This document shows positions 1 to 64,000 of a DNA stretch of 64,000 bases, piece by piece; the stretch's first letter is position 1; each line of letters starts with the position of its first letter. Origin of the DNA: Streptomyces pristinaespiralis (lineage in GTDB: Bacteria > Actinomycetota > Actinomycetes > Streptomycetales > Streptomycetaceae). A program made the translations under genes and the position numbers. The stretch lies in assembly GCF_001278075.1 (NCBI RefSeq), contig NZ_CP011340.1, forward strand, positions 6,941,501 through 7,005,500, written 5' to 3'. A model generated the notes under the pieces. The model did not search any database, had not been told where the DNA came from, and was given only the letters and a program-made list of their open reading frames with translations.

Positions 1-14
1 CGTACAGCTCATGA
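1..14 (+). CDS. argJ: argJ 3' end (partial)
   Basis: Only the last codons are inside the window. Read in the frame that ends at TGA 12-14 they give Tyr-Ser-Ser-stop, which fits the C-terminus I recall for actinobacterial ArgJ (bifunctional ornithine acetyltransferase / N-acetylglutamate synthase). The stop overlaps the argB ATG by 4 bp (ATGA), the usual argJ-argB junction in Streptomyces. The call rests on this junction and on the following argB-argD-argR order. Confidence 0.5.
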
Positions 15-913
15 GCACGACCAGGAAGCACACCGCGCTGCCCAAGGCCCAGATCCTCATCGAGGCCCTGCCGTGGCTGACCCGCCACAACGGAAAGACC
101 GTCGTCATCAAGTTCGGCGGCAACGCCATGATCGACGAGGACCTGAAGGCGGCCTTCGCCCAGGACGTCGTCTTCCTCCGGCACGCCGGCCTCAAGCCGG
201 TCGTCGTGCACGGCGGCGGCCCGCAGATCTCCGCGGCGCTCGACCAGCACGGCCTGGTCAGCGAGTTCAAGGCGGGACTGCGGGTCACCACCCCGGAGGC
301 GATGGACGTCGTACGGATGGTGCTCGCCGGGCAGGTCCAGCGCGAACTGGTCGGCCTGCTCAACCAGCACGGCCCGTTCGCCGTCGGCCTCACCGGCGAG
401 GACGCCCACACCATCACCGCGACCAAGCACCAGCCGCAGATCGACGGCGAGTTCGTCGACATCGGCCGGGTCGGCGAGATCACCGAGATCGACACCGGCG
501 CCATCACGGCGCTCCTCGCCGACGGCCGGATCCCGGTCATCTCCTCGATCGCTCGCTCACAGGACGACGGACATGTCTACAACGTCAATGCTGATACGGC
601 GGCTGCGGCACTCGCTGCGGCGCTGGGCGCAGAGACCCTGATGGTCCTCACCGACGTCGAGGGCCTCTACGAGGACTGGCCCGACAGCGACGAGGTGATC
701 AGCCGGCTCACCGCCACCCAGCTGGAGAAGCTGCTGCCCGAACTGTCCAGCGGCATGGTGCCCAAGATGGAGGGCTGCCTGCACGCCGTGCGCAACGGGG
801 TCAACACCGCGCGTGTGATCGACGGCCGGGTCCAGCACTCGATCCTGCTGGAGATCTTCACGGACGAAGGCATCGGCACCATGGTCGTGCCCGACGTACA
901 GGGGGAAGCGTGA
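11..913 (+). CDS. argB: Acetylglutamate kinase
   Basis: Phosphorylates N-acetyl-L-glutamate, the second step of arginine synthesis, in the cytoplasm. The 300-residue product is the normal length. It shows the amino-acid-kinase phosphate-binding segment KFGGNAM (residues 34-40), the glycine-rich HGGGPQ loop (67-72), and a C-terminal part with VLTDVEGLY typical of the family. The start ATG overlaps the preceding argJ stop and the gene ends in a GTGA overlap with argD, so translation of argJ-argB-argD is probably coupled. In actinobacteria this step is usually feedback-inhibited by arginine; that is family knowledge, not read here. Confidence 0.97.
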
Positions 914-2133
914 GCAGCACCGGGAACGAGCAGCTCGCCCAGCGGTGGCAGGGCGTCATGTCCGACAACTACGGCACGCCGAAACTGTCGCTGGTCAGCG
1001 GAGAGGGCTCCAAGGTCCGGGACGCGGACGGCACCGAGTACACCGACTTCGTCGGCGGCATCGCGGTCAACGCGCTCGGCCACGCCCATCCCGCCGTCGT
1101 CGAGGCCGTCACCCGCCAGATCTCCCGCCTGGGCCACGTCTCCAACCTGTACGTCGCGGAACCGCCGGTCGCCCTCGCCGAGCGACTGCTCCAGCTGTTC
1201 GGCCGGCCGGGCAGGGTCTACTTCGCCAACTCGGGCGCCGAGGCCAACGAAGCCGCCTTCAAGATCGGCCGGCTGACCGGCCGCTCGCACATGGTGGCCA
1301 CCACCGGAGGATTCCACGGACGCACGATGGGCGCCCTGGCGCTCACCGGGCAGCCCGCGAAGCAGGAGCCCTTCCTGCCCCTGCCGTCGGACGTCACGCA
1401 CGTCCCGTACGGCGACGCGGAGGCGCTGCGCGCCGCGGTCACCGAGGACACCGCCTTCGTGATCATCGAGCCGATCCAGGGCGAGAACGGCGTGGTCGTG
1501 CCGCCCAAGGGCTACCTCGAGGCCGCCCGGGAGATCACCCGTGCCACCGGCACGCTGCTCGTCCTCGACGAGGTCCAGACCGGCATCGGACGTACCGGGC
1601 ACTGGTTCGAGCACCAGGCCCACCAGGGCGTGGAGCCCGACATCGTCACCCTGGCCAAGGGCCTCGGTGGCGGACTGCCCATCGGCGCGACCGTCGTCTT
1701 CGGTGCGGCGGCGGAGCTGCTGAAGCCCGGCCACCACGGCACCACGTTCGGCGGGAACCCGGTCGCGTGCGCGGCGGGACTCGCGGTCCTCGACACCCTC
1801 GCGGCCGACGGCGCCCTCGACACCGTCAAGCGGCTGGGCGAGAAGCTGCGCGACGAAATCGAGGGTCTCGGTCATCCGCTGGTCTCCCACGTCCGCGGCA
1901 GCGGCCTGCTGCTGGGTATCGTGCTCACCGGGCCCCTCGCACCGAAGGTGCAGCAGGCGGCCCAGGATGCGGGCTTCCTGGTGAACGCCCCCGCGCCCGA
2001 TGTCGTACGGCTCATGCCGGCACTGACCATCGCCGACGCGGAGGTGGACGCGTTCCTCCATGCGCTGCCCGGCATCCTCGACGCGAGCACGCCGGCCACG
2101 GCGGGCGACGGGGAAGGACGATCCGGAGAATGA
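910..2133 (+). CDS. argD: Acetylornithine aminotransferase
   Basis: PLP-dependent class-III aminotransferase that converts N-acetylglutamate semialdehyde to N-acetylornithine. The 407 residues are the usual size. Visible landmarks are [12 protein letters not shown] (about 107-118), the cofactor-contacting DEVQTG (220-225), the Schiff-base lysine in TLAKGLGGG (Lys250) and the [11 protein letters not shown] segment. It starts with GTG at 910 inside the argB stop (GTGA overlap). argR starts 7 bp after its stop, so argB-argD-argR form one transcriptional unit. Confidence 0.96.
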
Positions 2134-2140
2134 GACGACG

Positions 2141-2677
2141 ATGACCGACGCGAACGGCACCGAGCACGGCGGGCCCGCCGTACCGCAGACCCGCACGGCC
2201 CGCCACCGCCGGATCGTGGACATCCTCAACCGGCAGCCGGTGCGCTCCCAGAGCCAGTTGGCGAAACTCCTCGCGGACAACGGACTGCACGTCACCCAGG
2301 CGACGCTCTCCCGCGACCTCGACGAACTGGGCGCGGTGAAGATCCGCAACACCGGCGGCGAGCTCATCTACGCGGTGCCCAGCGAGGGCGGCTTCCGGAC
2401 CCCGCAGGCCCCGCTGGGCGAGTCGGCGAAGGAGGAGCGCATGCGGCGCCTCTCCGGCGAACTGCTGATCTCGGCGGAGGCGTCGGCCAACCTCGTGGTC
2501 CTGCGCACACCTCCGGGAGCGGCGCAGTTCCTCGCGTCGGCCATCGACCAGGCGGAACTGCACGATGTGCTCGGCACGATCGCGGGTGACGACACCCTGA
2601 TGCTGATCAGCCGCGACCCGGCGGGTGGGCAGGCGCTGGCGGACCATCTGCTGCGTCTGGCGCAGAACGACCGGTAG
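2141..2677 (+). CDS. argR: Arginine repressor
   Basis: Transcriptional regulator of arginine genes. An N-terminal winged-helix region contains [20 protein letters not shown] (DNA binding), followed by [19 protein letters not shown] and GTIAGDDT, the arginine-binding and hexamerisation region of the ArgR family. The open frame extends upstream to 2060 but that part overlaps argD; ATG 2141 follows a GGAG sequence at 2124-2127 and gives 178 residues, so I chose it. As last gene of the cluster it probably represses its own operon and argG (see the ARG-box-like site at 4947). Confidence 0.95.
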
Positions 2678-2726
2678 GCCGGGGCGGGGCTTGTCCGGGG
2701 GTTCCGCCCGTACCCTCGCGCTCCAT

Positions 2727-2761
2727 CTCCGGCGGGGCCGGCGTCGTCGGCCCCGCCGGAG
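2727..2761. terminator. Bidirectional terminator-like hairpin
   Basis: Perfect 14-bp inverted repeat (2727-2740 with 2748-2761, 7-nt loop) between the converging argR and the minus-strand gene ending at 2800. There is no U-run, as is common for Streptomyces terminators. Confidence 0.7.
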
Positions 2762-2799
2762 TTCGTCTTCCGGTTCCGGAAGCGGCCCCGCGTTTCCGC

Positions 2800-3387
2800 T
2801 CAGTCCGTGCGGGCGGGGAGGGGCAGGGGCAGACCCGGGAGGCCGTCCAGGCTCACGCCGATGTGTTCCTTCTTCTCGCAGTACGCCGCGAACTCCTCGT
2901 CCGACTTCCGGCCGAAGTACTCGGCATGCTGCGTCCGTTCCTCCCGGTAGTCCATGAACGGCACGGCGAAGCCGCAGACCTGGCTGATGCGGCGGGCGTG
3001 GACGACGATGATCGCGCGGGCGGCCGGGCCGTCGGCGTCCTTGAAGAGGCCGATCAGCGCGGGCCAGCGCGGATCGTCACGGAAGACCGCCTCGCCCTGG
3101 CCGTGCACCCGCACCACCTGCGGCGGCCCGGAGAACGCGCACCACATCAGGGTGATCCGCCCGTTCCCCTCCTCCCGCAGATGTGCGATCGTCTCGGCGC
3201 CGCTGCCGCCGAAGTCGAGGTAGGCGACCGTCGCCTCGTCGATGACGGCCAGCGTGCCGCTGCGGCCCTTGGGCGACAGGTTGACGTGCCCGTCCCCTGT
3301 CAGCGGCGCGGTCGCCGTGAAGAACACCGGCTGCTGTTCGATGAAGTCCCGGAGCCGGCCTTCGATGCGTTCAAACGTTTTACCCAT
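2800..3387 (-). CDS. Pyridoxamine 5'-phosphate oxidase-like protein
   Basis: 195-residue protein of the split-barrel flavin/F420-binding fold, recognisable from PVFFTATAPLTGDGHVNLSPKG near the N-terminus, the LDFGGSGAETIAHLREEGNGRITLM block and the central VHGQGEAVF strand. Such proteins bind FMN, F420 or haem and often have uncharacterised oxidoreductase roles; the substrate cannot be inferred. It is monocistronic, converges on argR and is divergent from nothing close by. I see no signal peptide or membrane segment. Confidence 0.8.
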   Translation of the reverse strand: MGKTFERIEGRLRDFIEQQPVFFTATAPLTGDGHVNLSPKGRSGTLAVIDEATVAYLDFGGSGAETIAHLREEGNGRITLMWCAFSGPPQVVRVHGQGEAVFRDDPRWPALIGLFKDADGPAARAIIVVHARRISQVCGFAVPFMDYREERTQHAEYFGRKSDEEFAAYCEKKEHIGVSLDGLPGLPLPLPARTD

Positions 3388-3429
3388 GGGGTGATTATCG
3401 ACCTGACCCTTCCGGGTTCTGTCTGCGCG

Positions 3430-4845
3430 TCAGGACGTCCCGGACCGCGCGAGGCCGATCCGCGTGCGTGTCACGTCCATGGCGTCTTCGCTGAAGAGGT
3501 GCGCGCACTGCCGGAGCAGCCGGTCCACCTCCGCGTCACCCGGCGGGACCTCGCGCGTCCAGGTCCGGTTGCGCACCGTGGACTCCGCCCTGACCCGAAG
3601 GCGGGGGTCGGTGTCCGCCAACAGGGCCACGCAGGAACGGAGTTGCACGACCCCGCCCCGCTCCCGCAGCAGGCGGAAGGCGGCCTGACGGGTTGCGGTG
3701 GGCCACCGTGGCGACAGCCGCTCGGTGAGCAGGTCCGCGCAGAGCCGGCGTGCGTAGGGGAGCAGCGCCCGCGCCGCCTCGCGGGCGACGGCCGGCGCCG
3801 GGTCGTCCACCAGGGGAAGCACGGTCTCGACGGACGCCGATTCGAGCAGCCGCAGCCCGGCCACGGCCTGCGCGCGCACACCGCCGGAGGGATGTGTCAG
3901 CAGCGTGCGGAGCAGTGCGGCGTCCTCCCGCCGACCGCACTCCGCGAGCCCGGTGACGGCGTAGGGCGCCACGGTGTCGAGGTGCCCGCACAGCTCGAGG
4001 TGGCGGGCGTGCGGATCTCCGCCGTCCTGGCTGATCACCCACCGGGCGCAGGCTCGTACCAGGCCCGACCGGTCGGCGAGGTGGTTCGCCGCCTCGTGCG
4101 CCCGCCCCGCCTGCCGCAGCGCCGTGACCCCGGCCGACCGTACGAGCGGCATGCGCCCGCCGAGCAGGATGTCGACGGCGCGGTCGTCGGGTCCCTGGGC
4201 CGCCATGGCGGCGAGCGCCGCGTCCGTCCACAGCCGCGCGAGGACCGGATCCGGATCGCCGGCGGCCCGGCGCGCCAGCGCCCGTACGTCCAGCAGCCCG
4301 TGGTCGAGCACGACGCGTGCGGCGAGGCGCCGTGTCGCGCTGTCCCGCGAGTCCCGAAGGAGGCTCTGCGCCAGATCCGGAACGGCATCCAGCGCCTCCT
4401 CGAAGAGCCCGCGCGCCCATCCGCCCTCCACCCGGCGGCCCAGCCGCAGCACCAGTGGCGTGAGATCGCGCAGGCTCTGCTCCGGTGCGCCTGTCAACCG
4501 CTCCCTGAGCAGTACGCGGGCGCAAAGCCGCACCGGCTCGACCCAGTCGGTGCAGCGCACGACGACGAGGTGCCAGAAGGCGGACGTCCGTGCCCCGGTG
4601 ACGAGCGCGTTCTCGCGGACCCGGCCGTCCGGGTGGCACAGGGCGGTCTCCTGCCGTTGGCACAGCCGGCCGGACGTCCGCGGGTCGTACTCGTCCCACC
4701 AGTACCGTCCGAAGGCCCGGACCGCCTGGTCCAGCGCCGTCCAGCAGGCCGGGTCGTCGAAGTCCAGCACCTGGTTCGCCGTGCGCCCCTCGAGCAGCTG
4801 CCCCACGGCCGCCCTGCTCGTCGCCTCGTTCCACCGCTTCCCCAT
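3430..4845 (-). CDS. HEAT-repeat-like hypothetical protein
   Basis: 471 residues, no signal peptide. The N-terminal 110 residues contain a Trp-rich section (FGRYWWDEYDP) that I do not recognise. From about residue 120 onward there are repeated helical pairs rich in Ala, Arg and Leu, of the kind ...DPDPVLARLWTDAALAAMA... and ...HPSGGVRAQAVAGLRLLE..., consistent with HEAT/PBS-lyase-type repeats used for protein-protein contact. The function is unknown. It is transcribed away from argG, 147 bp upstream of that gene's start, so the two promoters share this intergenic region. Confidence 0.65.
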   Translation of the reverse strand: MGKRWNEATSRAAVGQLLEGRTANQVLDFDDPACWTALDQAVRAFGRYWWDEYDPRTSGRLCQRQETALCHPDGRVRENALVTGARTSAFWHLVVVRCTDWVEPVRLCARVLLRERLTGAPEQSLRDLTPLVLRLGRRVEGGWARGLFEEALDAVPDLAQSLLRDSRDSATRRLAARVVLDHGLLDVRALARRAAGDPDPVLARLWTDAALAAMAAQGPDDRAVDILLGGRMPLVRSAGVTALRQAGRAHEAANHLADRSGLVRACARWVISQDGGDPHARHLELCGHLDTVAPYAVTGLAECGRREDAALLRTLLTHPSGGVRAQAVAGLRLLESASVETVLPLVDDPAPAVAREAARALLPYARRLCADLLTERLSPRWPTATRQAAFRLLRERGGVVQLRSCVALLADTDPRLRVRAESTVRNRTWTREVPPGDAEVDRLLRQCAHLFSEDAMDVTRTRIGLARSGTS

Positions 4846-4927
4846 GCCCCCGCACCCCTTCCGCGCCGATCGCGCCGCTCACACTAGGAGGGGGCGACCA
4901 CCGCTGACCAGCGGGTTTCCCGGTCGA

Positions 4928-4964
4928 TTGACAAACCATGCGGAGGACTGCATAGTTATACCCA
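4928..4964 (+). promoter_or_regulatory. argG promoter with overlapping ARG-box-like operator
   Basis: A consensus -35 TTGACA (4928-4933) lies 17 bp before CATAGT (4951-4956), a plausible -10. An 18-bp segment at 4947-4964, beginning ACTGCATAGTTAT, matches the left half of the Streptomyces ARG box as I recall it (AWTGCATRWWYATGCAWT); a second TATGCA half lies at 4971-4976. Repressor bound here would cover the -10, giving arginine-dependent repression. Confidence 0.6.
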
Positions 4965-4992
4965 TCAGCGTATGCACCGTAAGGAGAAACCC

Positions 4993-6186
4993 GTGACCGA
5001 GCGCGTCGTACTCGCCTACTCGGGCGGCCTGGACACCTCCGTCGCCATCGGCTGGATCGCCGAGGAGACGGGCGCCGAGGTCATCGCCGTTGCCGTGGAC
5101 GTCGGCCAGGGCGGCGAGGACCTGGACGTCATCCGCAAGCGCGCGCTCGCCTGCGGTGCTGTGGAGGCCGAGGTGGCCGACGCCAAGGACGAGTTCGCCG
5201 AGGAGTACTGCCTCCCCGCGATCAAGGCCAACGCCCTCTACATGGACCGCTACCCGCTGGTCTCCGCCCTCTCCCGGCCGACGATCGTCAAGCACCTCGT
5301 CGCCGCCGCCAAGAAGCACGGCGCCACCACCGTCGCCCACGGCTGCACCGGCAAGGGCAACGACCAGGTGCGGTTCGAGGCCGGCATCGTCGCCCTCGCG
5401 CCCGAGCTGAAGTGCATCGCCCCGGTCCGTGACTACGCGATGACCCGGGACAAGGCGATCGCCTTCTGCGAGGAGAAGCAGCTCCCGATCGCCACCACCA
5501 AGAAGTCGCCGTACTCCATCGACCAGAACGTCTTCGGGCGGGCCGTCGAGACCGGCTTCCTGGAGGACATCTGGAACGCGCCGATCGAGGACATCTACGA
5601 GTACACCTCGAACCCGGCGGAGCAGCGCGAGGCCGACGAGGTCGTCATCTCCTTCAAGGCCGGTGTCCCGGTCGCCATCGACGGCAAGCCCGTCACCGTG
5701 CTCCAGGCCATCCAGCAGCTCAACGAGCGCGCCGGCGCACAGGGCATCGGCCGGATCGACATGGTCGAGGACCGGCTCGTCGGCATCAAGTCCCGTGAGG
5801 TCTACGAGGCCCCCGGCGCCATCGCGCTGATCACCGCGCACCAGGAGCTGGAGAACGTCACCGTCGAGCGTGAGCTGGCCCGGTACAAGCGGCAGGTCGA
5901 GCAGCGCTGGGGCGAGCTGGTCTACGACGGCCTGTGGTTCTCCCCGCTCAAGCGCGCCCTGGACGGTTTCATCAACGAGGCCAACCAGCACGTCACCGGC
6001 GACATCCGGATGACCCTGCACGGCGGCCGGGCCGTCGTCACCGGCCGGAAGTCCGACGAGTCGCTGTACGACTTCAACCTCGCCACCTACGACTCGGGCG
6101 ACACGTTCGACCAGTCGAAGGCGCAGGGCTTCATCGAGATCTTCGGCCTGTCGCAGAAGATCGCCGCCAAGCGGGACCTGGCGTAA
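4993..6186 (+). CDS. argG: Argininosuccinate synthase
   Basis: Joins citrulline and aspartate at the expense of ATP. The product of 397 residues carries the PP-loop AYSGGLDTS (residues 8-16), the [13 protein letters not shown] segment and [12 protein letters not shown] typical of the bacterial enzyme. An upstream in-frame ATG at 4972 exists, but AAGGAG at 4981-4986 is correctly spaced for GTG 4993, so that start was chosen. argH follows after 77 bp, and the two probably share the promoter at 4928. Confidence 0.96.
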
Positions 6187-6200
6187 CCCGCCTGCGTTGA

Positions 6201-7691
<1,491 letters not shown>

Positions 7692-7717
7692 CGTGGGGGC
7701 GCCGTCGCCCCTTCTGC

Positions 7718-7767
7718 CGGCGCGTCGAGGTCCGGACCGGCCGACCGGTCCGGACCTCGACGCGCCG
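7718..7767. terminator. Perfect 23-bp stem-loop, bidirectional terminator
   Basis: Arms 7718-7740 and 7745-7767 are exact reverse complements around the 4-nt loop CCGA. It sits between argH and the converging helR-like gene and probably ends both transcripts. Confidence 0.85.
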
Positions 7768-7784
7768 CGTGCGTCCCTTTGACG

Positions 7785-9992
7785 TCAGGCGCTCGTGAGG
7801 ATGACGAGCTGCTGGGTCGCCCGGGTCATCGCCACATAGCGGTCGACCGCTCCCTCGACGCCCTCGCCGAACGCCTCCGGGTCGACGAGGACGACCAGGT
7901 CGAACTCCAGCCCCTTCGACAGCTCCGGGGTCAGCGACCGGACACGGGGTGTCGTCGGCCGGAACGCGGGATCGCCGATGACGCAGGCGATCCCCTCGGC
8001 GTGTGCGGCGAGCCAGGTGTCGAGGACCGGGGCGAGATCCGAAACGGCTCCGTGGACGACGGGGACGCCGCTGCTGCGGATGGAGGCCGGCACGTTGGCG
8101 TCGGGGAGCACGGCACGGATGACCGGCTCGGCCTCCGTCATGACCTCTTCCGGCGTCCGGTAGTTGACGTTCAGGGACGTCAGTTCGACCCGGTCGAGCC
8201 CGACCCGCTCCAGCCGTTCCCGCCACGACTCGGTGAACCCGTGCCTGGCCTGGGCACGGTCCCCGACGATGGTGAAGCTCCGGGACGGGCACCGCTGCAG
8301 CAGCATCTGCCACTCCGCGTCGGTCAGCTCCTGCGCCTCGTCCACCACGATGTGCGCGAACGGCCCGGCCAGCAGGTCCGGTTCGACGCCCGGTGACGCG
8401 TTCTCGTCGACCAGGGCGTCGTGGAAGTCCTCGCCGCGGAGCATCGTCACCAGGCCCGTCCCGTACTCGTCGTCGGCGACCTCGATCAGGGAGTCGACGA
8501 CCCTGGCCATGTGCTCCCGTTCGGCGGCGACAGCCGCGTTCTGCCGCCTCTTGCGCCGCGCCGCCTCCGGGTCGCCGAGCCGCTGCCGTGCCGCGTCCAG
8601 GAGCGGCAGGTCGGACACCGTCCAGGCCTGGGCGTCGGCGCGCTGCAGTTTCCGCACCTCGTCGCGGCTGAGCCAGGGAGCGCACATCCGCAGGTAGGCG
8701 GGGACCGACCACAGGTCGGAGACGAGGTCGGCCGCCTCGAGCAGCGGCCACGCGCGGTTGAAGGCCGTGAGCAGCTCCCTGTTCTGCCGCAGCGACCTGC
8801 GGAGCAGGGCGTCCGGGACCTCCCCGTCGTCCGCGGAGGCGTCGCCCTCGTGCTTGTCCACCAGGATCGTGAGCAGCTCCTCCCAGACCAGGTCACGCGC
8901 CTCGTTGTGCGGGACTCCGGGCTCCGCCGCCTCGAACGCCACGGCCCATTCACGGGCGCTCAGCCAGATGTCGGACCAGTGGGTCGTGACCGTCATCCCC
9001 TCGGTGGGCGGCTCCTCGTAGAACCTGACGGCCTTCTCGATCGCTTTGACCAGATCCGCCGACGACTTCAGGCGGGCCACGTCCGGATCGCTCTCGATCC
9101 TCGCCGCGGCTCCCTCGGCGACGAGGTCCCGCAGGACGCAGGTCTGCACGCCCTCCTCTCCGAGGCTGGGCAGCACGTCCGCGACGTAGCCCAGGTAGGG
9201 CCGGCTGGGACCGACGAAGAGCACGCCGCCCCGGCGGTGACCGAGACGGGGGTCGGAGTACAGGAGGTACGCGGAGCGGTGCAGGGCGACCACGGTCTTC
9301 CCCGTGCCCGGACCGCCGTCCACGACGAGAGCGCCGCGGGACCCCGCGCGGATGATGGCGTCCTGGTCGGCCTGGATGGTGCCGAGGACGTCCCGCATCC
9401 GTTCCGACCGGTTGCTGCCCAGGCTGGCGATGAAGGCGGACTGGTCGTCGAGGGCGGCGTGCCCGGCGCAGCGCCTGATCAGCTCGTCCCCGACAAGACC
9501 GTCCGAGGTGAACACCTCGTCCCAGTAGTCGCTGATCCGGCCACGGGTCCAGCGGTATCTGCGGCGGCTCGCCAGACCCATCGGGTTGGCGTGGGTGGCT
9601 CCGAAGAACGGCTCGGCCGCGGGAGAGCGCCAGTCGACCAGCAGCTGCCGGCCCTCGCTGTCCGTGAGGCCGAGCCGTCCGACGTGGACGGGCTCGTCGG
9701 GGCTGTCCGCGTCGACCATGTGTCCGAGGCACAGGTCCAGGCCGAAGCGACGCAGGGTGCGCAGGCGGGTGGTCAGCCGGTGGATCTCCGCGTCCCGGTC
9801 CATCGCCTGCTGACCGATGCCGCCGGGCGCCTTGCGCTCTGCGTCGAGGCGGTCGGTCAGCTCGGCGATCGACTGCTCCAGACACGCCGAGATGGCCGCG
9901 AAGTGCTGCTCGTCGGCGGCGATCAGCGTCGGGTCGGCCTTGGAGGAGAGGCGGTCGGGAAGGTCGAACGCGCTGGTGGTCAGGGGGGTCAC
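7785..9992 (-). CDS. helR: HelD/HelR-type RNA polymerase-associated ATPase
   Basis: 735-residue UvrD-like protein. An N-terminal helical, charged region (about 1-110, with AAISACLEQSIAELTDRL) fits the coiled-coil arm of the HelD family. Walker A is GGPGTGKT at about 226-233; Walker B is VVDEAQE near residue 548; the C-terminal DRYVAMTRATQQLVIL is helicase motif VI. HelD-type proteins release stalled RNA polymerase; the actinobacterial HelR branch displaces rifamycins from the polymerase. The start GTG follows ACGGAG by about 9 nt. It lies 181 bp downstream of a rifamycin-type glycosyltransferase gene in the same direction, which favours HelR, but a plain HelD cannot be excluded without phylogeny. 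Confidence 0.75.
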   Translation of the reverse strand: MTPLTTSAFDLPDRLSSKADPTLIAADEQHFAAISACLEQSIAELTDRLDAERKAPGGIGQQAMDRDAEIHRLTTRLRTLRRFGLDLCLGHMVDADSPDEPVHVGRLGLTDSEGRQLLVDWRSPAAEPFFGATHANPMGLASRRRYRWTRGRISDYWDEVFTSDGLVGDELIRRCAGHAALDDQSAFIASLGSNRSERMRDVLGTIQADQDAIIRAGSRGALVVDGGPGTGKTVVALHRSAYLLYSDPRLGHRRGGVLFVGPSRPYLGYVADVLPSLGEEGVQTCVLRDLVAEGAAARIESDPDVARLKSSADLVKAIEKAVRFYEEPPTEGMTVTTHWSDIWLSAREWAVAFEAAEPGVPHNEARDLVWEELLTILVDKHEGDASADDGEVPDALLRRSLRQNRELLTAFNRAWPLLEAADLVSDLWSVPAYLRMCAPWLSRDEVRKLQRADAQAWTVSDLPLLDAARQRLGDPEAARRKRRQNAAVAAEREHMARVVDSLIEVADDEYGTGLVTMLRGEDFHDALVDENASPGVEPDLLAGPFAHIVVDEAQELTDAEWQMLLQRCPSRSFTIVGDRAQARHGFTESWRERLERVGLDRVELTSLNVNYRTPEEVMTEAEPVIRAVLPDANVPASIRSSGVPVVHGAVSDLAPVLDTWLAAHAEGIACVIGDPAFRPTTPRVRSLTPELSKGLEFDLVVLVDPEAFGEGVEGAVDRYVAMTRATQQLVILTSA

Positions 9993-10173
9993 GTCATCAG
10001 CTCCGTTGTGAGGCCGCTTGCAGGTGTCGCGTGCAGCAGGTCGTCCGGACCGTTGTGCCGAACCGGGTGGTCATTCCGGGCGACGCTCCGCCCGGCGTGC
10101 ACCCGACGGCCGGGGCCGGCGCGGGTCGCCAGGGTTCGCGGGTTCTCGTGTTCCGGTTCGGCGGTCCCGTGGG

Positions 10174-11409
10174 TCACGCGGACGGGGGCGGCCATTCCTG
10201 GCCGACCGTATCGAACAGCAGCTTCGCGGCCACCATCGCTCCGTCGGTGCGGACCTTGCCGGCCACGGCCTTCGCCCGGTCCCGGGTCTCCGGCGTCAGG
10301 GCAGCCCCGAGCGCGGCCGACAGGGACTCGAGGGTCGGGGTCGGACCGTCATGGGCCGCGCCGATGCCCAACTCGGCCACCCGGCTTGCCCAGTAGGGCT
10401 GGTCGACCGACTGGGGCACCACCACCTGCGGCGTGCCGGAAAGGGTGGCCGTCGTCGTCGTGCCCGCACCGCCGTGATGCACGACGGCGGCCACCCGGCC
10501 GAAGAGCGCCTGGTGGTTGACCTCGCCGACGGCGAAGCAGTCGTCATGGTCGTCGGTCAGCGCCAGGTCGGCCCAGCCGCGGGAGAGGAGTACGCGGCGG
10601 CCCTGCGCGCGGACCGCCTCGACCACCACGTGGGCGGCGTCCGTCGACGTGTGCAGGGGCATGCTGCCGAAGCCCACGTACACCGGTGGTTCGCCCGCGT
10701 CCAGGAACGCCGCCAACTCGTCGGGCAGCGGGCGTTCGTCCGGCAGGGTCCACGCGCCGGTCTGCACCACGTCGAGGTCCGCCGGCTCCTGCCACGGGTC
10801 GAGGACCGGGTCCGTCGCAAGCCACGGGCGGTCGCCGAAGACGTAGTCGCGGACGCCCGTCACCGGCGGCAGGCCCGCCGACGCCCGGCTGGTGTTGAGC
10901 GCCTCACCGAACAGTGCGTCGATGCTCTGTGCGTCCAGCTCCCACAGCACCCGGTTGTCGGTCACGTCCGGCGGGAAGGGCCTGCCCGCGTACGCCAGCG
11001 GCGGGTGGTGCGGCGACGGCAGGGTGAGCTGCTGGAAGGTCACGGACACCGAGGGGATGCCCAGCTTCTCGGCCACCGACAGTGCGCCGGCCGCGGCCGG
11101 CATCGGGCCGGTCGCCACCAGGACGTCACATCCCTCGGCCGCCGGGGGGACCGCGGCGAACACATCGGCGATCAGCGCGGCGCCGCGCTCGGGCAGGGAC
11201 GACGCCGGCGGCGCCGCCTTCGTCAGCGCGCGCGCCGACGGGCCGACCGGGACCAGCGGCACGCCCACACCGGCCAGGCGCTGCGCGAAGTCCTCGTCCG
11301 GCGGCGCGCACACCCGTACCTCGGCGCCCAGTTCCCGCAGCCGCACCGCGAGTCCCACCAGTGGTTCGACGTCACCGCGCGACCCGTACGTCGACAACAA
11401 CACACGCAT
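10174..11409 (-). CDS. rgt: GT-B glycosyltransferase, probable rifamycin glycosyltransferase
   Basis: 411 residues, of the antibiotic-glycosyltransferase (GT1) family. The N-terminus RVLLSTYGSRGDVEPLVGLA and the C-terminal donor-binding block HHGGAGTTTTATLSG followed by QVVVPQSVDQPYWA (about 308-345) are typical. Enzymes of this group include macrolide, vancomycin and rifamycin glycosyltransferases; there is no biosynthetic cluster around it, and a rifamycin-associated-element-like palindrome lies 59 bp upstream, so inactivation of rifamycin by sugar transfer is the most likely role. Exact acceptor specificity is inference. ATG 11409 is the only good start. Confidence 0.7.
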   Translation of the reverse strand: MRVLLSTYGSRGDVEPLVGLAVRLRELGAEVRVCAPPDEDFAQRLAGVGVPLVPVGPSARALTKAAPPASSLPERGAALIADVFAAVPPAAEGCDVLVATGPMPAAAGALSVAEKLGIPSVSVTFQQLTLPSPHHPPLAYAGRPFPPDVTDNRVLWELDAQSIDALFGEALNTSRASAGLPPVTGVRDYVFGDRPWLATDPVLDPWQEPADLDVVQTGAWTLPDERPLPDELAAFLDAGEPPVYVGFGSMPLHTSTDAAHVVVEAVRAQGRRVLLSRGWADLALTDDHDDCFAVGEVNHQALFGRVAAVVHHGGAGTTTTATLSGTPQVVVPQSVDQPYWASRVAELGIGAAHDGPTPTLESLSAALGAALTPETRDRAKAVAGKVRTDGAMVAAKLLFDTVGQEWPPPSA

Positions 11410-11425
11410 TTCGTAACGCTCGCTT

Positions 11426-11459
11426 CCGCAGATTCCGGCTCAGGCCGGAGATTCTGCGG
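11426..11459 (-). promoter_or_regulatory. Leader hairpin upstream of rgt
   Basis: Imperfect inverted repeat (arms starting CCGCAGA...TCCGGC and returning GCCGGA...TTCTGCGG) with a small internal asymmetry, lying between the RAE-like site and the rgt start. If transcription starts near the RAE-like site it may partly overlap the -10 or fold in the 5' leader. Confidence 0.4.
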
Positions 11460-11467
11460 CACGACGG

Positions 11468-11486
11468 GGGCCTTGCGGCAAGCCCC
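11468..11486 (-). promoter_or_regulatory. RAE-like 19-bp inverted repeat
   Basis: Read on the minus strand: GGGGCTTGCCGCAAGGCCC, arms around a central base with one mismatched pair; G/C flanks extend the pairing to 11466-11488. It matches the form of the rifamycin-associated element (RAE) that I recall upstream of rifamycin-inducible genes in actinomycetes. TTGCCG inside it could serve as -35, with CAGAAT 18 bp further on as -10. Confidence 0.7.
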
Positions 11487-11578
11487 CCGGTGCGCTATAC
11501 CTTGAGCATGGCAAGGAGTGGTCGTACCTCCTTGCCTCTTTTCATCTCTCCGGCCGGCCGACGGATCCGCTCGAGCCG

Positions 11579-12136
11579 TCAGTCGATCTGCTCGCAGATG
11601 TCCGTCGTCGATCCGTGGGCCATGGTGACCTCCTTGTAGCCGGACGAGCTGATGTCGATGGTGTAGACACCGTCCACGACGTACAGTCCCCGGCCCAGGT
11701 TGCCGGCGCCCTCGCCGACCCCGACCAGTACCGGGCCGAGCACCGACCAGAACTGGGAGCCGTCGGTGCGGTGGTCGACGACGGCCGTGCCGCTGACGTC
11801 GGCGTCGTAGGAGTCGCCGGTCTCCTTGTTGGTGACCCGCACGATCAGATCGCCCTTGTAGGCGACCAGCTTCGGCCTTCCGTCGGGGTGGGTCTCCAGC
11901 ACGCGCCGGACCACCTCGTCCACGACGGGCTCGCCGTGGACGGGGAAGTCGCAGCGCAGGCCCGCCGCGACGTCCCACGGGGCGGACGGCGACGGCTCCC
12001 AGCCGGTGTCGAGGCCGCTGCCGAGGCCGGCCTCTGCACCGGCGGACCGCGCGGCCTGACCGGAGGCGGACGCGGGGGCGGCGCCCATGAGCGTGGTCGC
12101 GGCAACCGCCGCCAGAGCAACAGCCGTTCGTCGCAT
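11579..12136 (-). CDS. Secreted hypothetical protein
   Basis: 185 residues with a clear Sec signal peptide: basic start MRRT, hydrophobic run and a cleavage-like APASASG at about residues 20-26. The mature part has no recognised domain; it has a segment with DLIVRVTNKETGDSYDADVSG and a glycine-rich stretch VGVGEGAGNLGRG that suggest a beta-rich extracellular fold. The function is unknown. It is transcribed divergently from the SARP-like gene that starts 163 bp away. Confidence 0.8.
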   Translation of the reverse strand: MRRTAVALAAVAATTLMGAAPASASGQAARSAGAEAGLGSGLDTGWEPSPSAPWDVAAGLRCDFPVHGEPVVDEVVRRVLETHPDGRPKLVAYKGDLIVRVTNKETGDSYDADVSGTAVVDHRTDGSQFWSVLGPVLVGVGEGAGNLGRGLYVVDGVYTIDISSSGYKEVTMAHGSTTDICEQID

Positions 12137-12298
12137 GGAGACTCCCTGAGGACGTGGTCGGACCGAGACGTGACCGGGCCGAGAAGGATCGGACCGCGGA
12201 AGCGGTCCTGCTTGTCCGCACCAGCCTGTCCCCGCCGTCTGACCACGCTCTCACCACCGCTGTGCACCGCCGCGCCCGCCGGTTAGGCTCGCGGACCC

Positions 12299-13636
12299 AT
12301 GGAGTTCCAGTTGCTGGGTCCGTTCGAGGCCCGTCACGAAGGAGACCGGGTCCTGGTGGGCAGCCGCCGCCAGGAGCGCTGCCTGCTGTCGATCCTCCTG
12401 CTGGAGCCGGGCCGGGTCGTGAGCACCGGCCGGCTCATCGATCTCCTGTGGGACGGCGACGCGCCCGCGTCCGCACGGGGCACCGTCCACACGTACATCG
12501 GCCGGCTCCGCGCCCGGCTGGGGCCGTACGGGGTGCGTGTCGAGACCCGCCACGACGGTTACGCCTTCGACCCGGGCCACCACACGGTCGACGCCCAGGA
12601 GTTCACGGACCTCGTCCGGCGGGCCGGGGGCGTCGCCGACGTGGCGCAGCGGGTGCGCCTGTACGACCGGGCCCTCGGACTGTGGCGGGGACCGCTGCTC
12701 GTCGACGTCGTGGACGACGGCCTGCGTGAGCGGCTCGGCGGGACGCTCGGCGAGCTCCGGCTGTCCGCGCTGGAGCATTGGGCGGAGGCGCAGTTGGAGC
12801 TCGGTATGCACGACCGGGTCGTCACGGACCTGACCGCGCTCGCCCGCGCGCATCCCGGCAGGGAACGGCTCGTCGCCGCGCAGATGACCGCCCTGTACCG
12901 GAGCGGCAGGCAGGCCGACGCCCTCGAGCTGTACCACGCCACCCGCAAGGCACTGGTGGCCGGTCTGGGCATCGAGCCCGGCGCCGGGCTGAACAGCCTG
13001 CACGAGCGGATGCTGCACGGCGATCCCCGGCTGCACCGCCCGCCCGTGCCCCTGTACGCGGTACGGGTCGACGAGGAATGGCTGCCCTGGACCACCAGCG
13101 GCCATCCGGCGCTCGAGTTCTGCAACACGTACGCCGGCTGGGGCGGGCCCGGCCTGCCGGGATCGGAATGGCTGCGCACGTACCGCACGCTCGCCGTCTG
13201 GGCCGGGCACCTGGACCTCGCGGAGGATTGGCTGGTGGCCGGCCTGCTCAAGAGGGCACGGCAGCGGCCCGAGGAGGCGGCGGCCGTTCTCGGGGAGGCG
13301 CGGGAGTTCCGTACACGGCTGTACGCCGCTCTGACCGGTCCCGACGACGTGCGGGCGTTCAAGGCAGTGGCCGATGTCGCGGAGGACGCCGCGAAGGCGT
13401 CGGCGTTCGTCCGCGGCGACGACGGCCTCGGCCGCTGGCGGCTGTCCCCGTCCGCCGGGCTGCGGCTGCCGGTGCTCGCCGTGGCCGGCAGCGCCGCGGA
13501 GCTGCTGGCGGACCCGGGGCGGTTCACCGTCCGCGCCTGCCCCGGCGCCGACTGCGGCTGGCTGTTCACGGACGAGAGCGGCCGGCGCAGGTGGTGCAGC
13601 CTCAGAACCTGCGGAAAAGAGATGCCAGTGTACTGA
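12299..13636 (+). CDS. SARP-type regulator fused to ABATE/CGNR zinc-finger region
   Basis: 445 residues. Residues 1-95 form an OmpR-like winged helix as in SARP/AfsR regulators (FQLLGPFEA, then RGTVHTYIGRLRARLG); about 96-240 form the bacterial transcriptional activation domain (BTAD). The rest is unusual: GHPALEFCNTYAGWGGPG and following helices resemble the ABATE domain, and the tail ACPGADCGWLF...WCSLRTCGK is a CGNR-type zinc finger with four cysteines, reading CGKE instead of CGNR. The protein is probably a transcription factor with an added sensor/DNA-binding end. The target is not known; TetR and MFS genes follow directly. Confidence 0.75.
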   Translation: MEFQLLGPFEARHEGDRVLVGSRRQERCLLSILLLEPGRVVSTGRLIDLLWDGDAPASARGTVHTYIGRLRARLGPYGVRVETRHDGYAFDPGHHTVDAQEFTDLVRRAGGVADVAQRVRLYDRALGLWRGPLLVDVVDDGLRERLGGTLGELRLSALEHWAEAQLELGMHDRVVTDLTALARAHPGRERLVAAQMTALYRSGRQADALELYHATRKALVAGLGIEPGAGLNSLHERMLHGDPRLHRPPVPLYAVRVDEEWLPWTTSGHPALEFCNTYAGWGGPGLPGSEWLRTYRTLAVWAGHLDLAEDWLVAGLLKRARQRPEEAAAVLGEAREFRTRLYAALTGPDDVRAFKAVADVAEDAAKASAFVRGDDGLGRWRLSPSAGLRLPVLAVAGSAAELLADPGRFTVRACPGADCGWLFTDESGRRRWCSLRTCGKEMPVY

Positions 13637-13637
13637 A

Positions 13638-13655
13638 TGAGACATTGATGTCTCA
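13638..13655. promoter_or_regulatory. TetR-type operator with overlapping promoter
   Basis: Perfect palindrome TGAGACAT-TG-ATGTCTCA directly after the SARP-like stop. GAGACA (13639-13644) can act as -35 and TATGGT (13663-13668) as -10, with a start close to ATG 13675, so the repressor would block its own leaderless transcription. Confidence 0.7.
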
Positions 13656-13674
13656 CATGGGCTATGGTTGTCCC

Positions 13675-14226
13675 ATGGCCATGGATCGAGACCACGTGCT
13701 GCGCGCCGCCGCCGCCCTCCTCGCCCGGAAATCGACGTCCACCATGGACGAGGTCGCCCGGGCCGCGGGCATCGGCCGTGCCACCCTGCACCGCCACTTC
13801 GCCGGCCGGGACGCGCTCGTCCGGGCACTGGAACAGCTCGGCATCCAGGAGTTCGAAGCGGCGATCGACCGGGCCCGCCTCGACGACGACGGCGCCGACG
13901 AGGCCCTGCGCCGGCTGATCGGCGAACTGCAGCCGGCCGCCGACCTGCTCGCCTTCCTCTACACGGAGAACCAGCTCTTCGAGGGCGACGAGATCAACGA
14001 GGGCTGGGCCCGCCTCGACGCCCGCGTCTCCGACCTGTTCCGGCGCGGCCAGAACGAGGGCGAGTTCCGCATCGATCTGACACCGGCCTGGCTGACCGAG
14101 GCGCTCTACGCCCTCGTCGGCTCCTGCGCCTGGGCCGTCATGGACGGCCGCGTCGCCAAGAAGGACTTCCAGCACATGACCGCCGAGCTGCTGCTCGGCG
14201 GAGCCGTACGGAGAGTGGATCAATGA
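13675..14226 (+). CDS. TetR-family repressor
   Basis: 183 residues. The N-terminus has the TetR helix-turn-helix (AAAALLARKSTSTMDEVARA then GIGRATLHRHFAGRDAL, about residues 10-50), followed by an all-helical ligand-binding part. The same frame is open far upstream but that part overlaps the SARP-like gene; a -10 ending 6 bp before ATG 13675 suggests a leaderless start there (ATG 13681 is an alternative). The stop overlaps the MFS start (ATGA), so the repressor and the exporter are co-expressed. The ligand is probably a drug-like compound carried by the exporter. Confidence 0.88.
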   Translation: MAMDRDHVLRAAAALLARKSTSTMDEVARAAGIGRATLHRHFAGRDALVRALEQLGIQEFEAAIDRARLDDDGADEALRRLIGELQPAADLLAFLYTENQLFEGDEINEGWARLDARVSDLFRRGQNEGEFRIDLTPAWLTEALYALVGSCAWAVMDGRVAKKDFQHMTAELLLGGAVRRVDQ

Positions 14227-15767
14227 GCAGCACCGTCCAGCCCGCGACCGGGACGGACGAGACCGTGCACCGCCCCGGCCGCTGGCTGGCCCTGGCGGTC
14301 CTTGTCCTCGCCGTCCTCCTGGTGGCCGTCGACGCCACCGTCCTCGGCCTCGCCACGCCGTTCCTCAGCGAGGACCTGGCGCCGACCGGCACCCAGCTGC
14401 TGTGGATCGGCGACGTCTACTCGTTCGTCATCGCCGGCCTGCTCGTCTCCATGGGCAGCCTCGGCGACCGCATCGGCCGCAAGAAGCTGCTGCTGAGCGG
14501 AGCCGTGGCCTTCGGCGCCGTGTCGGTCCTCAACGCGTACGCGACCACCCCGGAGATGATGATCCTCGCGCGGGCGCTGCTCGGCGTCGCCGGCGCGACG
14601 CTGATGCCGTCCACGCTCGCGCTGATCCGCAACATCTTCCACGACCCCCGGGAGCGCAGCTTCGCCATCGGCATCTGGGGCGCCACCGCGTCCGCGGGCG
14701 CGGCGGTCGGGCCGGTCGTCGGAGGTCTGCTGCTGGAGCACTTCTGGTGGGGCTCCGTCTTCCTGATCAACCTGCCCGTGATGGCGGTCCTCGTCGTCGT
14801 CGGCGTCAAGCTGCTGCCGGAGTCGAAGAACCCGGTCACCGGCCCCTGGGACCTGCCCAGCGTGGGGCTGTCCCTCGTCGGCATGGTCGCCGTCGTCTAC
14901 GCCGTCAAGGAGGCCGCCACCCACGGGGCGAGCTGGGAAGCGGGCGTCGCCGCGCTCGTCGGCGCCGCCGGCCTGTACGGCTTCGTCCGCCGGCAGCTCA
15001 CCCTGAGCGCGCCCCTGCTGGACATGCGGCTGTTCCGGCACCGCGGATTCTCGGGCGCGGTGCTCGCCGACCTGCTGACCATCCTCGGCCTGTCGGGTCT
15101 TGTGTTCTTCCTGTCCCAGTTCCTCCAACTGGTCCAGGGCCGCCCGCCGTTCGAGGCGGGACTCGCCGAACTGCCCGCCGCGATCGGCGCGGTGGCGACC
15201 GGGCTGGTGGCGGGCAAGGCCGCCCGCCGGTTCTCGGTACGGTCCGTGGTCGCCGGCGGTCTGGCGGCCGTCGGACTCTCCCTCGCCGTGCTGACGCTGC
15301 TCACCGGGTCGACCGGCTATCCGCTGCTCGGCGCGTCGCTGCTGATCGTCGGCGCGGGTGCGGGCTTCTCGTTCACCGTCACCGCGGACGTGATCCTCTC
15401 CAGCGTTCCCAAGGAACAGGCCGGAGCCGCCGCCGCGGTGTCGGAGACGGCCTACGAGCTGGGCGCGGCACTCGGCATCGCGCTGCTGGGCTCGATCGTC
15501 ACCGGGGTCTACCGCGGCTTCAGTGCGCCCGAGGGCACGCCGCCGGACGTGGCCGCGGCCGCCCACGAGTCGCTCGGCGGCGCGGTAGAGGCTTCGGCCG
15601 CCCTCCCGGCGGCCCGTGCGGAAGCCCTGGTCACCGCGGCGCAGGAGGCGTTCACCGACGGTCTGCGGATGGCGGCGGGGGTCGGGGCGTCGGTGCTGCT
15701 CACCACCGCGGTGGTGGCGTGGTTCCTGCTGCGGGGGCAGAAGCTGGCGGAGGACGTCGAGCACTGA
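14223..15767 (+). CDS. MFS drug exporter (14-TM, QacA/EmrB type)
   Basis: 514 residues with about 14 hydrophobic segments. TM1 contains VAVDATVLGLATPFL (motif D1 of the DHA2 family); the loop after TM2 has GSLGDRIGRKK (motif A); TM5 has GAAVGPVVGGLLLEH (motif C), which marks drug/H+ antiporters. Proton-driven efflux across the cytoplasmic membrane is the family role; the substrate is unknown. It is translationally coupled to the upstream TetR gene and ends before a strong hairpin. Confidence 0.92.
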   Translation: MSSTVQPATGTDETVHRPGRWLALAVLVLAVLLVAVDATVLGLATPFLSEDLAPTGTQLLWIGDVYSFVIAGLLVSMGSLGDRIGRKKLLLSGAVAFGAVSVLNAYATTPEMMILARALLGVAGATLMPSTLALIRNIFHDPRERSFAIGIWGATASAGAAVGPVVGGLLLEHFWWGSVFLINLPVMAVLVVVGVKLLPESKNPVTGPWDLPSVGLSLVGMVAVVYAVKEAATHGASWEAGVAALVGAAGLYGFVRRQLTLSAPLLDMRLFRHRGFSGAVLADLLTILGLSGLVFFLSQFLQLVQGRPPFEAGLAELPAAIGAVATGLVAGKAARRFSVRSVVAGGLAAVGLSLAVLTLLTGSTGYPLLGASLLIVGAGAGFSFTVTADVILSSVPKEQAGAAAAVSETAYELGAALGIALLGSIVTGVYRGFSAPEGTPPDVAAAAHESLGGAVEASAALPAARAEALVTAAQEAFTDGLRMAAGVGASVLLTTAVVAWFLLRGQKLAEDVEH

Positions 15768-15832
15768 GGGGCGGCGGGGCGTGGTGGCCGCCACGCGGGA
15801 TCGCTCCTTGTCCGGCCCTCACCCCTTCCCCC

Positions 15833-15883
15833 GGACGCAGGGCGGGCCGGAGTTGCCTGGCAACTCCGGCCCGTCCTGCGTCC
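15833..15883. terminator. Bidirectional terminator-like hairpin
   Basis: Arms 15833-15855 and 15861-15883 pair over 23 bp with one mismatch and a 5-nt loop, between the converging MFS gene and the acyltransferase gene. Confidence 0.8.
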
Positions 15884-15900
15884 GCGCGGCGCGCAGCGGC

Positions 15901-16590
15901 TTACGCAGCCTTCGCCTTGGTCGCGTACATGTCCACGTACTCCTGCCCCGACAGCCGCATGACCTCCGACATCACCGAGTCGGTCACCGCCCGCAGCACA
16001 TAGCGGTCACGGTCCATCCCCTCGTAGCGCGAGAACTCCATCGGCTCGCCGAAGCGGAGCGTGACGCGGCCGGGCCGGGGCAGGCCCGCGCCGCCGGGCT
16101 GGAGCTTGTCGGTGCCGATGACGGCGAAGGGGACCACCGGCGCGCCGGTCATCAGGGTGAGGCGCGCGATGCCGGTACGGCCGCGGTAGAGGCGGCCGTC
16201 GGGGGAGCGGGTGCCCTCCGGGTAGATGCCGAAGATCTTGCCCTCCTCCAGCACCCGGCGGCCCGTCATCAGCGCGGCCACACCGCCGTTGGCACCGTCC
16301 CGGTCGACCGGGATCATGCCGCAGCCGGTGAAGAACCAGGCCATCGCGCGGCCCTTGACGCCCTTGCCCGTGACGTACTCGTCCTTGCCGATGAAGTACA
16401 CCGGGCGGTCGCAGACCAGCGGCAGGATCATGGAGTCGATGAAGGTGAGATGGTTCCCGGCGAGAATCACGGCCCCCGTCCCGGGGATGTTCTCCGCCCC
16501 TTCCACACGCGGGCGGAACATCAGGCGCAGGATCGGCCCGAGCACTGCCTTGATGAGCGTCAAGCGGGACAACGGGTCCTCCGGTGTCAT
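15901..16590 (-). CDS. 1-acylglycerol-3-phosphate acyltransferase-like (PlsC family)
   Basis: 229 residues. The acyltransferase motif I is NHLTFID (HX4D) at about 46-52, motif III is YPEGTRSPDGRLYRG at about 123-137, and motif IV is VVPFAVIGTDKL. These are the catalytic and glycerol-phosphate-binding blocks of PlsC-type enzymes, which acylate lysophosphatidic acid or related acceptors at the membrane. The N-terminal hydrophobic section LGPILRLMF may bind the membrane. It is monocistronic, with its promoter region facing the glycerophosphodiesterase gene; the acceptor is not certain. Confidence 0.88.
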   Translation of the reverse strand: MTPEDPLSRLTLIKAVLGPILRLMFRPRVEGAENIPGTGAVILAGNHLTFIDSMILPLVCDRPVYFIGKDEYVTGKGVKGRAMAWFFTGCGMIPVDRDGANGGVAALMTGRRVLEEGKIFGIYPEGTRSPDGRLYRGRTGIARLTLMTGAPVVPFAVIGTDKLQPGGAGLPRPGRVTLRFGEPMEFSRYEGMDRDRYVLRAVTDSVMSEVMRLSGQEYVDMYATKAKAA

Positions 16591-16772
16591 GGGACGGGCG
16601 GTTATGACCGGTGAAGTCTTTGCAGGTGAGGACGATACTCGCGGGTCACCCTCGATCGCACATCGGGTTCACCGAGGAGACACGCAGTGTTGACGTGTGT
16701 TTCCGGTGCGTTCGTGCAGGGTCTGCCGCAGGTAAGAGGTAACTGCCTACCATCGGGCGTCGCTTGGCAGGT

Positions 16773-16800
16773 GCGGGACATCACACGCGGGACATCACAT
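16773..16800 (+). repeat. 14-bp tandem duplication upstream of glpQ
   Basis: GCGGGACATCACAC (16773-16786) is followed directly by GCGGGACATCACAT (16787-16800), ending at the ribosome-binding site of the glycerophosphodiesterase gene. Confidence 0.85.
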
Positions 16801-16813
16801 GGAGGAACGTTTC

Positions 16814-17971
16814 ATGACACAGGGTGCGAGCAACAGTCCGGCGCGTCGGAGCGTTCTGGGCGCCGCGGTCCTCACCACCGCGGCCCTCGGGATCGGCGCG
16901 GGCGCGGCGCAGGCGGGTGAGCGCACCGGCGGCGGCCGCCCGTCCGGCAAGGACCGGGGCGGCCTGCCCGTTCCCACCGTGATCGCCCACCGAGGCGCCA
17001 GTGGGTACCGGCCCGAGCACACCATCGGCGCGTACCAGCTCGCCCTCGACATGGGCGCCCATGTCATCGAACAGGACCTGGTGCCCACCAAGGACGGGCA
17101 TCTCGTATGCCGTCACGAGAACGACATCACGGGCACGACCGACGTCGCCTCGCACCCCGAGTTCGCCTCGCGCAGGACCACCAAGTCGGTCGACGGGGTC
17201 AGCCTCACCGGCTGGTTCACCGAGGACTTCACACTCGCCGAGCTGAAGACGCTGCGCGCGAAGGAGCGGATCCCGGGCACCCGCCAGGAGAACACCCTCT
17301 ACGACGGCCGCTGGACCGTGCCCACCTTCGAGGAGGTGCTGCAGTGGGCGGAGAAGGAGGGCCGCCGCCGCGGCCGCCCGGTGTGGCTCTACGTCGAGAC
17401 CAAGCACCCCACCTACTTCCGGGGCATCGGGCTCGGCCTGGAGGAGCGGCTGGCCAAGCTGCTTCGCCGGTACGGGCGGCACCGCGCGGACTCCCCGACG
17501 TTCCTGCAGTCGTTCGAGCCCACGAGCATGGAGCGCATGGCGCGCCTGGTGGCCACTCCGCGGGTCGTCCTGCTGTGGACCCCGGACGACCGTCCGTGGG
17601 ACTTCCGCGAGTCGGGCGACCCCCGCACGGTCGCCGACCTGGTCGCGCCCGAGGGCCTGGACTGGATCGCGGGTTTCGCCCAGGGCATCGGCCCGCTGCT
17701 CGACCTCGTCATCCCCAAGGACGCGGACGGCCGGCTCACCGAGCCCACGACCCTGGTGCGTGACGCCCACGCGCGGGGCCTGGTCCTGCACCCGTACACG
17801 ATGCGCAACGAGAACACCTTCCTGCCCGCCGACTTCCGGCGCGGCACCGACCCGAGCGCCTACGGCGACGTCTTCGGGGCGTACGAGGCGTACTTCGCGA
17901 CGGGCATCGACGGCATCTTCACCGACAACCCGGACACCGGTCTGCTGGCCGCGGCCGACTTCACCGCCTGA
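16814..17971 (+). CDS. glpQ: Tat-exported glycerophosphodiester phosphodiesterase
   Basis: 385 residues. It begins with a twin-arginine signal (SPARRSVLGAAVLTT) and an AQA cleavage-like site near residue 35. The GDPD catalytic part shows IAHRGASGYRPEHT, EQDLVPTKDGHLV and HENDITGTT, i.e. the active-site histidines and the acidic metal ligands; the end has GIDGIFTDNPD. Secreted enzymes of this kind release glycerol-3-phosphate from glycerophosphodiesters or teichoic-acid-type polymers. ATG 16814 was preferred over 16799 because GGAGGAA at 16801-16807 precedes it. Confidence 0.93.
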   Translation: MTQGASNSPARRSVLGAAVLTTAALGIGAGAAQAGERTGGGRPSGKDRGGLPVPTVIAHRGASGYRPEHTIGAYQLALDMGAHVIEQDLVPTKDGHLVCRHENDITGTTDVASHPEFASRRTTKSVDGVSLTGWFTEDFTLAELKTLRAKERIPGTRQENTLYDGRWTVPTFEEVLQWAEKEGRRRGRPVWLYVETKHPTYFRGIGLGLEERLAKLLRRYGRHRADSPTFLQSFEPTSMERMARLVATPRVVLLWTPDDRPWDFRESGDPRTVADLVAPEGLDWIAGFAQGIGPLLDLVIPKDADGRLTEPTTLVRDAHARGLVLHPYTMRNENTFLPADFRRGTDPSAYGDVFGAYEAYFATGIDGIFTDNPDTGLLAAADFTA

Positions 17972-17985
17972 CATCCCGCCGCTCA

Positions 17986-18032
17986 GGGGCGTCAACCTGC
18001 CGCGGCCGCTCGTGCCCGGAGGTTGACGCCCC
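17986..18032 (+). terminator. Terminator-like hairpin after glpQ
   Basis: Perfect 13-bp inverted repeat (17986-17998 with 18020-18032) enclosing a 21-nt loop, 14 bp after the stop. Confidence 0.6.
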
Positions 18033-18135
18033 GTCACAGGAGCGGCACGGGAACGGCGTGCCCGGCGGCGCCACGTACGGGTGATCACGCCCCGGCCGGG
18101 CAACCACGGGCGGGCCGCCGGCCGTCCCGCCCGGC

Positions 18136-18687
18136 ATGACCGTTCTCGAAGAGACCCCCACCTCCGGACAGGTCGTCGGCGCGCTCAAGGCGCTGGTGAG
18201 CGCGGAGGCGACCGCGGAGGCGCCCGGCGCCGCCATGGAACCAGGCGACCTCGAACAGGCCGTGTGGGTAAGGCTCCTGGAGCGCCTCGGCGACGGCGGC
18301 CCGCCGCCGGACGCCGCCCGCTGGGTCAGGGCGGCCGTACGGGCGGAGGCACGCCGCGCCCGCCGGACGGCCGCACGCGAACACCCTTACCGCCACGCGC
18401 CCTCGGCCGAGCCTGCCGCCGACCCCGCCGGCGGCCCCGAGCGCGCGGCGCTGCTGGGCGAACGGCGCCGGGTGCTGCGGGCCGCCGTTGCCCGCACCCC
18501 TGGGAAGTGCCCCCGGCTGCTGACTGCGATGTTGTCGCCGCACGACCCCACCTACCGGGAAATCGCAGGGACGTTGGGTATCTCACAAGGAAGTCTGGGG
18601 CCGATGCGTTCCCGTTGCCTGGGATGTCTGCGCAGAATGCTCGCGGCAGAGGTTGCAGCTCCTGAACATCGGGGAAAGGAGCGGTAG
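18136..18687 (+). CDS. Sigma-70-like regulatory factor (ECF-like)
   Basis: 183 residues. DLEQAVWVRLLERL and WVRAAVRAEARRARR resemble a short sigma region 2, and ATREIAG-type region 4 is seen as YREIAGTLGISQGSLGPMRS followed by RCLGCLRRML, the helix-turn-helix that contacts the -35. The linker is Ala/Pro-rich. It lacks an obvious complete -10-recognition segment and no anti-sigma gene is adjacent, so it may be a divergent sigma factor or a sigma-derived regulator. The two cysteines in region 4 could be coincidental. Confidence 0.7.
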   Translation: MTVLEETPTSGQVVGALKALVSAEATAEAPGAAMEPGDLEQAVWVRLLERLGDGGPPPDAARWVRAAVRAEARRARRTAAREHPYRHAPSAEPAADPAGGPERAALLGERRRVLRAAVARTPGKCPRLLTAMLSPHDPTYREIAGTLGISQGSLGPMRSRCLGCLRRMLAAEVAAPEHRGKER

Positions 18688-18725
18688 ACAACCGGCGGTG
18701 GCAGGTGAGCGGGAGGCGTGCGCAC

Positions 18726-19229
18726 ATGGGCATGAGCGTGACCATCTCGGCGGCGGCGGAGACCGACGCGGAGCACATCCTCAAGCTGCAGTATCTGTGC
18801 TATCAGAGCGAGGCCGAGCTCTACGGCGACTACGGCATCGAGCCCCTGACCCAGTCGCTCGCCGACCTCCGTGCCGAGATCGCCCGGGGGCCGGCGCTCG
18901 TGGCCAGGCTCGGTGACGAGGTGGTCGCCTCGGTGCGCGCCAGCATCGACGACACCGGGACGGCCCGTATCGCGAAGCTCATCGTCCACCCGCGGATGCA
19001 GCGCCACGGTCTCGGCGGCAGGCTGCTCGACGCGATCGAGGCCCGTTACGCCGGCGACCCGGCCGCCAAGCGGTTCCAGCTGTTCACCGGTCACCGCAGC
19101 GAGAGCAACCTGCGGCTGTACCGCAGCAGGGGATACGTCCCGGTCTCCCGCGAGGAGGTCGGCCCGCGTCTGACGCTGGTCACTCTGGAGAAGGAGACGT
19201 CCGCCGGCGCGTACGTGGCCAGCGCCTGA
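18726..19229 (+). CDS. GNAT-family N-acetyltransferase
   Basis: 167 residues of the GNAT fold: ARIAKLIVHPRMQRHGLGGRLLDAI contains the acetyl-CoA pyrophosphate loop (Q/R-x-x-G-x-G/A type, here RHGLGG), and SNLRLYRSRGYVPV is the C-terminal conserved segment. The acceptor is unknown. GGGAGG at 18711-18716 supports ATG 18726; an in-frame ATG at 18732 is an alternative. It follows the sigma-like gene by 38 bp in the same direction and may be co-transcribed. Confidence 0.85.
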   Translation: MGMSVTISAAAETDAEHILKLQYLCYQSEAELYGDYGIEPLTQSLADLRAEIARGPALVARLGDEVVASVRASIDDTGTARIAKLIVHPRMQRHGLGGRLLDAIEARYAGDPAAKRFQLFTGHRSESNLRLYRSRGYVPVSREEVGPRLTLVTLEKETSAGAYVASA

Positions 19230-19263
19230 CGCTCTCTTTCGCCCGCGCCGGTCCCGCCGCGAC

Positions 19264-19680
19264 TCAGCCGCGGGCTCGGCGCAGCCAGAGCATCCCGGTG
19301 ACGGGAAGCAGCACCGGGATGAAGACGTAGCCCATTCCGTACTCCGACCAGACGGTCGAGTCGGGGAACGCCGACGGGTCGAGGACCGTCCACGTCCCGA
19401 CGATCAGGACGCCCGCCAGCTCGGCGGCGCAGCACACCAGCGCCGCCTTGCGGGCCGTCTCGCCGCCCCGCACCAGGGTGTAGGTGATGAACGCGTACAC
19501 GACGGCGGCGACGGCCGAGAGCACATGCGCGAGCGGTGCGCTGCCGAAGTCGTCGAGGATCTGGTAGACGGAGCGGGACACGGCGCCGACGGACATCACG
19601 CCGTAGAGCCAGACCAGCAGCAGTCCGGGGCCCGTGACCAGCTTCACCGGCCGTTTCGCGTCCGTGGTGGGCTCGGCCAT
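19264..19680 (-). CDS. Small integral membrane protein
   Basis: 138 residues with four predicted membrane spans (LLLVWLYGVMSVGAV; LSAVAAVVYAFITYTLV; AALVCCAAELAGVLIVG; YVFIPVLLPVTGMLWL). No enzymatic motif is visible. It begins 2 bp after the stop of another small membrane protein gene, so the pair is an operon and the two proteins may work together. The apparent longer frame up to 19986 overlaps that partner and was discarded in favour of ATG 19680. Function unknown. Confidence 0.8.
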   Translation of the reverse strand: MAEPTTDAKRPVKLVTGPGLLLVWLYGVMSVGAVSRSVYQILDDFGSAPLAHVLSAVAAVVYAFITYTLVRGGETARKAALVCCAAELAGVLIVGTWTVLDPSAFPDSTVWSEYGMGYVFIPVLLPVTGMLWLRRARG

Positions 19681-19682
19681 CG

Positions 19683-20042
19683 TCAGCCTCCCCAGATGTC
19701 GTGGAGCCGGACCTCGAGGACCGCCAGCACCACCGCGCCGGCCGCCACCGTCGCGGAGCCCCAGCGGGTCCGCTCCGCGAGCGACAGGAAACCGGCCGCC
19801 GGTACCGCGAGGGCCGAACCGATCAGGTACGACAGGAAGATCGCGGTGCCCTCCGAGGCCTCCTCGCCCTGCGCCAGCCGCACGATGCCCACGACCAGCT
19901 GCGCGAACGCCAGCACGGTCACCACGGCCATGCCGATGAAGTGCCAGTCCTTGGTGGGCTGGTCCTTGAAGGCGGCGAAACCGCACCAGGCGGCGAGGGC
20001 GAGCGCGGTCACACCGACCGCGACCGTCAGGGCGTCAAGCAT
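19683..20042 (-). CDS. Small integral membrane protein
   Basis: 119 residues with about four hydrophobic spans (ALTVAVGVTALALAAWCGFA; MAVVTVLAFAQLVVGIV; FLSYLIGSALAVPAAGFL; ATVAAGAVVLAVLEV). No recognised domain. First gene of a two-gene minus-strand unit; TAATAC about 11 bp upstream of the ATG could be a -10 giving a leaderless mRNA. Role unknown. Confidence 0.78.
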   Translation of the reverse strand: MLDALTVAVGVTALALAAWCGFAAFKDQPTKDWHFIGMAVVTVLAFAQLVVGIVRLAQGEEASEGTAIFLSYLIGSALAVPAAGFLSLAERTRWGSATVAAGAVVLAVLEVRLHDIWGG

Positions 20043-20436
20043 GGGCCCGAGGGTATTACGGGCCGGTGGGCGCGATGCGCCCGGCCCCGGGCGGCGGCCG
20101 GAAGGGGCCCGCCGGCCGCGGTCCCACCCACCTCCAGGCCGTGGTCCCGCCGAGGGGCAGGCGGGGCGCCGTCCGCCGGATCACGGCGGGGCGTGCGGCT
20201 GCCGCCCGAATCGTGGTCTTGACCACAGCCGGCGACCGTGACGGCCTTCCGGCCGGCGTGCGAGTCACGGGCCCCGGAACCGCGTTCGTGCAGGTCAGGA
20301 CCGAGGGAGGCGCCCTTGACCGGGTAGCGGGCCGGGATCACGAGGACGTACCGACCCGTCCACATAGCGCAACCGCTCTGTCCGCTATACGGACAATCCC
20401 GGTCCGGTCGCCCGCCCGTCTGTTTTACTTGCAGCC
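20043..20436. other. Intergenic region between membrane-protein pair and metN leader
   Basis: 394 bp without a convincing gene. The left part is G+C-rich with several short self-complementary stretches. The right end carries the 17-bp palindrome at 20379-20395 and a promoter-like TTTACT at 20425-20430, 7 bp before the leader-peptide ATG. Confidence 0.6.
20379..20395. promoter_or_regulatory. 17-bp palindrome, candidate operator of the met importer
   Basis: TGTCCG-CTATA-CGGACA, perfect 6-bp arms, 42 bp before the leader-peptide ATG. It could bind a dimeric regulator of methionine or sulfur genes; the regulator is not identified. Confidence 0.45.
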
Positions 20437-20523
20437 ATGACCACGACGAGCAGCCGCATCCTTGCGACCGAGGCGAACACGACGCCCGGTGCTCGCCGCA
20501 TGTGTCGAATGTGCGCCATCTGA
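20437..20523 (+). CDS. Leader peptide with Met/Cys codons upstream of metN
   Basis: A 28-residue open frame starting at ATG 20437, ending ...RRMCRMCAI. The terminal codons alternate Arg, Met and Cys (AUG-UGU-CGA-AUG-UGC), exactly the amino acids a methionine/cysteine-responsive attenuator would sense. It precedes the methionine ABC importer by 210 bp of untranslated sequence able to form hairpins (e.g. CTCGC...GCGAG near 20538-20555). A TTTACT -10-like element lies 7 bp upstream, so it may be leaderless. Ribosome-mediated attenuation is inferred from position and codon content only. Confidence 0.6.
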   Translation: MTTTSSRILATEANTTPGARRMCRMCAI

Positions 20524-20733
20524 GGGCCCCTGCCTGAGCCTCGCGCCCCGAAGCGAGACCGACAGCCGCGCCGCGTCCGAAAGTCCCCGGAAATCAGGAA
20601 CGCCTCGGACCGAGCCTGCCCCGCGCACGCGTCGCCCCCGGCCACCAGCCGAACAAGCCGTGCCGCGTCGGAACCGAAATGCCCCGTGCCCGGCGGACAT
20701 CTCGCCGTGCACTCGACAGTGACGGAAACCCCT

Positions 20734-21798
20734 GTGATCACCACTACGGGCCTTACCAAGGTCTACCAGTCGCGAGGCGGCCGCGAGGTCACCGCTCTGG
20801 ACGGCGTCGACCTGCACGTCCGTGAAGGCGAGGTCTTCGGAGTCATCGGCCAGAGCGGCGCCGGCAAGTCCTCGCTGATCCGCTGCGTCAATCTCCTCGA
20901 GCGCCCGACCTCCGGCACCGTGACGGTCGCCGGAACGGACCTCACCGCCCTCGCCGGCCGCGGCCGCCGCGCCTCCAAGGAGCTGCGCGAGGCCCGCAGC
21001 CGTATCGGCATGGTCTTCCAGCACTTCAACCTGCTGTCCTCGCGCACCGTCAAGGACAACGTCGAACTGCCCCTGGAGATCCTCGGCGTCCCGGGCGCCC
21101 AGCGCTCCCGCAAGGCCCTGGAACTGCTCGACCTGGTGGGTCTCGCCGACAAGGCGAAGGCCTACCCGGGCCAGCTCTCCGGCGGTCAGAAGCAGCGCGT
21201 CGGCATCGCCCGCGCCCTCGCCGGCGACCCCAAGGTGCTGCTCTCCGACGAGGCGACCAGCGCCCTCGACCCCGAGACCACCCGCTCGATCCTCCAGCTG
21301 CTGCGCGACCTCAACCGGCAGCTCGGCCTCACCGTGCTGCTGATCACGCACGAGATGGACGTCGTCAAGACGATCTGCGACTCGGCCGCCCTGATGAAGA
21401 AGGGGAAGATCATCGAATCCGGAACCGTGAGCGAGCTGCTCGCCACCCCGGGCTCCGAACTCGCCAGGGAGCTCTTCCCGGTGGGCGGCGACGCCTCCGG
21501 CCCCGGCCGCACCGTCATCGACGTCACCTTCCACGGCGAGGCCGCCACCCAGCCGGTCATCTCGCAGCTCTCGCGCACGTACAACATCGACATCTCGATC
21601 CTCGGCGCCGCGATGGACACCGTCGGCGGCAGGCAGATCGGCCGCATGCGCATCGAGCTCCCCGGCCGTTACGAGGAGAACGTCGTCCCCGTCGGCTTCC
21701 TGCGCGAGCAGGGACTCCAGGTCGAGGTCGTCGGCCCCGGCCCCGCGCGCGTCCCGGCGCAGAACGCCCCCGAGCCGGTCAAGGAGGTCGCGAAGTGA
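20734..21798 (+). CDS. metN: Methionine ABC importer, ATP-binding subunit
   Basis: 354 residues. Walker A GQSGAGKSS at about 39-47, signature LSGGQKQRVGIARALAG at about 148, Walker B VLLSDEATSALD, and H-loop LLITHEMDV. The C-terminal part (about 270-335; TYNIDISILGAAMDTVGGRQIG) is the NIL regulatory domain that binds methionine and inhibits transport in MetN proteins. The frame is open from 20686, but GTG 20734 gives the conserved MITTTGLTKVY-like start. It overlaps the permease gene by 4 bp (GTGA). Confidence 0.92.
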   Translation: MITTTGLTKVYQSRGGREVTALDGVDLHVREGEVFGVIGQSGAGKSSLIRCVNLLERPTSGTVTVAGTDLTALAGRGRRASKELREARSRIGMVFQHFNLLSSRTVKDNVELPLEILGVPGAQRSRKALELLDLVGLADKAKAYPGQLSGGQKQRVGIARALAGDPKVLLSDEATSALDPETTRSILQLLRDLNRQLGLTVLLITHEMDVVKTICDSAALMKKGKIIESGTVSELLATPGSELARELFPVGGDASGPGRTVIDVTFHGEAATQPVISQLSRTYNIDISILGAAMDTVGGRQIGRMRIELPGRYEENVVPVGFLREQGLQVEVVGPGPARVPAQNAPEPVKEVAK

Positions 21799-22466
21799 CC
21801 TGGTCCGAGATGCAGCCCCTGCTCAGCCAGGGCACCTTCGACACCCTCTACATGGTGCTCTGGTCCACACTCGTCACCGTCGCCGGCGGACTGCCGCTCG
21901 GCGTGCTCCTCGTCCTCACCGACAAGGGCGGACTGCTGCAGAACACCCCGGTGAACAAGGTCGTCGGCGTGATCGTGAACATCGGCCGCTCGCTGCCGTT
22001 CATCATCCTGCTGATCGCCCTGATCCCCTTCACCACCCTCGTCGTCGGCACCTTCATCGGCCCCACCGCGATGATCGTGCCGCTCGCCGTCGGCGCCATC
22101 CCCTTCTTCGCGCGCCTGGTCGAGACGGCGATCCGCGAGGTCGACCACGGACTCGTCGAGGCGGTCCAGTCCATGGGCGGCTCGATCCCCACCATCGTGC
22201 GCAAGGTGCTGCTCCCGCAGGCCCTGCCCTCCCTGGTCTCCGCCGTCACCACCACCGTGATCGTCCTCGTCGGATACTCCGCGATGGCCGGCGCGGTCGG
22301 CGGCGAAGGCCTCGGGTCCAAGGCCGTCACCTACGGATTCCAGCGCTTCGAGACGCAGTTCATGCTCATCACGGTGGTGATCCTCATCGCCATCGTCACC
22401 GTCGTCCAGCTCATCGGCGACGGAGCCGTACGGCTGCTGGCCCGACGGGGCCGCGCCGCGGGCTGA
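21795..22466 (+). CDS. metI: Methionine ABC importer, permease subunit
   Basis: 223 residues with five membrane spans (TLYMVLWSTLVTVAGGLPLGVLL; NIGRSLPFIILLIALIPF; AMIVPLAVGAIPFFARLV; SLVSAVTTTVIVLVGYSAMAG; FMLITVVILIAIVTVV). The EAA loop that docks onto the ATPase is seen as VEAVQSMGGSIPTIVRKVLL. Start GTG lies within the metN stop. It moves methionine (and probably its derivatives) across the cytoplasmic membrane with MetN and the lipoprotein encoded next. Confidence 0.93.
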   Translation: MTWSEMQPLLSQGTFDTLYMVLWSTLVTVAGGLPLGVLLVLTDKGGLLQNTPVNKVVGVIVNIGRSLPFIILLIALIPFTTLVVGTFIGPTAMIVPLAVGAIPFFARLVETAIREVDHGLVEAVQSMGGSIPTIVRKVLLPQALPSLVSAVTTTVIVLVGYSAMAGAVGGEGLGSKAVTYGFQRFETQFMLITVVILIAIVTVVQLIGDGAVRLLARRGRAAG

Positions 22467-22544
22467 ACCCCCTGAACCTTTCTCCCCACACAGCCCGCAC
22501 TCCTTGTCCGGGCGTTGTTCCACCACCAGAAAGAGGCACTCTTC

Positions 22545-23405
22545 GTGCGTAAGAACATCAAGCTCACCGCGGCCGCCGCCGCCACCGCCGCGCTCGCCCT
22601 CGGTCTCACCGCCTGCGGCACGGCCTCCGACCCGGGAGCAAAGGCCGACTCCGGCGGCAAGGCGGACGGATCCGAGGCGCTCGTCGTCGCCGCGTCCCCG
22701 ACGCCGCACGCCGACATCCTGAACTACGTCAAGGACAACCTGGCGAAGAAGGAAGGCCTCACCCTCGAGGTCAAGGAGTTCACGGACTACGTCCTGCCCA
22801 ACACCGCCACACAGCAGGGCCAGGTCGACGCCAACTTCTTCCAGCACAAGCCGTACCTGGACGACTTCAACAAGAAGAACAAGACGACCATCGTCCCGGT
22901 CGTCAACGTCCACCTCGAGCCCCTCGGCCTCTACTCCAAGAACGCCAAGGACCTCAAGGACATCAAGGCCGGCCAGACGATCGCCGTCCCCAACGACACC
23001 ACCAACGAAGGCCGCGCGCTGGCGCTGCTCGCCGACAACGGCCTGATCACCCTCAAGGACGGCGCCGGCACCGACGCCAAGCTCTCCGACATCGCCGACG
23101 CCAAGGGCCTGAAGTTCAAGGAGCTCGAGGCGGCGACGCTGCCCCGCGCCCTGAACGACGTCGACGCCGCCGTCATCAACGGCAACTACGCCATCGAGGC
23201 CGACCTCAAGCCCGCGAAGGACTCCCTGGCCCTCGAGAAGGCCGACGGCAACCCGTACGCCAACTTCCTCGCCGTCAAGGAGGGCAACGAGGACGACGCC
23301 CGCGTGCAGAAGCTCGCGAAGCTCCTCAACTCGCCCGAGGTGAAGAAGTACATCGAGGACAAGTACGACGGTTCCGTCGTCGCCGCCTTCGGCGCCGCGG
23401 GCTGA
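22545..23405 (+). CDS. metQ: Methionine-binding lipoprotein (NlpA/MetQ family)
   Basis: 286 residues. Lipoprotein signal with basic start RKNIK, hydrophobic stretch and lipobox LTAC at about residue 22, so it is anchored outside the membrane. The mature part matches NlpA family: VAASPTPHADILNYVKD, YVLPNTATQQGQVDANFFQH, VPNDTTNEGRALALLADNGLI, and the NGNYA segment. GTG 22545 was chosen because it puts the basic residues directly ahead of the hydrophobic core; an upstream ATG 22515 would add ten residues. Confidence 0.93.
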   Translation: MRKNIKLTAAAAATAALALGLTACGTASDPGAKADSGGKADGSEALVVAASPTPHADILNYVKDNLAKKEGLTLEVKEFTDYVLPNTATQQGQVDANFFQHKPYLDDFNKKNKTTIVPVVNVHLEPLGLYSKNAKDLKDIKAGQTIAVPNDTTNEGRALALLADNGLITLKDGAGTDAKLSDIADAKGLKFKELEAATLPRALNDVDAAVINGNYAIEADLKPAKDSLALEKADGNPYANFLAVKEGNEDDARVQKLAKLLNSPEVKKYIEDKYDGSVVAAFGAAG

Positions 23406-23452
23406 GACCCCGCGCATCGTCAAGTGATGCTCCAGAGCAGCCACTTGACTCC

Positions 23453-23484
23453 GGCCCCGTGCACCTATCAAGGTGCGCGGGGCC
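23453..23484 (+). terminator. Terminator-like hairpin after metQ
   Basis: Arms 23453-23466 and 23471-23484 pair over 14 bp with one G-U-type mismatch and a 4-nt loop, 48 bp after the stop. Confidence 0.65.
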
Positions 23485-23602
23485 GCCTCGTACCGGCACC
23501 CGGCCATGCACGGCCCGCACTCGATGTTGCATGCTGTGCCTTTACGGCCAATACGCCGTCAGGTTCGACCCGTACACGACAGTCTTCGGCATGGAGCTGC
23601 GC

Positions 23603-24238
23603 ATGACTACCACCTTCCCGGACGTGTCCATCAGCACGGAGCGGTTGGTGCTGCGCCCCTACGAGGAAGCCGACATCGCGGCCCACACCGAGATGATGAA
23701 CGACGAGATGGTCACCGCCTGGACCTCCGTGCCCCACCCCTACACGGCGGCCGACTCCGAGGAATGGGTGCGCAGGATCGCTCCTGCGGAGCGCACGGAG
23801 GGCCGCGGGATCGTGCTCGCCGTCACCGAGTTCCTCACCCAGCGGCTCGTCGGCGTCGTGCACCTGCAGAACACCAACTGGCGCACGCTCTCCACCGAGG
23901 TCTCCTACGTCACGGCCCCCTGGGCGCGCGGCGAGGGCTACGCGACCGAGTCCGTGCTCGCCGTGGCCCGGTGGCTGTTCCGCAACCAGAAGTTCGAGCG
24001 CATGGAACTGCGCACCGCCGCCGACAACACCGCCTCCCAGCAGGTGGCGCAGAAGATCGGCTGCATCAGCGAAGGCGTCCTGCGCAACGCGTGGATAGCG
24101 CGCACCCGGCCCGACGACGGCACCGGCGCCTGGGTGGACATCCGTACCGACCTCATAGTCTGGAGCCTCCTCCCGGAGGACCTCGAGGCCGACCGCCTCG
24201 CGGAGGCCGGCTACGCCTCCTACACCGACTGGAACTGA
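23603..24238 (+). CDS. GNAT acetyltransferase, RimJ/RimL type
   Basis: 211 residues. ERLVLRPYEEADIAAHTEMM at the N-terminus, VSYVTAPWARGEGYATESVLAV (acetyl-CoA loop ARGEGYA) and ERMELRTAADNTASQQVAQKIG are the features of the RimJ/RimL subgroup, which acetylates ribosomal protein N-termini or small molecules. The acceptor is unknown. GGAG at 23593-23596 supports ATG 23603 over the upstream ATG 23591. Confidence 0.88.
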   Translation: MTTTFPDVSISTERLVLRPYEEADIAAHTEMMNDEMVTAWTSVPHPYTAADSEEWVRRIAPAERTEGRGIVLAVTEFLTQRLVGVVHLQNTNWRTLSTEVSYVTAPWARGEGYATESVLAVARWLFRNQKFERMELRTAADNTASQQVAQKIGCISEGVLRNAWIARTRPDDGTGAWVDIRTDLIVWSLLPEDLEADRLAEAGYASYTDWN

Positions 24239-24360
24239 CCCTCCCGGGCGGAACGACGCCCCTCCCGAGGGCCGCCCGACCGGTCCGCCAGGTACCCTCA
24301 CGTGCGACGCGTACCCGCGGAACTGCTCCGACCTGCGACAACCCCAGGAGACTGACGACG

Positions 24361-25611
24361 ATGGCCGACCGGGTCACGGTGATCGGCTGGGACGGTTCGC
24401 CACTCACCCGAGCGGCCAGGTCCGCCCTCTCCGCGGCCACCCTGGTCGCCGGCGCCGCCCATCATCTGGCGCTGCCAGAAGTGCCGCCCGGCGCCGAGCG
24501 CATCCGCCTCGGCAGCGTCGGCCTCGCGGCCCGGCGGATCGCCGGACACCGCGGCAGCGCCGTCGTCCTCGCCGACGGCGACCCGGGCCTCTTCGGCGTC
24601 GTCCGCACCCTGCGCGCGCCCGAGTACGGCCTCGAGGTGGAGGTCGTCCCCGCCGTCTCCTCCGTCGCCGCCGCCTTCGCCAGGGCGGGCATGCCGTGGG
24701 ACGACGCCCAGATCGTCGTCGCACACCGCCGTACGCTGCGCCGGGCCGTCAATGTGTGCCGCGCGCACCCCAAGGTCGCGGTCCTCACCTCCCCGGGTGC
24801 CGGCCCCGCCGAACTCGCGCTGCTGCTCGACGGCATCCATCGCACCTTCGTCATCTGCGAGGAACTGGGCACCGACCGCGAACAGGTCACCGTCCTCACC
24901 TCCGACAAGGTCGCCGACCACATGTGGCGCGACCCCAATGTCGTCATCGTCATCGGCGGCACCGCCGGCCCCGCCCCCCTCACCGGGACCGGCGGCTGGA
25001 TCGCCGGACGGGACCCCGGCTACCCGCCGGCCGTCCGCGGCTGGGCCCTGCCGCCCGCCGAGGCGCCGGCGCGGGGCGAGGGCGAGTTCGCCGGCCTGCG
25101 GGCCGCCCAGCTGGCCCGGCTCGGACCCCGCACCGGCGACCTCGTGTGGGACATCGGCTCCGGCAGCGGCGCACTCGCCGCAGAGGCGGGGCGGTTCGGC
25201 GCAGCCGTGATCGCCGTCGACAACGACCCGGAGGCCTGTCGGCGCACCGAGGCGGCGGCCCGGCGCCTCGGCGTCCAGATCCAGGTGGTGCACGGGCGGG
25301 CGCCGCACGTCCTCGAACGGCTGCCGGAGCCCGATGTCGTACGGATCGGCGGCGGGGGAGTGCCGGTCGTCACCGCCGTCGCCGACCGCAGGCCGCAGCG
25401 CATCGTCACCCACGCGTCGACGCGGGACGAGGCGGAGGCGATCGGCGCGGCGCTCGGCGCCGGCGGATACGGCGTCGAATGCGCCCTCCTCCAGTCCGTC
25501 GAGCTGGACACGTCCGACTGGTCGGAGCGGGAACGCAGCGTGGTCTTCCTGCTCTGCGGAAGGCAGCCCGACCCTCGCCCCCGGCCTCCCTCGACGGACG
25601 GTCCGGGGTAG
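24361..25611 (+). CDS. cobL: Precorrin-6Y C5,15-methyltransferase (decarboxylating), CbiE-CbiT fusion
   Basis: 416 residues catalysing two methylations and a decarboxylation of precorrin-6 on the cobalamin pathway. The N-terminal half is the CbiE-type tetrapyrrole methylase (VTVIGWDGSPL, LADGDPGLFGVV, VVPAVSSVAAAFARAGMPW); the C-terminal half is the CbiT class-I methyltransferase with the SAM-binding motif VWDIGSGSGALAAEAGRF and VDNDPEAC. The fusion is normal for actinobacteria. A cobT-type gene follows after a 309-bp gap. Confidence 0.93.
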   Translation: MADRVTVIGWDGSPLTRAARSALSAATLVAGAAHHLALPEVPPGAERIRLGSVGLAARRIAGHRGSAVVLADGDPGLFGVVRTLRAPEYGLEVEVVPAVSSVAAAFARAGMPWDDAQIVVAHRRTLRRAVNVCRAHPKVAVLTSPGAGPAELALLLDGIHRTFVICEELGTDREQVTVLTSDKVADHMWRDPNVVIVIGGTAGPAPLTGTGGWIAGRDPGYPPAVRGWALPPAEAPARGEGEFAGLRAAQLARLGPRTGDLVWDIGSGSGALAAEAGRFGAAVIAVDNDPEACRRTEAAARRLGVQIQVVHGRAPHVLERLPEPDVVRIGGGGVPVVTAVADRRPQRIVTHASTRDEAEAIGAALGAGGYGVECALLQSVELDTSDWSERERSVVFLLCGRQPDPRPRPPSTDGPG

Positions 25612-25920
25612 GCTGGCCGATTGTTGTACCGCAGCCGGGCGTTCGTCGCTTCGTTCGTCAATGTCCGGAAAAGGGAGTCACTTTGGTTCCCGTATGTGGT
25701 ACGTCGATACCGGGGGGTCGCGCGACGTGGCGCAGCCCACAAGCGAACCGCGGCGGATCTTGCTGCCGCAGTGGCGAACGACCGCGACAATGCTTTGGTC
25801 CGTGGGTCGATCGTGCCGCGCGGCGCACACGCTCGTTCTTGTTCAAGGGCGTCAGGTGTGCCGCTGTCGGACGCCCCGGGCGAAGGGCGAAGGAGCAACC
25901 GATGGGCGAGGGGTACGCGC
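25612..25920 (+). other. Gap between cobL and bluB-cobT with overlapping small frames
   Basis: 309 bp with lower G+C and weak third-position bias, so no frame stands out as a gene. One frame starting at ATG 25661 runs into a stop at 25922-25924 that overlaps the cobT ATG. Another starts at ATG 25901 after GAAGGAG (25885-25891) and encodes only MGEGYAHD, ending at 25928 inside cobT. Either could be a leader that couples to cobT. I saw no B12-box typical of a cobalamin riboswitch. Confidence 0.4.
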
Positions 25921-28900
25921 ATGACTGACACCGGCCAGATCCCGGGCGAGGGGCTGCCGGAGGACGCAGGCATGGTGGAGCAGCCGGGCGTCCCCGCTCC
26001 CGGCACGTACACCTTCCTCGAACCCTCCGAGAACAGCCCGGAAGAGGACGACCTGCTGCTGATGCCCGGCGCGCAGGGCGCGTGGAGCGATCAGCACGCG
26101 GCAGCCCCCCAGGCGGGTCACCCGCAGGGGGCGCCCGCCGCCGACCAGTACGCCTCCGTACCGGCGGCCGCCCATCACGACGCGGCGCCGCAGCACCACA
26201 GCGGCGAGTACCAGATGGACTACGCCGCCTACCAGGTACAGGACTACGGAACCGCCCCGGCCGTGCACGGAGCCGAGCAGGCCGCGCCCGCCCCGGCCGG
26301 CACGGCGTACGCGGAGCAGGCGGCGGCGCAGGACGCCGCGGCGCCCGCGCCGGCGTTCGTCGAAGTGACCCCGGCGGCCCAGGCGGCCGAGGCCGCGGTC
26401 CCGCCGCAGGAGCCGCAGTTCCACGAGGTCCGGTCCCCGGAGCCGCAGGAGCAGGGCTTCGAGGCACACGACGCCCAGCAGGCCCGGCTCCAGGCGCAGG
26501 ACGCTGCCGCGCAGGAGCCGTTGGCGCAGGTGCAGGGCACCATGTCCGTCGTTCCCGGCGTGGCACCGGCAGACCCGGCGGCCGTCGCCGGGGAGGCGGG
26601 CCCGGCCGGCGGCCACGCGGCCCCGGTCGCGCAGGAGGCGCCGGCCGTACAGCCGGAACAGGTCCCCGCCGCACAGGAGAGCGGTGCCCACGAGGCGGGC
26701 GGCCGCGATTCCGGAGCCGTCGACCTCGGCGCCGTACGGACTCCTGCCGCCGCCACGTCCGCCATGCCGACCCCCGCGCGCCGGCCGCTCCACATGGGTC
26801 CGCCCGTGCCCGACACCTCGAGCGGCGTGGTCCGTTCACTCGCTGACCGCGGACCGGCCGGTACGCCGCCGCACCCGATGGTCGTGCGCACGGCCGCGGC
26901 CCCGGCCGCCGCCACCACCGGCGTGGAGTACCTCGACGTGCCGCGTGAGGAGCCCGGGGCCGAGCTGCCCGGACCGCAGCTCGGCGAGATCCCTCCGCAG
27001 GCCGGCGCCCCGTGGGATCCGCAGCCGCCGCAGGAGCAGACGCCCGTCGCCGCGCCGGCGGCGCCCGCAGAAACGGTCGTCCCGTCGGACGCGGCCGCCG
27101 AGGCGGCGAACGCGGAGGCCACCGTGCCCGCGCCCCGTACCGGTGGCTCCGAGCAGCAGCCCGCCGCGGAGGCGGAGCCCTCCGTGGCACCCGAGGCCCC
27201 CGAGCCGCAACTGCAGCCCGAGGCCGAGGTCCAGACCCCGGCCGTCGTGCATGAGGCCGCACCCGGGCCCGTCGAGCCGGCGGAACCCGAGGCCGTCGTG
27301 CGGGAAACCGTGACCGAGCCGGTCGCCGAACAGCCCGCCGTCGAGCCCCCGGCCACCCCGGAGGCCGTGGTCCCGGAGGCGCCGGCCGAGGCGCCCAAGG
27401 CCCAGCAGGCCCCCGCTCCCGCAGTCGTGTCCGAGCCCGAGCCCGAGCCGGTGGCCGTCGCGCCCGAGGCGGGCGAGGCCGTCGCAGCCGCCGAGGCGGC
27501 GCCCGTGGAGGCGGGCGAGCCCTCGGCGGAGGTCCCGACGGCGCCCGCCGAGGCCCCGGCCCCGGCCGTCCCCTCCGGGGAAGCCACCGCCGCACCGGCC
27601 GCCGAAGCCCTCCAAGCCGCAGCCCTCCAGGCCGACGTTCCGCAGGACGAAGCCCCGCAGGCCCAGGCCCCTGAGGCAGACACCCAGGCCCCCGAGGCAG
27701 CCTCTCCGCAGGCCCAGGCCCCCGAAGCCGTGGCCCCGCAGGAGGCGCCCCAGGACGAAGCGCCCCAGGACGACGCCGCTCAGGCCCCCGCCTCGGCAGC
27801 CGCCGACCCGTCGGCGCCCCCCGTCGCGGACGCCGCCCCGACCGGCACGGCCGCTGTCGAGGAGGGCGGGTCGCCCGAACCGCAGCCCGCCGCCCCGACG
27901 GCTCCCGCACCCGGCTACGACGACGCCGAACGCGAGGCCGTCCTGCGCGTGATGCGCGAACGCCGCGACATCCGCAACGGCTTCCGCAGCGACCCCATCC
28001 CGCACGAGGTCCTCCTGCGGGTCCTCGAGGCGGCGCACACCGCGCCCAGCGTCGGCCACTCCCAGCCCTGGGACTTCGTGGTCATCCGCTCCGCAGAGAC
28101 CCGCCGCACCATGCACGAACTGGCGCAGCGTCAGCGCGAGGCGTACGCCAAGTCGCTGCCCAAGGGCCGGGCCAAGCAGTTCAAGGAACTGAAGATCGAG
28201 GCCATCCTCGACACTCCGGTGAACATCGTCGTCACCGCCGACCCCACCCGCGGCGGCCGCCACACCCTCGGCCGGCACACCCAGCCCCAGATGGCGCCCT
28301 ACTCCTCCGCCCTCGCCGTGGAGAACCTGTGGCTCGCGGCCCGCGCGGAGGGCCTCGGAGTCGGCTGGGTCTCCTTCTTCGACGAGCGCGAGATGGTGCG
28401 CACGCTCGGTCTGCCCGAGCACCTCGAGGTCGTCGCCTACCTCTGCGTGGGCTACGTCGACGAGTTCCCGGAGGAGCCCGAGCTGATGCAGGCGGGCTGG
28501 TCCAAGCGCCGCCCCCTGTCCTGGGTCGTCCACGAGGAGACCTACGGCCGGCGTGCGCTGCCCGGGGAGGAGCCGCACGACCTGCTCCAGGAGACCGTCA
28601 CCAACATCCGCCCGCTGGACGCCAAGGCGCTGGGCGAGGCCTGGGAACGCCAGAAGCGGATGACCAAGCCCTCCGGCGCCCTCGGCATGCTGGAGATCAT
28701 CTCCGCGCAGCTCTCCGGCCTCTCGCGGATGTGCCCGCCGCCGATCCCCGAGCCCGCGGCCGTCGCGATCTTCGCCGGCGACCACGGGGTGCACGCCCAG
28801 GGCGTCACCGCCTGGCCGCAGGAGGTCACGGGCCAGATGGTGGCCAACTTCCTCGGCGGCGGGGCGGTGTGCAACGCCTTCGCGAACCAGGTCGGCGCCG

Positions 28901-29631
28901 AGGTCTGCGTCATCGACGTCGGCGTGGCCTCCGAACTGCCGGCCACGCCGGGGCTCCTGCCGCGCAAGGTGCGGCCCGGGACCGCCGACTTCACCACCGG
29001 TCCCGCGCTGAGCCGCGAGGAGGTCCTCTCGGCGATCGAGGTCGGCATCGAGACCGCCCGTGACCTGGTGGCCGCCGGCAACAAGGCGCTTCTGACCGGT
29101 GAGATGGGGATCGCCAACACCACGGCGTCCGCGGCCCTCATCTCCGTCTACACGGGCGCCGATCCGTCGGAGATCACCGGTCGGGGCACGGGCATCAACG
29201 ACGAGATGCACGCCCGCAAGGTCGACGTCGTCCGCCGTGCGCTCGAGCTCCACCAGCCCGACCCCGCGGACCCGATCGGCGTCCTGGCGGCCGTCGGCGG
29301 CCTCGAGCACTGCGCCCTCGTCGGACTCATCCTCGGCGGCGCCTCCCTGCGGACCCCGGTCATCCTCGACGGCGTCAGCACGGGTGCCGCGGCCCTGGTC
29401 GCGCGCGCCGTCGCCCCGGAGGCGCTGGCCGCCTGCATCGCGGGCCACCGCAGTGCCGAGCCCGGCCACGTGGCGGCCCTGAACAAGCTGGGTCTGCGAC
29501 CCCTGGTCGACCTGGACCTCCGTCTGGGCGAGGGCACGGGCGCCCTGCTGGCGCTCCCGGTGGTCCAGAGCGCCGCGCGGGCCATGCACGAGGTGGCGAC
29601 CTTCGACTCGGCAGGCGTCACGGAGAAGTAG
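25921..29631 (+). CDS. cobT: BluB-like / CobT fusion with very long disordered N-terminus
   Basis: 1236 residues. Residues 1 to about 663 are low-complexity, rich in Ala, Pro, Glu and Gln, and probably disordered. About 664-885 form a nitroreductase-fold domain like BluB (RRDIRNGFRSDPIPHEVLLRVL, SVGHSQPWDFVVIRS, EGLGVGWVSFF), which makes 5,6-dimethylbenzimidazole from FMN. About 893-1236 form CobT, nicotinate-nucleotide:dimethylbenzimidazole phosphoribosyltransferase (FAGDHGVHAQGVTAWPQEVT, GEMGIANTT, LRLGEGTGA with catalytic Glu near 1204). So one polypeptide could make and activate the lower ligand of cobalamin. A start at 25921 follows GAGGGG by about 9 nt. Confidence 0.9.
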   Translation: MTDTGQIPGEGLPEDAGMVEQPGVPAPGTYTFLEPSENSPEEDDLLLMPGAQGAWSDQHAAAPQAGHPQGAPAADQYASVPAAAHHDAAPQHHSGEYQMDYAAYQVQDYGTAPAVHGAEQAAPAPAGTAYAEQAAAQDAAAPAPAFVEVTPAAQAAEAAVPPQEPQFHEVRSPEPQEQGFEAHDAQQARLQAQDAAAQEPLAQVQGTMSVVPGVAPADPAAVAGEAGPAGGHAAPVAQEAPAVQPEQVPAAQESGAHEAGGRDSGAVDLGAVRTPAAATSAMPTPARRPLHMGPPVPDTSSGVVRSLADRGPAGTPPHPMVVRTAAAPAAATTGVEYLDVPREEPGAELPGPQLGEIPPQAGAPWDPQPPQEQTPVAAPAAPAETVVPSDAAAEAANAEATVPAPRTGGSEQQPAAEAEPSVAPEAPEPQLQPEAEVQTPAVVHEAAPGPVEPAEPEAVVRETVTEPVAEQPAVEPPATPEAVVPEAPAEAPKAQQAPAPAVVSEPEPEPVAVAPEAGEAVAAAEAAPVEAGEPSAEVPTAPAEAPAPAVPSGEATAAPAAEALQAAALQADVPQDEAPQAQAPEADTQAPEAASPQAQAPEAVAPQEAPQDEAPQDDAAQAPASAAADPSAPPVADAAPTGTAAVEEGGSPEPQPAAPTAPAPGYDDAEREAVLRVMRERRDIRNGFRSDPIPHEVLLRVLEAAHTAPSVGHSQPWDFVVIRSAETRRTMHELAQRQREAYAKSLPKGRAKQFKELKIEAILDTPVNIVVTADPTRGGRHTLGRHTQPQMAPYSSALAVENLWLAARAEGLGVGWVSFFDEREMVRTLGLPEHLEVVAYLCVGYVDEFPEEPELMQAGWSKRRPLSWVVHEETYGRRALPGEEPHDLLQETVTNIRPLDAKALGEAWERQKRMTKPSGALGMLEIISAQLSGLSRMCPPPIPEPAAVAIFAGDHGVHAQGVTAWPQEVTGQMVANFLGGGAVCNAFANQVGAEVCVIDVGVASELPATPGLLPRKVRPGTADFTTGPALSREEVLSAIEVGIETARDLVAAGNKALLTGEMGIANTTASAALISVYTGADPSEITGRGTGINDEMHARKVDVVRRALELHQPDPADPIGVLAAVGGLEHCALVGLILGGASLRTPVILDGVSTGAAALVARAVAPEALAACIAGHRSAEPGHVAALNKLGLRPLVDLDLRLGEGTGALLALPVVQSAARAMHEVATFDSAGVTEK

Positions 29632-29670
29632 GCCGGGCCCTCGCGTATCCCGGGCCCTCGCGCCGTGGGC

Positions 29671-29711
29671 CCCCCGCGCGTCCGGTCCCCGGCGGACCGG
29701 ACGTGCGGGGG
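29671..29711 (+). terminator. Terminator-like hairpin after cobT
   Basis: Arms 29671-29688 and 29694-29711 pair over 18 bp with one mismatch and a 5-nt loop. Confidence 0.7.
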
Positions 29712-29868
29712 CGCAGGCACCGGAGGCAACCGTTCCGCAACGGTCCCGTCCGCCCCGTGCCGCGGGGCCGTATCGTGTTCGCCAGGACCCTCAACCCGTT
29801 CCCACCAGCCGCTTCACCGTCGCAGCGGCCTCACTCCCGCATCGCACCGCCCGAGGAGCCGCACTGCC

Positions 29869-31101
29869 ATGGCTGAGCACGTCCCGCACGCCGAGCACCC
29901 CGCCTACCCCGTCGGCCTCCGACTCGCCGGGCGCCGCGTCGTCGTCATCGGCGGTGGGCAGGTCGCCCAGCGAAGGCTCCCCGCCCTGGTCGCGGCCGGT
30001 GCCGATGTCACCCTGATCTCCCCTTCCGCGACGCCGTCCGTCGAGGCCATGGCCGAGTCCGGCGAGATCACCTGGACCCGCCGCCGCTACGAGGACGGCG
30101 ACATCGCCGACGCCTGGTACGCCCTGGTGGCCACCAGTGACGCCGACGCCAACGCCCGCGCCTCCGCGGAGGCCGAGCGCACCAAGACCTGGTGCGTCCG
30201 CAGCGACGACGCCGACGCCGCCACCGCCTGGACCCCGGCGACCGGCCGCAGCGACGGTGTGACCGTCGCCGTCCTCACCGGCCGCGACCCCCGACGCTCG
30301 GCCGCGGTGCGCGACGCGATCGTCGAGGGCCTGCGCGACGGCACCCTCGCCGCGCCCCACCACCGCAGCCGCGCCCCGTTCGTCGCCCTGGTCGGCGGCG
30401 GCCCCGGCGACCCGGACCTGATCACCGTCCGCGGCCGCCGGCTGCTCGCGGAGGCGGACGTCGTCATCGCCGACCGGCTCGGCCCGCGCGACCTCCTCGA
30501 CGAGCTCCCGCCGCACGTGGAGGTCATCGACGCCGCCAAGATCCCTTACGGGCGGTTCATGGCTCAGGAGGCGATCAACAACGCGCTCATCGAGCACGCG
30601 AAAGCCGGCAAGGCCGTCGTCCGGCTCAAGGGCGGCGACCCGTACGTCTTCGGCCGCGGTATGGAGGAGGCGCAGGCGCTCGCGGAGGCGGGCATCCCGT
30701 GCACGGTCGTGCCCGGGATCTCCAGCTCCATCTCCGTGCCCTCCGCCGCCGGTATCCCGGTGACCCACCGGGGGGTGGCCCACGAGTTCACCGTCGTCAG
30801 CGGCCATGTCGCACCCGACGACCCGCGTTCGCTGGTCGACTGGAAGTCCCTCGCCCGCCTGCGCGGCACGCTGGTGATCCTCATGGGCGTCGACAAGATC
30901 GGGGCCATCGCGGAGGCCCTCATCGCGCACGGCAAGGCCCCCGAGACGCCGCTCGCCCTCGTCCAGGAGGGAACGACCGCTGCTCAGCGCCGGGTGGACG
31001 CCACCCTCGCCACCGTGGCGGAGACCGTCAAGGCCGAGGACGTGCGCCCCCCGGCCGTCATCGTCATCGGGGACGTCGTCGCCGTCGGCCCGCGCAAGTA
31101 A
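29869..31101 (+). CDS. cysG: Siroheme synthase / uroporphyrinogen-III methyltransferase
   Basis: 410 residues. The N-terminal about 150 residues form a NAD-binding precorrin-2 dehydrogenase part (RRVVVIGGGQVAQRRLPALV); the C-terminal about 245 residues form the SUMT methylase (LVGGGPGDPDLITVRGRRLL, VVRLKGGDPYVFGRG, VVPGISSSISVPSAAGIPVT). It is shorter than the 457-residue enterobacterial CysG, mainly between the two parts. It makes precorrin-2 for cobalamin and siroheme, which suits its place after cobL and cobT. Start ATG follows GAGGAG. Confidence 0.92.
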   Translation: MAEHVPHAEHPAYPVGLRLAGRRVVVIGGGQVAQRRLPALVAAGADVTLISPSATPSVEAMAESGEITWTRRRYEDGDIADAWYALVATSDADANARASAEAERTKTWCVRSDDADAATAWTPATGRSDGVTVAVLTGRDPRRSAAVRDAIVEGLRDGTLAAPHHRSRAPFVALVGGGPGDPDLITVRGRRLLAEADVVIADRLGPRDLLDELPPHVEVIDAAKIPYGRFMAQEAINNALIEHAKAGKAVVRLKGGDPYVFGRGMEEAQALAEAGIPCTVVPGISSSISVPSAAGIPVTHRGVAHEFTVVSGHVAPDDPRSLVDWKSLARLRGTLVILMGVDKIGAIAEALIAHGKAPETPLALVQEGTTAAQRRVDATLATVAETVKAEDVRPPAVIVIGDVVAVGPRK

Positions 31102-31165
31102 CCGGCGGTAACCCGACCTTGCGGGAACCGTTGGCACCGCACATCCAAGAAGGCAGTATCACCCT

Positions 31166-31984
31166 GTGGCCGATCTCATCACCATCGATGACCCCGACGA
31201 CCCGCGCCTGCGGGACTACACGGGCCTGACCGACGTAGAACTGCGCCGCCGCCGCGAACCGGAGGAGGGCCTGTTCATCGCGGAGGGCGAGAAGGTCATC
31301 CGCCGCGCCAGACAGACCGGCTACGAGATGCGCTCCATGCTGCTCTCCGCCAAGTGGATCGACGTGATGCGCGACGTCATCGACGAGGTCCCCGCGCCCG
31401 TCTTCGCGGTAGACCCGGCCCTCGCCGAACGCGTCACCGGCTACCACGTCCACCGCGGCGCGCTCGCCTCCATGCAGCGCAAGCCGCTGCCGGACGCGGC
31501 CGAACTCCTCGGCACGGCCCGCCGGGTGGTGGTCATGGAGTCCGTCAACGACCACACCAACATCGGCGCCATCTTCCGCAGCGCGGCCGCCCTCGGCATG
31601 GACGCCGTGCTCCTCTCCCCGGACTGCGCGGACCCGCTCTACCGCCGTTCCGTGAAGGTCTCCATGGGAGCGGTCTTCTCCGTCCCGTACGCACGCCTCG
31701 ACGCCTGGCCGAAGGGTCTCGAAGCGGTCCGCGAGGCGGGCTTCCGGCTGCTCGCGCTCACGCCCGACGAGAAGGCCACCTCGATCGACGAGGCGGCCCC
31801 GCACCGCCTGGAGCGGGTGGCACTGATGCTGGGCGCAGAAGGGGACGGGCTGTCCACCAAGGCCCTCATGGCCGCCGACGAGTGGGTGCGCATCCCCATG
31901 TCCCACGGCGTCGACTCGCTCAACGTGGGCGCGGCGGCCGCGGTCGCGTTCTACGCGGTCGCCACCGGACGCCCCGGAGCCTGA
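31166..31984 (+). CDS. TrmH/SpoU-family RNA methyltransferase
   Basis: 272 residues. A substrate-binding N-terminal domain (EEGLFIAEGEKVIRRA) precedes the SPOUT catalytic part with the three motifs NHTNIGAIFRSAAAL (seen as NDHTNIGAIFRS), LMLGAEGDGLS and IPMSHGVDSLNVGAAAAV; these form the trefoil knot that binds SAM. It 2'-O-methylates rRNA or tRNA; the site is not known. The GTG start follows AAGAAGG. It converges with the kinase gene, whose end lies 4 bp away. Confidence 0.92.
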   Translation: MADLITIDDPDDPRLRDYTGLTDVELRRRREPEEGLFIAEGEKVIRRARQTGYEMRSMLLSAKWIDVMRDVIDEVPAPVFAVDPALAERVTGYHVHRGALASMQRKPLPDAAELLGTARRVVVMESVNDHTNIGAIFRSAAALGMDAVLLSPDCADPLYRRSVKVSMGAVFSVPYARLDAWPKGLEAVREAGFRLLALTPDEKATSIDEAAPHRLERVALMLGAEGDGLSTKALMAADEWVRIPMSHGVDSLNVGAAAAVAFYAVATGRPGA

Positions 31985-31988
31985 CCCG

Positions 31989-33158
31989 TCACAGCTTCTG
32001 GGCGGCCGCGATGCCCAGCGCCACGATCAGCGTCACCACGAAGAAGACGGTGATCCGCTGACGCAGCAACCGCGGGTTGGCCGGCCGCCGGCCCGTCGAG
32101 GTGGTGCGCGTCCCCGGCCTGGTGCCCGGCCGGCCGTTCGTACGGGCCGTGCCGCGCGGCTGCTGGGGCCGGGAGCCGCCACCGGTACGGGACGGCGTCT
32201 GCGGCCGGGGCAGCGACGACCCGCCCGTACGCCGTTCCATGCGCTCGGTGCGGTCCGTACGCTCCGGATAGCGCGCCGTCGGCCGGTTGAGCTCGACCCG
32301 CTCCCGCTGCACGGGCGGCCGGGCGTCATGCAGACCCTGGGCCTCCCTGGCCGCGATCTCCTTGAGCCGCATGGACAGTTGCAGCGTGCTCGGCCGCTCC
32401 TCCGGATCCTTCGCGAGGCACGCGGAGACCAGCGGCGCCAGCGCGTCGTGCACCCCGTGCAGCTGCGGCTCCTCGTGCACCACCCGGTACAGCATCACCT
32501 CGGAACTGCCGTGCCCGAAGGGCGAGTCGCCCATGGCCGCGTACGCCAGGGTCGCCCCCAGCGCGAACACGTCGGTCGCGGGCGTCACCGCCGCTCCGCG
32601 CACCTGCTCGGGCGCGAGGAAACCGGGTGACCCCACGGCGGTGCCCACATGCGTCAGGGTGCTCGCGCCGGTGGCCCAGGCGATACCGAAGTCGATGATC
32701 CGCGGCCCCTTGGGCGACAGCAGGATGTTGGACGGCTTCAGGTCACGGTGCACCACACCGGCCTCGTGGACCGCCACCAGCCCCTCGGAGAGCGCGGCTC
32801 CCACGGCGGCCACGTCGGCGGCCCGCAGCGGACCCTCCTCGACCACCTTGTCGTGCAGCGACGGCCCCGGCACGTACTGCGTGGCGAACCACGGCCGGTC
32901 CGCCTCCAGGTCCGCCGCGACCAGCCGGGCCGTGCAGCCCCCGCGGATACGGCGTGCCGCCGACACCTCGCGCGCGAAGCGCGAACGGAACTCCTGGTCC
33001 TCCGCGAGATCCGGTCTGATGACCTTCAGCGCGACGCGCTGCCCCCTGCGGTCGGACCCCAGGTAGACGACGCCCATACCGCCCGCGCCCAGCCGCCGGT
33101 GCAGCCTGAACGAGCCGACGACACGCGGGTCCTCGCGCCGGAGCCGCATCATCGCCAT
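31989..33158 (-). CDS. Serine/threonine protein kinase with C-terminal membrane anchor
   Basis: 389 residues. The kinase domain (about 15-270) has the P-loop LGAGGMGVVYLG, VAIK lysine in VALKVI, catalytic VHRDLKPSNIL, DFG in IIDFGIAW and APEQVRG. A basic, Pro/Arg/Thr-rich linker follows and the protein ends in a single membrane span (ITVFFVVTLIVALGIAAAQ). There is no extracellular sensor domain, unlike PknB, so the input must come through other proteins. Substrates unknown; adjacent proteins could be candidates. Confidence 0.93.
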   Translation of the reverse strand: MAMMRLRREDPRVVGSFRLHRRLGAGGMGVVYLGSDRRGQRVALKVIRPDLAEDQEFRSRFAREVSAARRIRGGCTARLVAADLEADRPWFATQYVPGPSLHDKVVEEGPLRAADVAAVGAALSEGLVAVHEAGVVHRDLKPSNILLSPKGPRIIDFGIAWATGASTLTHVGTAVGSPGFLAPEQVRGAAVTPATDVFALGATLAYAAMGDSPFGHGSSEVMLYRVVHEEPQLHGVHDALAPLVSACLAKDPEERPSTLQLSMRLKEIAAREAQGLHDARPPVQRERVELNRPTARYPERTDRTERMERRTGGSSLPRPQTPSRTGGGSRPQQPRGTARTNGRPGTRPGTRTTSTGRRPANPRLLRQRITVFFVVTLIVALGIAAAQKL

Positions 33159-33390
33159 GTCCGTCCCCTACCTACGGTGGGGAGGCCCCACCCCGCTGCC
33201 CGGTCGTCCGCTTTTGACGTGGCACAGCTTACGTACCCCCGCGCCGGTGCGCTCATAGGCCGCGCCCTCCGGACCGGATCGTTTGTCAGTGCCGGGTGGG
33301 AGAATTGACCAGTGGTCAGCGGAGGGCGGATCCATCTTCCCTGACCCGTGCGTGATCTCAACGGTCAGTCGCAGAAGGGGGATTGGATCG

Positions 33391-33621
33391 ATGAAGGGCG
33401 ACCGCGTGGAAATAGTCGTGGACGCGGGAGACACGACCCGTACGTATGAAGTGGTGGCAAGCCGGGCGGGCCGCAGGGTCGAGACGGCAGTGCGCAGAGG
33501 GGTGGTCGAAGTGAGCGAAGTCACCCGATCCGGGTCCGTCGTCCGGACGGCCCGATTCATGGCCAACCGTGTGCTTGCCCTGGTCGAGCAGCCCGTCCCG
33601 CGGGCCGACGCCACGGAGTGA
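33391..33621 (+). CDS. Small conserved-looking protein of unknown function
   Basis: 76 residues. The frame begins at ATG 33391, 10 bp after AAGGGGG at 33375-33381; an upstream start at 33283 is possible but less supported. The sequence starts KGDRVEIVVDAGDTTRTYEVV and reads as a short beta-rich protein with conserved charged residues; it has no signal peptide, membrane segment or known motif. Divergent from the kinase gene. Confidence 0.65.
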   Translation: MKGDRVEIVVDAGDTTRTYEVVASRAGRRVETAVRRGVVEVSEVTRSGSVVRTARFMANRVLALVEQPVPRADATE

Positions 33622-33843
33622 CGGGCGACCCCTCCGGGAAGACCCCAACTCCCCGCCTCCCGTCTCCACCCAGGGGAGTACGCCGAGGGGTGACGGCTCA
33701 TCCTCCGGGAGGCCCGGCAATCGGTACGAGGGCATGACGTCCAGGGCCTTCGGTTTCCCTAATGTTGATGTCAAGCGGCGGGTGCAGCACTCGTCCCCCG
33801 AGGTCAGACACCCGCCGCTGCCAACCACGACAGGAGAAGGACC

Positions 33844-34050
33844 ATGGCGGACACGGCAACGCGGACACTGATCCGCACGCAGGAACGCAAGGCATCCGCC
33901 GCGTTCGGCGGCCGCCAGTCCGGCACTCGCCACCCCCTGGTGGCGACGGCGATGGTCCTTCCCCTCGCGGCACTGCTGGTGGTCGTCTTCGGCGGCTGGG
34001 ACGCAGTGGTCACACAGGCGTCGTCCGTAGGTTTGATGCTGGGGCGCTGA
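33844..34050 (+). CDS. Small single-span membrane protein
   Basis: 68 residues preceded by a strong AGGAGAAGG ribosome-binding site. A basic N-terminal half (TLIRTQERKASA) is followed by one hydrophobic segment (LVATAMVLPLAALLVVVFGG) and a short tail. No known family recognised. The strong binding site and codon bias support a real gene. Confidence 0.7.
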   Translation: MADTATRTLIRTQERKASAAFGGRQSGTRHPLVATAMVLPLAALLVVVFGGWDAVVTQASSVGLMLGR

Positions 34051-34140
34051 AACGGCGCCCCGGGCCCGGAAGAGCGGTCCGGGCCGGGGACATCCGGCCA
34101 ACAACCCCGTGGGGACGGGGGTGCGGCGGACGGCAGCGAT

Positions 34141-34170
34141 CGGCCGGTCAGCTGGGGAGCTGACCGGCCG
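34141..34170 (+). terminator. Terminator-like hairpin
   Basis: Perfect 13-bp inverted repeat (34141-34153 with 34158-34170) around a GGGG loop, 90 bp after the small membrane protein gene. Confidence 0.75.
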
Positions 34171-34186
34171 TCGCGCATGCCCGCCC

Positions 34187-34303
34187 GCGCTCCGTGCGAC
34201 GGCGGCGGCCGCTCCCGCCACCCTTCCGCGCTCCGCGCGACGACTGCGGCCGCTCCCGCCACCCTTCCGCGCTCCGCGCGACGACGGCGGCCACCGCCGC
34301 CAG
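34187..34303. repeat. 41-bp tandem repeat, nearly three copies
   Basis: Copies begin GCGCTCCG at 34187, 34228 and 34269. The first two are about 90 percent identical over 41 bp; the third diverges after about 25 bp. Confidence 0.85.
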
Positions 34304-34766
34304 GACGTGCCCTGGGGCCGGCGACCCGGCCCCACCCGACCGGGCCCGGGCAGGGCCGACCCGGCCAACCCGGCCGGCCCGTGATCGGCCCGTATTGGAC
34401 CCCGCTCCGGCCGGCCGGCGCTCGATCGGGCTCACGCAGGACCCGGCCCGCCCCGCCCCGCCCGCTTGGGCCGTGCCGGCCCCGGCCGGGATCGCCGCCC
34501 GTCACTGCCCTGCCCGCCCGGGCCCCACGTCGGGCGCCGCCGGCGGTTCGACCAGAGGCCGCTCCGACCGGGCCCGGCCGAACCCGGCCGCGTACGCCGC
34601 CCCAGGACCTGCCGGCTACGACCGGTTCGATCGGGACCTGACCCGACCCGGCCCTGCCCGCCACTACCCGGTCGACCGGGACCCGAATGAGGCCCGGCCC
34701 GATGCCCGCGCCCACGCCTGACCCGGCCCCGGCCCGGCGGTCAGGCCCCCCGATACGCTCCACCCC

Positions 34767-35771
34767 GTGACCGCCTCAGTCGTACGCGCCCTTGCCGACG
34801 TCGCTCGTGATGCCGCTCATCTGGCCGCACCCGGCGGTTCCTGCCGTGCCTGCGGCGCCACGGAGGCGGAGACGCTCGCCGACCGTCCCGACGGCACCGT
34901 CGTGCGCCACGGCTCGGCCGTCGCGAAGGCGCACGCCCCCGACACCGACCGGGCGGCGCACGAGGTGCGTGTCGCCCTGGCGGCCCACCCCGCGCTGGCG
35001 GGGATCCTGCTGCCTCCCCTCCCGAACGGAGCTTGCACGGGCGGCCCGGGCCCCGGAGCTCTCCTCCCGGGCAGCCGGCTCCCGGGTGACGACTCCCGCC
35101 CCGTCACGACCTGGCCCTACGGCGTCCCCGTCGACCCCGCGGACCCGGACGCCGCGCCCTGGGAGGAGGCCGCCGTGCTGCTGGCGCGCCTGCACCGCGT
35201 CGAGCCGGCCCAGCTGTCGGGAAAGGGCACAGGCGCAGCCGCACTCCCACCCATGCGCGGCCCCGCCAAGGCCGCCGCCGCCGTGGCCCGTATGGAGGCG
35301 GCCGCGCCGGACCACCCGGCCGCGCCCGACGTGCGGCGCGCCTGGGAGCGCCTGCCGGCCTGGGCGCGGGGCGAGTCGCCGTCCCCGCGCCGGGATGCGG
35401 TGTGCCACGGCGACCTGCACCTCGGCCAGCTCGTGCGCCACCCGGCCCCGGACGGCCCGTGGTTGCTGATCGACGTGGACGACATGGGGCTGGGGGACCC
35501 GGCGTGGGACCTGGCCCGTCCCGCTGCCTGGTTCGCGACCGGTCTGCTCGCGCCGGAGATCTGGCAGCGGTTCCTCGGCGCGTACACCACCGCGGACGGC
35601 GGCGCCGTTGCTTCCGACGGCGATCCGTGGCCCCAACTCGACGTGCCCGCACGGGCGCTGACCGTCCAGACCGCCGCGCTCGCCCTGGCGAAGTCGGCCG
35701 AGGCGGGGCGTCAACCGGACGAGGTCGAGCGGGCGGTGCTGGACGCCTGTACCCGAATCGGGACACTGTGA
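34767..35771 (+). CDS. Aminoglycoside-phosphotransferase-fold kinase
   Basis: 334 residues. An N-terminal ATP-binding lobe (TVVRHGSAVAKAHAPDTD) is followed by the catalytic loop VCHGDLHLGQLV (Brenner motif, catalytic Asp) and the metal-binding LLIDVDDMGLGDPAWDLARP (DxD region), the features of the APH/choline-kinase family. Proteins of this fold act on antibiotics, but also on sugars, fructosamine or other small molecules; no resistance role is implied. A -10-like TACGCT about 10 bp upstream suggests a leaderless GTG start. Confidence 0.8.
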   Translation: MTASVVRALADVARDAAHLAAPGGSCRACGATEAETLADRPDGTVVRHGSAVAKAHAPDTDRAAHEVRVALAAHPALAGILLPPLPNGACTGGPGPGALLPGSRLPGDDSRPVTTWPYGVPVDPADPDAAPWEEAAVLLARLHRVEPAQLSGKGTGAAALPPMRGPAKAAAAVARMEAAAPDHPAAPDVRRAWERLPAWARGESPSPRRDAVCHGDLHLGQLVRHPAPDGPWLLIDVDDMGLGDPAWDLARPAAWFATGLLAPEIWQRFLGAYTTADGGAVASDGDPWPQLDVPARALTVQTAALALAKSAEAGRQPDEVERAVLDACTRIGTL

Positions 35772-35869
35772 CCCGAGTTGGAGTTCGATGCTCCGTCGTA
35801 GGGTGAAGTCATCGTCGCCGGGCATGCATCCCGGCGACGTCGACCGAACGGCGAGGAGCTGACCAGACG

Positions 35870-36151
35870 ATGCAGTGTCCCAAGTGCCACGCAGCGATGC
35901 ACACGTACAACCGCAATGGTGTTCAGATCGAGCAGTGCAGCGGCTGCCGGGGCATATTTCTCGACTACGGCGAGCTGGAGTCGCTGACCCGCCTGGAGTC
36001 GCAGTGGACCCAGCAGGCCCCGCCCGTGCCGCCGGCCCCGCAGGCGTACCCGGCCGCGCCCCCGGCTCCGGCGTGGGGCGCGCCGCACCACGGCGGTCAC
36101 CACGGGCATCACCGCCAGCGGAGCTTCGGCCGGATGCTGTTCTCTTCCTGA
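35870..36151 (+). CDS. TFIIB-type zinc-ribbon protein
   Basis: 93 residues. The N-terminal 45 residues contain CPKCHAAM and CSGCRGIFLDYGELESL, two CxxC knuckles of a TFIIB-type zinc ribbon (zf-TFIIB). The rest is a Pro/Ala-rich spacer and a His-rich tail (HHGGHHGHH) that may bind metal. The function is unknown. Confidence 0.85.
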   Translation: MQCPKCHAAMHTYNRNGVQIEQCSGCRGIFLDYGELESLTRLESQWTQQAPPVPPAPQAYPAAPPAPAWGAPHHGGHHGHHRQRSFGRMLFSS

Positions 36152-36222
36152 GCCGCCGCTTCCTGAGCACCGGCCGGGCCGCCGGCCCGGCCGGCCCTGC
36201 CGCGCGCCTGCCCGGCGCACGA

Positions 36223-36258
36223 CGAAGCCCCCGGCCGTCGGGACGGCCAGGGGCTTCG
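36223..36258. terminator. Terminator-like hairpin of the tRNA operon
   Basis: Arms 36223-36238 and 36243-36258 pair over 16 bp with one mismatch and a 4-nt loop. It lies between the zinc-ribbon gene and the last tRNA of the minus-strand operon and may serve both. Confidence 0.7.
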
Positions 36259-36263
36259 GGTGG

Positions 36264-36335
36264 TGCGCGATACTGGGATTGAACCAGTGACCTCTTCCGT
36301 GTCAGGGAAGCGCTCTCCCGCTGAGCTAATCGCGC
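36264..36335 (-). tRNA. tRNA-Val (GAC)
   Basis: 72 nt, full cloverleaf: acceptor GCGCGAT/ATCGCGC, anticodon arm CTTCC-CTGACAC-GGAAG with anticodon GAC, T-loop TTCAATC. CCA is not encoded. Last gene of the five-tRNA operon. Confidence 0.97.
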
Positions 36336-36408
36336 GGGGTGACCTGCGTTACCGCACTGCGCATACCGATCCGCATCACTGTGTGCTGCGTGATCGCTAC
36401 GTACTGCG

Positions 36409-36480
36409 TGCGCGATACTGGGATTGAACCAGTGACCTCTTCCGTGTCAGGGAAGCGCTCTCCCGCTGAGCTAATCGCGC
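36409..36480 (-). tRNA. tRNA-Val (GAC)
   Basis: 72 nt, identical in sequence to the copy at 36264-36335, separated from it by 73 bp. Confidence 0.97.
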
Positions 36481-36500
36481 GCAGACCCTCGCGGGTCCAG

Positions 36501-36572
36501 TGGACGATACTGGGATTGAACCAGTGACCTCTTCCGTGTCAGGGAAGCGCTCTCCCGCTGAGCTAATCGTCC
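36501..36572 (-). tRNA. tRNA-Val (GAC), variant acceptor stem
   Basis: 72 nt, same body and GAC anticodon as its two neighbours, but the acceptor stem is GGACGAT/ATCGTCC, with both strands changed so that pairing is kept. Confidence 0.96.
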
Positions 36573-36576
36573 TTGG

Positions 36577-36647
36577 AGGTGGAGACGGGATTTGAACCCG
36601 TGTAGACGGCTTTGCAGGCCGTTGCCTCGCCTCTCGGCCACTCCACC
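36577..36647 (-). tRNA. tRNA-Cys (GCA)
   Basis: 71 nt; acceptor GGTGGAG/CTCCACC, discriminator U, anticodon arm ACGGC-CTGCAAA-GCCGT with anticodon GCA. It lies 4 bp from the variant tRNA-Val. Confidence 0.97.
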
Positions 36648-36686
36648 CGGAGTGCAGGGGTTTCGGGAAGATCCCCCACTTTCTCG

Positions 36687-36759
36687 AGCGGACGACGAGA
36701 TTCGAACTCGCGACCCTCACCTTGGCAAGGTGATGCTCTACCAACTGAGCCACGTCCGC
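36687..36759 (-). tRNA. tRNA-Gly (GCC)
   Basis: 73 nt; acceptor GCGGACG/CGTCCGC, anticodon loop TTGCCAA with anticodon GCC. First gene of the operon Gly-Cys-Val-Val-Val. Confidence 0.97.
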
Positions 36760-36801
36760 TTGTCGTTTCCGTTCCGCTTGCGCGTCCCGGCGACGTGTTG
36801 A

Positions 36802-36829
36802 ACTCTAGCGGATTCCTGGGCCAGTACAA
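36802..36829 (-). promoter_or_regulatory. Promoter of the tRNA operon
   Basis: On the minus strand TTGTAC (36829-36824), a 16-bp spacer and TAGAGT (36807-36802) form a good vegetative-type promoter 43 bp upstream of tRNA-Gly. Confidence 0.65.
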
Positions 36830-36874
36830 AAACGCGTTTGTGCAGCTTGCCGCCGTGTGTTCACGTCGCAGCAG

Positions 36875-36929
36875 CTCACCGGCGGCTCAGTGGCGGCTCA
36901 CCGGCGGCTCTTGGGCGGCCCCCGGGCGG
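36875..36929 (+). repeat. 11-bp direct-repeat array upstream of pabB
   Basis: Five head-to-tail 11-bp units each ending GGCGG or GGGCGG: CTCACCGGCGG, CTCAGTGGCGG, CTCACCGGCGG, CTCTTGGGCGG, CCCCCGGGCGG. The first and third are identical. It lies 42 bp before the pabB start. Confidence 0.8.
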
Positions 36930-36970
36930 CCCATCCGCACCGCGTCCTCGCCGGTCATACACTCACAGAC

Positions 36971-38020
36971 GTGCACGACCTCGCTCCTCTGGCCCGCTTC
37001 GGACCCCTCGTCGCCACCGACCTCCGGGATGTCACCAGCGACCCCGCAGCCCTGGACTCCACCGGCTTCTGGGCCGTCGCCGCCGACTTCGAAGGCGGTC
37101 TGACCTGCGCCCGCTTCGGCGATGTCCGCAGCGAACCGGTCCCCGCGCCCGTCCCGGGCCGCTGGCGCGGGCCCGCGGCCGAGGACTGGACGTCCTCCCT
37201 GGACCGGGCCGCCTACACCGCCGGCGTGCGGCGCATCCGCGAACACATCGCGGCCGGCGAGGTCTACCAGGCCAACCTGTGCCGGGTGCTGTCGGCGCCG
37301 CTGCCGGACCCGGCCGCGGCCGACGTCGACGACCTGACCGCCCTGCTCGCGAGGGGCAACCCCGCGCCGTACGCAGGAACGATCCGCCTGCCCGCGCACG
37401 GTGTGGAGATCGCGACCGCGTCCCCCGAGCTGTATCTGAGCCGCGACGGACGCACCGTCGAGTCCGGCCCCATCAAGGGCACGGGCAGAACCGCGGACGA
37501 CCTCCTCGAGAAGGACCACGCGGAGAACGTCATGATCGTGGACCTGGTCCGCAACGACCTCGGCCGGGTCTGCACCGGCGGCAGCGTCACCGTGCCCGAG
37601 CTCTGCGCGATCGAGTCCCACCCCGGCCTCGTCCACCTGGTCTCGACCGTCCGCGGGGAGCTCTCGCCCGGGGCAGGCTGGGGCGAGCTGCTCGCCGCCA
37701 CCTTTCCGCCGGGCTCGGTCACCGGCGCCCCCAAGTCCAGCGCCCTGAAGATCATCGATGCGCTGGAGACCGCACCGCGCGGCCCGTACTGCGGCGGCAT
37801 CGGCTGGGTCGACGCCGACCGGCGCACCGCGCAGCTCGCCGTCGGCATACGGACCTTCTGGATCGACCGCGCAGCCGACGTCCTGCGGTTCGGCACCGGC
37901 GCCGGCATCACCTGGGGCTCCGACCCGGAACGCGAATGGGCGGAGACGGAACTGAAGGCATCGCGGCTGCTGGCGGTAGCGTCGGGCGCGTACGCGGCAA
38001 TCGGAAGGACAGCTCGATGA
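36971..38020 (+). CDS. pabB: Aminodeoxychorismate synthase component I-like (chorismate-binding enzyme)
   Basis: 349 residues, chorismate-binding family. Landmarks: IREHIAAGEVYQANLCRVL, TASPELYLSRDGRTVESGPIKGTGRT and TFPPGSVTGAPKSSALKIIDALE, matching PabB-type enzymes that aminate chorismate. The frame is open from 36857, but GTG 36971 with TACACT about 8 bp upstream gives the standard N-terminus and a leaderless mRNA. Its stop overlaps the lyase gene (ATGA), so together they make p-aminobenzoate for folate. No glutaminase (PabA) gene is adjacent. Confidence 0.85.
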   Translation: MHDLAPLARFGPLVATDLRDVTSDPAALDSTGFWAVAADFEGGLTCARFGDVRSEPVPAPVPGRWRGPAAEDWTSSLDRAAYTAGVRRIREHIAAGEVYQANLCRVLSAPLPDPAAADVDDLTALLARGNPAPYAGTIRLPAHGVEIATASPELYLSRDGRTVESGPIKGTGRTADDLLEKDHAENVMIVDLVRNDLGRVCTGGSVTVPELCAIESHPGLVHLVSTVRGELSPGAGWGELLAATFPPGSVTGAPKSSALKIIDALETAPRGPYCGGIGWVDADRRTAQLAVGIRTFWIDRAADVLRFGTGAGITWGSDPEREWAETELKASRLLAVASGAYAAIGRTAR

Positions 38021-38847
38021 AGGTTTGGGTCAACGGCGCGCTCTCGGAGATCGAGGACGCCCGGGTGTCCGTGCTCGACCACGGCATGACCGTCGGCGAC
38101 GGCGTCTTCGAGACCGTCAAGGCGGTCCACGGTCGGCCCTTCGCCCTCACCCGCCACCTGGAACGGCTGGCCCGCTCCGCCGCCGGCCTCGGACTGCGGG
38201 AGCCCGACCTCGACGAGGTCCGGCACGCCTGCGCCGCCGTACTGGCCGCCAACCCGATGCCGCTCGGCCGGCTGCGCATCACCTACACCGGCGGACTCTC
38301 CCCGCTCGGCTCCGACCGGGGGACCGACGGTCCGACGCTGGTCGTCGCGCTCGGCGCGACCACCCGCCGTCCCGACACCACATCGGTGATCACCGTGCCC
38401 TGGACCCGCAACGAACGCGGCGCGCTGACCGGGCTGAAGACCACCTCGTACGCCGAGAACGTCGTCGCGCTCGCCAGGGCGCACGAGCACGGCGCCTCAG
38501 AGGCCCTGTTCGCGAACACCGTCGGGCGGCTCTGCGAAGGCACCGGCTCGAACGTCTTCGTCGTCCTCGACGGCGAACTGCACACCCCGCCCGTCTCCTC
38601 CGGCTGCCTCGCGGGCATCACCCGCGCCCTGACCGTCGAGTGGACGGGCGCCAAGGAGACGGACCTGCCCATGGACGTCCTCGACCACGCGGAGGAGATC
38701 TTCCTGACCTCCACGCTCCGCGACGTCCAGTCGGTCGCACGCGTCGACGGCCGCGACATCGTCGCCGCCCCGGGGCCCGTGACCACGAAGGCGATGCGCG
38801 TCTTCGAGGAGCGCGCGGCCGCCGACCCCGACCCGAGGACCGTGTAA
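38017..38847 (+). CDS. pabC: Aminodeoxychorismate lyase (branched-chain-aminotransferase fold)
   Basis: 276 residues of fold-type IV PLP enzymes. SVLDHGMTVGDGVFETVKAV at the N-terminus, the cofactor lysine in GLKTTSYAENVVALA (near residue 140), and EALFANTVGRLCEGTGSNVFVV are family features. It releases pyruvate from aminodeoxychorismate to give p-aminobenzoate; a D-amino-acid or branched-chain aminotransferase is the alternative. The coupling to pabB favours the lyase. Confidence 0.85.
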   Translation: MKVWVNGALSEIEDARVSVLDHGMTVGDGVFETVKAVHGRPFALTRHLERLARSAAGLGLREPDLDEVRHACAAVLAANPMPLGRLRITYTGGLSPLGSDRGTDGPTLVVALGATTRRPDTTSVITVPWTRNERGALTGLKTTSYAENVVALARAHEHGASEALFANTVGRLCEGTGSNVFVVLDGELHTPPVSSGCLAGITRALTVEWTGAKETDLPMDVLDHAEEIFLTSTLRDVQSVARVDGRDIVAAPGPVTTKAMRVFEERAAADPDPRTV

Positions 38848-38910
38848 CCGGCCCTGGGGCCCCAGGAAAACCTGGTGTCGGAGGGCCGTGGGGCAGGTAG
38901 AAACTCCTCG

Positions 38911-39750
38911 ATGACCACAACCCTGCGGCCCACGGGGCCGATCCAGTACGACGCCGACGGCGCCGCGTCCCGCGGCTACGACGTCTGTGTGAACGGCCGG
39001 CCCGTCGGGACGGTCGAACTCGGCATGGACACCGGTGGCGGCCGCCCGGTCGGCTCCGTCCGGTCGCTGCACATCGACGAGGCCGACCGCAGACGGGGCC
39101 GCGGCACGGTCGCGGCGCTCGCCGCGGAGGAAGTGCTGCGCGGCTGGGACTGCACCGAGGTCCGCGCGGCCGTCCCGGCCGACGCCGGCCCCGCCCTGCG
39201 TCTGGTCGGCGCGCTCGGCTACACCGAACGCGGCCGCAACATGATCAAGGAGGTCCCCGGGCCTCCGCCCGCGCTGCCCGAAGGCGTCGAGGGCCGCCCG
39301 CTGGACGAGGACGAGTTCGGCCGCTGGCTGTCGCACGCGGTGCGCCACTTCGCCCAGGACTGGATCTCGCGCGGTGTGCCGGAGGACGAGGCACTCGCCC
39401 GCTCCGAGGCCGTCCACGCCCGCCTGCTCCCCGAGGGCCGGGCGACCCCCGGCGCCCATGTCCACCACCTGCTCGCCGACGGCACCGCCGTGGGGCACGT
39501 CTGGGTCTCGGAGTGCGAGGTGCGCCCGGGCGTGGACGGCGCGTACGTCTTCGACGTCGAGGTGGCCGAGGCCTACCGGGGGAGGGGTTACGGCAGGGCC
39601 CTGATGCTCCTCGCCGAGCGGACGGCGGCCGAGGCCGGCCGCCCGCTGATCGCCCTGCACGTCTTCGAGGGCAACCGCCCCGCGCTCGCGCTCTACGAGT
39701 CCCTCGGCTACCGCACCACCCACCGCAACTTCGTCAAGCGGCTCCTGTAG
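38911..39750 (+). CDS. Double-domain GNAT acetyltransferase
   Basis: 279 residues made of two GNAT halves. The first (about 1-115) has VRSLHIDEADRRRGRGTVAAL (acetyl-CoA loop RRRGRG) and ends LVGALGYTERGRNM; the second (about 130-279) has YVFDVEVAEAYRGRGYGRALML and ALALYESLGYRTT. Both halves look able to bind CoA, as in mycothiol synthase-like or aminoglycoside-acetylating proteins, but I see no specific match. TAGAAACT about 10 bp upstream of ATG 38911 suggests a leaderless start; ATG there was preferred over 38875. Confidence 0.85.
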   Translation: MTTTLRPTGPIQYDADGAASRGYDVCVNGRPVGTVELGMDTGGGRPVGSVRSLHIDEADRRRGRGTVAALAAEEVLRGWDCTEVRAAVPADAGPALRLVGALGYTERGRNMIKEVPGPPPALPEGVEGRPLDEDEFGRWLSHAVRHFAQDWISRGVPEDEALARSEAVHARLLPEGRATPGAHVHHLLADGTAVGHVWVSECEVRPGVDGAYVFDVEVAEAYRGRGYGRALMLLAERTAAEAGRPLIALHVFEGNRPALALYESLGYRTTHRNFVKRLL

Positions 39751-39765
39751 CGGCGCCCGGCCGCG

Positions 39766-40278
39766 TCACTGCCCGGCCAGGAGCCGGTCGGCGATCTCCT
39801 CGATGCGCTCCCGCAGCCCTTCCTGGCTCTTGCCGCCGTCGAGCCGCTCACCGCCGATGACGTACGTGGGCGTGCCGGTCACCCCGATCGCCTTGCCCTC
39901 CGCCTGGTCGGCGTCGACGATCAGGATGTGCCGGCCGTCGATCAGCGCGGTGTCGAACTCCTCCGCGTCCAGACCCAGTTCGGCGGCGACCTCCAGCAGG
40001 AACGGCTCGCCCTCGGCCGCCAGCTCCTCGGCGCGCGCCAGCACGGCCTCCGCGTACGGCCAGGCCTTGCCCTGCGACGCGGCCTCCTCGGCGGCCTGGG
40101 CGGCGGCGAACGCGTGCTTGTGCTTCTCGAGGGGGAAGTGCCGCAGCCGCAGCTCGAGCCGGTCACCGTAGCGGTCGCGGAGGGCCCGCAGGTCCTCCAG
40201 CGCGGTGCGGCAGTCGGTGCACTGGAGCTCGCACCACACGTCGAGGACGGCGGGGGAGCCGGTCGGGGAGTCACTCAT
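39766..40278 (-). CDS. DsbA-family thioredoxin-fold protein
   Basis: 170 residues. The motif WCELQCTDCRTALEDL contains a CxxC pair (CTDC) at about 20-23, the segment FPLEKHKHAFAAAQAAEEAASQGK is the helical insertion of DsbA proteins, and GVTGTPTYVIGGE holds the cis-Pro (TPTYV). No signal peptide, so it is probably cytoplasmic. Disulfide exchange is likely; partner unknown. It converges with the GNAT gene. Confidence 0.88.
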   Translation of the reverse strand: MSDSPTGSPAVLDVWCELQCTDCRTALEDLRALRDRYGDRLELRLRHFPLEKHKHAFAAAQAAEEAASQGKAWPYAEAVLARAEELAAEGEPFLLEVAAELGLDAEEFDTALIDGRHILIVDADQAEGKAIGVTGTPTYVIGGERLDGGKSQEGLRERIEEIADRLLAGQ

Positions 40279-40454
40279 GCGGCCAGTCTCCCAGCCCGGT
40301 GTCCCTCACCCCAACCGGGACCTGGGGAGGAGGCCGCCCCGGAGATCTCCCCCAGATATGCGCACCCCGGCCTCGCACCGTGGCCCGGAACGGCGGGGGC
40401 GGTGCAGGATGGAGGGGACGCAACCGCTCAAGCCGCCAACGCCTGGAGGACCGG

Positions 40455-40904
40455 ATGCTTGCCGAGACCATTTGTTCCGCGGTGTCCGCGGCGGGCCTGG
40501 GCATCGCCGCGATCACGGCGTACCGCAGGCGTTTCCTGTCCGCGGCGCGCATCGCCGCCTATTCACTGCTGCCGCTCGGCCTCGTCCTCACCGGGGCGGT
40601 CGAGTGGGCGGTCGGCACGGCGTTCAGCCTGACCGCCTGGGTCGGCTTCGGTCTGATCGGCGTCGCGTGGCTGCTGTTCCTGACGACCAGGGCGGTGGAG
40701 CGCCGGAGGGGCGGGAGCCGCAAGGAACGCAAGGCCGCCGCCGCGGCGGCCCGTCACGAGGCCGCCGAACCGGCCGCGTCCCGACCCTCGCTCGGCCGGT
40801 CCGCCCCGGCGGCCGACCCCGCCGCGCCGGCCAGGCCGAAGGCGGCCCGGAAGGACGACGACTTCAGCGACATCGAGGCGATCCTCAAGAAGCACGGTAT
40901 CTAG
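40455..40904 (+). CDS. Small membrane protein
   Basis: 149 residues with two or three hydrophobic segments (ETICSAVSAAGLGIAAITAY; IAAYSLLPLGLVLTGAVEWAV; FGLIGVAWLLFLTT) and a basic, Ala-rich cytoplasmic tail ending DIEAILKKHGI. GGAGGACCGG before ATG 40455 supports this start over the open frame from 40299. Unknown function. Confidence 0.78.
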   Translation: MLAETICSAVSAAGLGIAAITAYRRRFLSAARIAAYSLLPLGLVLTGAVEWAVGTAFSLTAWVGFGLIGVAWLLFLTTRAVERRRGGSRKERKAAAAAARHEAAEPAASRPSLGRSAPAADPAAPARPKAARKDDDFSDIEAILKKHGI

Positions 40905-41041
40905 CGGTCCTCGAGTCGCACAGGACGGCCGTCCTGGCCGGGTCGCGGGCCGGTCCGGGCCACGGGATGTGATGAACCGCCGTGCCCGCAGGGCGTGTTG
41001 CTCGATCTTCCCCGCCCGGGCTGCGCCATGATCACCCCGAG

Positions 41042-41194
41042 ATGCTCGATACCTCGCGGGGCCAGGCCCCCGTACCGACCCAGGAGCCGCGCGGATGCCT
41101 TTTCGCGCTCTCCCAGCCGCCCCTGATGATCTTCCTCGGGGTGATCGGCGTCCTGCTGCTGATGGCGGCCGTGCACGACCTCTTCTGGCTGTGA
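41042..41194 (+). CDS. Small membrane protein, about 50 residues
   Basis: A short product ending in one strongly hydrophobic segment (PPLMIFLGVIGVLLLMAAVHDLFWL) after a polar N-terminus with PTQEPRGCLFALS. The frame opens at 40982; ATG 41042 with CATGAT about 9 bp upstream is the more likely, leaderless start. Unknown function. Confidence 0.6.
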   Translation: MLDTSRGQAPVPTQEPRGCLFALSQPPLMIFLGVIGVLLLMAAVHDLFWL

Positions 41195-41221
41195 GGGACG
41201 CGGTGGGACACCACGGTCCGC

Positions 41222-41779
41222 TCAGCCCGCGGCCTCCTTGCGGCGCGCCCGGTAGGCGGCGACATGCAGTCGGTTGCCGCAGGTGCGGCTGTCGCAGTAG
41301 CGGCGCGACCGGTTGCGCGACAGGTCCACGAACGCGCGCCCGCAGTCCGGCGCCTCGCAGCGCCGCAGCCGCTCCTGTTCGCCCGCTACGACGATGAACG
41401 CCAGCGCCATCCCGCAGTCCGCCGCGAGATGGTCGGCGACGGACGCGCCCGGCGCGAAGTAGTGCACGTGCCAGTCGTAGCCGTCGTGGTCCGTGAGCTG
41501 CGGGGTCGTGCCCGCCGCCGCCACGAGGCGGTTGATGACCTCCGCGGCCGTCCGGCTGTCCGGCGCCGCGAACACCTGGGCGAACAGCGTCCGGATCGCC
41601 TGGACGGCCTTGATGTCCCGCTGGGTCAGCTCCCCCACCCCGCTGACCTTGTGGCCGCGTACGAAGTCGTACAGCGCCGCGACGTCCGTCAGCCTGTCGT
41701 CCTGCCCGCTCTCCGGTGCGGTGTTCACCAGATCGACGACGGTGTCGAGGGCGATACGGGTGTCGTGGGGGATCAGCAC
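41222..41779 (-). CDS. CGNR zinc-finger protein (ABATE type)
   Basis: 185 residues. An N-terminal helical ABATE region begins TRIALDTVVDLVNTAPESG; the C-terminus has CEAPDCGRAFVDLSRNRSRRYC followed by CGNRLHVAAYRARR, the complete CGNR zinc finger with four cysteines. Such proteins are thought to be stress-linked transcription regulators. It uses a GTG start. A degenerate version of the same pair of domains is the tail of the SARP fusion at 12299. Confidence 0.9.
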   Translation of the reverse strand: MLIPHDTRIALDTVVDLVNTAPESGQDDRLTDVAALYDFVRGHKVSGVGELTQRDIKAVQAIRTLFAQVFAAPDSRTAAEVINRLVAAAGTTPQLTDHDGYDWHVHYFAPGASVADHLAADCGMALAFIVVAGEQERLRRCEAPDCGRAFVDLSRNRSRRYCDSRTCGNRLHVAAYRARRKEAAG

Positions 41780-41980
41780 GAATTCGCTCCCTGGCCGGAT
41801 GCGGGCCGGTGCCCGCCGAATTGCGCTGACTCTAGCGGTTCGTGCCGAGAGCGCACCGGCGCCGCCGCCGCGGTGGATTCCGCGACGACGGCGCCGGTGT
41901 TGTCCGTATGAGGCTGTCCGCGCGGCGCCGTCTCCCCGAGACGGACGGCGCCGTGCGGTTTTCCGCCGGCCGGACTGCGC

Positions 41981-42394
41981 TCAGTTCTCGGCCAGAATGT
42001 GCGACAACTCCGTGTCGAGATCGAAGTGCCGGTGCTCGGTGCCTGGCGGCACCGCTGCGTCCGTCCGCTTGAGGAACGATTCCAGGGCCCGCGCCGGGGC
42101 CTCCAGCAGGGCTTCGCCCTCCGGGGAGCTCAGCGCGATGCAGACGACGCCCTGGCCATGGCTGCGTGAGGGCCAGACCCGTACGTCGCCCGTGCCGGTG
42201 GGCCGGTGAAGGCCCTCGGCGAGAAGGTCGCGGGCGAAGACCCACTCGACCGTCTCTTCGGCTCCGGTGTGGAAGGTGGCGTGCACGGCATAGGGATCGG
42301 CCGTGTCATACCGCAGGCCCGCGGGTACAGGCAGTGAGGACTCGCTCGATACAACGAGGCGCAGGTGCAGCTCGCAGCTGACCGTGGTGTTCAT
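41981..42394 (-). CDS. ssgB: Sporulation-specific cell division protein SsgB
   Basis: 137 residues, beginning MNTTVSCELHLRLVV and containing VPAGLRYDTADPYAVHATFH and VRVWPSRSHGQGVVCIALSS, which I recognise as nearly the same sequence as S. coelicolor SsgB. SsgB is the SsgA-like protein that brings FtsZ to future septum sites in aerial hyphae. Its presence is the clearest Streptomyces marker in the window. The frame opens at 42460 but ATG 42394 gives the known length. The upstream 190 bp separates it from a divergent membrane gene. Confidence 0.96.
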   Translation of the reverse strand: MNTTVSCELHLRLVVSSESSLPVPAGLRYDTADPYAVHATFHTGAEETVEWVFARDLLAEGLHRPTGTGDVRVWPSRSHGQGVVCIALSSPEGEALLEAPARALESFLKRTDAAVPPGTEHRHFDLDTELSHILAEN

Positions 42395-42584
42395 AAGCGC
42401 CAGGGCCTTTCGCTCAGTGTGCGCTCGGGGATTCGCACGTCGGCGAAATCGACATGCCACCTACGGTGCCGTTGTAAACCCCTCTGACCGTTTTGGGATC
42501 CTTCAGGTCGCTCGTACGGCGGTGCATTACTTTGCGTTATACGGCCATTCCGGTGACGGAGTTCGATCCGGTACGTTTGGATTT

Positions 42585-43073
42585 ATGAACGCGCAGAGTG
42601 ACGAGCGGGACGAGGCCGTCGTGACGACGACGGCCGACCCCGCCACGGGGGACGTGACGGACGGTGCGGCGCAGCCGCTGCCGGAGGCGGCGAAGGAGGA
42701 ACCGGCGCTCGGATCGAAGGCACCGCACTTCATCAAACGGTCGAGAACGCTGCATGTGAGCTGGCAGGTCGGCGTCTTCATCGTCGGCCTCGCCGTCGTC
42801 GGCGCCGGTGTGTCCATGCTGGTGCTGCCCGGACCCGGCTGGGTCGTGATCTTCGGCGGCATGGCGATCTGGGCGACCGAGTTCGTCTGGGCCCAGCTCG
42901 TGCTGCGCTGGACCAAGCGCAAGGTCACGGAGGCGGCCCAGCGGGCGCTCGACCCGAAGGTCCGGCGGCGCAACATCATCCTCACGACGATCGGTCTCGT
43001 CATCGTCGCGGCACTGTGCGCCGTCTATCTCTGGAAGTTCGGGCTCGCCATGCCGTGGAACATCGACGAGTGA
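42585..43073 (+). CDS. TIGR02611-like membrane protein
   Basis: 162 residues with a variable acidic N-terminus and three hydrophobic segments (VSWQVGVFIVGLAVVGAGVSMLVL; VVIFGGMAIWATEFVW; ILTTIGLVIVAALCAVYLW). The loop PGPGWVVIFGG is typical of this actinobacterial family (transmembrane PGPGW). TACGTT (42572-42577) 8 bp before ATG 42585 suggests a leaderless mRNA. Function unknown. Confidence 0.8.
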   Translation: MNAQSDERDEAVVTTTADPATGDVTDGAAQPLPEAAKEEPALGSKAPHFIKRSRTLHVSWQVGVFIVGLAVVGAGVSMLVLPGPGWVVIFGGMAIWATEFVWAQLVLRWTKRKVTEAAQRALDPKVRRRNIILTTIGLVIVAALCAVYLWKFGLAMPWNIDE

Positions 43074-43127
43074 CCACCAAGTGGTCCGGGGCACCCGCTG
43101 ACATGGGGTAATGTTTGCCGTGCGCCC

Positions 43128-43199
43128 GGGCGATTAGCTCAGTGGGAGAGCGCTTCGTTCACACCGAAGAGGTCACTGGTTCGAACCCAGTATCGCCCA
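43128..43199 (+). tRNA. tRNA-Val (CAC)
   Basis: 72 nt; acceptor GGGCGAT/ATCGCCC, anticodon arm CTTCG-TTCACAC-CGAAG, anticodon CAC, T-loop TTCGAAC. A TAATGT -10-like element lies at 43109-43114. Confidence 0.97.
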
Positions 43200-43210
43200 C
43201 CCGGAACGGA

Positions 43211-43240
43211 TGCCCCGGAGACTTGACGGTCTCCGGGGCA
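43211..43240. terminator. Terminator-like hairpin after tRNA-Val
   Basis: Perfect 12-bp inverted repeat (43211-43222 with 43229-43240), 6-nt loop, 11 bp after the tRNA; also faces the end of the large membrane protein gene. Confidence 0.75.
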
Positions 43241-43259
43241 TTCGTCGTTTCCGCCGCCG

Positions 43260-45740
43260 TCACCGCATGCGGCTCAGGCTCTCCCGCAGCCTGCGGGCGT
43301 CCCGGAGCCGCTGCTCGTACGTCGCCCCCACCCCCAGCAGGAGCAGGCCCACGAGCGCGGGCGGCAGCCAGCGGGGGAGCGCTCCGACGACCTGCGCCAC
43401 GTACGGGGCGAGCTCGTGCAGCGCGTCGAGGGCCAGCACCGCGCCGCCGAGGACGAGCAGCGCCTGCAGCCTCAGCCGCGCGCCGGCGAGGGTCACCGCC
43501 AGGGCCGCGAGCCCCAGCAGCAGCGGGCGCAGCCAGTGCTCGTCGCCCCAGGCTGCGACGAGGCTCGGCACCAGGGTCGCCGCCAGGCCGGGACCGTACG
43601 CCGTCCACGAGGAGGCCTGCGGGTCCTTCCTGCGGCGCAGCGCCCCGAGGGCCAGCGCCACGGCGGTGACGGGCAGGGTGTACGCCTCCGGGGCCGTCAC
43701 GTCGGAGGCCGCCAGCCGGACCCAGGAGGCCGTCACGAAGCACACGGCGGCCAGGTGGCCGGCCACCTGGCGTCGCTCCTCCCGCACGGCCGTACCGGCG
43801 GCGACGACACCGCACAGCGCCAGGACCAGGGCCAGCGTCGGCCCGTCGCCCGCCGCGAGCGGCAGCGCGACCAGGCCGGCCGCGGCGCCGGTGATCTCCA
43901 CGGGCAGGGCTGCGGGGTGGCGACGCAGCACGGCGCCGAGCACCGCGGTGAGCGCCGGCACGGCCAGCAGCACCAGTGCGGCCCGGTGCGGCGGGAGATC
44001 GAGCGCCGCCGCGCCCGCCCCGGCGAAGACGGCCGCGTAGAACGTCGCCGCGCAGGCGAGCAACGCCTGTGCCGGTCCCTTGGTCCGCACGGCCGCGAGC
44101 GCGAGGGCCGCGACGAGCACACCGAGGACCGCGAAGGTCGCCGGCCGCGTCGCGAGCGACAGCAGCGCCACGCTCACCGAACCGCCGAGCCCGCACACCA
44201 GCGCGGTGATCGAGACGTCCGTGCGCCGCACGGCCGTGGACAGGGCGAGGACCGCGAGGGTGAGGATCAGCTGCCAGGCGACGGCCGCCCAGTGACCGAA
44301 GCCGAACACGACCGGCGCCGTGACCGCGGCGGCCCAGGCCGCCGCGACCGCGCCCGACCGGGCGGCCGCACGTATCCGGTCGCCGTGAGCGCGCCGCACC
44401 GCCGCGGGGGACCACGGCGCTCCGGGCGCCGGGGCGGGGGAGTCCTGCCCCGCCTGATCCGGGCCCTGGGTGTCTTCGGCATCGTCCCGGTGGCGGGCCA
44501 CGGCGGCCAGGACCGCCGCGACGGTCAGCAGCGTCAGCGGGGCAGGGAGCAAGGTCGTCGTCGTGGCGTCCAGGTCGGGCAGGGCGGAGCCGCCGGACCA
44601 GATGTCCGTCAGCGTCGTCGCCGGACCCGCCAGCGCCAGCGCCGTCAGCGGAAGTGCCGCGAGAAGCGCCGCCGCGTGCACGGCCGCCGCCGCACCGGCG
44701 AGGCCGCCGAGCAGCCGCCGCGGCAGCGGGGTCCGTACGGCGCCCAGCAGAGCGACCGCGCACAGCAGGTACCCGAGCACCGCCCAGCCGCCCGGTACCG
44801 CGGCGCGGACCACGCCGCCGGCGCCCGCCACCACGGCCAGGCCCGCGACGGCGGAGACCCACGCGGCGGAGGTGCGCCACGCGGCGAACAGGGCGACGGC
44901 CGCCGCCGTGCTCAGCAGCACCGCCGGGCCGGCGGAAGCAGCGACGTCGTCCGCCGCCAGCGACCTGATGACGCCGAGCAGCAGCGCCCCGCCGCCCGTC
45001 GTCGCGGCGGCCGCCCAGGCGACCACCTTCACCGAGGCCGGCCGCGTCCACAGCACGACGGCGACGTCCAGCGCGGCGGTCAGCAGCAGCGCCCACTCCA
45101 TCGGTGGCGCGGCGGCGTCCGCCGTCAGCGCCCAGAGCGGCAGCGGGAGCTGCGCGGCCACGACGGCGGCCGGCAGCGGGGTCGCCAGCCGGGGCAGCGC
45201 GACGCCGTACGACGACCACAGCGCGGCGAGCGCCGCGGACGCCAGGGCCGAGTAACCGAGCCCGTCCGTCTCCGGCAGGCCCACCCGGTGCAGGGCGTAC
45301 GCGTCGAGCACCGTCAGCACCAGCCCGAGCACGGCCACGGACTCGGCCGTCGCGACGAGACCCCTGCGCAGCAGGACCACCGGCGTGCCCAGTGCGGCGA
45401 GCGTCACGGCGCCGAGCACCGCGGAACGGCCGCCGATCCCCATCGCGCCCCAGCTGACGAGGGTGAACGCGATGGCCGCGATCGCCAGCAGCAGCCCGCC
45501 GAGCGTCAGCAGCAGGTTCTGCACGCCGGGGGGCGAGGTCTCCGCCGCGGCCGGTGCGGCGAAGGGCCGGCCGTAACCGGCGGGCGGCGGGGCGGCCGGC
45601 GCCGCGAAGGGCGTGGCGGGCCGCAGCGCGGCGAGCAGCCAGGCCCTGCGGGCCAGCAACTGGGCACGGCGCGCTTCAAGTTGGCGCAGCTCACGGTCGA
45701 GTGTCGCCAGTTCCTCGGCCGGTGGTGGCACGTTCTCCAT
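43260..45740 (-). CDS. Very large polytopic membrane protein
   Basis: 826 residues. The N-terminal 45 residues form a predicted coiled coil (ELATLDRELRQLEARRAQLLARRAWLL), followed by a Pro-rich spacer and then more than 20 hydrophobic, Ala/Leu/Val-rich segments to the C-terminus (e.g. LLLTLGGLLLAIAAIAFTLVS). It resembles the actinobacterial SCO7613-type or DUF2157-type membrane proteins as I recall them. No catalytic motif. The frame is open from 45911, but ATG 45740 is the start that begins the coiled-coil part. Unknown function. Confidence 0.78.
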   Translation of the reverse strand: MENVPPPAEELATLDRELRQLEARRAQLLARRAWLLAALRPATPFAAPAAPPPAGYGRPFAAPAAAETSPPGVQNLLLTLGGLLLAIAAIAFTLVSWGAMGIGGRSAVLGAVTLAALGTPVVLLRRGLVATAESVAVLGLVLTVLDAYALHRVGLPETDGLGYSALASAALAALWSSYGVALPRLATPLPAAVVAAQLPLPLWALTADAAAPPMEWALLLTAALDVAVVLWTRPASVKVVAWAAAATTGGGALLLGVIRSLAADDVAASAGPAVLLSTAAAVALFAAWRTSAAWVSAVAGLAVVAGAGGVVRAAVPGGWAVLGYLLCAVALLGAVRTPLPRRLLGGLAGAAAAVHAAALLAALPLTALALAGPATTLTDIWSGGSALPDLDATTTTLLPAPLTLLTVAAVLAAVARHRDDAEDTQGPDQAGQDSPAPAPGAPWSPAAVRRAHGDRIRAAARSGAVAAAWAAAVTAPVVFGFGHWAAVAWQLILTLAVLALSTAVRRTDVSITALVCGLGGSVSVALLSLATRPATFAVLGVLVAALALAAVRTKGPAQALLACAATFYAAVFAGAGAAALDLPPHRAALVLLAVPALTAVLGAVLRRHPAALPVEITGAAAGLVALPLAAGDGPTLALVLALCGVVAAGTAVREERRQVAGHLAAVCFVTASWVRLAASDVTAPEAYTLPVTAVALALGALRRRKDPQASSWTAYGPGLAATLVPSLVAAWGDEHWLRPLLLGLAALAVTLAGARLRLQALLVLGGAVLALDALHELAPYVAQVVGALPRWLPPALVGLLLLGVGATYEQRLRDARRLRESLSRMR

Positions 45741-45832
45741 GGCCGAAGTGTGGCCCCGGCCACAGCCGGCGGCATGGGTGCGGATACTCAATTCCCGGTG
45801 AGTACCGGCCGGCAGGGGCGCAGACTGGGCCC

Positions 45833-46279
45833 ATGGACTGGTGCCGTTACCGCTTCCGCAGTGTCTGGGACCTGGCCGCCGCGCCGGACGAGGTCTACGA
45901 GGTGCTGTCACGGGTGGAGGACTATCCCCGTTGGTGGCCGCAGGTGCGTGAGGTGACGGAGGTCGAGGAAGGGGTCGGCACCGCCCGGTTCCGCTCGTTC
46001 CTCCCGTACGACCTGCGCGTCACGGGCCGCACACAGCGCAGCGATCCTTCTGCCGGTGTGCTGGAGGTGCGGATGGCGGGGGACCTCGACGGCTGGTCGC
46101 GATGGACGGTGCGGGCCGGCGGCAGGGGCACCCGGGCGCTGTACGAGCAGGAGGTCGTCGTGCGAAGGCCGCTGATGAGACGGCTCTCGGTCCCGTGCCG
46201 CCCGGTCTTCCGGGCCAACCACGCGTTCATGATGCGCAGCGGGAAGCGCGGCCTCGAGGCCTACCTGGAAGGAGTTTGA
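45833..46279 (+). CDS. SRPBCC (polyketide-cyclase/START-like) protein
   Basis: 148 residues of the helix-grip fold: YRFRSVWDLAAAPDEVYEVLSRVEDYPRWWPQV is the characteristic N-terminus with the aromatic W-W-P, followed by alternating strands and a C-terminal helix (NHAFMMRSGKRGLEAYL). These proteins bind hydrophobic ligands in a cavity; the ligand is unknown. The -35 of the next tRNA-Val overlaps its stop codon. Confidence 0.85.
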   Translation: MDWCRYRFRSVWDLAAAPDEVYEVLSRVEDYPRWWPQVREVTEVEEGVGTARFRSFLPYDLRVTGRTQRSDPSAGVLEVRMAGDLDGWSRWTVRAGGRGTRALYEQEVVVRRPLMRRLSVPCRPVFRANHAFMMRSGKRGLEAYLEGV

Positions 46280-46305
46280 ACCCAGCCCGCGGTGCCCTGT
46301 ATTGT
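46276..46305 (+). promoter_or_regulatory. Promoter of tRNA-Val (CAC) copy 2
   Basis: TTGAAC (46276-46281), 18-bp spacer, TATTGT (46300-46305), ending 13 bp before the tRNA. The -35 covers the stop codon of the SRPBCC gene. Confidence 0.6.
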
Positions 46306-46318
46306 TCAGTCCGTTCCC

Positions 46319-46390
46319 GGGCGATTAGCTCAGTGGGAGAGCGCTTCGTTCACACCGAAGAGGTCACTGGTTCGAACCCAGTATCGCCCA
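46319..46390 (+). tRNA. tRNA-Val (CAC)
   Basis: 72 nt, identical to the tRNA at 43128-43199, anticodon CAC. About 3.1 kb apart, each with its own terminator. Confidence 0.97.
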
Positions 46391-46396
46391 CCGGGA

Positions 46397-46427
46397 GAGG
46401 CCGGTCCGTCGTCGACGGACCGGCCTC
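46397..46427. terminator. Terminator-like hairpin after tRNA-Val copy 2
   Basis: Arms 46397-46411 and 46413-46427 are perfect reverse complements around one base; the loop is effectively the central few bases. It also faces the end of the exonuclease gene. Confidence 0.8.
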
Positions 46428-46440
46428 ACTTGTTCCACCG

Positions 46441-47166
46441 TCAGGCCGCGGCAGCGAGTCCCGGCCGCAGCGGCCACGCGGGATCGACCGTCTCCGGCGT
46501 ACCGCTGCGGGCGAACCACGCCTGGAGCCCGCGTGCCTGAGCCGCGTGCCACACCGCCTGGAGCGTGTGCAGTTCCGCGGGCGACAGCCGCTCCAGACGG
46601 GCGTTGAAGCGCCGCCCCACCGCCCGTACGACCTCCAGCGCCGCCAGCGCGTCGGCCGCCGCGTCGTGCGCCCCGTCGAGCACCACCTCGTACTGCGCGC
46701 ACAGGTCCGTGAGCGTGCGCCGCCCCTTGCGGTAGCGGTCCAGATGCTTGTCCAGCACCCGCGGATCCAGCACGCACAGCGGCGAACGGTCCAGGTAGCG
46801 GCTCAGCGACGACGCCCGATGCCGCCTCAACTCCCGGTCCAGCAGGGTGAGGTCGAACGGCGCGTTCATCACCACCAGCGGCCGGCCCGCCGCGCACTGC
46901 TCGGCCAGTGACCTGGCTATCTCCTCCATCACCGGCGCGGGCCAACGGCCGTTGCGCTGAAGGTGGTCGTCGGTCAGACCGTGCACCTCGATGGCGCCCG
47001 GCGGCACGGGCACCCCGGGATTCACCAGCCAGCGCGTGATCCTCGGCCGCCCGCCGGGCGAATCCTGGACCACGACCGCCGCGGACACGATGCGGTCCTC
47101 CTCGACGTCCACTCCGGTTGTCTCTGTGTCAAATGCGGCCAGCGGGCCGTCATACCAGTGCGTCAT
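46441..47166 (-). CDS. DnaQ-like 3'-5' exonuclease
   Basis: 241 residues. The DEDDh exonuclease motifs are visible: LAAFDTETTGVDVEEDRI (Exo I, D and E), NAPFDLTLLDREL (Exo II), and the Exo III region with HDAAADALAALEV (H and D), plus VHGLTDDHL. It belongs to the DNA polymerase III epsilon superfamily. About 60 extra C-terminal residues end in a His/Ala-rich part. It could be proofreading-like or an RNase T-type enzyme. The start ATG 47166 was chosen because upstream codons lack family similarity. Confidence 0.9.
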   Translation of the reverse strand: MTHWYDGPLAAFDTETTGVDVEEDRIVSAAVVVQDSPGGRPRITRWLVNPGVPVPPGAIEVHGLTDDHLQRNGRWPAPVMEEIARSLAEQCAAGRPLVVMNAPFDLTLLDRELRRHRASSLSRYLDRSPLCVLDPRVLDKHLDRYRKGRRTLTDLCAQYEVVLDGAHDAAADALAALEVVRAVGRRFNARLERLSPAELHTLQAVWHAAQARGLQAWFARSGTPETVDPAWPLRPGLAAAA

Positions 47167-47287
47167 CCGCGAACTCCTCGCACGTACCCGGCAGATGGCG
47201 ACAACCCCTGCCCGAATCGGTGATACCCGGGCTGTTTGCACCGTACGCAGGCCGGTGACAACACAGGTGACGGGGAAGGAAATCGAC

Positions 47288-47878
47288 ATGGCGCTCGCCC
47301 AGCCCGAGCCGGGAGGGCTGTCCCCCGCAAGCGGGAGGCGCCCCCAGCCCCAGCGGACGCCCCCGCTGCGCGGAGCACTCGCCACCACCGCCTGCATGGA
47401 GACGCTCCAGGTGGGTTATCTGCACGCCGTCGCGGCCGCGGCGGGGTGCTCGCTCTCCCAGCCGTTCCCGGACAACGGGATCGACTGGCACCTCAGCCAC
47501 AGCTCGGCCGGCCACACGGTCGACGACGAAGTGACCATCAAGGTGCAGCTCAAGTGCACCTACCAGATCCCACCGCACCCGCCGGGGCCCGCGTTCTCCT
47601 TCACCCTCGACAACGATCACCTGGTGAAGCTGGCCCGCACCCCCGTCTCGGTGCACAAGATCCTGGTCGTGATGCTCGTCCCGAGGACCCAGGACGAATG
47701 GCTGCGGGCCAGTCACGACCGGCTCGACCTGAGGCACTGCTGCTACTGGACCAACCTGGCCGGCCAAGCAGTGACCGGCAGGCACCGGACCACCGTGCGC
47801 ATCCCGACCTCGCGGATCTTCGACGACCGGGCGCTCTGCGAGATCATGACGCGCGTCGGGGCGGGAGGGAGACCCTGA
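47288..47878 (+). CDS. DUF4365-like protein, possible PD-(D/E)XK fold
   Basis: 196 residues. The segment FPDNGIDWHLSHSSAGHTVDDEVTIKVQLKCTYQ has an aspartate, a short beta hairpin and QLK arranged like the catalytic D...(D/E)xK core of nuclease-fold proteins, which is how DUF4365 is usually viewed. The rest (DNDHLVKLARTPVSVHKILVVMLV) fits the family as I recall it. ATG 47288 follows GGGGAAGG. Its stop overlaps the next gene by 1 bp (TGATG), so the two are coupled. Nuclease activity is an inference. Confidence 0.65.
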   Translation: MALAQPEPGGLSPASGRRPQPQRTPPLRGALATTACMETLQVGYLHAVAAAAGCSLSQPFPDNGIDWHLSHSSAGHTVDDEVTIKVQLKCTYQIPPHPPGPAFSFTLDNDHLVKLARTPVSVHKILVVMLVPRTQDEWLRASHDRLDLRHCCYWTNLAGQAVTGRHRTTVRIPTSRIFDDRALCEIMTRVGAGGRP

Positions 47879-49122
47879 TGCACCGGCCCTTCGACGACCA
47901 TGTGCGTCCGCACCCGAGCGCCGCGGAGCCCCCGGGCCCGTGGCGCGGCGCGGTCGAACCGGACCCGGCGGAGGTCGACCCCGTCGTCCTCGGCGCACTG
48001 CTGGACCGGCACGGCTGGCGGCGCCGCGGCGGCGCCGCGGGCCGCTACACCCGCTGGACCCCACCGGGGCCCCTGACCGGCGGCACCAGCCTGCTCGTGC
48101 CGGAGAGCAAGGCCTTCCCCGACTGCGAGGACCTGCTCGGCGAGGCCATCACCGCTCTCGTCCGCAGCGCCGCGCCCTCCGCCAAGGACGTCCTCGTCGG
48201 ACTCACGGTCCCCAGCGACGAGATCCGCTGGTGGCGCGACACACCCGCCGGCGGCCCCTCGGGCACCGCCTCGTGGACCGTGCAGGAACAGCTCCGCTCG
48301 GCCGCCCGGCAGATGCTGCTCGCCGGCGCGCTCGCCGCCCGCGAACGCGCCGGCTACTACGGCGGGCGCCACCGCAGGCAGGCGCAGGCGCTGCTCGGCG
48401 GGGTCCTCGTCGGACCGGCGCCGGGCGGCCGTTCCCTGACCGCCTTCGTACCCGTCGAATCCGGGCGGGCACTGGCCGTTCGGCTCTGCCACGCCGTGCA
48501 GGCCACCAGGGAGGCCATCGACTACCAGCGGGCGACGGGCGGCACAGAGGCGTTCGACGCGGCGGTCAGGGCCGGGGTGAGCCGCGAACTCACCGAGGCG
48601 GTCATCGCGCTCGTCCGCGGCTCGGAAGGGGCCCGCGTCGCCGTCGAATGGTCACCGGCCGCAGGGGTTCCGCAGGGCTGCGCAGCGCGCATGGAACCGG
48701 TCGAGTTCTCACCCGGAGACCTGCCCGTGCTGCGCGAGGCCGGCGCCCGCTACCTCCAGGACGAGCCGTCCGTGCCGGTACGGATCACCGGCACGGTGGT
48801 GCGCATGCGGCGCTCGGGACCGCGTGGCGCAGGCACCGTGCGACTGCGGGTGCTCGCGGGCGCCGACGTCCCGCACGTACGCGTGGCGCTCGACGAGGAC
48901 GCCTACCGGACGGCCGGCCAGGCCCACCTGGTGGGACTGCCGATCCGGGTGGCGGGACGGCTGGAGAGCCGGGGCGGTTTCCGCCGGCTGACCGACGCGT
49001 CCGGGGTGGCGCCCGTGCCGGTCGACGAGGCGGAGCGCGACCGGCTGATGAAGTCGCTCCAGGAGATTCCCGACTTCTTCGACGAGGCGGGCGAGCAGGA
49101 GGGCGGGGGGCCGCCGCCGTAA
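47878..49122 (+). CDS. Unknown protein coupled to the DUF4365-like gene
   Basis: 414 residues with no signal peptide or membrane segment. No family recognised. The middle has helical parts (LRSAARQMLLAGALAARERAG). The last about 90 residues (VRITGTVVRMRRSGPRGAG, TVRLRVLAG, HLVGLPIRVAGRLESRGGFRRL) read like five short beta strands with basic residues, as in OB-like nucleic-acid or ligand-binding barrels. Coupling to the gene before it suggests a joint role. Confidence 0.55.
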   Translation: MHRPFDDHVRPHPSAAEPPGPWRGAVEPDPAEVDPVVLGALLDRHGWRRRGGAAGRYTRWTPPGPLTGGTSLLVPESKAFPDCEDLLGEAITALVRSAAPSAKDVLVGLTVPSDEIRWWRDTPAGGPSGTASWTVQEQLRSAARQMLLAGALAARERAGYYGGRHRRQAQALLGGVLVGPAPGGRSLTAFVPVESGRALAVRLCHAVQATREAIDYQRATGGTEAFDAAVRAGVSRELTEAVIALVRGSEGARVAVEWSPAAGVPQGCAARMEPVEFSPGDLPVLREAGARYLQDEPSVPVRITGTVVRMRRSGPRGAGTVRLRVLAGADVPHVRVALDEDAYRTAGQAHLVGLPIRVAGRLESRGGFRRLTDASGVAPVPVDEAERDRLMKSLQEIPDFFDEAGEQEGGGPPP

Positions 49123-49215
49123 CCGTTTCGCGAGCGGTCCCTCCGGCTCGGTACGATTCGAGATGCGTACGCACTTCGTATCGGGTACGCGCCCGCCTTC
49201 AGTCAGGAGAGACCG

Positions 49216-51189
49216 GTGTCAGACGTCCGTGTGATCATCCAACGCGATTCCGAGCGGGAAGAGCGCGTGGTGACGACGGGCACTACGGCCGCCGACCTCT
49301 TCCCCGAGCGCACCGTCGTCGCCGCCCGTGTGGGCGGCGAGCTGAAGGACCTCAGCTACGAGCCGAAGGACGGCGAGGAGGTCGAGCCCGTCGAGATCTC
49401 CTCCGAGGACGGCCTCAACATCCTGCGCCACTCCACCGCGCACGTCATGGCCCAGGCCGTGCAGGAGCTCTTCCCCGAGGCGAAGCTCGGCATCGGCCCG
49501 CCGGTCAAGGACGGCTTCTACTACGACTTCGACGTCGAGAAGCCCTTCCACCCCGATGACCTCAAGGCCATCGAGAAGAAGATGCAGGAGATCCAGAAGC
49601 GCGGCCAGCGCTTCTCGCGCCGCGTCGTCACCGACGAGGCGGCACGCGAGGAGCTCGCGGACGAGCCGTACAAGCTGGAGCTCATCGGCCTCAAGGGCTC
49701 CGCGTCCTCGGACGACGGCGCGGACGTGGAGGTCGGCGCGGGCGAGCTGACCATCTACGACAACCTGGACGCCAAGACCGGCGAGCTGTGCTGGAAGGAC
49801 CTATGCCGCGGTCCGCACCTGCCGACCACCCGGAACATCCCGGCGTTCAAGCTGATGCGCAACGCCGCCGCGTACTGGCGCGGCAGCGAGAAGAACCCGA
49901 TGCTCCAGCGCATCTACGGCACCGCCTGGCCGTCGAAGGAAGAGCTCAAGGCGCACCTCGAGTTCCTCGCGGAGGCGGAGAAGCGCGACCACCGCAAGCT
50001 GGGCAGCGAGCTCGACCTCTTCTCCATCCCCGAGCAGATCGGCTCCGGCCTCGCCGTCTTCCACCCCAAGGGCGGCATCATCCGCCGGGTCATGGAGGAC
50101 TACAGCCGCAAGCGGCACGAGGAGGAGGGCTACGAGTTCGTCTACACCCCCCATGCCACCAAGGGGAAGCTCTTCGAGACCTCGGGCCACCTGGACTGGT
50201 ACGCCGACGGCATGTACCCGCCCATGCAGCTCGACGAGGGCGTGGACTACTACCTCAAGCCCATGAACTGCCCGATGCACAACCTGATCTTCGACGCGCG
50301 CGGGCGTTCGTACCGTGAACTGCCGCTGCGTCTCTTCGAGTTCGGGACCGTGTACCGGTACGAGAAATCGGGCGTCGTGCACGGCCTCACCCGTGCCCGA
50401 GGTTTCACCCAGGACGACGCGCACATCTACTGCACCAAGGAGCAGATGGCGGACGAGCTCGACTCGACGCTGACCTTCGTGCTGAACCTGCTGCGCGACT
50501 ACGGTCTGACCGACTTCTACCTGGAGCTGTCCACCAAGGACCCGGAGAAGTTCGTCGGCTCTGACGAGGTCTGGGAGGAGGCCACGGAGACGCTGCGGCA
50601 GGTGGCGGAGAAGCAGGGCCTCCCGCTGGTCCCGGACCCGGGCGGCGCCGCGTTCTACGGGCCGAAGATCTCCGTCCAGGCCAAGGACGCCATCGGCCGG
50701 ACCTGGCAGATGTCGACGGTGCAGCTCGACTTCAACCTGCCGGAGCGCTTCGACCTGGAGTACACCGGCCCCGACGGCACCAAGCACCGCCCGGTGATGA
50801 TCCACCGCGCGCTGTTCGGTTCGATCGAGCGGTTCTTCGCCGTGCTGCTGGAGCACTACGCGGGCGCGATGCCGCCGTGGCTGGCCCCGGTGCAGGCGGT
50901 CGGCATCCCGATCGGCGACGCGCACGTCGAGTACCTGCAGGACTTCGCGGCGGATGCGAAGAAGAAGGGCCTGCGGGTCGAGGTGGACTCCTCCTCCGAC
51001 CGGATGCAGAAGAAGATCCGCAACCAGCAGAAGCTGAAGGTCCCGTTCATGATCATCGTCGGTGACGACGACATGAACGCCGGCACGGTCTCCTTCCGCT
51101 ACCGCGACGGCTCGCAGGAGAACGGCATCCCGCGCGAGGACGCCCTGGCGAAGATCGCCGACGTGGTGGAGCGCCGGGTCCAGGTCTGA
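49216..51189 (+). CDS. thrS: Threonyl-tRNA synthetase
   Basis: 657 residues. An N-terminal TGS domain (about 1-65), editing-domain histidines in [14 protein letters not shown], and the class II catalytic core with [46 protein letters not shown] and motif 3 [18 protein letters not shown]. The C-terminal anticodon-binding domain ends the protein. It charges tRNA-Thr. GTG start follows AGGAGAG. The upstream gap of 93 bp is too short for a T-box. Confidence 0.97.
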
Positions 51190-51197
51190 GTGCGACA

Positions 51198-51232
51198 GCG
51201 AGGGGCGGTCCCTTTCCGGGGCCGCCCCTCGC
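51198..51232 (+). terminator. Terminator-like hairpin after thrS
   Basis: Arms 51198-51212 and 51218-51232 pair over 15 bp with one mismatch and a 5-nt loop. Confidence 0.7.
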
Positions 51233-51268
51233 CGCATGCCGCGAGCAGCGCCGAATATGCTGGCCCGC

Positions 51269-51820
51269 ATGACGACAGAGCAGCCGGAGCAGCAGATCGG
51301 AGTCGGGACGCCTGACGCGTTCCAGCGACTGTGGACGCCCCACCGGATGGCGTACATCCAGGGCCAGGACAAGCCCACGGGCCCCGGCTCGGGGGACGGC
51401 TGCCCGTTCTGCTCGATCCCGTCCAAGAGCGACGAGGACGGCCTGGTCATCGCCCGTGGTGAGCGGGTGTACGCCGTGCTCAACCTCTACCCGTACAACG
51501 GCGGGCACCTGATGGTGGTCCCGTTCCGTCATGTCGCCGACTACACGGAGCTGGACGACGCCGAAACCGCCGAGCTCGCCAAGCTGACGAAGCAGGCGAT
51601 GACCGCGCTGCGCGCGGCGTCCGGCGCCCACGGGTTCAACATCGGCCTGAACCAGGGCTCGGCGGCGGGCGCCGGTATCGCCGCCCATCTGCACCAGCAC
51701 ATCGTGCCCCGCTGGGGCGGCGACACCAATTTCATGCCCGTCATCGGCAACACCAAGGTGCTGCCCCAGCTGCTCGGCGACACCCGCAGGATGCTCGCCG
51801 AGCACTGGCCGAAGGGCTGA
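51269..51820 (+). CDS. HIT-family hydrolase/phosphorylase
   Basis: 183 residues. The histidine triad is HLHQHIVPRW near residue 143, and CPFCSIPSK (about 47-55) together with histidines forms the zinc site of the Ap4A-phosphorylase-like HIT subgroup. Nucleotidyl compounds such as diadenosine polyphosphates are likely substrates. TATGCT (51256-51261) 7 bp before ATG 51269 suggests a leaderless mRNA. The next minus-strand gene ends 3 bp beyond the stop. Confidence 0.9.
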   Translation: MTTEQPEQQIGVGTPDAFQRLWTPHRMAYIQGQDKPTGPGSGDGCPFCSIPSKSDEDGLVIARGERVYAVLNLYPYNGGHLMVVPFRHVADYTELDDAETAELAKLTKQAMTALRAASGAHGFNIGLNQGSAAGAGIAAHLHQHIVPRWGGDTNFMPVIGNTKVLPQLLGDTRRMLAEHWPKG

Positions 51821-51823
51821 CGC

Positions 51824-53509
51824 TCACGCGTCGTAGACGTCCGCCTTGCCGGGCGTCGGGTCCTGGACGAAGCCGCTGACGACGGTGGCGCGGTTGCCGA
51901 ACTTCGAGGTGTCGACGCCGTTGTCCTCGAGGACCTTCAGCGCGGCGGTGTGTGCCACCCGCAGCACGGGCGCGGCAGCGCGCATCGCGTCGTCGGCCAT
52001 GAACCGGTGGCGCCACGGCTTCTCCGCCCAGGCGTGCCGCAGGCCGAAGGGCTCCGGGAGCACCAGCTTCCCGCCGAGGTAGTCGAGCAGCGGCGGGTAC
52101 CAGGTGAAGGGGGCCCGGACGGCGAGGCGGACGACCTCCTTGGCGTCCACCAGGGGCAGGACCCGGTCGACGGTCTCCCAGAAGCGGACGGTCTTGCTGA
52201 CCGTGACCGTCTTGGGCTCCGGCTTCGTGGTGAACAGGGAGTGCACGGGGCCGAGTGCGTGGCCGGTGACCTCGACGCGCAGGGTCTCGTGGAGCACGGT
52301 GACGGTGATCATCATGGTGATCACCAGCTGGCCGTCCCAGAGGGTGAACTGCACGCCCAGATAGTGGCGGTTGCCGCTGCCGAACTGCTGGTGGTTGCAG
52401 ATGCGCTGTATCTCGTGGCCCTTGATCTGGAAGGTCTCGACCTCCTGGCCCTCCGGCCGGGCGACGGCGCCGGCGTTCTCGCCGACGGGCGAGACGATCC
52501 AGTGCTTGACCGACGGGGGCGGGAAGCCGCCCGAGTTCAGCGGACCGCGTTCCAGGAGCTTCAGCTTGTCGTGGATGGCCCGTATGACGTCCCAGCTGCG
52601 GAACTGGTTGATCTCCTTGGCCGGGTCCTGGGAGACGAGCTCCTCCGCCATCTGCCAGCTGCCCCAGCGGGTCCCCATGCCGAGTATCCCCTTGGGACCG
52701 GCGTAGAAGACGACGTTGGACTGCTGCTCCGCGGTGAGCTTCTCCAGCCCTTGGCGGAGCTGCTCGCGGGCGGCGTCGCCAGGGTTCCCCGGTACGGCTT
52801 CGGGCACCTTGGCGCCGATGCCGCCGCCGGAGAGGAGGGCGTCCCAGCGGGCGCGCATGTCCTGGGCGGAGGATTCGCAGATGCGTTTGGCGAGGTACCA
52901 GCCGAGGATCGGCGCGACGAGCATCGCGCGGATGTAGTACGCCCAGAAGCCCCCGAAGGGGAGCCGGACGAGGAAGATCACGGCGAGGATGCCGATCGCC
53001 GCCAGGAGCAGGCTGCCGAGGGCGCCGGCGCCCCTGTTCTGGGAGCCTGCGAGGGTGCGGCGGAGCTGGAAGACACCCAGCCACAGAAGGAGGCCGGGCA
53101 GGAAGAGCAGTCCGCACACGGCCATCACGGCGGTGAGTCTGCTGTCGCGTTCGCGGCGCAGGCGGTTGGCGGCGAGGCAGTGTTCGACGACGGACTGGGG
53201 TTCGGTGCCGAAGGACTGGATGAGGGCCTTGCGGGCGCCGCCGAGCATCCTGACCTGAACGGCGCGTGAGAAGGCCTCACCGAGGTTGGGTTCGAAGAGC
53301 GAGATCCTTCCCGGCTTCACCTCTGACTTGTGCCACTCGCTGTTGGCTTTGAGGATCTCCTTGAGCTCCGAGTCCCGGTAGGCGGCCGATGCGAGGGCGT
53401 GCGTCGCCGCGGTCTGTCCGGCCGCCCCCATGAGCGGGACCTGTGCCCCGGGAGTGAAATCGAATACGTCGTTGGCCACTACCGCCCCCATCGCCGCGTG
53501 CTCGTGCAC
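51824..53509 (-). CDS. Membrane protein of unknown function
   Basis: 561 residues. Two or three hydrophobic segments near residues 125-190 (LTAVMAVCGLLFLPGLLLWLGVF; LGSLLLAAIGILAVIFLV; YIRAMLVAPILGWYLA) separate an N-terminal part (1-120) from a large C-terminal soluble part with several Trp/His-rich strands (NRHYLGVQFTLWDGQLVITM). No motif recognised. A GTG start at 53509 was chosen; ATG at 53491 is an alternative. Confidence 0.75.
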   Translation of the reverse strand: MHEHAAMGAVVANDVFDFTPGAQVPLMGAAGQTAATHALASAAYRDSELKEILKANSEWHKSEVKPGRISLFEPNLGEAFSRAVQVRMLGGARKALIQSFGTEPQSVVEHCLAANRLRRERDSRLTAVMAVCGLLFLPGLLLWLGVFQLRRTLAGSQNRGAGALGSLLLAAIGILAVIFLVRLPFGGFWAYYIRAMLVAPILGWYLAKRICESSAQDMRARWDALLSGGGIGAKVPEAVPGNPGDAAREQLRQGLEKLTAEQQSNVVFYAGPKGILGMGTRWGSWQMAEELVSQDPAKEINQFRSWDVIRAIHDKLKLLERGPLNSGGFPPPSVKHWIVSPVGENAGAVARPEGQEVETFQIKGHEIQRICNHQQFGSGNRHYLGVQFTLWDGQLVITMMITVTVLHETLRVEVTGHALGPVHSLFTTKPEPKTVTVSKTVRFWETVDRVLPLVDAKEVVRLAVRAPFTWYPPLLDYLGGKLVLPEPFGLRHAWAEKPWRHRFMADDAMRAAAPVLRVAHTAALKVLEDNGVDTSKFGNRATVVSGFVQDPTPGKADVYDA

Positions 53510-53679
53510 TGCGGCCTGTTCCCAACTACCGTGCCCCGCACACCTTCTGAGCTGGGCAGCCCAGTCGGTGCGGTCAGCCTATCGAGGCTGCGGCCCTCGG
53601 TTAAGGGGGCGTTCGGCCGTCCGCCCGCCCGGCGGCCGAGGCCGGCCGTGGGCGGGCGGTGGGGCGAAGCGGCGTGGCG

Positions 53680-55887
53680 TCAGCCGCCGTTCGACGCTCC
53701 GCGTACCTTGTCGGCGACCTGCTGGGGCATCGGTTCGTGCCGGGCGTAGCGGCGGCTGAACCGGCCGGTGCCGTGGGAGATGGAGCGGAGGTCCACGGCG
53801 TATCTCCCGATCTCGAGTTCCGGCACCTCGGCCCGTACGAGGGTGCGGGAACCGGCGGTCTGTTCCGTGCCGATGACTCTGCCGCGGCGGCCGGACAGGT
53901 CGCTCATGACCGGTCCGACGTATTCGTCGGAGACGAGGACCTGCAGTTCCGCGACCGGTTCGAGCAGGTTGATGCGGGTGTCCGCGGCGGCCTCGCGCAG
54001 GGCGAGGGCTCCGGCCGTCTGGAAGGCGGCGTCGGAGGAGTCGACGGAGTGTGCCTTGCCGTCGCGCAGGGTGATCCGCACGTCGACCAGGGGATAGCCG
54101 GCGGCGACACCGCGGGCCGCCTGGGCGCGTACGCCCTTCTCGACCGAGGGGATGAACTGGCGTGGCACCGCGCCGCCGACGACCTTGTCGACGAACTCGA
54201 TCCCCGAGCCCGGGGGCAGCGGGTCGACGTCGATCTCGCAGATCGCGTACTGGCCGTGTCCGCCGGACTGCTTGACGTGGCGGCCGCGGCCCGCGGAGCT
54301 GTCGTTGAACGTCTCCCGGAGCGACACCTTGTACGGGACGACGTCGACCTGCACGCCGTAGCGGTTGCGGAGCCGTTCGAGGGCGACGTCGGCGTGCGCC
54401 TCACCGAGGCACCACAGGACGACCTGGTGGGTGTCCTGGTTCTGCTCGAGCCGCATCGTCGGGTCCTCCGCGACGAGGCGTGAGAGCCCTTGCGAGAGTT
54501 TGTCCTCGTCCGCCTTGCTGTGGGCCGAGATGGCCAGCGGGAGCAGCGGGTCGGGCATCGCCCACGGCTCCATGAGAAGCGGCCGGTCCTTGGCGGAGAG
54601 CGTGTCTCCGGTCTCCGCGCGGGACAGTTTCGCGACGCAGGCCATGTCCCCGGCGATGGCGTGGGGGAGGGGGCGCTGCTGTTTGCCGAAGGGGGCGGAC
54701 AGGGCGCCGACGCGTTCGTCCACGTCGTGGTCCTCGTGGCCGCGGTCGGCGAGCCCGTGCCCCGACACATGGACCGTGTCGTCGGGCCGCAGCGTGCCGG
54801 AGAAGACGCGGACGAGCGATATCCGCCCCACGTAGGGGTCGGATGCGGTCTTGACGACCTCGGCGACGAGCGGACCGTTCGGATCGCAGGTGATCCGCGG
54901 CCCCGGTGCGCCGTCGGGGGTGGTGACCGTCGGCGGTTCCGGTTCGAGGGGCGTGGGGAAGCCGCCGGTGATCAGGTCGAGCAGTTCGACGGTCCCGAGG
55001 CCGTGCTTGGCGCCGTTCACGGCGGGAGCGGCGGCGAGGACGGGGTGGAAGGTGCCGCGTGCCACGGCCTTCTCCAGGTCGTCGATGAGCGTCTTGAGGT
55101 CGATCTCCTCACCGCCGAGATAGCGGTCCATGAGGGTCTCGTCCTCGCTCTCGGCGATGATCCCTTCGATCAGGCGGCCACGGGCCTCCTCGATCAGCGG
55201 TGTCTGCTCCTCGTCCGGCGGGTTCTCCTTCCGCTCCCCGGACGAGTAGTCGAAGATCTTCTGCGTGAGCAGGCCGACCAGGCCGGTGACGGGCGCGTGC
55301 CCGTCCGCGTGCTGGGGTCCGTACTGCGGCAGGTACAGCGGCAGTACGGCGTCGGGGTCGTCGCCGCCGAAGAGGCCGGCGCAGACGGCGGTGAGCTCGT
55401 CGAAGCCGGTCCGCGCGGTCTCCAGGTGCGTCACGACGATCGCGCGTGGCATGCCGACCGCGGCGCACTCCTCCCAGACCATGCGGGTCGCGCCGGCCAC
55501 GGCCTCCGCCTCCTGCGCCGCGGAGACGACGAAGAGGGCCGCGTCCGCGGCCCGCAGACCGGCCCGCAGCTCGCCGACGAAGTCGGCGTATCCGGGGGTG
55601 TCCAACAGGTTGATCTTGCACCCGCCCCATTCGAGGGGGACGAGCGAGAGCTGTACGGAGCGTTGCTGGCGGTGTTCGATCTCGTCGTGGTCGGCGACGG
55701 TCGTACCGTCCTCGACCCGGCCGGCGCGGTTGACCGCTCCCGCGGTCAGCGCCAGCGCTTCCACCAGGGTCGTCTTGCCTGATCCGCTGTGGCCGACCAG
55801 CACCACATTCCGTACGGATGCGGGGCGGTCGGCCGTTACTGCTCTGCCGGCGGCCCCGGGGTGGTGTGCGTGCGCCTTGTCGCCCAT
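53680..55887 (-). CDS. EF-G-like translation GTPase with altered G4 motif
   Basis: 735 residues, all domains of EF-G/FusA2 type. G1 is GHSGSGKTT, G3 is DTPGYADFVGEL. G4 is not the usual NKxD but VVTHLETA. C-terminal domains IV-V have SGGHGQYAICEIDVDPLPPGSG, VDVRITLRDGKAHSVDSSDAAF and VSDEYVGPVMSDLSGRRGRVIG. These FusA2-like proteins are separate from the main EF-G and their role is unclear, perhaps in ribosome rescue or stress. GGGAGG before ATG 55887 defines the start; the longer frame is not supported. Confidence 0.88.
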   Translation of the reverse strand: MGDKAHAHHPGAAGRAVTADRPASVRNVVLVGHSGSGKTTLVEALALTAGAVNRAGRVEDGTTVADHDEIEHRQQRSVQLSLVPLEWGGCKINLLDTPGYADFVGELRAGLRAADAALFVVSAAQEAEAVAGATRMVWEECAAVGMPRAIVVTHLETARTGFDELTAVCAGLFGGDDPDAVLPLYLPQYGPQHADGHAPVTGLVGLLTQKIFDYSSGERKENPPDEEQTPLIEEARGRLIEGIIAESEDETLMDRYLGGEEIDLKTLIDDLEKAVARGTFHPVLAAAPAVNGAKHGLGTVELLDLITGGFPTPLEPEPPTVTTPDGAPGPRITCDPNGPLVAEVVKTASDPYVGRISLVRVFSGTLRPDDTVHVSGHGLADRGHEDHDVDERVGALSAPFGKQQRPLPHAIAGDMACVAKLSRAETGDTLSAKDRPLLMEPWAMPDPLLPLAISAHSKADEDKLSQGLSRLVAEDPTMRLEQNQDTHQVVLWCLGEAHADVALERLRNRYGVQVDVVPYKVSLRETFNDSSAGRGRHVKQSGGHGQYAICEIDVDPLPPGSGIEFVDKVVGGAVPRQFIPSVEKGVRAQAARGVAAGYPLVDVRITLRDGKAHSVDSSDAAFQTAGALALREAAADTRINLLEPVAELQVLVSDEYVGPVMSDLSGRRGRVIGTEQTAGSRTLVRAEVPELEIGRYAVDLRSISHGTGRFSRRYARHEPMPQQVADKVRGASNGG

Positions 55888-56165
55888 GATCTTGCCTCCC
55901 GATCGATTCACGGCTCGATTGCACGGCGAGGGAAGGAAGCCGCGGGCGGCGGGGGAGCCATGAAGGCGTCCCGAAGGGCGTCCGGGGCAGCTCCGGCGTT
56001 GCCCGCGGTGGTCTTTCGAGCTTTCCACTCCCGTCACTGTGCGTCCATACGTCGGACGCCGCCTCCGGGGACGGGTGCGCGGCGCTGCGCCCGGACGGTC
56101 GTGGCTACGATGGGCCAGCCGGTGGCCGTAGGGGCCACGCGGCCCACCGAACCCTCGGGAAGGCC

Positions 56166-56831
56166 ATGCTGAACAAGTACGCGCGTGCATTCTTCACGCG
56201 TGTCCTCACACCGTTCGCCGCGTTTCTGCTCCGCCGCGGGGTCAGCCCCGACGCGGTGACTCTCATCGGCACGGCCGGAGTGATGGCGGGAGCGCTGGTC
56301 TTCTTCCCCCGTGGTGAATTCTTCTGGGGCACGATCGTCATCACCCTGTTCGTCTTCTCCGACCTGGTCGACGGCAACATGGCACGCCAGGCGGGGATTT
56401 CGAGCCGGTGGGGCGCCTTCCTCGACTCGACGCTGGACCGGGTCGCCGACGGGGCGATCTTCGGCGGCTTCGCGCTCTGGTACGCCGGGCGCGGCGACGA
56501 CAACGTGCTGTGCGCGGTGGCCATCTTCTGCCTGGCCAGCGGCCAGGTGGTGTCGTACACCAAGGCTCGCGGAGAATCGATCGGCCTCCCCGTGGCCGTC
56601 AACGGGCTCGTGGAGCGCGCGGAGCGGCTGGTGATCTCGCTGGTCGCCGCGGGCCTCGCGGGCCTGCACGGCTTCGGCGTCCCCGGCATCGACATCCTGC
56701 TGCCGATCGCGCTGTGGATCGTCGCGGTGGGGAGCCTGGTGACGCTCGGGCAGCGGGTCGTGACCGTGCGGCGCGAGTCGGCCGAGGCCGACGCCGCGGC
56801 GGCGCAGGGCAGCGGGGCGGAGGCGTCATGA
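56166..56831 (+). CDS. pgsA: CDP-alcohol phosphatidyltransferase, phosphatidylinositol-phosphate synthase type
   Basis: 221 residues with about six membrane spans. The catalytic motif D-x2-DG-x2-AR-x8-G-x3-D-x3-D is seen as SDLVDGNMARQAG followed by GAFLDSTLDR. In actinobacteria the gene in this operon makes phosphatidylinositol phosphate from CDP-diacylglycerol and inositol phosphate; a phosphatidylglycerol-type activity is the alternative. Its stop overlaps the next gene (ATGA). First gene of a three-gene lipid operon. Confidence 0.9.
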   Translation: MLNKYARAFFTRVLTPFAAFLLRRGVSPDAVTLIGTAGVMAGALVFFPRGEFFWGTIVITLFVFSDLVDGNMARQAGISSRWGAFLDSTLDRVADGAIFGGFALWYAGRGDDNVLCAVAIFCLASGQVVSYTKARGESIGLPVAVNGLVERAERLVISLVAAGLAGLHGFGVPGIDILLPIALWIVAVGSLVTLGQRVVTVRRESAEADAAAAQGSGAEAS

Positions 56832-57727
56832 TGCGGGACAGGCTGACGGACGCCCTGTACGGGCTCGGCTGGAGCGCCGTCAAGAAGATGCCGGAGCCGA
56901 TGGCCGCCCGCCTCGGCCGCACCATCGCGGACACCGCGTGGAAGCGGCGTGGCAAGGGCGTGCTGCGACTCGAGGCCAACCTCGCGCGGGTCGTGCCCGA
57001 CGCCACCCCCGAGCGGCTCACGGAGCTGTCCAAGGCCGGCATGCGCTCGTACATGCGCTACTGGATGGAATCCTTCCGCCTGCCCACCTGGAGCAGGGAA
57101 CGCGTCGCACGCAACGTCTCGATCCACGACGTGCACCACCTGACCGACGGCCTCGCCTCCGGCCGGGGCGTCATCCTGGCGCTGCCGCACCTGGCCAACT
57201 GGGACCTCGCCGGAGTCTGGGTGACCAGGACCCTCGGGGTGCCCTTCACCACGGTCGCCGAACGCCTGCGCCCCGAGTCGCTGTACGACCGGTTCGTCGC
57301 CTACCGCGAGAGCCTCGGCATGGAGGTGCTGCCGCACTCCGGCGGCGCGGCCTTCGGCATCCTCGCGCGCCGGCTGCGCGCCGGCGGCCTCGTGTGCCTG
57401 GTCGCCGACCGCGACCTGTCCGCGTCCGGGGTCGAGGTCAAGTACTTCGGCGAGACGGCACGCATGCCCGCCGGACCGGCGCTGCTCGCACAGCAGACCG
57501 GGGCGCTGCTGCTGCCGGTGACGCTCTGGTACGGCGAGGAGCCCGAGATGCACGGACGGGTCCACGCTCCCGTCGAGGTACCCGAGACAGGTACGCGCGC
57601 CGAGAAGACGTCCTCCATGACACAGGCGCTGGCCGATGCCTACGCCACCGGCATCGCCGAACACCCGGAGGACTGGCACATGTTGCAGAAGCTGTGGCTC
57701 GCGGACCTCGAGGAGCGCCGGGCGTGA
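56828..57727 (+). CDS. Phosphatidylinositol-mannoside acyltransferase-like (LpxL/HtrB fold)
   Basis: 299 residues. The LPLAT catalytic motif LPHLANWDLAGVW (H-x4-D) lies near residue 117, and the second block FGETARMPAGPALLAQQTG is that of lipid A acyltransferases. In mycobacteria the corresponding gene acylates PI-mannosides (PatA). It sits between pgsA and pimA with overlaps on both sides, which fits that role. Mycobacterial-type PIM in this organism is inference. GGAGGC precedes ATG 56828. Confidence 0.88.
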   Translation: MMRDRLTDALYGLGWSAVKKMPEPMAARLGRTIADTAWKRRGKGVLRLEANLARVVPDATPERLTELSKAGMRSYMRYWMESFRLPTWSRERVARNVSIHDVHHLTDGLASGRGVILALPHLANWDLAGVWVTRTLGVPFTTVAERLRPESLYDRFVAYRESLGMEVLPHSGGAAFGILARRLRAGGLVCLVADRDLSASGVEVKYFGETARMPAGPALLAQQTGALLLPVTLWYGEEPEMHGRVHAPVEVPETGTRAEKTSSMTQALADAYATGIAEHPEDWHMLQKLWLADLEERRA

Positions 57728-58887
57728 AGATCGGCATCGTCTGCCCGTACTCCTGGGACGTACCCGGCGGTGTGCAGTTCCACATCCGTGACCTCGCAGA
57801 GCACCTGATCCGGCTCGGGCACGACGTGTCCGTGCTCGCACCCGCCGACGACGAGACACCGCTGCCGCCGTACGTCGTCTCGGCCGGACGGGCCGTGCCC
57901 GTCCCGTACAACGGCTCCGTGGCGCGGCTGAACTTCGGGTTCCTCTCCGCGGCCCGGGTACGGCGATGGCTGCACGACGGCACGTTCGACGTCATCCACA
58001 TCCACGAGCCCGCGTCGCCCTCACTGGGGCTGCTCTCGTGCTGGGCGGCGCAGGGCCCCATCGTGGCCACGTTCCACACCTCGAACCCGCGCTCCCGCGC
58101 CATGATCGCCGCGTATCCGATCCTCCAGCCGGCGCTGGAGAAGATCAGCGCGCGCATCGCCGTCAGCGAGTACGCGCGGCGGACGCTCGTCGAGCACCTC
58201 GGCGGCGACGCCGTCGTCATCCCGAACGGCGTCGACGTCGGCTTCTTCGAGAAGGCCGAGCCGAAGAAGGAGTGGCAGGGGAACACGATCGGCTTCATCG
58301 GCCGCATCGACGAACCCCGCAAGGGGCTGCCCGTCCTGATGAAGGCACTCCCCACGATCCTGGAACAGTGCCCCGACACACGGCTGTTGGTCGCCGGGCG
58401 CGGCGACGAGGAAGAGGCCGTCGCGACGCTGCCGGCCGGCATGCGCTCCCGGGTCGAGTTCCTCGGCATGGTCAGCGACGAGGACAAGGCGCGGCTGCTG
58501 CGCAGCGTCGACGTGTACGTGGCGCCCAACACCGGCGGCGAGAGCTTCGGGATCATCCTCGTCGAGGCGATGTCGGCGGGCGCGCCCGTCCTCGCCGCCG
58601 ACCTCGACGCCTTCGCGCAGGTCCTGGACCAGGGCGCCGCCGGCCAGCTCTTCGCCAACGAGGACGCGGACGCGCTCGCGGCGGCGGCGGTCGCGCTGCT
58701 TCGTGACCCGGAACGGCGGGCGGAACTGCGGGCACGGGGCAGCGCGCACGTGCGGCGTTTCGACTGGTCGACGGTCGGGGCGGACATCCTCGCGGTGTAC
58801 GAGACCGTGACGGACGGTGCGGCGTCCGTGGCGACGGACGAACGCACGGGCCTCCGGGCCCGCTTCGGCCTGGCCGCCCGCGACTGA
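57724..58887 (+). CDS. pimA: Phosphatidylinositol alpha-mannosyltransferase
   Basis: 387 residues, GT4 GT-B glycosyltransferase. It starts KIGIVCPYSWDVPGGVQFHI, typical of PimA, followed by IHIHEPASPSLGLLSCWA; the donor-site block is GESFGIILVEAMSAGAPVLA with the E-x7-E signature. It transfers mannose from GDP-mannose to phosphatidylinositol on the inner face of the membrane. The GTG start overlaps the preceding stop. Last of the operon; a repeat-rich gap follows. Confidence 0.93.
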   Translation: MKIGIVCPYSWDVPGGVQFHIRDLAEHLIRLGHDVSVLAPADDETPLPPYVVSAGRAVPVPYNGSVARLNFGFLSAARVRRWLHDGTFDVIHIHEPASPSLGLLSCWAAQGPIVATFHTSNPRSRAMIAAYPILQPALEKISARIAVSEYARRTLVEHLGGDAVVIPNGVDVGFFEKAEPKKEWQGNTIGFIGRIDEPRKGLPVLMKALPTILEQCPDTRLLVAGRGDEEEAVATLPAGMRSRVEFLGMVSDEDKARLLRSVDVYVAPNTGGESFGIILVEAMSAGAPVLAADLDAFAQVLDQGAAGQLFANEDADALAAAAVALLRDPERRAELRARGSAHVRRFDWSTVGADILAVYETVTDGAASVATDERTGLRARFGLAARD

Positions 58888-59544
58888 CCCGGGCGCGCCC
58901 GGGCGTACACGGGGGCGTTGCGCTGTCGGGCGCGGCGTTTCCGGGCGGGGCCCGGTCAGGTATGCGTGGCCCCATGCGGCGTGGTGTCGTCGGGCACGGC
59001 TCGGGCGGGCGCGGGGCGTTGCTCCTGCGGGGCGTGGCTGCGCCGATGGGGGTGCAGGTGGCCCGTCTCGTCCGGCCCCACGCCGCCGGTGGCCCCCGCA
59101 CCGCCCTGGTCCTCTGTCGGCCGGGCCGCCCTCCTGTGTTCGGCGACCGGCGACCGGCGGACGGTGGCCGGTGTTCCGGCTCCTCGCTGGGGCATGCAGC
59201 GCGGAGCTGCGTTCCGGGGGTGTGGGGGCGTCAGCCCCCAGCTGAACCCGATTCACTCGGGGTTGCCCACCTGGGTGGGCACGCCGGCCTTGAAGGGTCG
59301 CCCCACAACGGGCGAGTGCGGCGCGCAGCCGCCGTACCGGGGGCATGGGGCGTCGGCCCCGACGGAGCCGGTCGGCACGCGCACCGTGGCGCGGAGCCGC
59401 CGCTCCTGGGGCGTGGGGGGCGTCGGCCCCGCAGGAACGTTCCCCTTCCGGGGAGGGGTTCGGGTGCGGAGCCCCCGGTCTCGGGAAGGGGCGGGGTGGG
59501 GAGAGGCGCAGCGGCCCGCCGGCCGCCCGGTAGCCTTGCCGCCC
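58888..59544. other. Repeat-rich noncoding region
   Basis: 657 bp without a supported gene. Three related units of about 43 bp lie at 59198-59240, 59320-59361 and 59388-59431, each having a GCGC(G/C)GAGC/CAGCC-like part, a G-run and a hairpin of the form GGGGCGTC(A/G)GCCCC. The last 60 bp carry a TAGCCT -10-like element before the next gene. Confidence 0.6.
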
Positions 59545-60084
59545 GTGAGCACCCTGATCTGGATCGTCGTGGCCCTCGTCGCCATCGGCATGTACCTCAG
59601 CTGGACCGCCGGGCGGCTCGACCGGCTGCACGCGCGGATCGACGCCGCCCGTGCCGCGCTCGATGCCCAACTCCTGCGGCGCGCCTCCGTGGCGCAGGAG
59701 CTCGCGACCTCCGGCGTGCTCGATCCCGCCGCGTCGATCGTGCTCTACGAGGCCGCCCACGAGGCCCGTCAGGCCGAGGAGGAGCACCGTGAGGTCGCGG
59801 AGAGCGAGTTGAGTGCCGCGCTGCGGGCCGTGTTCGGCGCGCAGGAGCAGGTCGAGGCGGTGCGTCAGGTGCCGGGCGGCGAGGAGGCCGCGGGGGAGCT
59901 CGCGCAGGCGGTGCGCCGGGTGCCGATGGCGCGTCGTTTCCACAACGACTCCGTGCGTGCGGCGCGCGCGCTGCGACGGCACCGGACGGTCCGCTGGTTC
60001 CGGCTCGCGGGCCACGCCCCGTTCCCGCTGGCCTTCGAAATGGACGACGAGCCGCCCTCGGCGCTCGCGGACCGGCCCACCTGA
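59545..60084 (+). CDS. LemA-like membrane-anchored protein
   Basis: 179 residues. One N-terminal span (LIWIVVALVAIGMYLSW) is followed by long helices (RLDRLHARIDAARAALDAQLLRRA; ASIVLYEAAHEARQAEEEHREV) and the end RFHNDSVRAARALRRHRTVRWF then FEMDDE, similar to the LemA family pattern. The GTG start 9 bp after TAGCCT (59531-59536) suggests a leaderless mRNA. Function unknown. Confidence 0.7.
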   Translation: MSTLIWIVVALVAIGMYLSWTAGRLDRLHARIDAARAALDAQLLRRASVAQELATSGVLDPAASIVLYEAAHEARQAEEEHREVAESELSAALRAVFGAQEQVEAVRQVPGGEEAAGELAQAVRRVPMARRFHNDSVRAARALRRHRTVRWFRLAGHAPFPLAFEMDDEPPSALADRPT

Positions 60085-60188
60085 CCGGCGAAAACGATCC
60101 ACCGGCTTTCCATTGGCCCTTGCAGTGGACTGGTCGGTGGATGTTCCATCGGTGACGCATCGCAACGTCGTCATCGAGTGAGGTCCCC

Positions 60189-61106
60189 GTGTCCACCAGC
60201 CCCCTCCCGCAGACCGCTGACTCTTCGGCGATCGGCACCTCTCGCGTCAAGCGCGGCATGGCCGAGCAGCTCAAGGGCGGCGTGATCATGGACGTGGTCA
60301 ACGCCGAGCAGGCGAAGATCGCCGAGGACGCCGGCGCCGTCGCCGTCATGGCCCTGGAGCGCGTGCCCGCCGACATCCGCAAGGACGGTGGCGTGGCCCG
60401 GATGTCCGACCCGAACATGATCGAGGAGATCATCGACGCGGTCTCCATCCCGGTCATGGCCAAGTCCCGCATCGGCCACTTCGTGGAGGCCCAGGTCCTC
60501 CAGTCGCTCGGTGTCGACTACATCGACGAGTCCGAGGTGCTGACCCCGGCCGACGAGGTCAACCACAGCGACAAGTGGGCGTTCACCACGCCGTTCGTGT
60601 GCGGCGCCACCAACCTCGGTGAGGCCCTGCGCCGCATCGCCGAGGGCGCGGCCATGATCCGCTCGAAGGGCGAGGCCGGCACGGGCAACGTCGTCGAGGC
60701 CGTCCGCCACCTGCGTCAGATCAAGAACGAGATCGCCAAGCTGCGCGGCTTCGACAACAACGAGCTGTACGCCGCCGCCAAGGAGCTCCGCGCCCCGTAC
60801 GAGCTGGTCAAGGAGGTGTCCGAGCTCGGCAAGCTGCCGGTCGTGCTGTTCTCCGCCGGTGGCGTGGCCACCCCCGCGGACGCCGCGCTGATGCGCCAGC
60901 TCGGCGCCGAGGGCGTCTTCGTCGGCTCCGGCATCTTCAAGTCGGGCGACCCGGCCAAGCGTGCGGCGGCCATCGTGAAGGCCACCACCTTCTACGACGA
61001 CCCGAAGATCATCGCGGACGCCTCCCGCAACCTGGGCGAGGCCATGGTCGGCATCAACTGCGACACCCTGCCCGAGACCGAGCGCTACGCCAACCGGGGC
61101 TGGTGA
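60189..61106 (+). CDS. pdxS: Pyridoxal 5'-phosphate synthase, PdxS subunit
   Basis: 305 residues; TIM-barrel lyase that forms PLP from ribose 5-phosphate, glyceraldehyde 3-phosphate and ammonia. [19 protein letters not shown] and [20 protein letters not shown] near the N-terminus contain the lysines and Asp of the active site; [33 protein letters not shown] is the phosphate-binding loop. It overlaps pdxT by 1 bp (TGATG) and supplies it with a synthase partner. Confidence 0.97.
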
Positions 61107-61696
61107 TGACGACGCCCGTGATCGGTGTCCTGGCACTCCAGGGCGACGTCCGGGAGCACCTGATCGCCCTGGCCGCGGCGGACGCCGTGGCCAGGCCGGT
61201 CCGGCGCCCCGAGGAGCTGGCGGAGATCGACGCCCTGGTGATCCCGGGCGGCGAGTCCACCACCATCTCCAAGCTGGCCGTGCTGTTCGGTCTGATGGAG
61301 CCGCTGCGCGAGCGGCTGCGGGCGGGCATGCCGGTGTACGGCACCTGCGCCGGCCTGATCATGCTCGCCGACAAGATCCTCGACCCGCGGTCGGGTCAGG
61401 AGACGTTCGGCGGCATCGACATGATCGTCCGCCGCAACGCCTTCGGGCGTCAGAACGAGTCCTTCGAGGCCGCCGTCGCGATCAAGGGTGTGGAGGGCGA
61501 CCCGGTCGAGGGCGTCTTCATCCGCGCCCCCTGGGTCGAGTCGGTCGGCGCGGAGGTGGAGGTGCTCGCGGAGCACGACGGACACATCGTGGCCGTACGC
61601 CAGGGCAATGCGCTGGCGACGTCCTTCCATCCCGAACTGACGGGCGACCACCGGGTGCACGCGCTTTTCGTGGACATGGTGCGCGATAACGCCTGA
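61106..61696 (+). CDS. pdxT: Pyridoxal 5'-phosphate synthase, glutaminase subunit PdxT
   Basis: 196 residues; class-I glutamine amidotransferase that gives ammonia to Pdx[30 protein letters not shown] and the nucleophile in [11 protein letters not shown] are typical, with [12 protein letters not shown] carrying the His of the triad. ATG 61106 was chosen; a GTG at 61103 gives one extra residue. Confidence 0.96.
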
Positions 61697-61758
61697 CGGG
61701 ATCCCGGTAGGATCTCTGGGGTTCGTTCAGTAAAGGGTTACGCGAAGGAGACAGGCAG

Positions 61759-62511
61759 ATGTCCGGCCACTCTAAATGGGCTACGACGAAGCACAAGAAG
61801 GCCGTGATCGATGCCAAGCGCGGCAAGCTCTTCGCGAAGCTGATCAAGAACATCGAGGTGGCGGCCCGTACCGGCGGCGCCGACATCGACGGCAACCCGA
61901 CGCTCTTCGACGCCATCCAGAAGGCCAAGAAGAGCTCCGTGCCCAACAAGAACATCGACTCCGCGGTCAAGCGCGGCGGCGGTCTCGAGGCCGGCGGCGT
62001 CGACTACGAGACGATCATGTACGAGGGTTACGGCCCGAACGGTGTCGCGGTGCTCATCGAGTGCCTCACCGACAACCGCAACCGTGCCGCCTCCGACGTC
62101 CGTGTCGCCATGACCCGCAACGGCGGTTCCATGGCCGACCCCGGCTCGGTGTCGTACCTCTTCAACCGCAAGGGCGTCGTGATCGTCCCCAAGGGCGAGC
62201 TGACCGAGGACGACGTCCTCGGAGCGGTTCTCGACGCCGGCGCGGAAGAGGTCAACGACCTCGGTGAGTCGTTCGAGGTGCTCAGCGAGGCCACCGACCT
62301 GGTCGCGGTCCGCACCGCCCTCCAGGAGAACGGCATCGACTACGACTCGGCGGAGGCCAACTTCGTCCCGACCATGCAGGTCGAGCTGGACGAAGAGGGC
62401 GCGCGCAAGATCTTCAAGCTCATCGACGCGCTCGAGGACAGCGACGACGTGCAGAACGTCTTCGCCAACTTCGACGTCTCCGACGAGGTCATGGAGAAGG
62501 TCGACGCCTGA
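61759..62511 (+). CDS. yebC: YebC/PmpR-family regulatory or ribosome-associated protein
   Basis: 250 residues starting [16 protein letters not shown], the family signature, with [24 protein letters not shown] and [11 protein letters not shown]. YebC proteins are tied to transcription control and to relief of ribosome stalling at proline runs. AAGGAG lies 12 bp before the ATG. A strong hairpin follows and separates it from ruvC. Confidence 0.95.
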
Positions 62512-62530
62512 CGCACAGTCAAACGGCACA

Positions 62531-62573
62531 CACGGACGGGCCGACGGGACACGCTCCCGTCGGCCCGTCCGTG
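62531..62573 (+). terminator. Terminator-like hairpin after yebC
   Basis: Arms 62531-62549 and 62555-62573 pair perfectly over 19 bp with a 5-nt loop. Confidence 0.8.
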
Positions 62574-62628
62574 CTCTGTCGGTGGCAGCCGATAGCCTGC
62601 ACAAACAGATGAACGATGGGAGGGGCGC

Positions 62629-63171
62629 GTGCGCGTACTGGGCGTGGACCCGGGGCTGACCCGGTGCGGCGTGGGCGTGGTGGAGGGCGTCGCCGGCCGT
62701 CCGCTGACGATGCGCGGGGTCGGAGTCGTACGGACCCCGCCCGACGCCGAGCTGGGTGCCCGGCTCGTCGCCGTCGAGCAGGGCATCGAGCGTTGGCTCG
62801 ACGAGTACCGGCCCGAATTCGTCGCCGTGGAGCGGGTGTTCAGCCAGCACAATGTGCGCACGGTGATGGGCACCGCCCAGGCCAGCGCCGTCGCCATGCT
62901 GTGCGCGGCACGGCGGGGCATCCCCGTGGCCCTGCACACCCCCAGCGAGGTCAAGGCAGCCGTGACCGGCAGCGGCCGGGCCGACAAGGCGCAGGTCGGT
63001 GCGATGGTGACCCGGCTGCTGCGGCTCGACGCCCCGCCGAAGCCGGCCGACGCCGCGGACGCCCTCGCCCTCGCCATCTGCCACATCTGGCGTGCCCCCG
63101 CGCAGAACCGCCTCCAGCAAGCCGTCGCCGCGCACCGCACGACGTACGCATCGAAAGGACGTACCGCATGA
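62629..63171 (+). CDS. ruvC: Holliday-junction resolvase RuvC
   Basis: 180 residues. [17 protein letters not shown] (first catalytic Asp at 7), [11 protein letters not shown] (Glu near 67) and [15 protein letters not shown] (last acidic residues) form the RNase H-type active site that cuts four-way junctions. GTG 62629 follows GGGAGGGG. The stop overlaps ruvA (ATGA). Confidence 0.96.
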
Positions 63172-63776
63172 TCGCCTTCGTGAGCGGCCCCGTCGCCGCG
63201 CTCGCACCGACCACCGCGGTGATCGAGGTCGGCGGCATCGGAATGGCCGTCCAGTGCACCCCGAACACCCTCTCCGGACTGCGGATCGGTCAGGAGGCGA
63301 AGCTCGCCACCTCGCTCGTCGTCCGTGAGGACTCGCTCACGCTGTACGGCTTCGCCGACGACGACGAGCGCCAGGTCTTCGAGCTGCTGCAGACGGCGAG
63401 CGGCGTCGGACCGAGGCTGGCGCAGGCCATGCTCGCCGTGCACAGCCCCGACGCGCTGCGGCTCGCCGTCGCCACCGGCGACGAGAAGGCGCTCACCGCC
63501 GTGCCCGGCATCGGCAAGAAGGGCGCGCAGAAACTGCTGCTCGAGCTGAAGGACCGGCTGGGCGAGCCGCTCGGCACCGGCCCCGCCGTGGGCGCTCCGG
63601 TCAGCCGGTCGTGGCGCGATCAGCTGCATGCCGCGCTGATCGGCCTCGGCTATGCCACCAGGGAGGCCGACGAGGCGGTCGCCGCGGTGGCCCCGCAGGC
63701 GGAGGCGATGGGCGCGGCCCCGGAGGTGGGCCCGCTGCTGCGGGCGGCGCTCCAGTCGCTGAGCCGGGCGCGCTGA
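63168..63776 (+). CDS. ruvA: Holliday-junction branch-migration protein RuvA
   Basis: 202 residues. The N-terminal OB domain begins [25 protein letters not shown]; helix-hairpin-helix motifs are seen in [17 protein letters not shown] and [25 protein letters not shown]; the short C-terminal domain that touches RuvB ends the protein. Translationally coupled to ruvC. Confidence 0.96.
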
Positions 63777-63840
63777 CCCGTCCGAGGGGGCCTGTGCCCC
63801 TGCCCGCCCCACCCACCACCCTTGAGAAGGCAGACACACG

Positions 63841-64000
63841 TGAACTGGGAAGACGAGACCACCACCGCCGCGGACGCCCGGCTGGTCACGCCCTCCGCCG
63901 ACACCGAGGACAGTGCCGTCGAGGCGGCCCTTCGGCCGAGGACGCTCGACGAGTTCGTCGGCCAGGAACGGGTCCGCCAGCAGCTGGACCTCGTCCTGCG
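63841..64000 (+). CDS. ruvB: Holliday-junction ATPase RuvB (5' part, cut by window end)
   Basis: The first 53 codons from GTG 63841: an acidic N-terminus followed by RPRTLDEFVGQERVRQQLD, the RuvB family N-terminal signature. The ATPase core is beyond the window. GAAGG about 15 bp upstream is a plausible ribosome-binding site. Confidence 0.93.

Follow-up and report, generated by a model that had tools for sequence, protein, structure and literature searches.

The glycosyltransferase-helR locus of Streptomyces pristinaespiralis, analysed within a window of 64 kb, is probably a rifamycin-responsive two-gene operon, in which a weak sense promoter and a stronger, dead-end antisense promoter would both use the rifamycin-associated element (RAE) as their –35 box. 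The anatomy of the locus, its conservation and the decay of the glycosyltransferase gene (GT) in relatives were directly supported here; within the operon model, we infer the activity of both promoters, the induction, the modification of the drug and the trigger.

Both genes lie on the minus strand, in the order RAE, GT1 glycosyltransferase and helR. The open frames of the GT (10174–11409, 411 aa) and of helR (7785–9992, 735 aa, GTG start) are both full-length, and the RAE is placed 58 bp upstream of the GT start at 11409. The 181-bp gap separating the two genes (9993–10173) carries neither an RAE nor a terminator-like site, and no unusual fold in 10040–10130. A long palindrome between argH and helR (7715–7771) is, judged by its sequence, a possible common end of both transcripts, and an Rfam search of 7000–13000 returned five matches, none of which reached its gathering score. 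The helR product is an RNA polymerase recycling ATPase whose score against the motor_HelR model NF041254 (1276 bits, cut-off 750) exceeded the cut-off, and it stayed below those of the second HelR model NF041258 (431 vs 1100 bits) and of both HelD models, so that the initial annotation's preference for HelR over HelD is borne out by profile scores. It is homologous to M. smegmatis HelD/HelR over residues 29–732 (6yxu_H, E 2.8e-99), and aligns with it through the PCh loop region (Class II) with no large gap, as far as the alignment tells; the protein encoded here instead fits NF041254 and falls far under the HelD_MYCSM cut-off.

The 19-bp inverted repeat reported at 11468–11486 (minus strand GGGGCTTGCCGCAAGGCCC) was present as described, and what had been called an RAE-like palindrome matched the 19-bp RAE palindrome GGGNCTTGCNGCAAGNCCC exactly, each of its strands holding a TTGC usable as a –35. 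Allowing up to three mismatches, it was the sole matching site in the window (counted once per strand), against a mean of 0.05 matches in shuffled windows and two or more in 1 of 100 shuffles. Three sites with zero mismatches (centre base free) were found in the whole genome (8.53 Mb), this one included; the other two occupy mirrored positions, 147 kb from each contig end, and both stand before a rifampin monooxygenase gene (rox), and the next-best other site has two mismatches. Among the matches listed, the element was also found 5′ of rox, rph, arr, rgt and helR genes elsewhere, and NCBIfam cut-offs were passed by this genome's rox and, at further RAE sites, by one rph and two arr; the RAE thus lies upstream of rifamycin resistance genes, helR here and rox, rph and arr elsewhere. 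The 40 stretches used for this wider comparison were hand-picked from a partial match list and spread over families. RAE control of rgt, rox and helR was described by Spanogiannopoulos 2014, Surette 2022 and Hurst-Hess 2022, as relayed in passages of PMC10719064 and PMC8655204, and the genes treated in those passages share with the present locus the same palindrome, gene families and 5′ position. As is the case in S. venezuelae, only one of several helD-like genes carries an RAE here. The present locus differs from the systems covered there in that two RAE targets appear to be arranged under one element as an operon.

The promoter anatomy was compared in 131 gene-oriented RAE flanks of five gene types (helR, rgt, rox, rph and arr), comprising a nearer set of 77 and a wide set of 54. 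On the antisense strand, TANNNT was found 19 bp from the TTGC of the RAE in 130 of the 131 flanks, with T as first base in all 131, and antisense TANNNT at other offsets (–30 to –4) occurred at most once per flank set. At the mirror position of the sense strand, 129 flanks carried NANNNT, the first base never being T. Neither –10 was found at the RAE-like sites of this genome with two or three mismatches (0/6). At the present locus, the proposed sense promoter for the GT-helR transcript is composed of a –35 TTGCCG within the RAE (11476–11481, minus) and a –10 CAGAAT (11451–11456, minus), and the proposed antisense promoter of a –35 TTGCGG, also within the RAE (11473–11478, plus), and a –10 TACCTT (11498–11503, plus). 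Both spacers, of 19 bp, exceed the usual 17, and a generic sigma-70 scan of 7600–12300 (spacers of 16–18) detected neither of these promoters, nor any sigma-70-like site. Candidate promoter elements are symmetric on both strands, as in bidirectional promoters, and because of the mirrored antisense TANNNT and sense NANNNT, together with the antisense dead end, the RAE looks like a palindromic –35 common to two promoters, one weak and productive, the other stronger and a dead end. No report of such a mirrored antisense promoter and terminator was found in the open-licence literature, including the RAE passages of PMC10719064 and PMC8655204.

The predicted antisense start falls, in Streptomyces and its nearer kin, on a hairpin with covarying arms, after which comes a U-rich tract. 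Here, the hairpin occupies 11510–11536 on the plus strand (MFE –17.4 kcal/mol over 11510–11549, z –5.08) and the tract 11537–11549 (TCTTTTCATCTCT); in relatives, the ten sense-strand bases at the tract were A-rich, at 0.26–0.80 against a background of 0.16 (61 flanks). At least 8 of 9 bases of the arms were paired in 61 of the 77 nearer flanks, and in at most 1 of 77 for five control windows, and the arms paired better with their own partners (8.01) than with permuted ones (7.24; maximum 7.43 of 300). Folding of 35-nt RNAs gave z below –2 for the antisense strand in 44/77 flanks vs 3/77 for the sense strand. By the same threshold, the antisense hairpin was found at none of the eight arr sites and in 18 of the 54 wide-set flanks, indicating that not every RAE has the dead end. 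A generic scan of 7600–12300 returned no terminator-like sites, missing this hairpin because loops were limited to at most 8. Two other structures were discarded. Visual inspection of the alignment led us to reject base pairing between the RAE and the upstream hairpin, which changes to GGAAAGG/CCTTTCC without a matching change in the RAE. Downstream of the RAE, a third inverted repeat (CCGCAG..CTGCGG) was dropped as an RNA hairpin: CTGCGG was present in 39/77 flanks vs 0.8 in shuffles, and in the 41 flanks with a different left arm the own arm paired at 4.80 of 7 positions and the majority arm at 5.12.

In the proposed mechanism, RNA polymerase would start from the promoter with its –35 in the RAE and the weak –10 CAGAAT, and the sense transcript would cover the GT and then helR, whose products would act on the drug, the first probably by glycosylating it and the second by clearing it from RNA polymerase. 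The RAE would double as the –35 of the opposite-facing promoter with the better –10, whose RNA would end at the terminator after about 35–40 nt. Since polymerase uses one orientation at a time, this dead-end promoter would probably hold expression of the operon down until the balance is tipped by the drug, acting alone or via an RAE-binding factor.

The strongest alternative, whose chances we place somewhat short of even, is that the RAE is the operator of a dimeric transcription factor that detects stalled polymerase or the drug; the mirrored –10s would then follow from the symmetry of the operator, and the antisense terminator would only silence a by-product. The RAE is a near-perfect dyad, its position 4/16 varies without kept pairing, as protein-DNA contacts could, and a possible unknown factor is the view published in passages of PMC10719064 and PMC12802891. 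A by-product promoter, however, should decay, and the first T of the antisense –10 is invariant in the 131 flanks and always absent from the sense one. Moreover, helR and the GT apart, no protein of at least 120 aa recurs in more than 7 of the best 80 helR loci (of at least 579), so that no regulator of that size is linked; a factor may act on the RAE, possibly one specified by a smaller linked gene.

The passages of PMC10719064 and PMC12802891 considered here do not settle by what means RAE genes detect rifamycin. Only tentatively can the dual-promoter model be extended to the RAE as a sensor made of promoter DNA alone, in which interference by the drug would shift polymerase from the antisense dead end to the sense promoter, and which would be common to helR, rgt, rox, rph and arr across Actinomycetes. 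The palindromic –35 would let polymerase dock either way, normal polymerase being mostly drawn antisense, with the antisense RNA terminated in Streptomyces and kin after about 36 nt and the 19-bp mirror spacing fixed. Against the dual-promoter model in general, a polymerase stalled by the drug on the antisense promoter would occlude the sense one, and steric overlap of the promoters abolished induction in the B. subtilis two-promoter system, according to PMC12802891. The rifampicin alarm described there resembles the arrangement proposed for the present locus in that helD and the gene of a drug-modifying enzyme are preceded by two promoters, of which the antisense one is stronger than the sense one; its promoters converge, 39 bp apart, whereas those proposed here are back to back with a common –35, so that the –10s face apart. 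The E. coli bidirectional promoters of PMC12825309 likewise have pseudo-symmetrical DNA that can hold polymerase in one of two orientations; at the present locus it is the –35 that is symmetric, and transcription in one direction is seemingly terminated at once.

The GT is both Rgt-like and GtfB-like, scoring 497 bits with the curated Rgt equivalog model NF000354, whose cut-off is 800, and 477 bits with GtfB 1iir. Of the initial annotation's single unit of a drug-inactivating enzyme and a polymerase-protecting protein, the shared unit was upheld by comparison with relatives; the GT being below the Rgt cut-off, we infer its rifamycin activity from position and similarity, and it probably glycosylates rifamycin. 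The low Rgt score and the GtfB match would also suit another substrate, such as a glycopeptide-like compound, which is unlikely for a GT that has an RAE and is paired with helR. Seven other RAE-linked GTs scored (of 22 intact) all gave 468–535 bits, so that the cut-off omits this whole sample.

Regarding the start of the sense transcript, it is improbable that the TATAGC found upstream of the RAE serves as the –10 of a sense promoter and that the RAE itself is transcribed. This motif hardly varies among the 77 nearer flanks, sense TANNNT was found at offset –18 in 9/77 and 16/54 flanks, and a passage of PMC10719064 places the sense start of M. smegmatis helD about 20 bp upstream of the RAE. 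Nevertheless, the sixth base of TATAGC is not T and no –35 is evident for it, and among the arr flanks it was found at that place in 0/8, with antisense TANNNT in 8/8.

Co-transcription of helR, left open by the initial annotation, was answered by comparing the best 80 of at least 579 confirmed helR relatives, which point to a shared transcript. The order RAE-GT-helR was found in 21 of these 80 loci, all with an intact GT and no RAE (up to two mismatches) between the genes, separated by –4 to 215 bp; the genes overlapped or lay at most 4 bp apart in 4 of the 21. Where the GT was absent, the RAE stood before helR, and other loci among the 80 kept GT remnants between the two, so that an ancestral RAE-GT-helR operon seems to have lost the GT repeatedly. 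On the helR tree (a quick LG+G4 search, 21 of 78 branches starred), the intact-GT label required at least 16 changes, or at least 8 if starred branches alone are trusted; remnants that are short and score under 20 bits were labelled "none", and L027, cut by a contig end, was labelled "remnant". A promoter of its own in the 181-bp gap, outside the RAE transcript, is very unlikely to drive helR, for although the gap has room for one and a housekeeping role is also ascribed to Class II HelD (passage of PMC10719064), the relatives' gaps shrink to –4 bp and lack an RAE, the element precedes helR in loci that have lost the GT, and no sigma-70-like site was found in 7600–12300, by a scan that yet overlooks the RAE promoters. 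The weak hairpin claimed at 10076–10095 proved unremarkable (z = –0.08 for 10040–10130), with no sign of a terminator in generic scan or folding. Also discarded was the idea that the GT start remnants encode a leader peptide under selection that ends at the helR start: conservation of the peptide is lacking (15 pairwise dN/dS of 0.6 to 1.3 among six leaders; median pS 0.25 and pN 0.089 for the same stretch in 12 of the 22 intact GTs), and the leader stop beside the helR start is due to the sequence at the helR ribosome-binding site.

In this sample, the enzyme was lost repeatedly and HelR or the RAE hardly ever, which suggests polymerase protection as the more steadily selected part of the response, bearing in mind that loss of helR itself would be underestimated in a sample assembled through that gene. 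The mirrored –10s and the antisense terminator, in turn, give a testable idea of how RAE genes may notice rifamycin.

The helR gene (7785-9992, minus strand), the GT1 glycosyltransferase gene (GT; 10174-11409, minus strand) and the inverted repeat upstream of both (11468-11486) were found upon re-examination of the sequence exactly in the order described in the initial annotation. The helR product reached 1276 bits against NF041254 (cut-off 750) and stayed below the cut-offs of HelD_MYCSM (382 of 1051 bits) and HelD_BACSU (92 of 419), which supports its placement as HelR rather than HelD; its alignment with M. smegmatis HelD covered residues 29-732. The GT was full length and matched GtfB, GtfD and GtfA. 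Among NCBIfam models Rgt scored highest, at 497 bits, short of the curated cut-off of 800, and a role as a rifamycin glycosyltransferase is putative. Seven further GTs linked to the rifamycin-associated element (RAE), scored among 22 intact ones, gave 468-535 bits, so that this cut-off excludes the entire scored sample, and the window GT is called Rgt-like.

A whole-genome pattern search with the centre base free revealed three RAEs with zero mismatches. The two outside the window are identical mirror copies, each placed 147 kb from one contig end, and the gene downstream of both is a rifampin monooxygenase (rox; 851.8 bits, NCBIfam cut-off 800); thus, RAE units in this genome are of two kinds, with GT-helR present once and rox twice. 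The RAE-rox units, at 147237 and 8385338 of the source contig (loci L001, L003 and L097), are identical and mirrored, and show the same –10 elements and upstream hairpin. Among four HelD-like matches in the genome, only that of the window had an RAE of this kind nearby, and the second-best reached 442.5 of 750 and 684.5 of 1100 bits with the two HelR models, short of either cut-off. The window module is a genuine RAE-GT-helR unit.

Among the best 80 of at least 579 confirmed helR relatives, all 80 from named genomes, 75 loci carried an RAE in the 2.5 kb preceding helR (up to two mismatches outside the centre base). Two further loci (L084, L089) had a more degenerate RAE with both –10s present, L027 was truncated by its contig end, and L031 and L048 presented a partial GT and no RAE within 2.6 kb upstream of helR. 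An intact GT was placed between RAE and helR in 21 loci; in L082 it was located elsewhere with its own RAE. In none of these 21 loci was an RAE with up to two mismatches found between GT and helR, and the gap between the genes ranged from –4 to 215 bp, the shortest being a 4-bp overlap in two loci, followed by 1, 4, 28 and 33 bp. The earlier proposal that both genes form one RAE unit is supported by this comparison, and the unit is best read as a single operon, whose parts are of known kinds and whose arrangement is shared among relatives. Clustering of proteins around helR (minimum 120 aa, identity of 35% or more across 60% of the length) revealed that clusters present in at least 14 of the 80 loci were, judged by position, helR, GT or other frames overlying them, and no other protein of at least 120 aa occurred in more than 7 of the 80, which indicates a unit without a linked regulator of that size. 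In the window, a 185-aa open frame without Pfam match (11579-12136) lies just upstream of the RAE in the same direction, and a long palindrome (7715-7771) separates argH and helR.

In the remaining loci the GT was absent or broken, with start, middle or end pieces kept in order from RAE to helR (among others L017, L035, L049, L055 and L058), and in L030 and L068 it bore frame-keeping internal deletions. In L015 and L055 the remnant continues in frame into helR (759 and 1014 aa). A short frame leading from the old GT start to a stop adjoining the helR start is present in L018, L052, L056, L063, L066, L072, L078 and others; six such peptides compared showed near-neutral evolution with the frame staying open. 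A GT fragment starting near residue 225-240 lies directly downstream of helR in L017, L042, L048 and L066, in L042 in addition to an intact GT, and is read as a trace of duplication or rearrangement. GT start remnants also lie between RAE and rph, helR or rox in L124, L126 and L167, as if the RAE had moved together with the GT start. One RAE-helR unit (L059) was found on the 1.07-Mb plasmid SNP1 of Streptomyces nigrescens HEK616. A quick helR tree with 81 rows (GT intact in 22, window included, remnant in 16, none in 43) requires at least 16 changes of the intact-GT label (shuffled mean 19.6), and at least 8 when only starred branches count. The remnants argue for loss over gain, which the helR tree alone cannot separate.

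An ungapped alignment of 77 flanks (–34 to +45) revealed that conservation reaches far outward beyond the 19 bp of the RAE. In a wider survey (300 genomes of the class requested, 296 searched), the RAE, as an exact pattern with three free bases, was present in 114 of 296 genomes, and a reversed control pattern in 3 (counted from the result table). Thirty loci among the matches listed, and 40 further stretches chosen from these matches for breadth across families, gave 70, of which 12 duplicate an existing site, each such site being counted once; L138 and L150 were excluded because no target gene was identified, and L108 and L111 because the locus end was too close to the RAE. The 54 wide flanks that remain, added to those of 75 helR loci, of the window and of rox in the source genome, bring the total to 131 different flanks. 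They cover five gene types (helR, rgt, rox, rph, arr) and 19 family labels (5 named and 14 codes, with possible overlap), and each was oriented from its downstream gene, independently of promoter motifs.

Antisense TANNNT occupied RAE positions –17 to –12 in 77/77 nearer and 53/54 wide flanks, and sense NANNNT positions +30 to +35 in 77/77 and 52/54, counts that relatedness among flanks inflates. At any other offset from –30 to –4 the antisense motif occurred at most once per set; the looser sense pattern was also seen at +33 (25 and 12) and +32 (16 and 7), and at most five times at the remaining offsets from +20 to +44. The two sites mirror each other exactly about the middle of the RAE, and each is spaced 19 bp from a TTGC within this palindrome, which would serve as a shared –35 (in the window, sense –10 at 11451-11456, minus strand; antisense –10 at 11498-11503, plus strand). 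The first base is T in all 131 antisense –10s and never T in the sense ones (C in 127, G in 3, A in 1). The exceptions were L137, with both –10s off pattern and a helR match missing its middle, and L167, with the sense –10 alone off. All eight arr sites fitted, and neither –10 accompanied any of six RAE-like sites with two or three mismatches in the source genome.

The flank comparison also placed a hairpin (11510-11536 in the window) at the predicted antisense start point. At least 8 of 9 arm bases paired in 61/77 flanks, against at most 1/77 in five control windows, and 59 of these 61 had loops of 4-10 nt. Own-arm pairing averaged 8.01, versus 7.24 for permuted arms (maximum 7.43 of 300) and 5.84 for shuffled upstream sequence. 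On the sense strand, the ten bases ahead of the left arm are rich in A (0.26-0.80, background 0.16), a composition read as the U-tract of the predicted antisense RNA; past the right arm this strand has no T run in the flanks compared. Folds of 35 nt with z < –2 occurred on the antisense side in 44/77 nearer and 18/54 wide flanks, versus 3/77 and 1/54 on the sense side, and in 0/8 arr sites; in the window, z was –5.08 for the antisense stretch 11510-11549 and 0.97 for the sense stretch 11405-11444.

RAEs before helD genes had already been noted in two actinobacterial branches, together with some genes of the group that lack an RAE, in PMC8655204. The sense promoter of M. smegmatis helD, located through start-site mapping and with a –35 that overlaps the RAE (PMC10719064), agrees with the conserved sense –10 described here; for a further sense start that this review puts about 20 bp ahead of the RAE, no conserved –10 was seen in the Streptomyces flanks. 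In the B. subtilis alarm (PMC12802891), helD can become inducible by rifampicin through a stronger antisense promoter, and shortening the promoter distance until overlap abolished induction. Those promoters converge, whereas the pair proposed at the RAE, with its predicted antisense promoter, stands back to back, so that this version would need an extra step, which might be a factor acting at the RAE or the clearing away of stalled polymerase, a task that HelR may perform. E. coli bidirectional promoters can compete after substantial activation of one direction (PMC12825309), but the basal activity of the five promoters examined did not reach the level at which they compete, which opposes a strong competition effect if both RAE promoters are weak. 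Within this unit, the proposed mirrored promoter pair with its predicted antisense terminator is the part deserving specialist attention.
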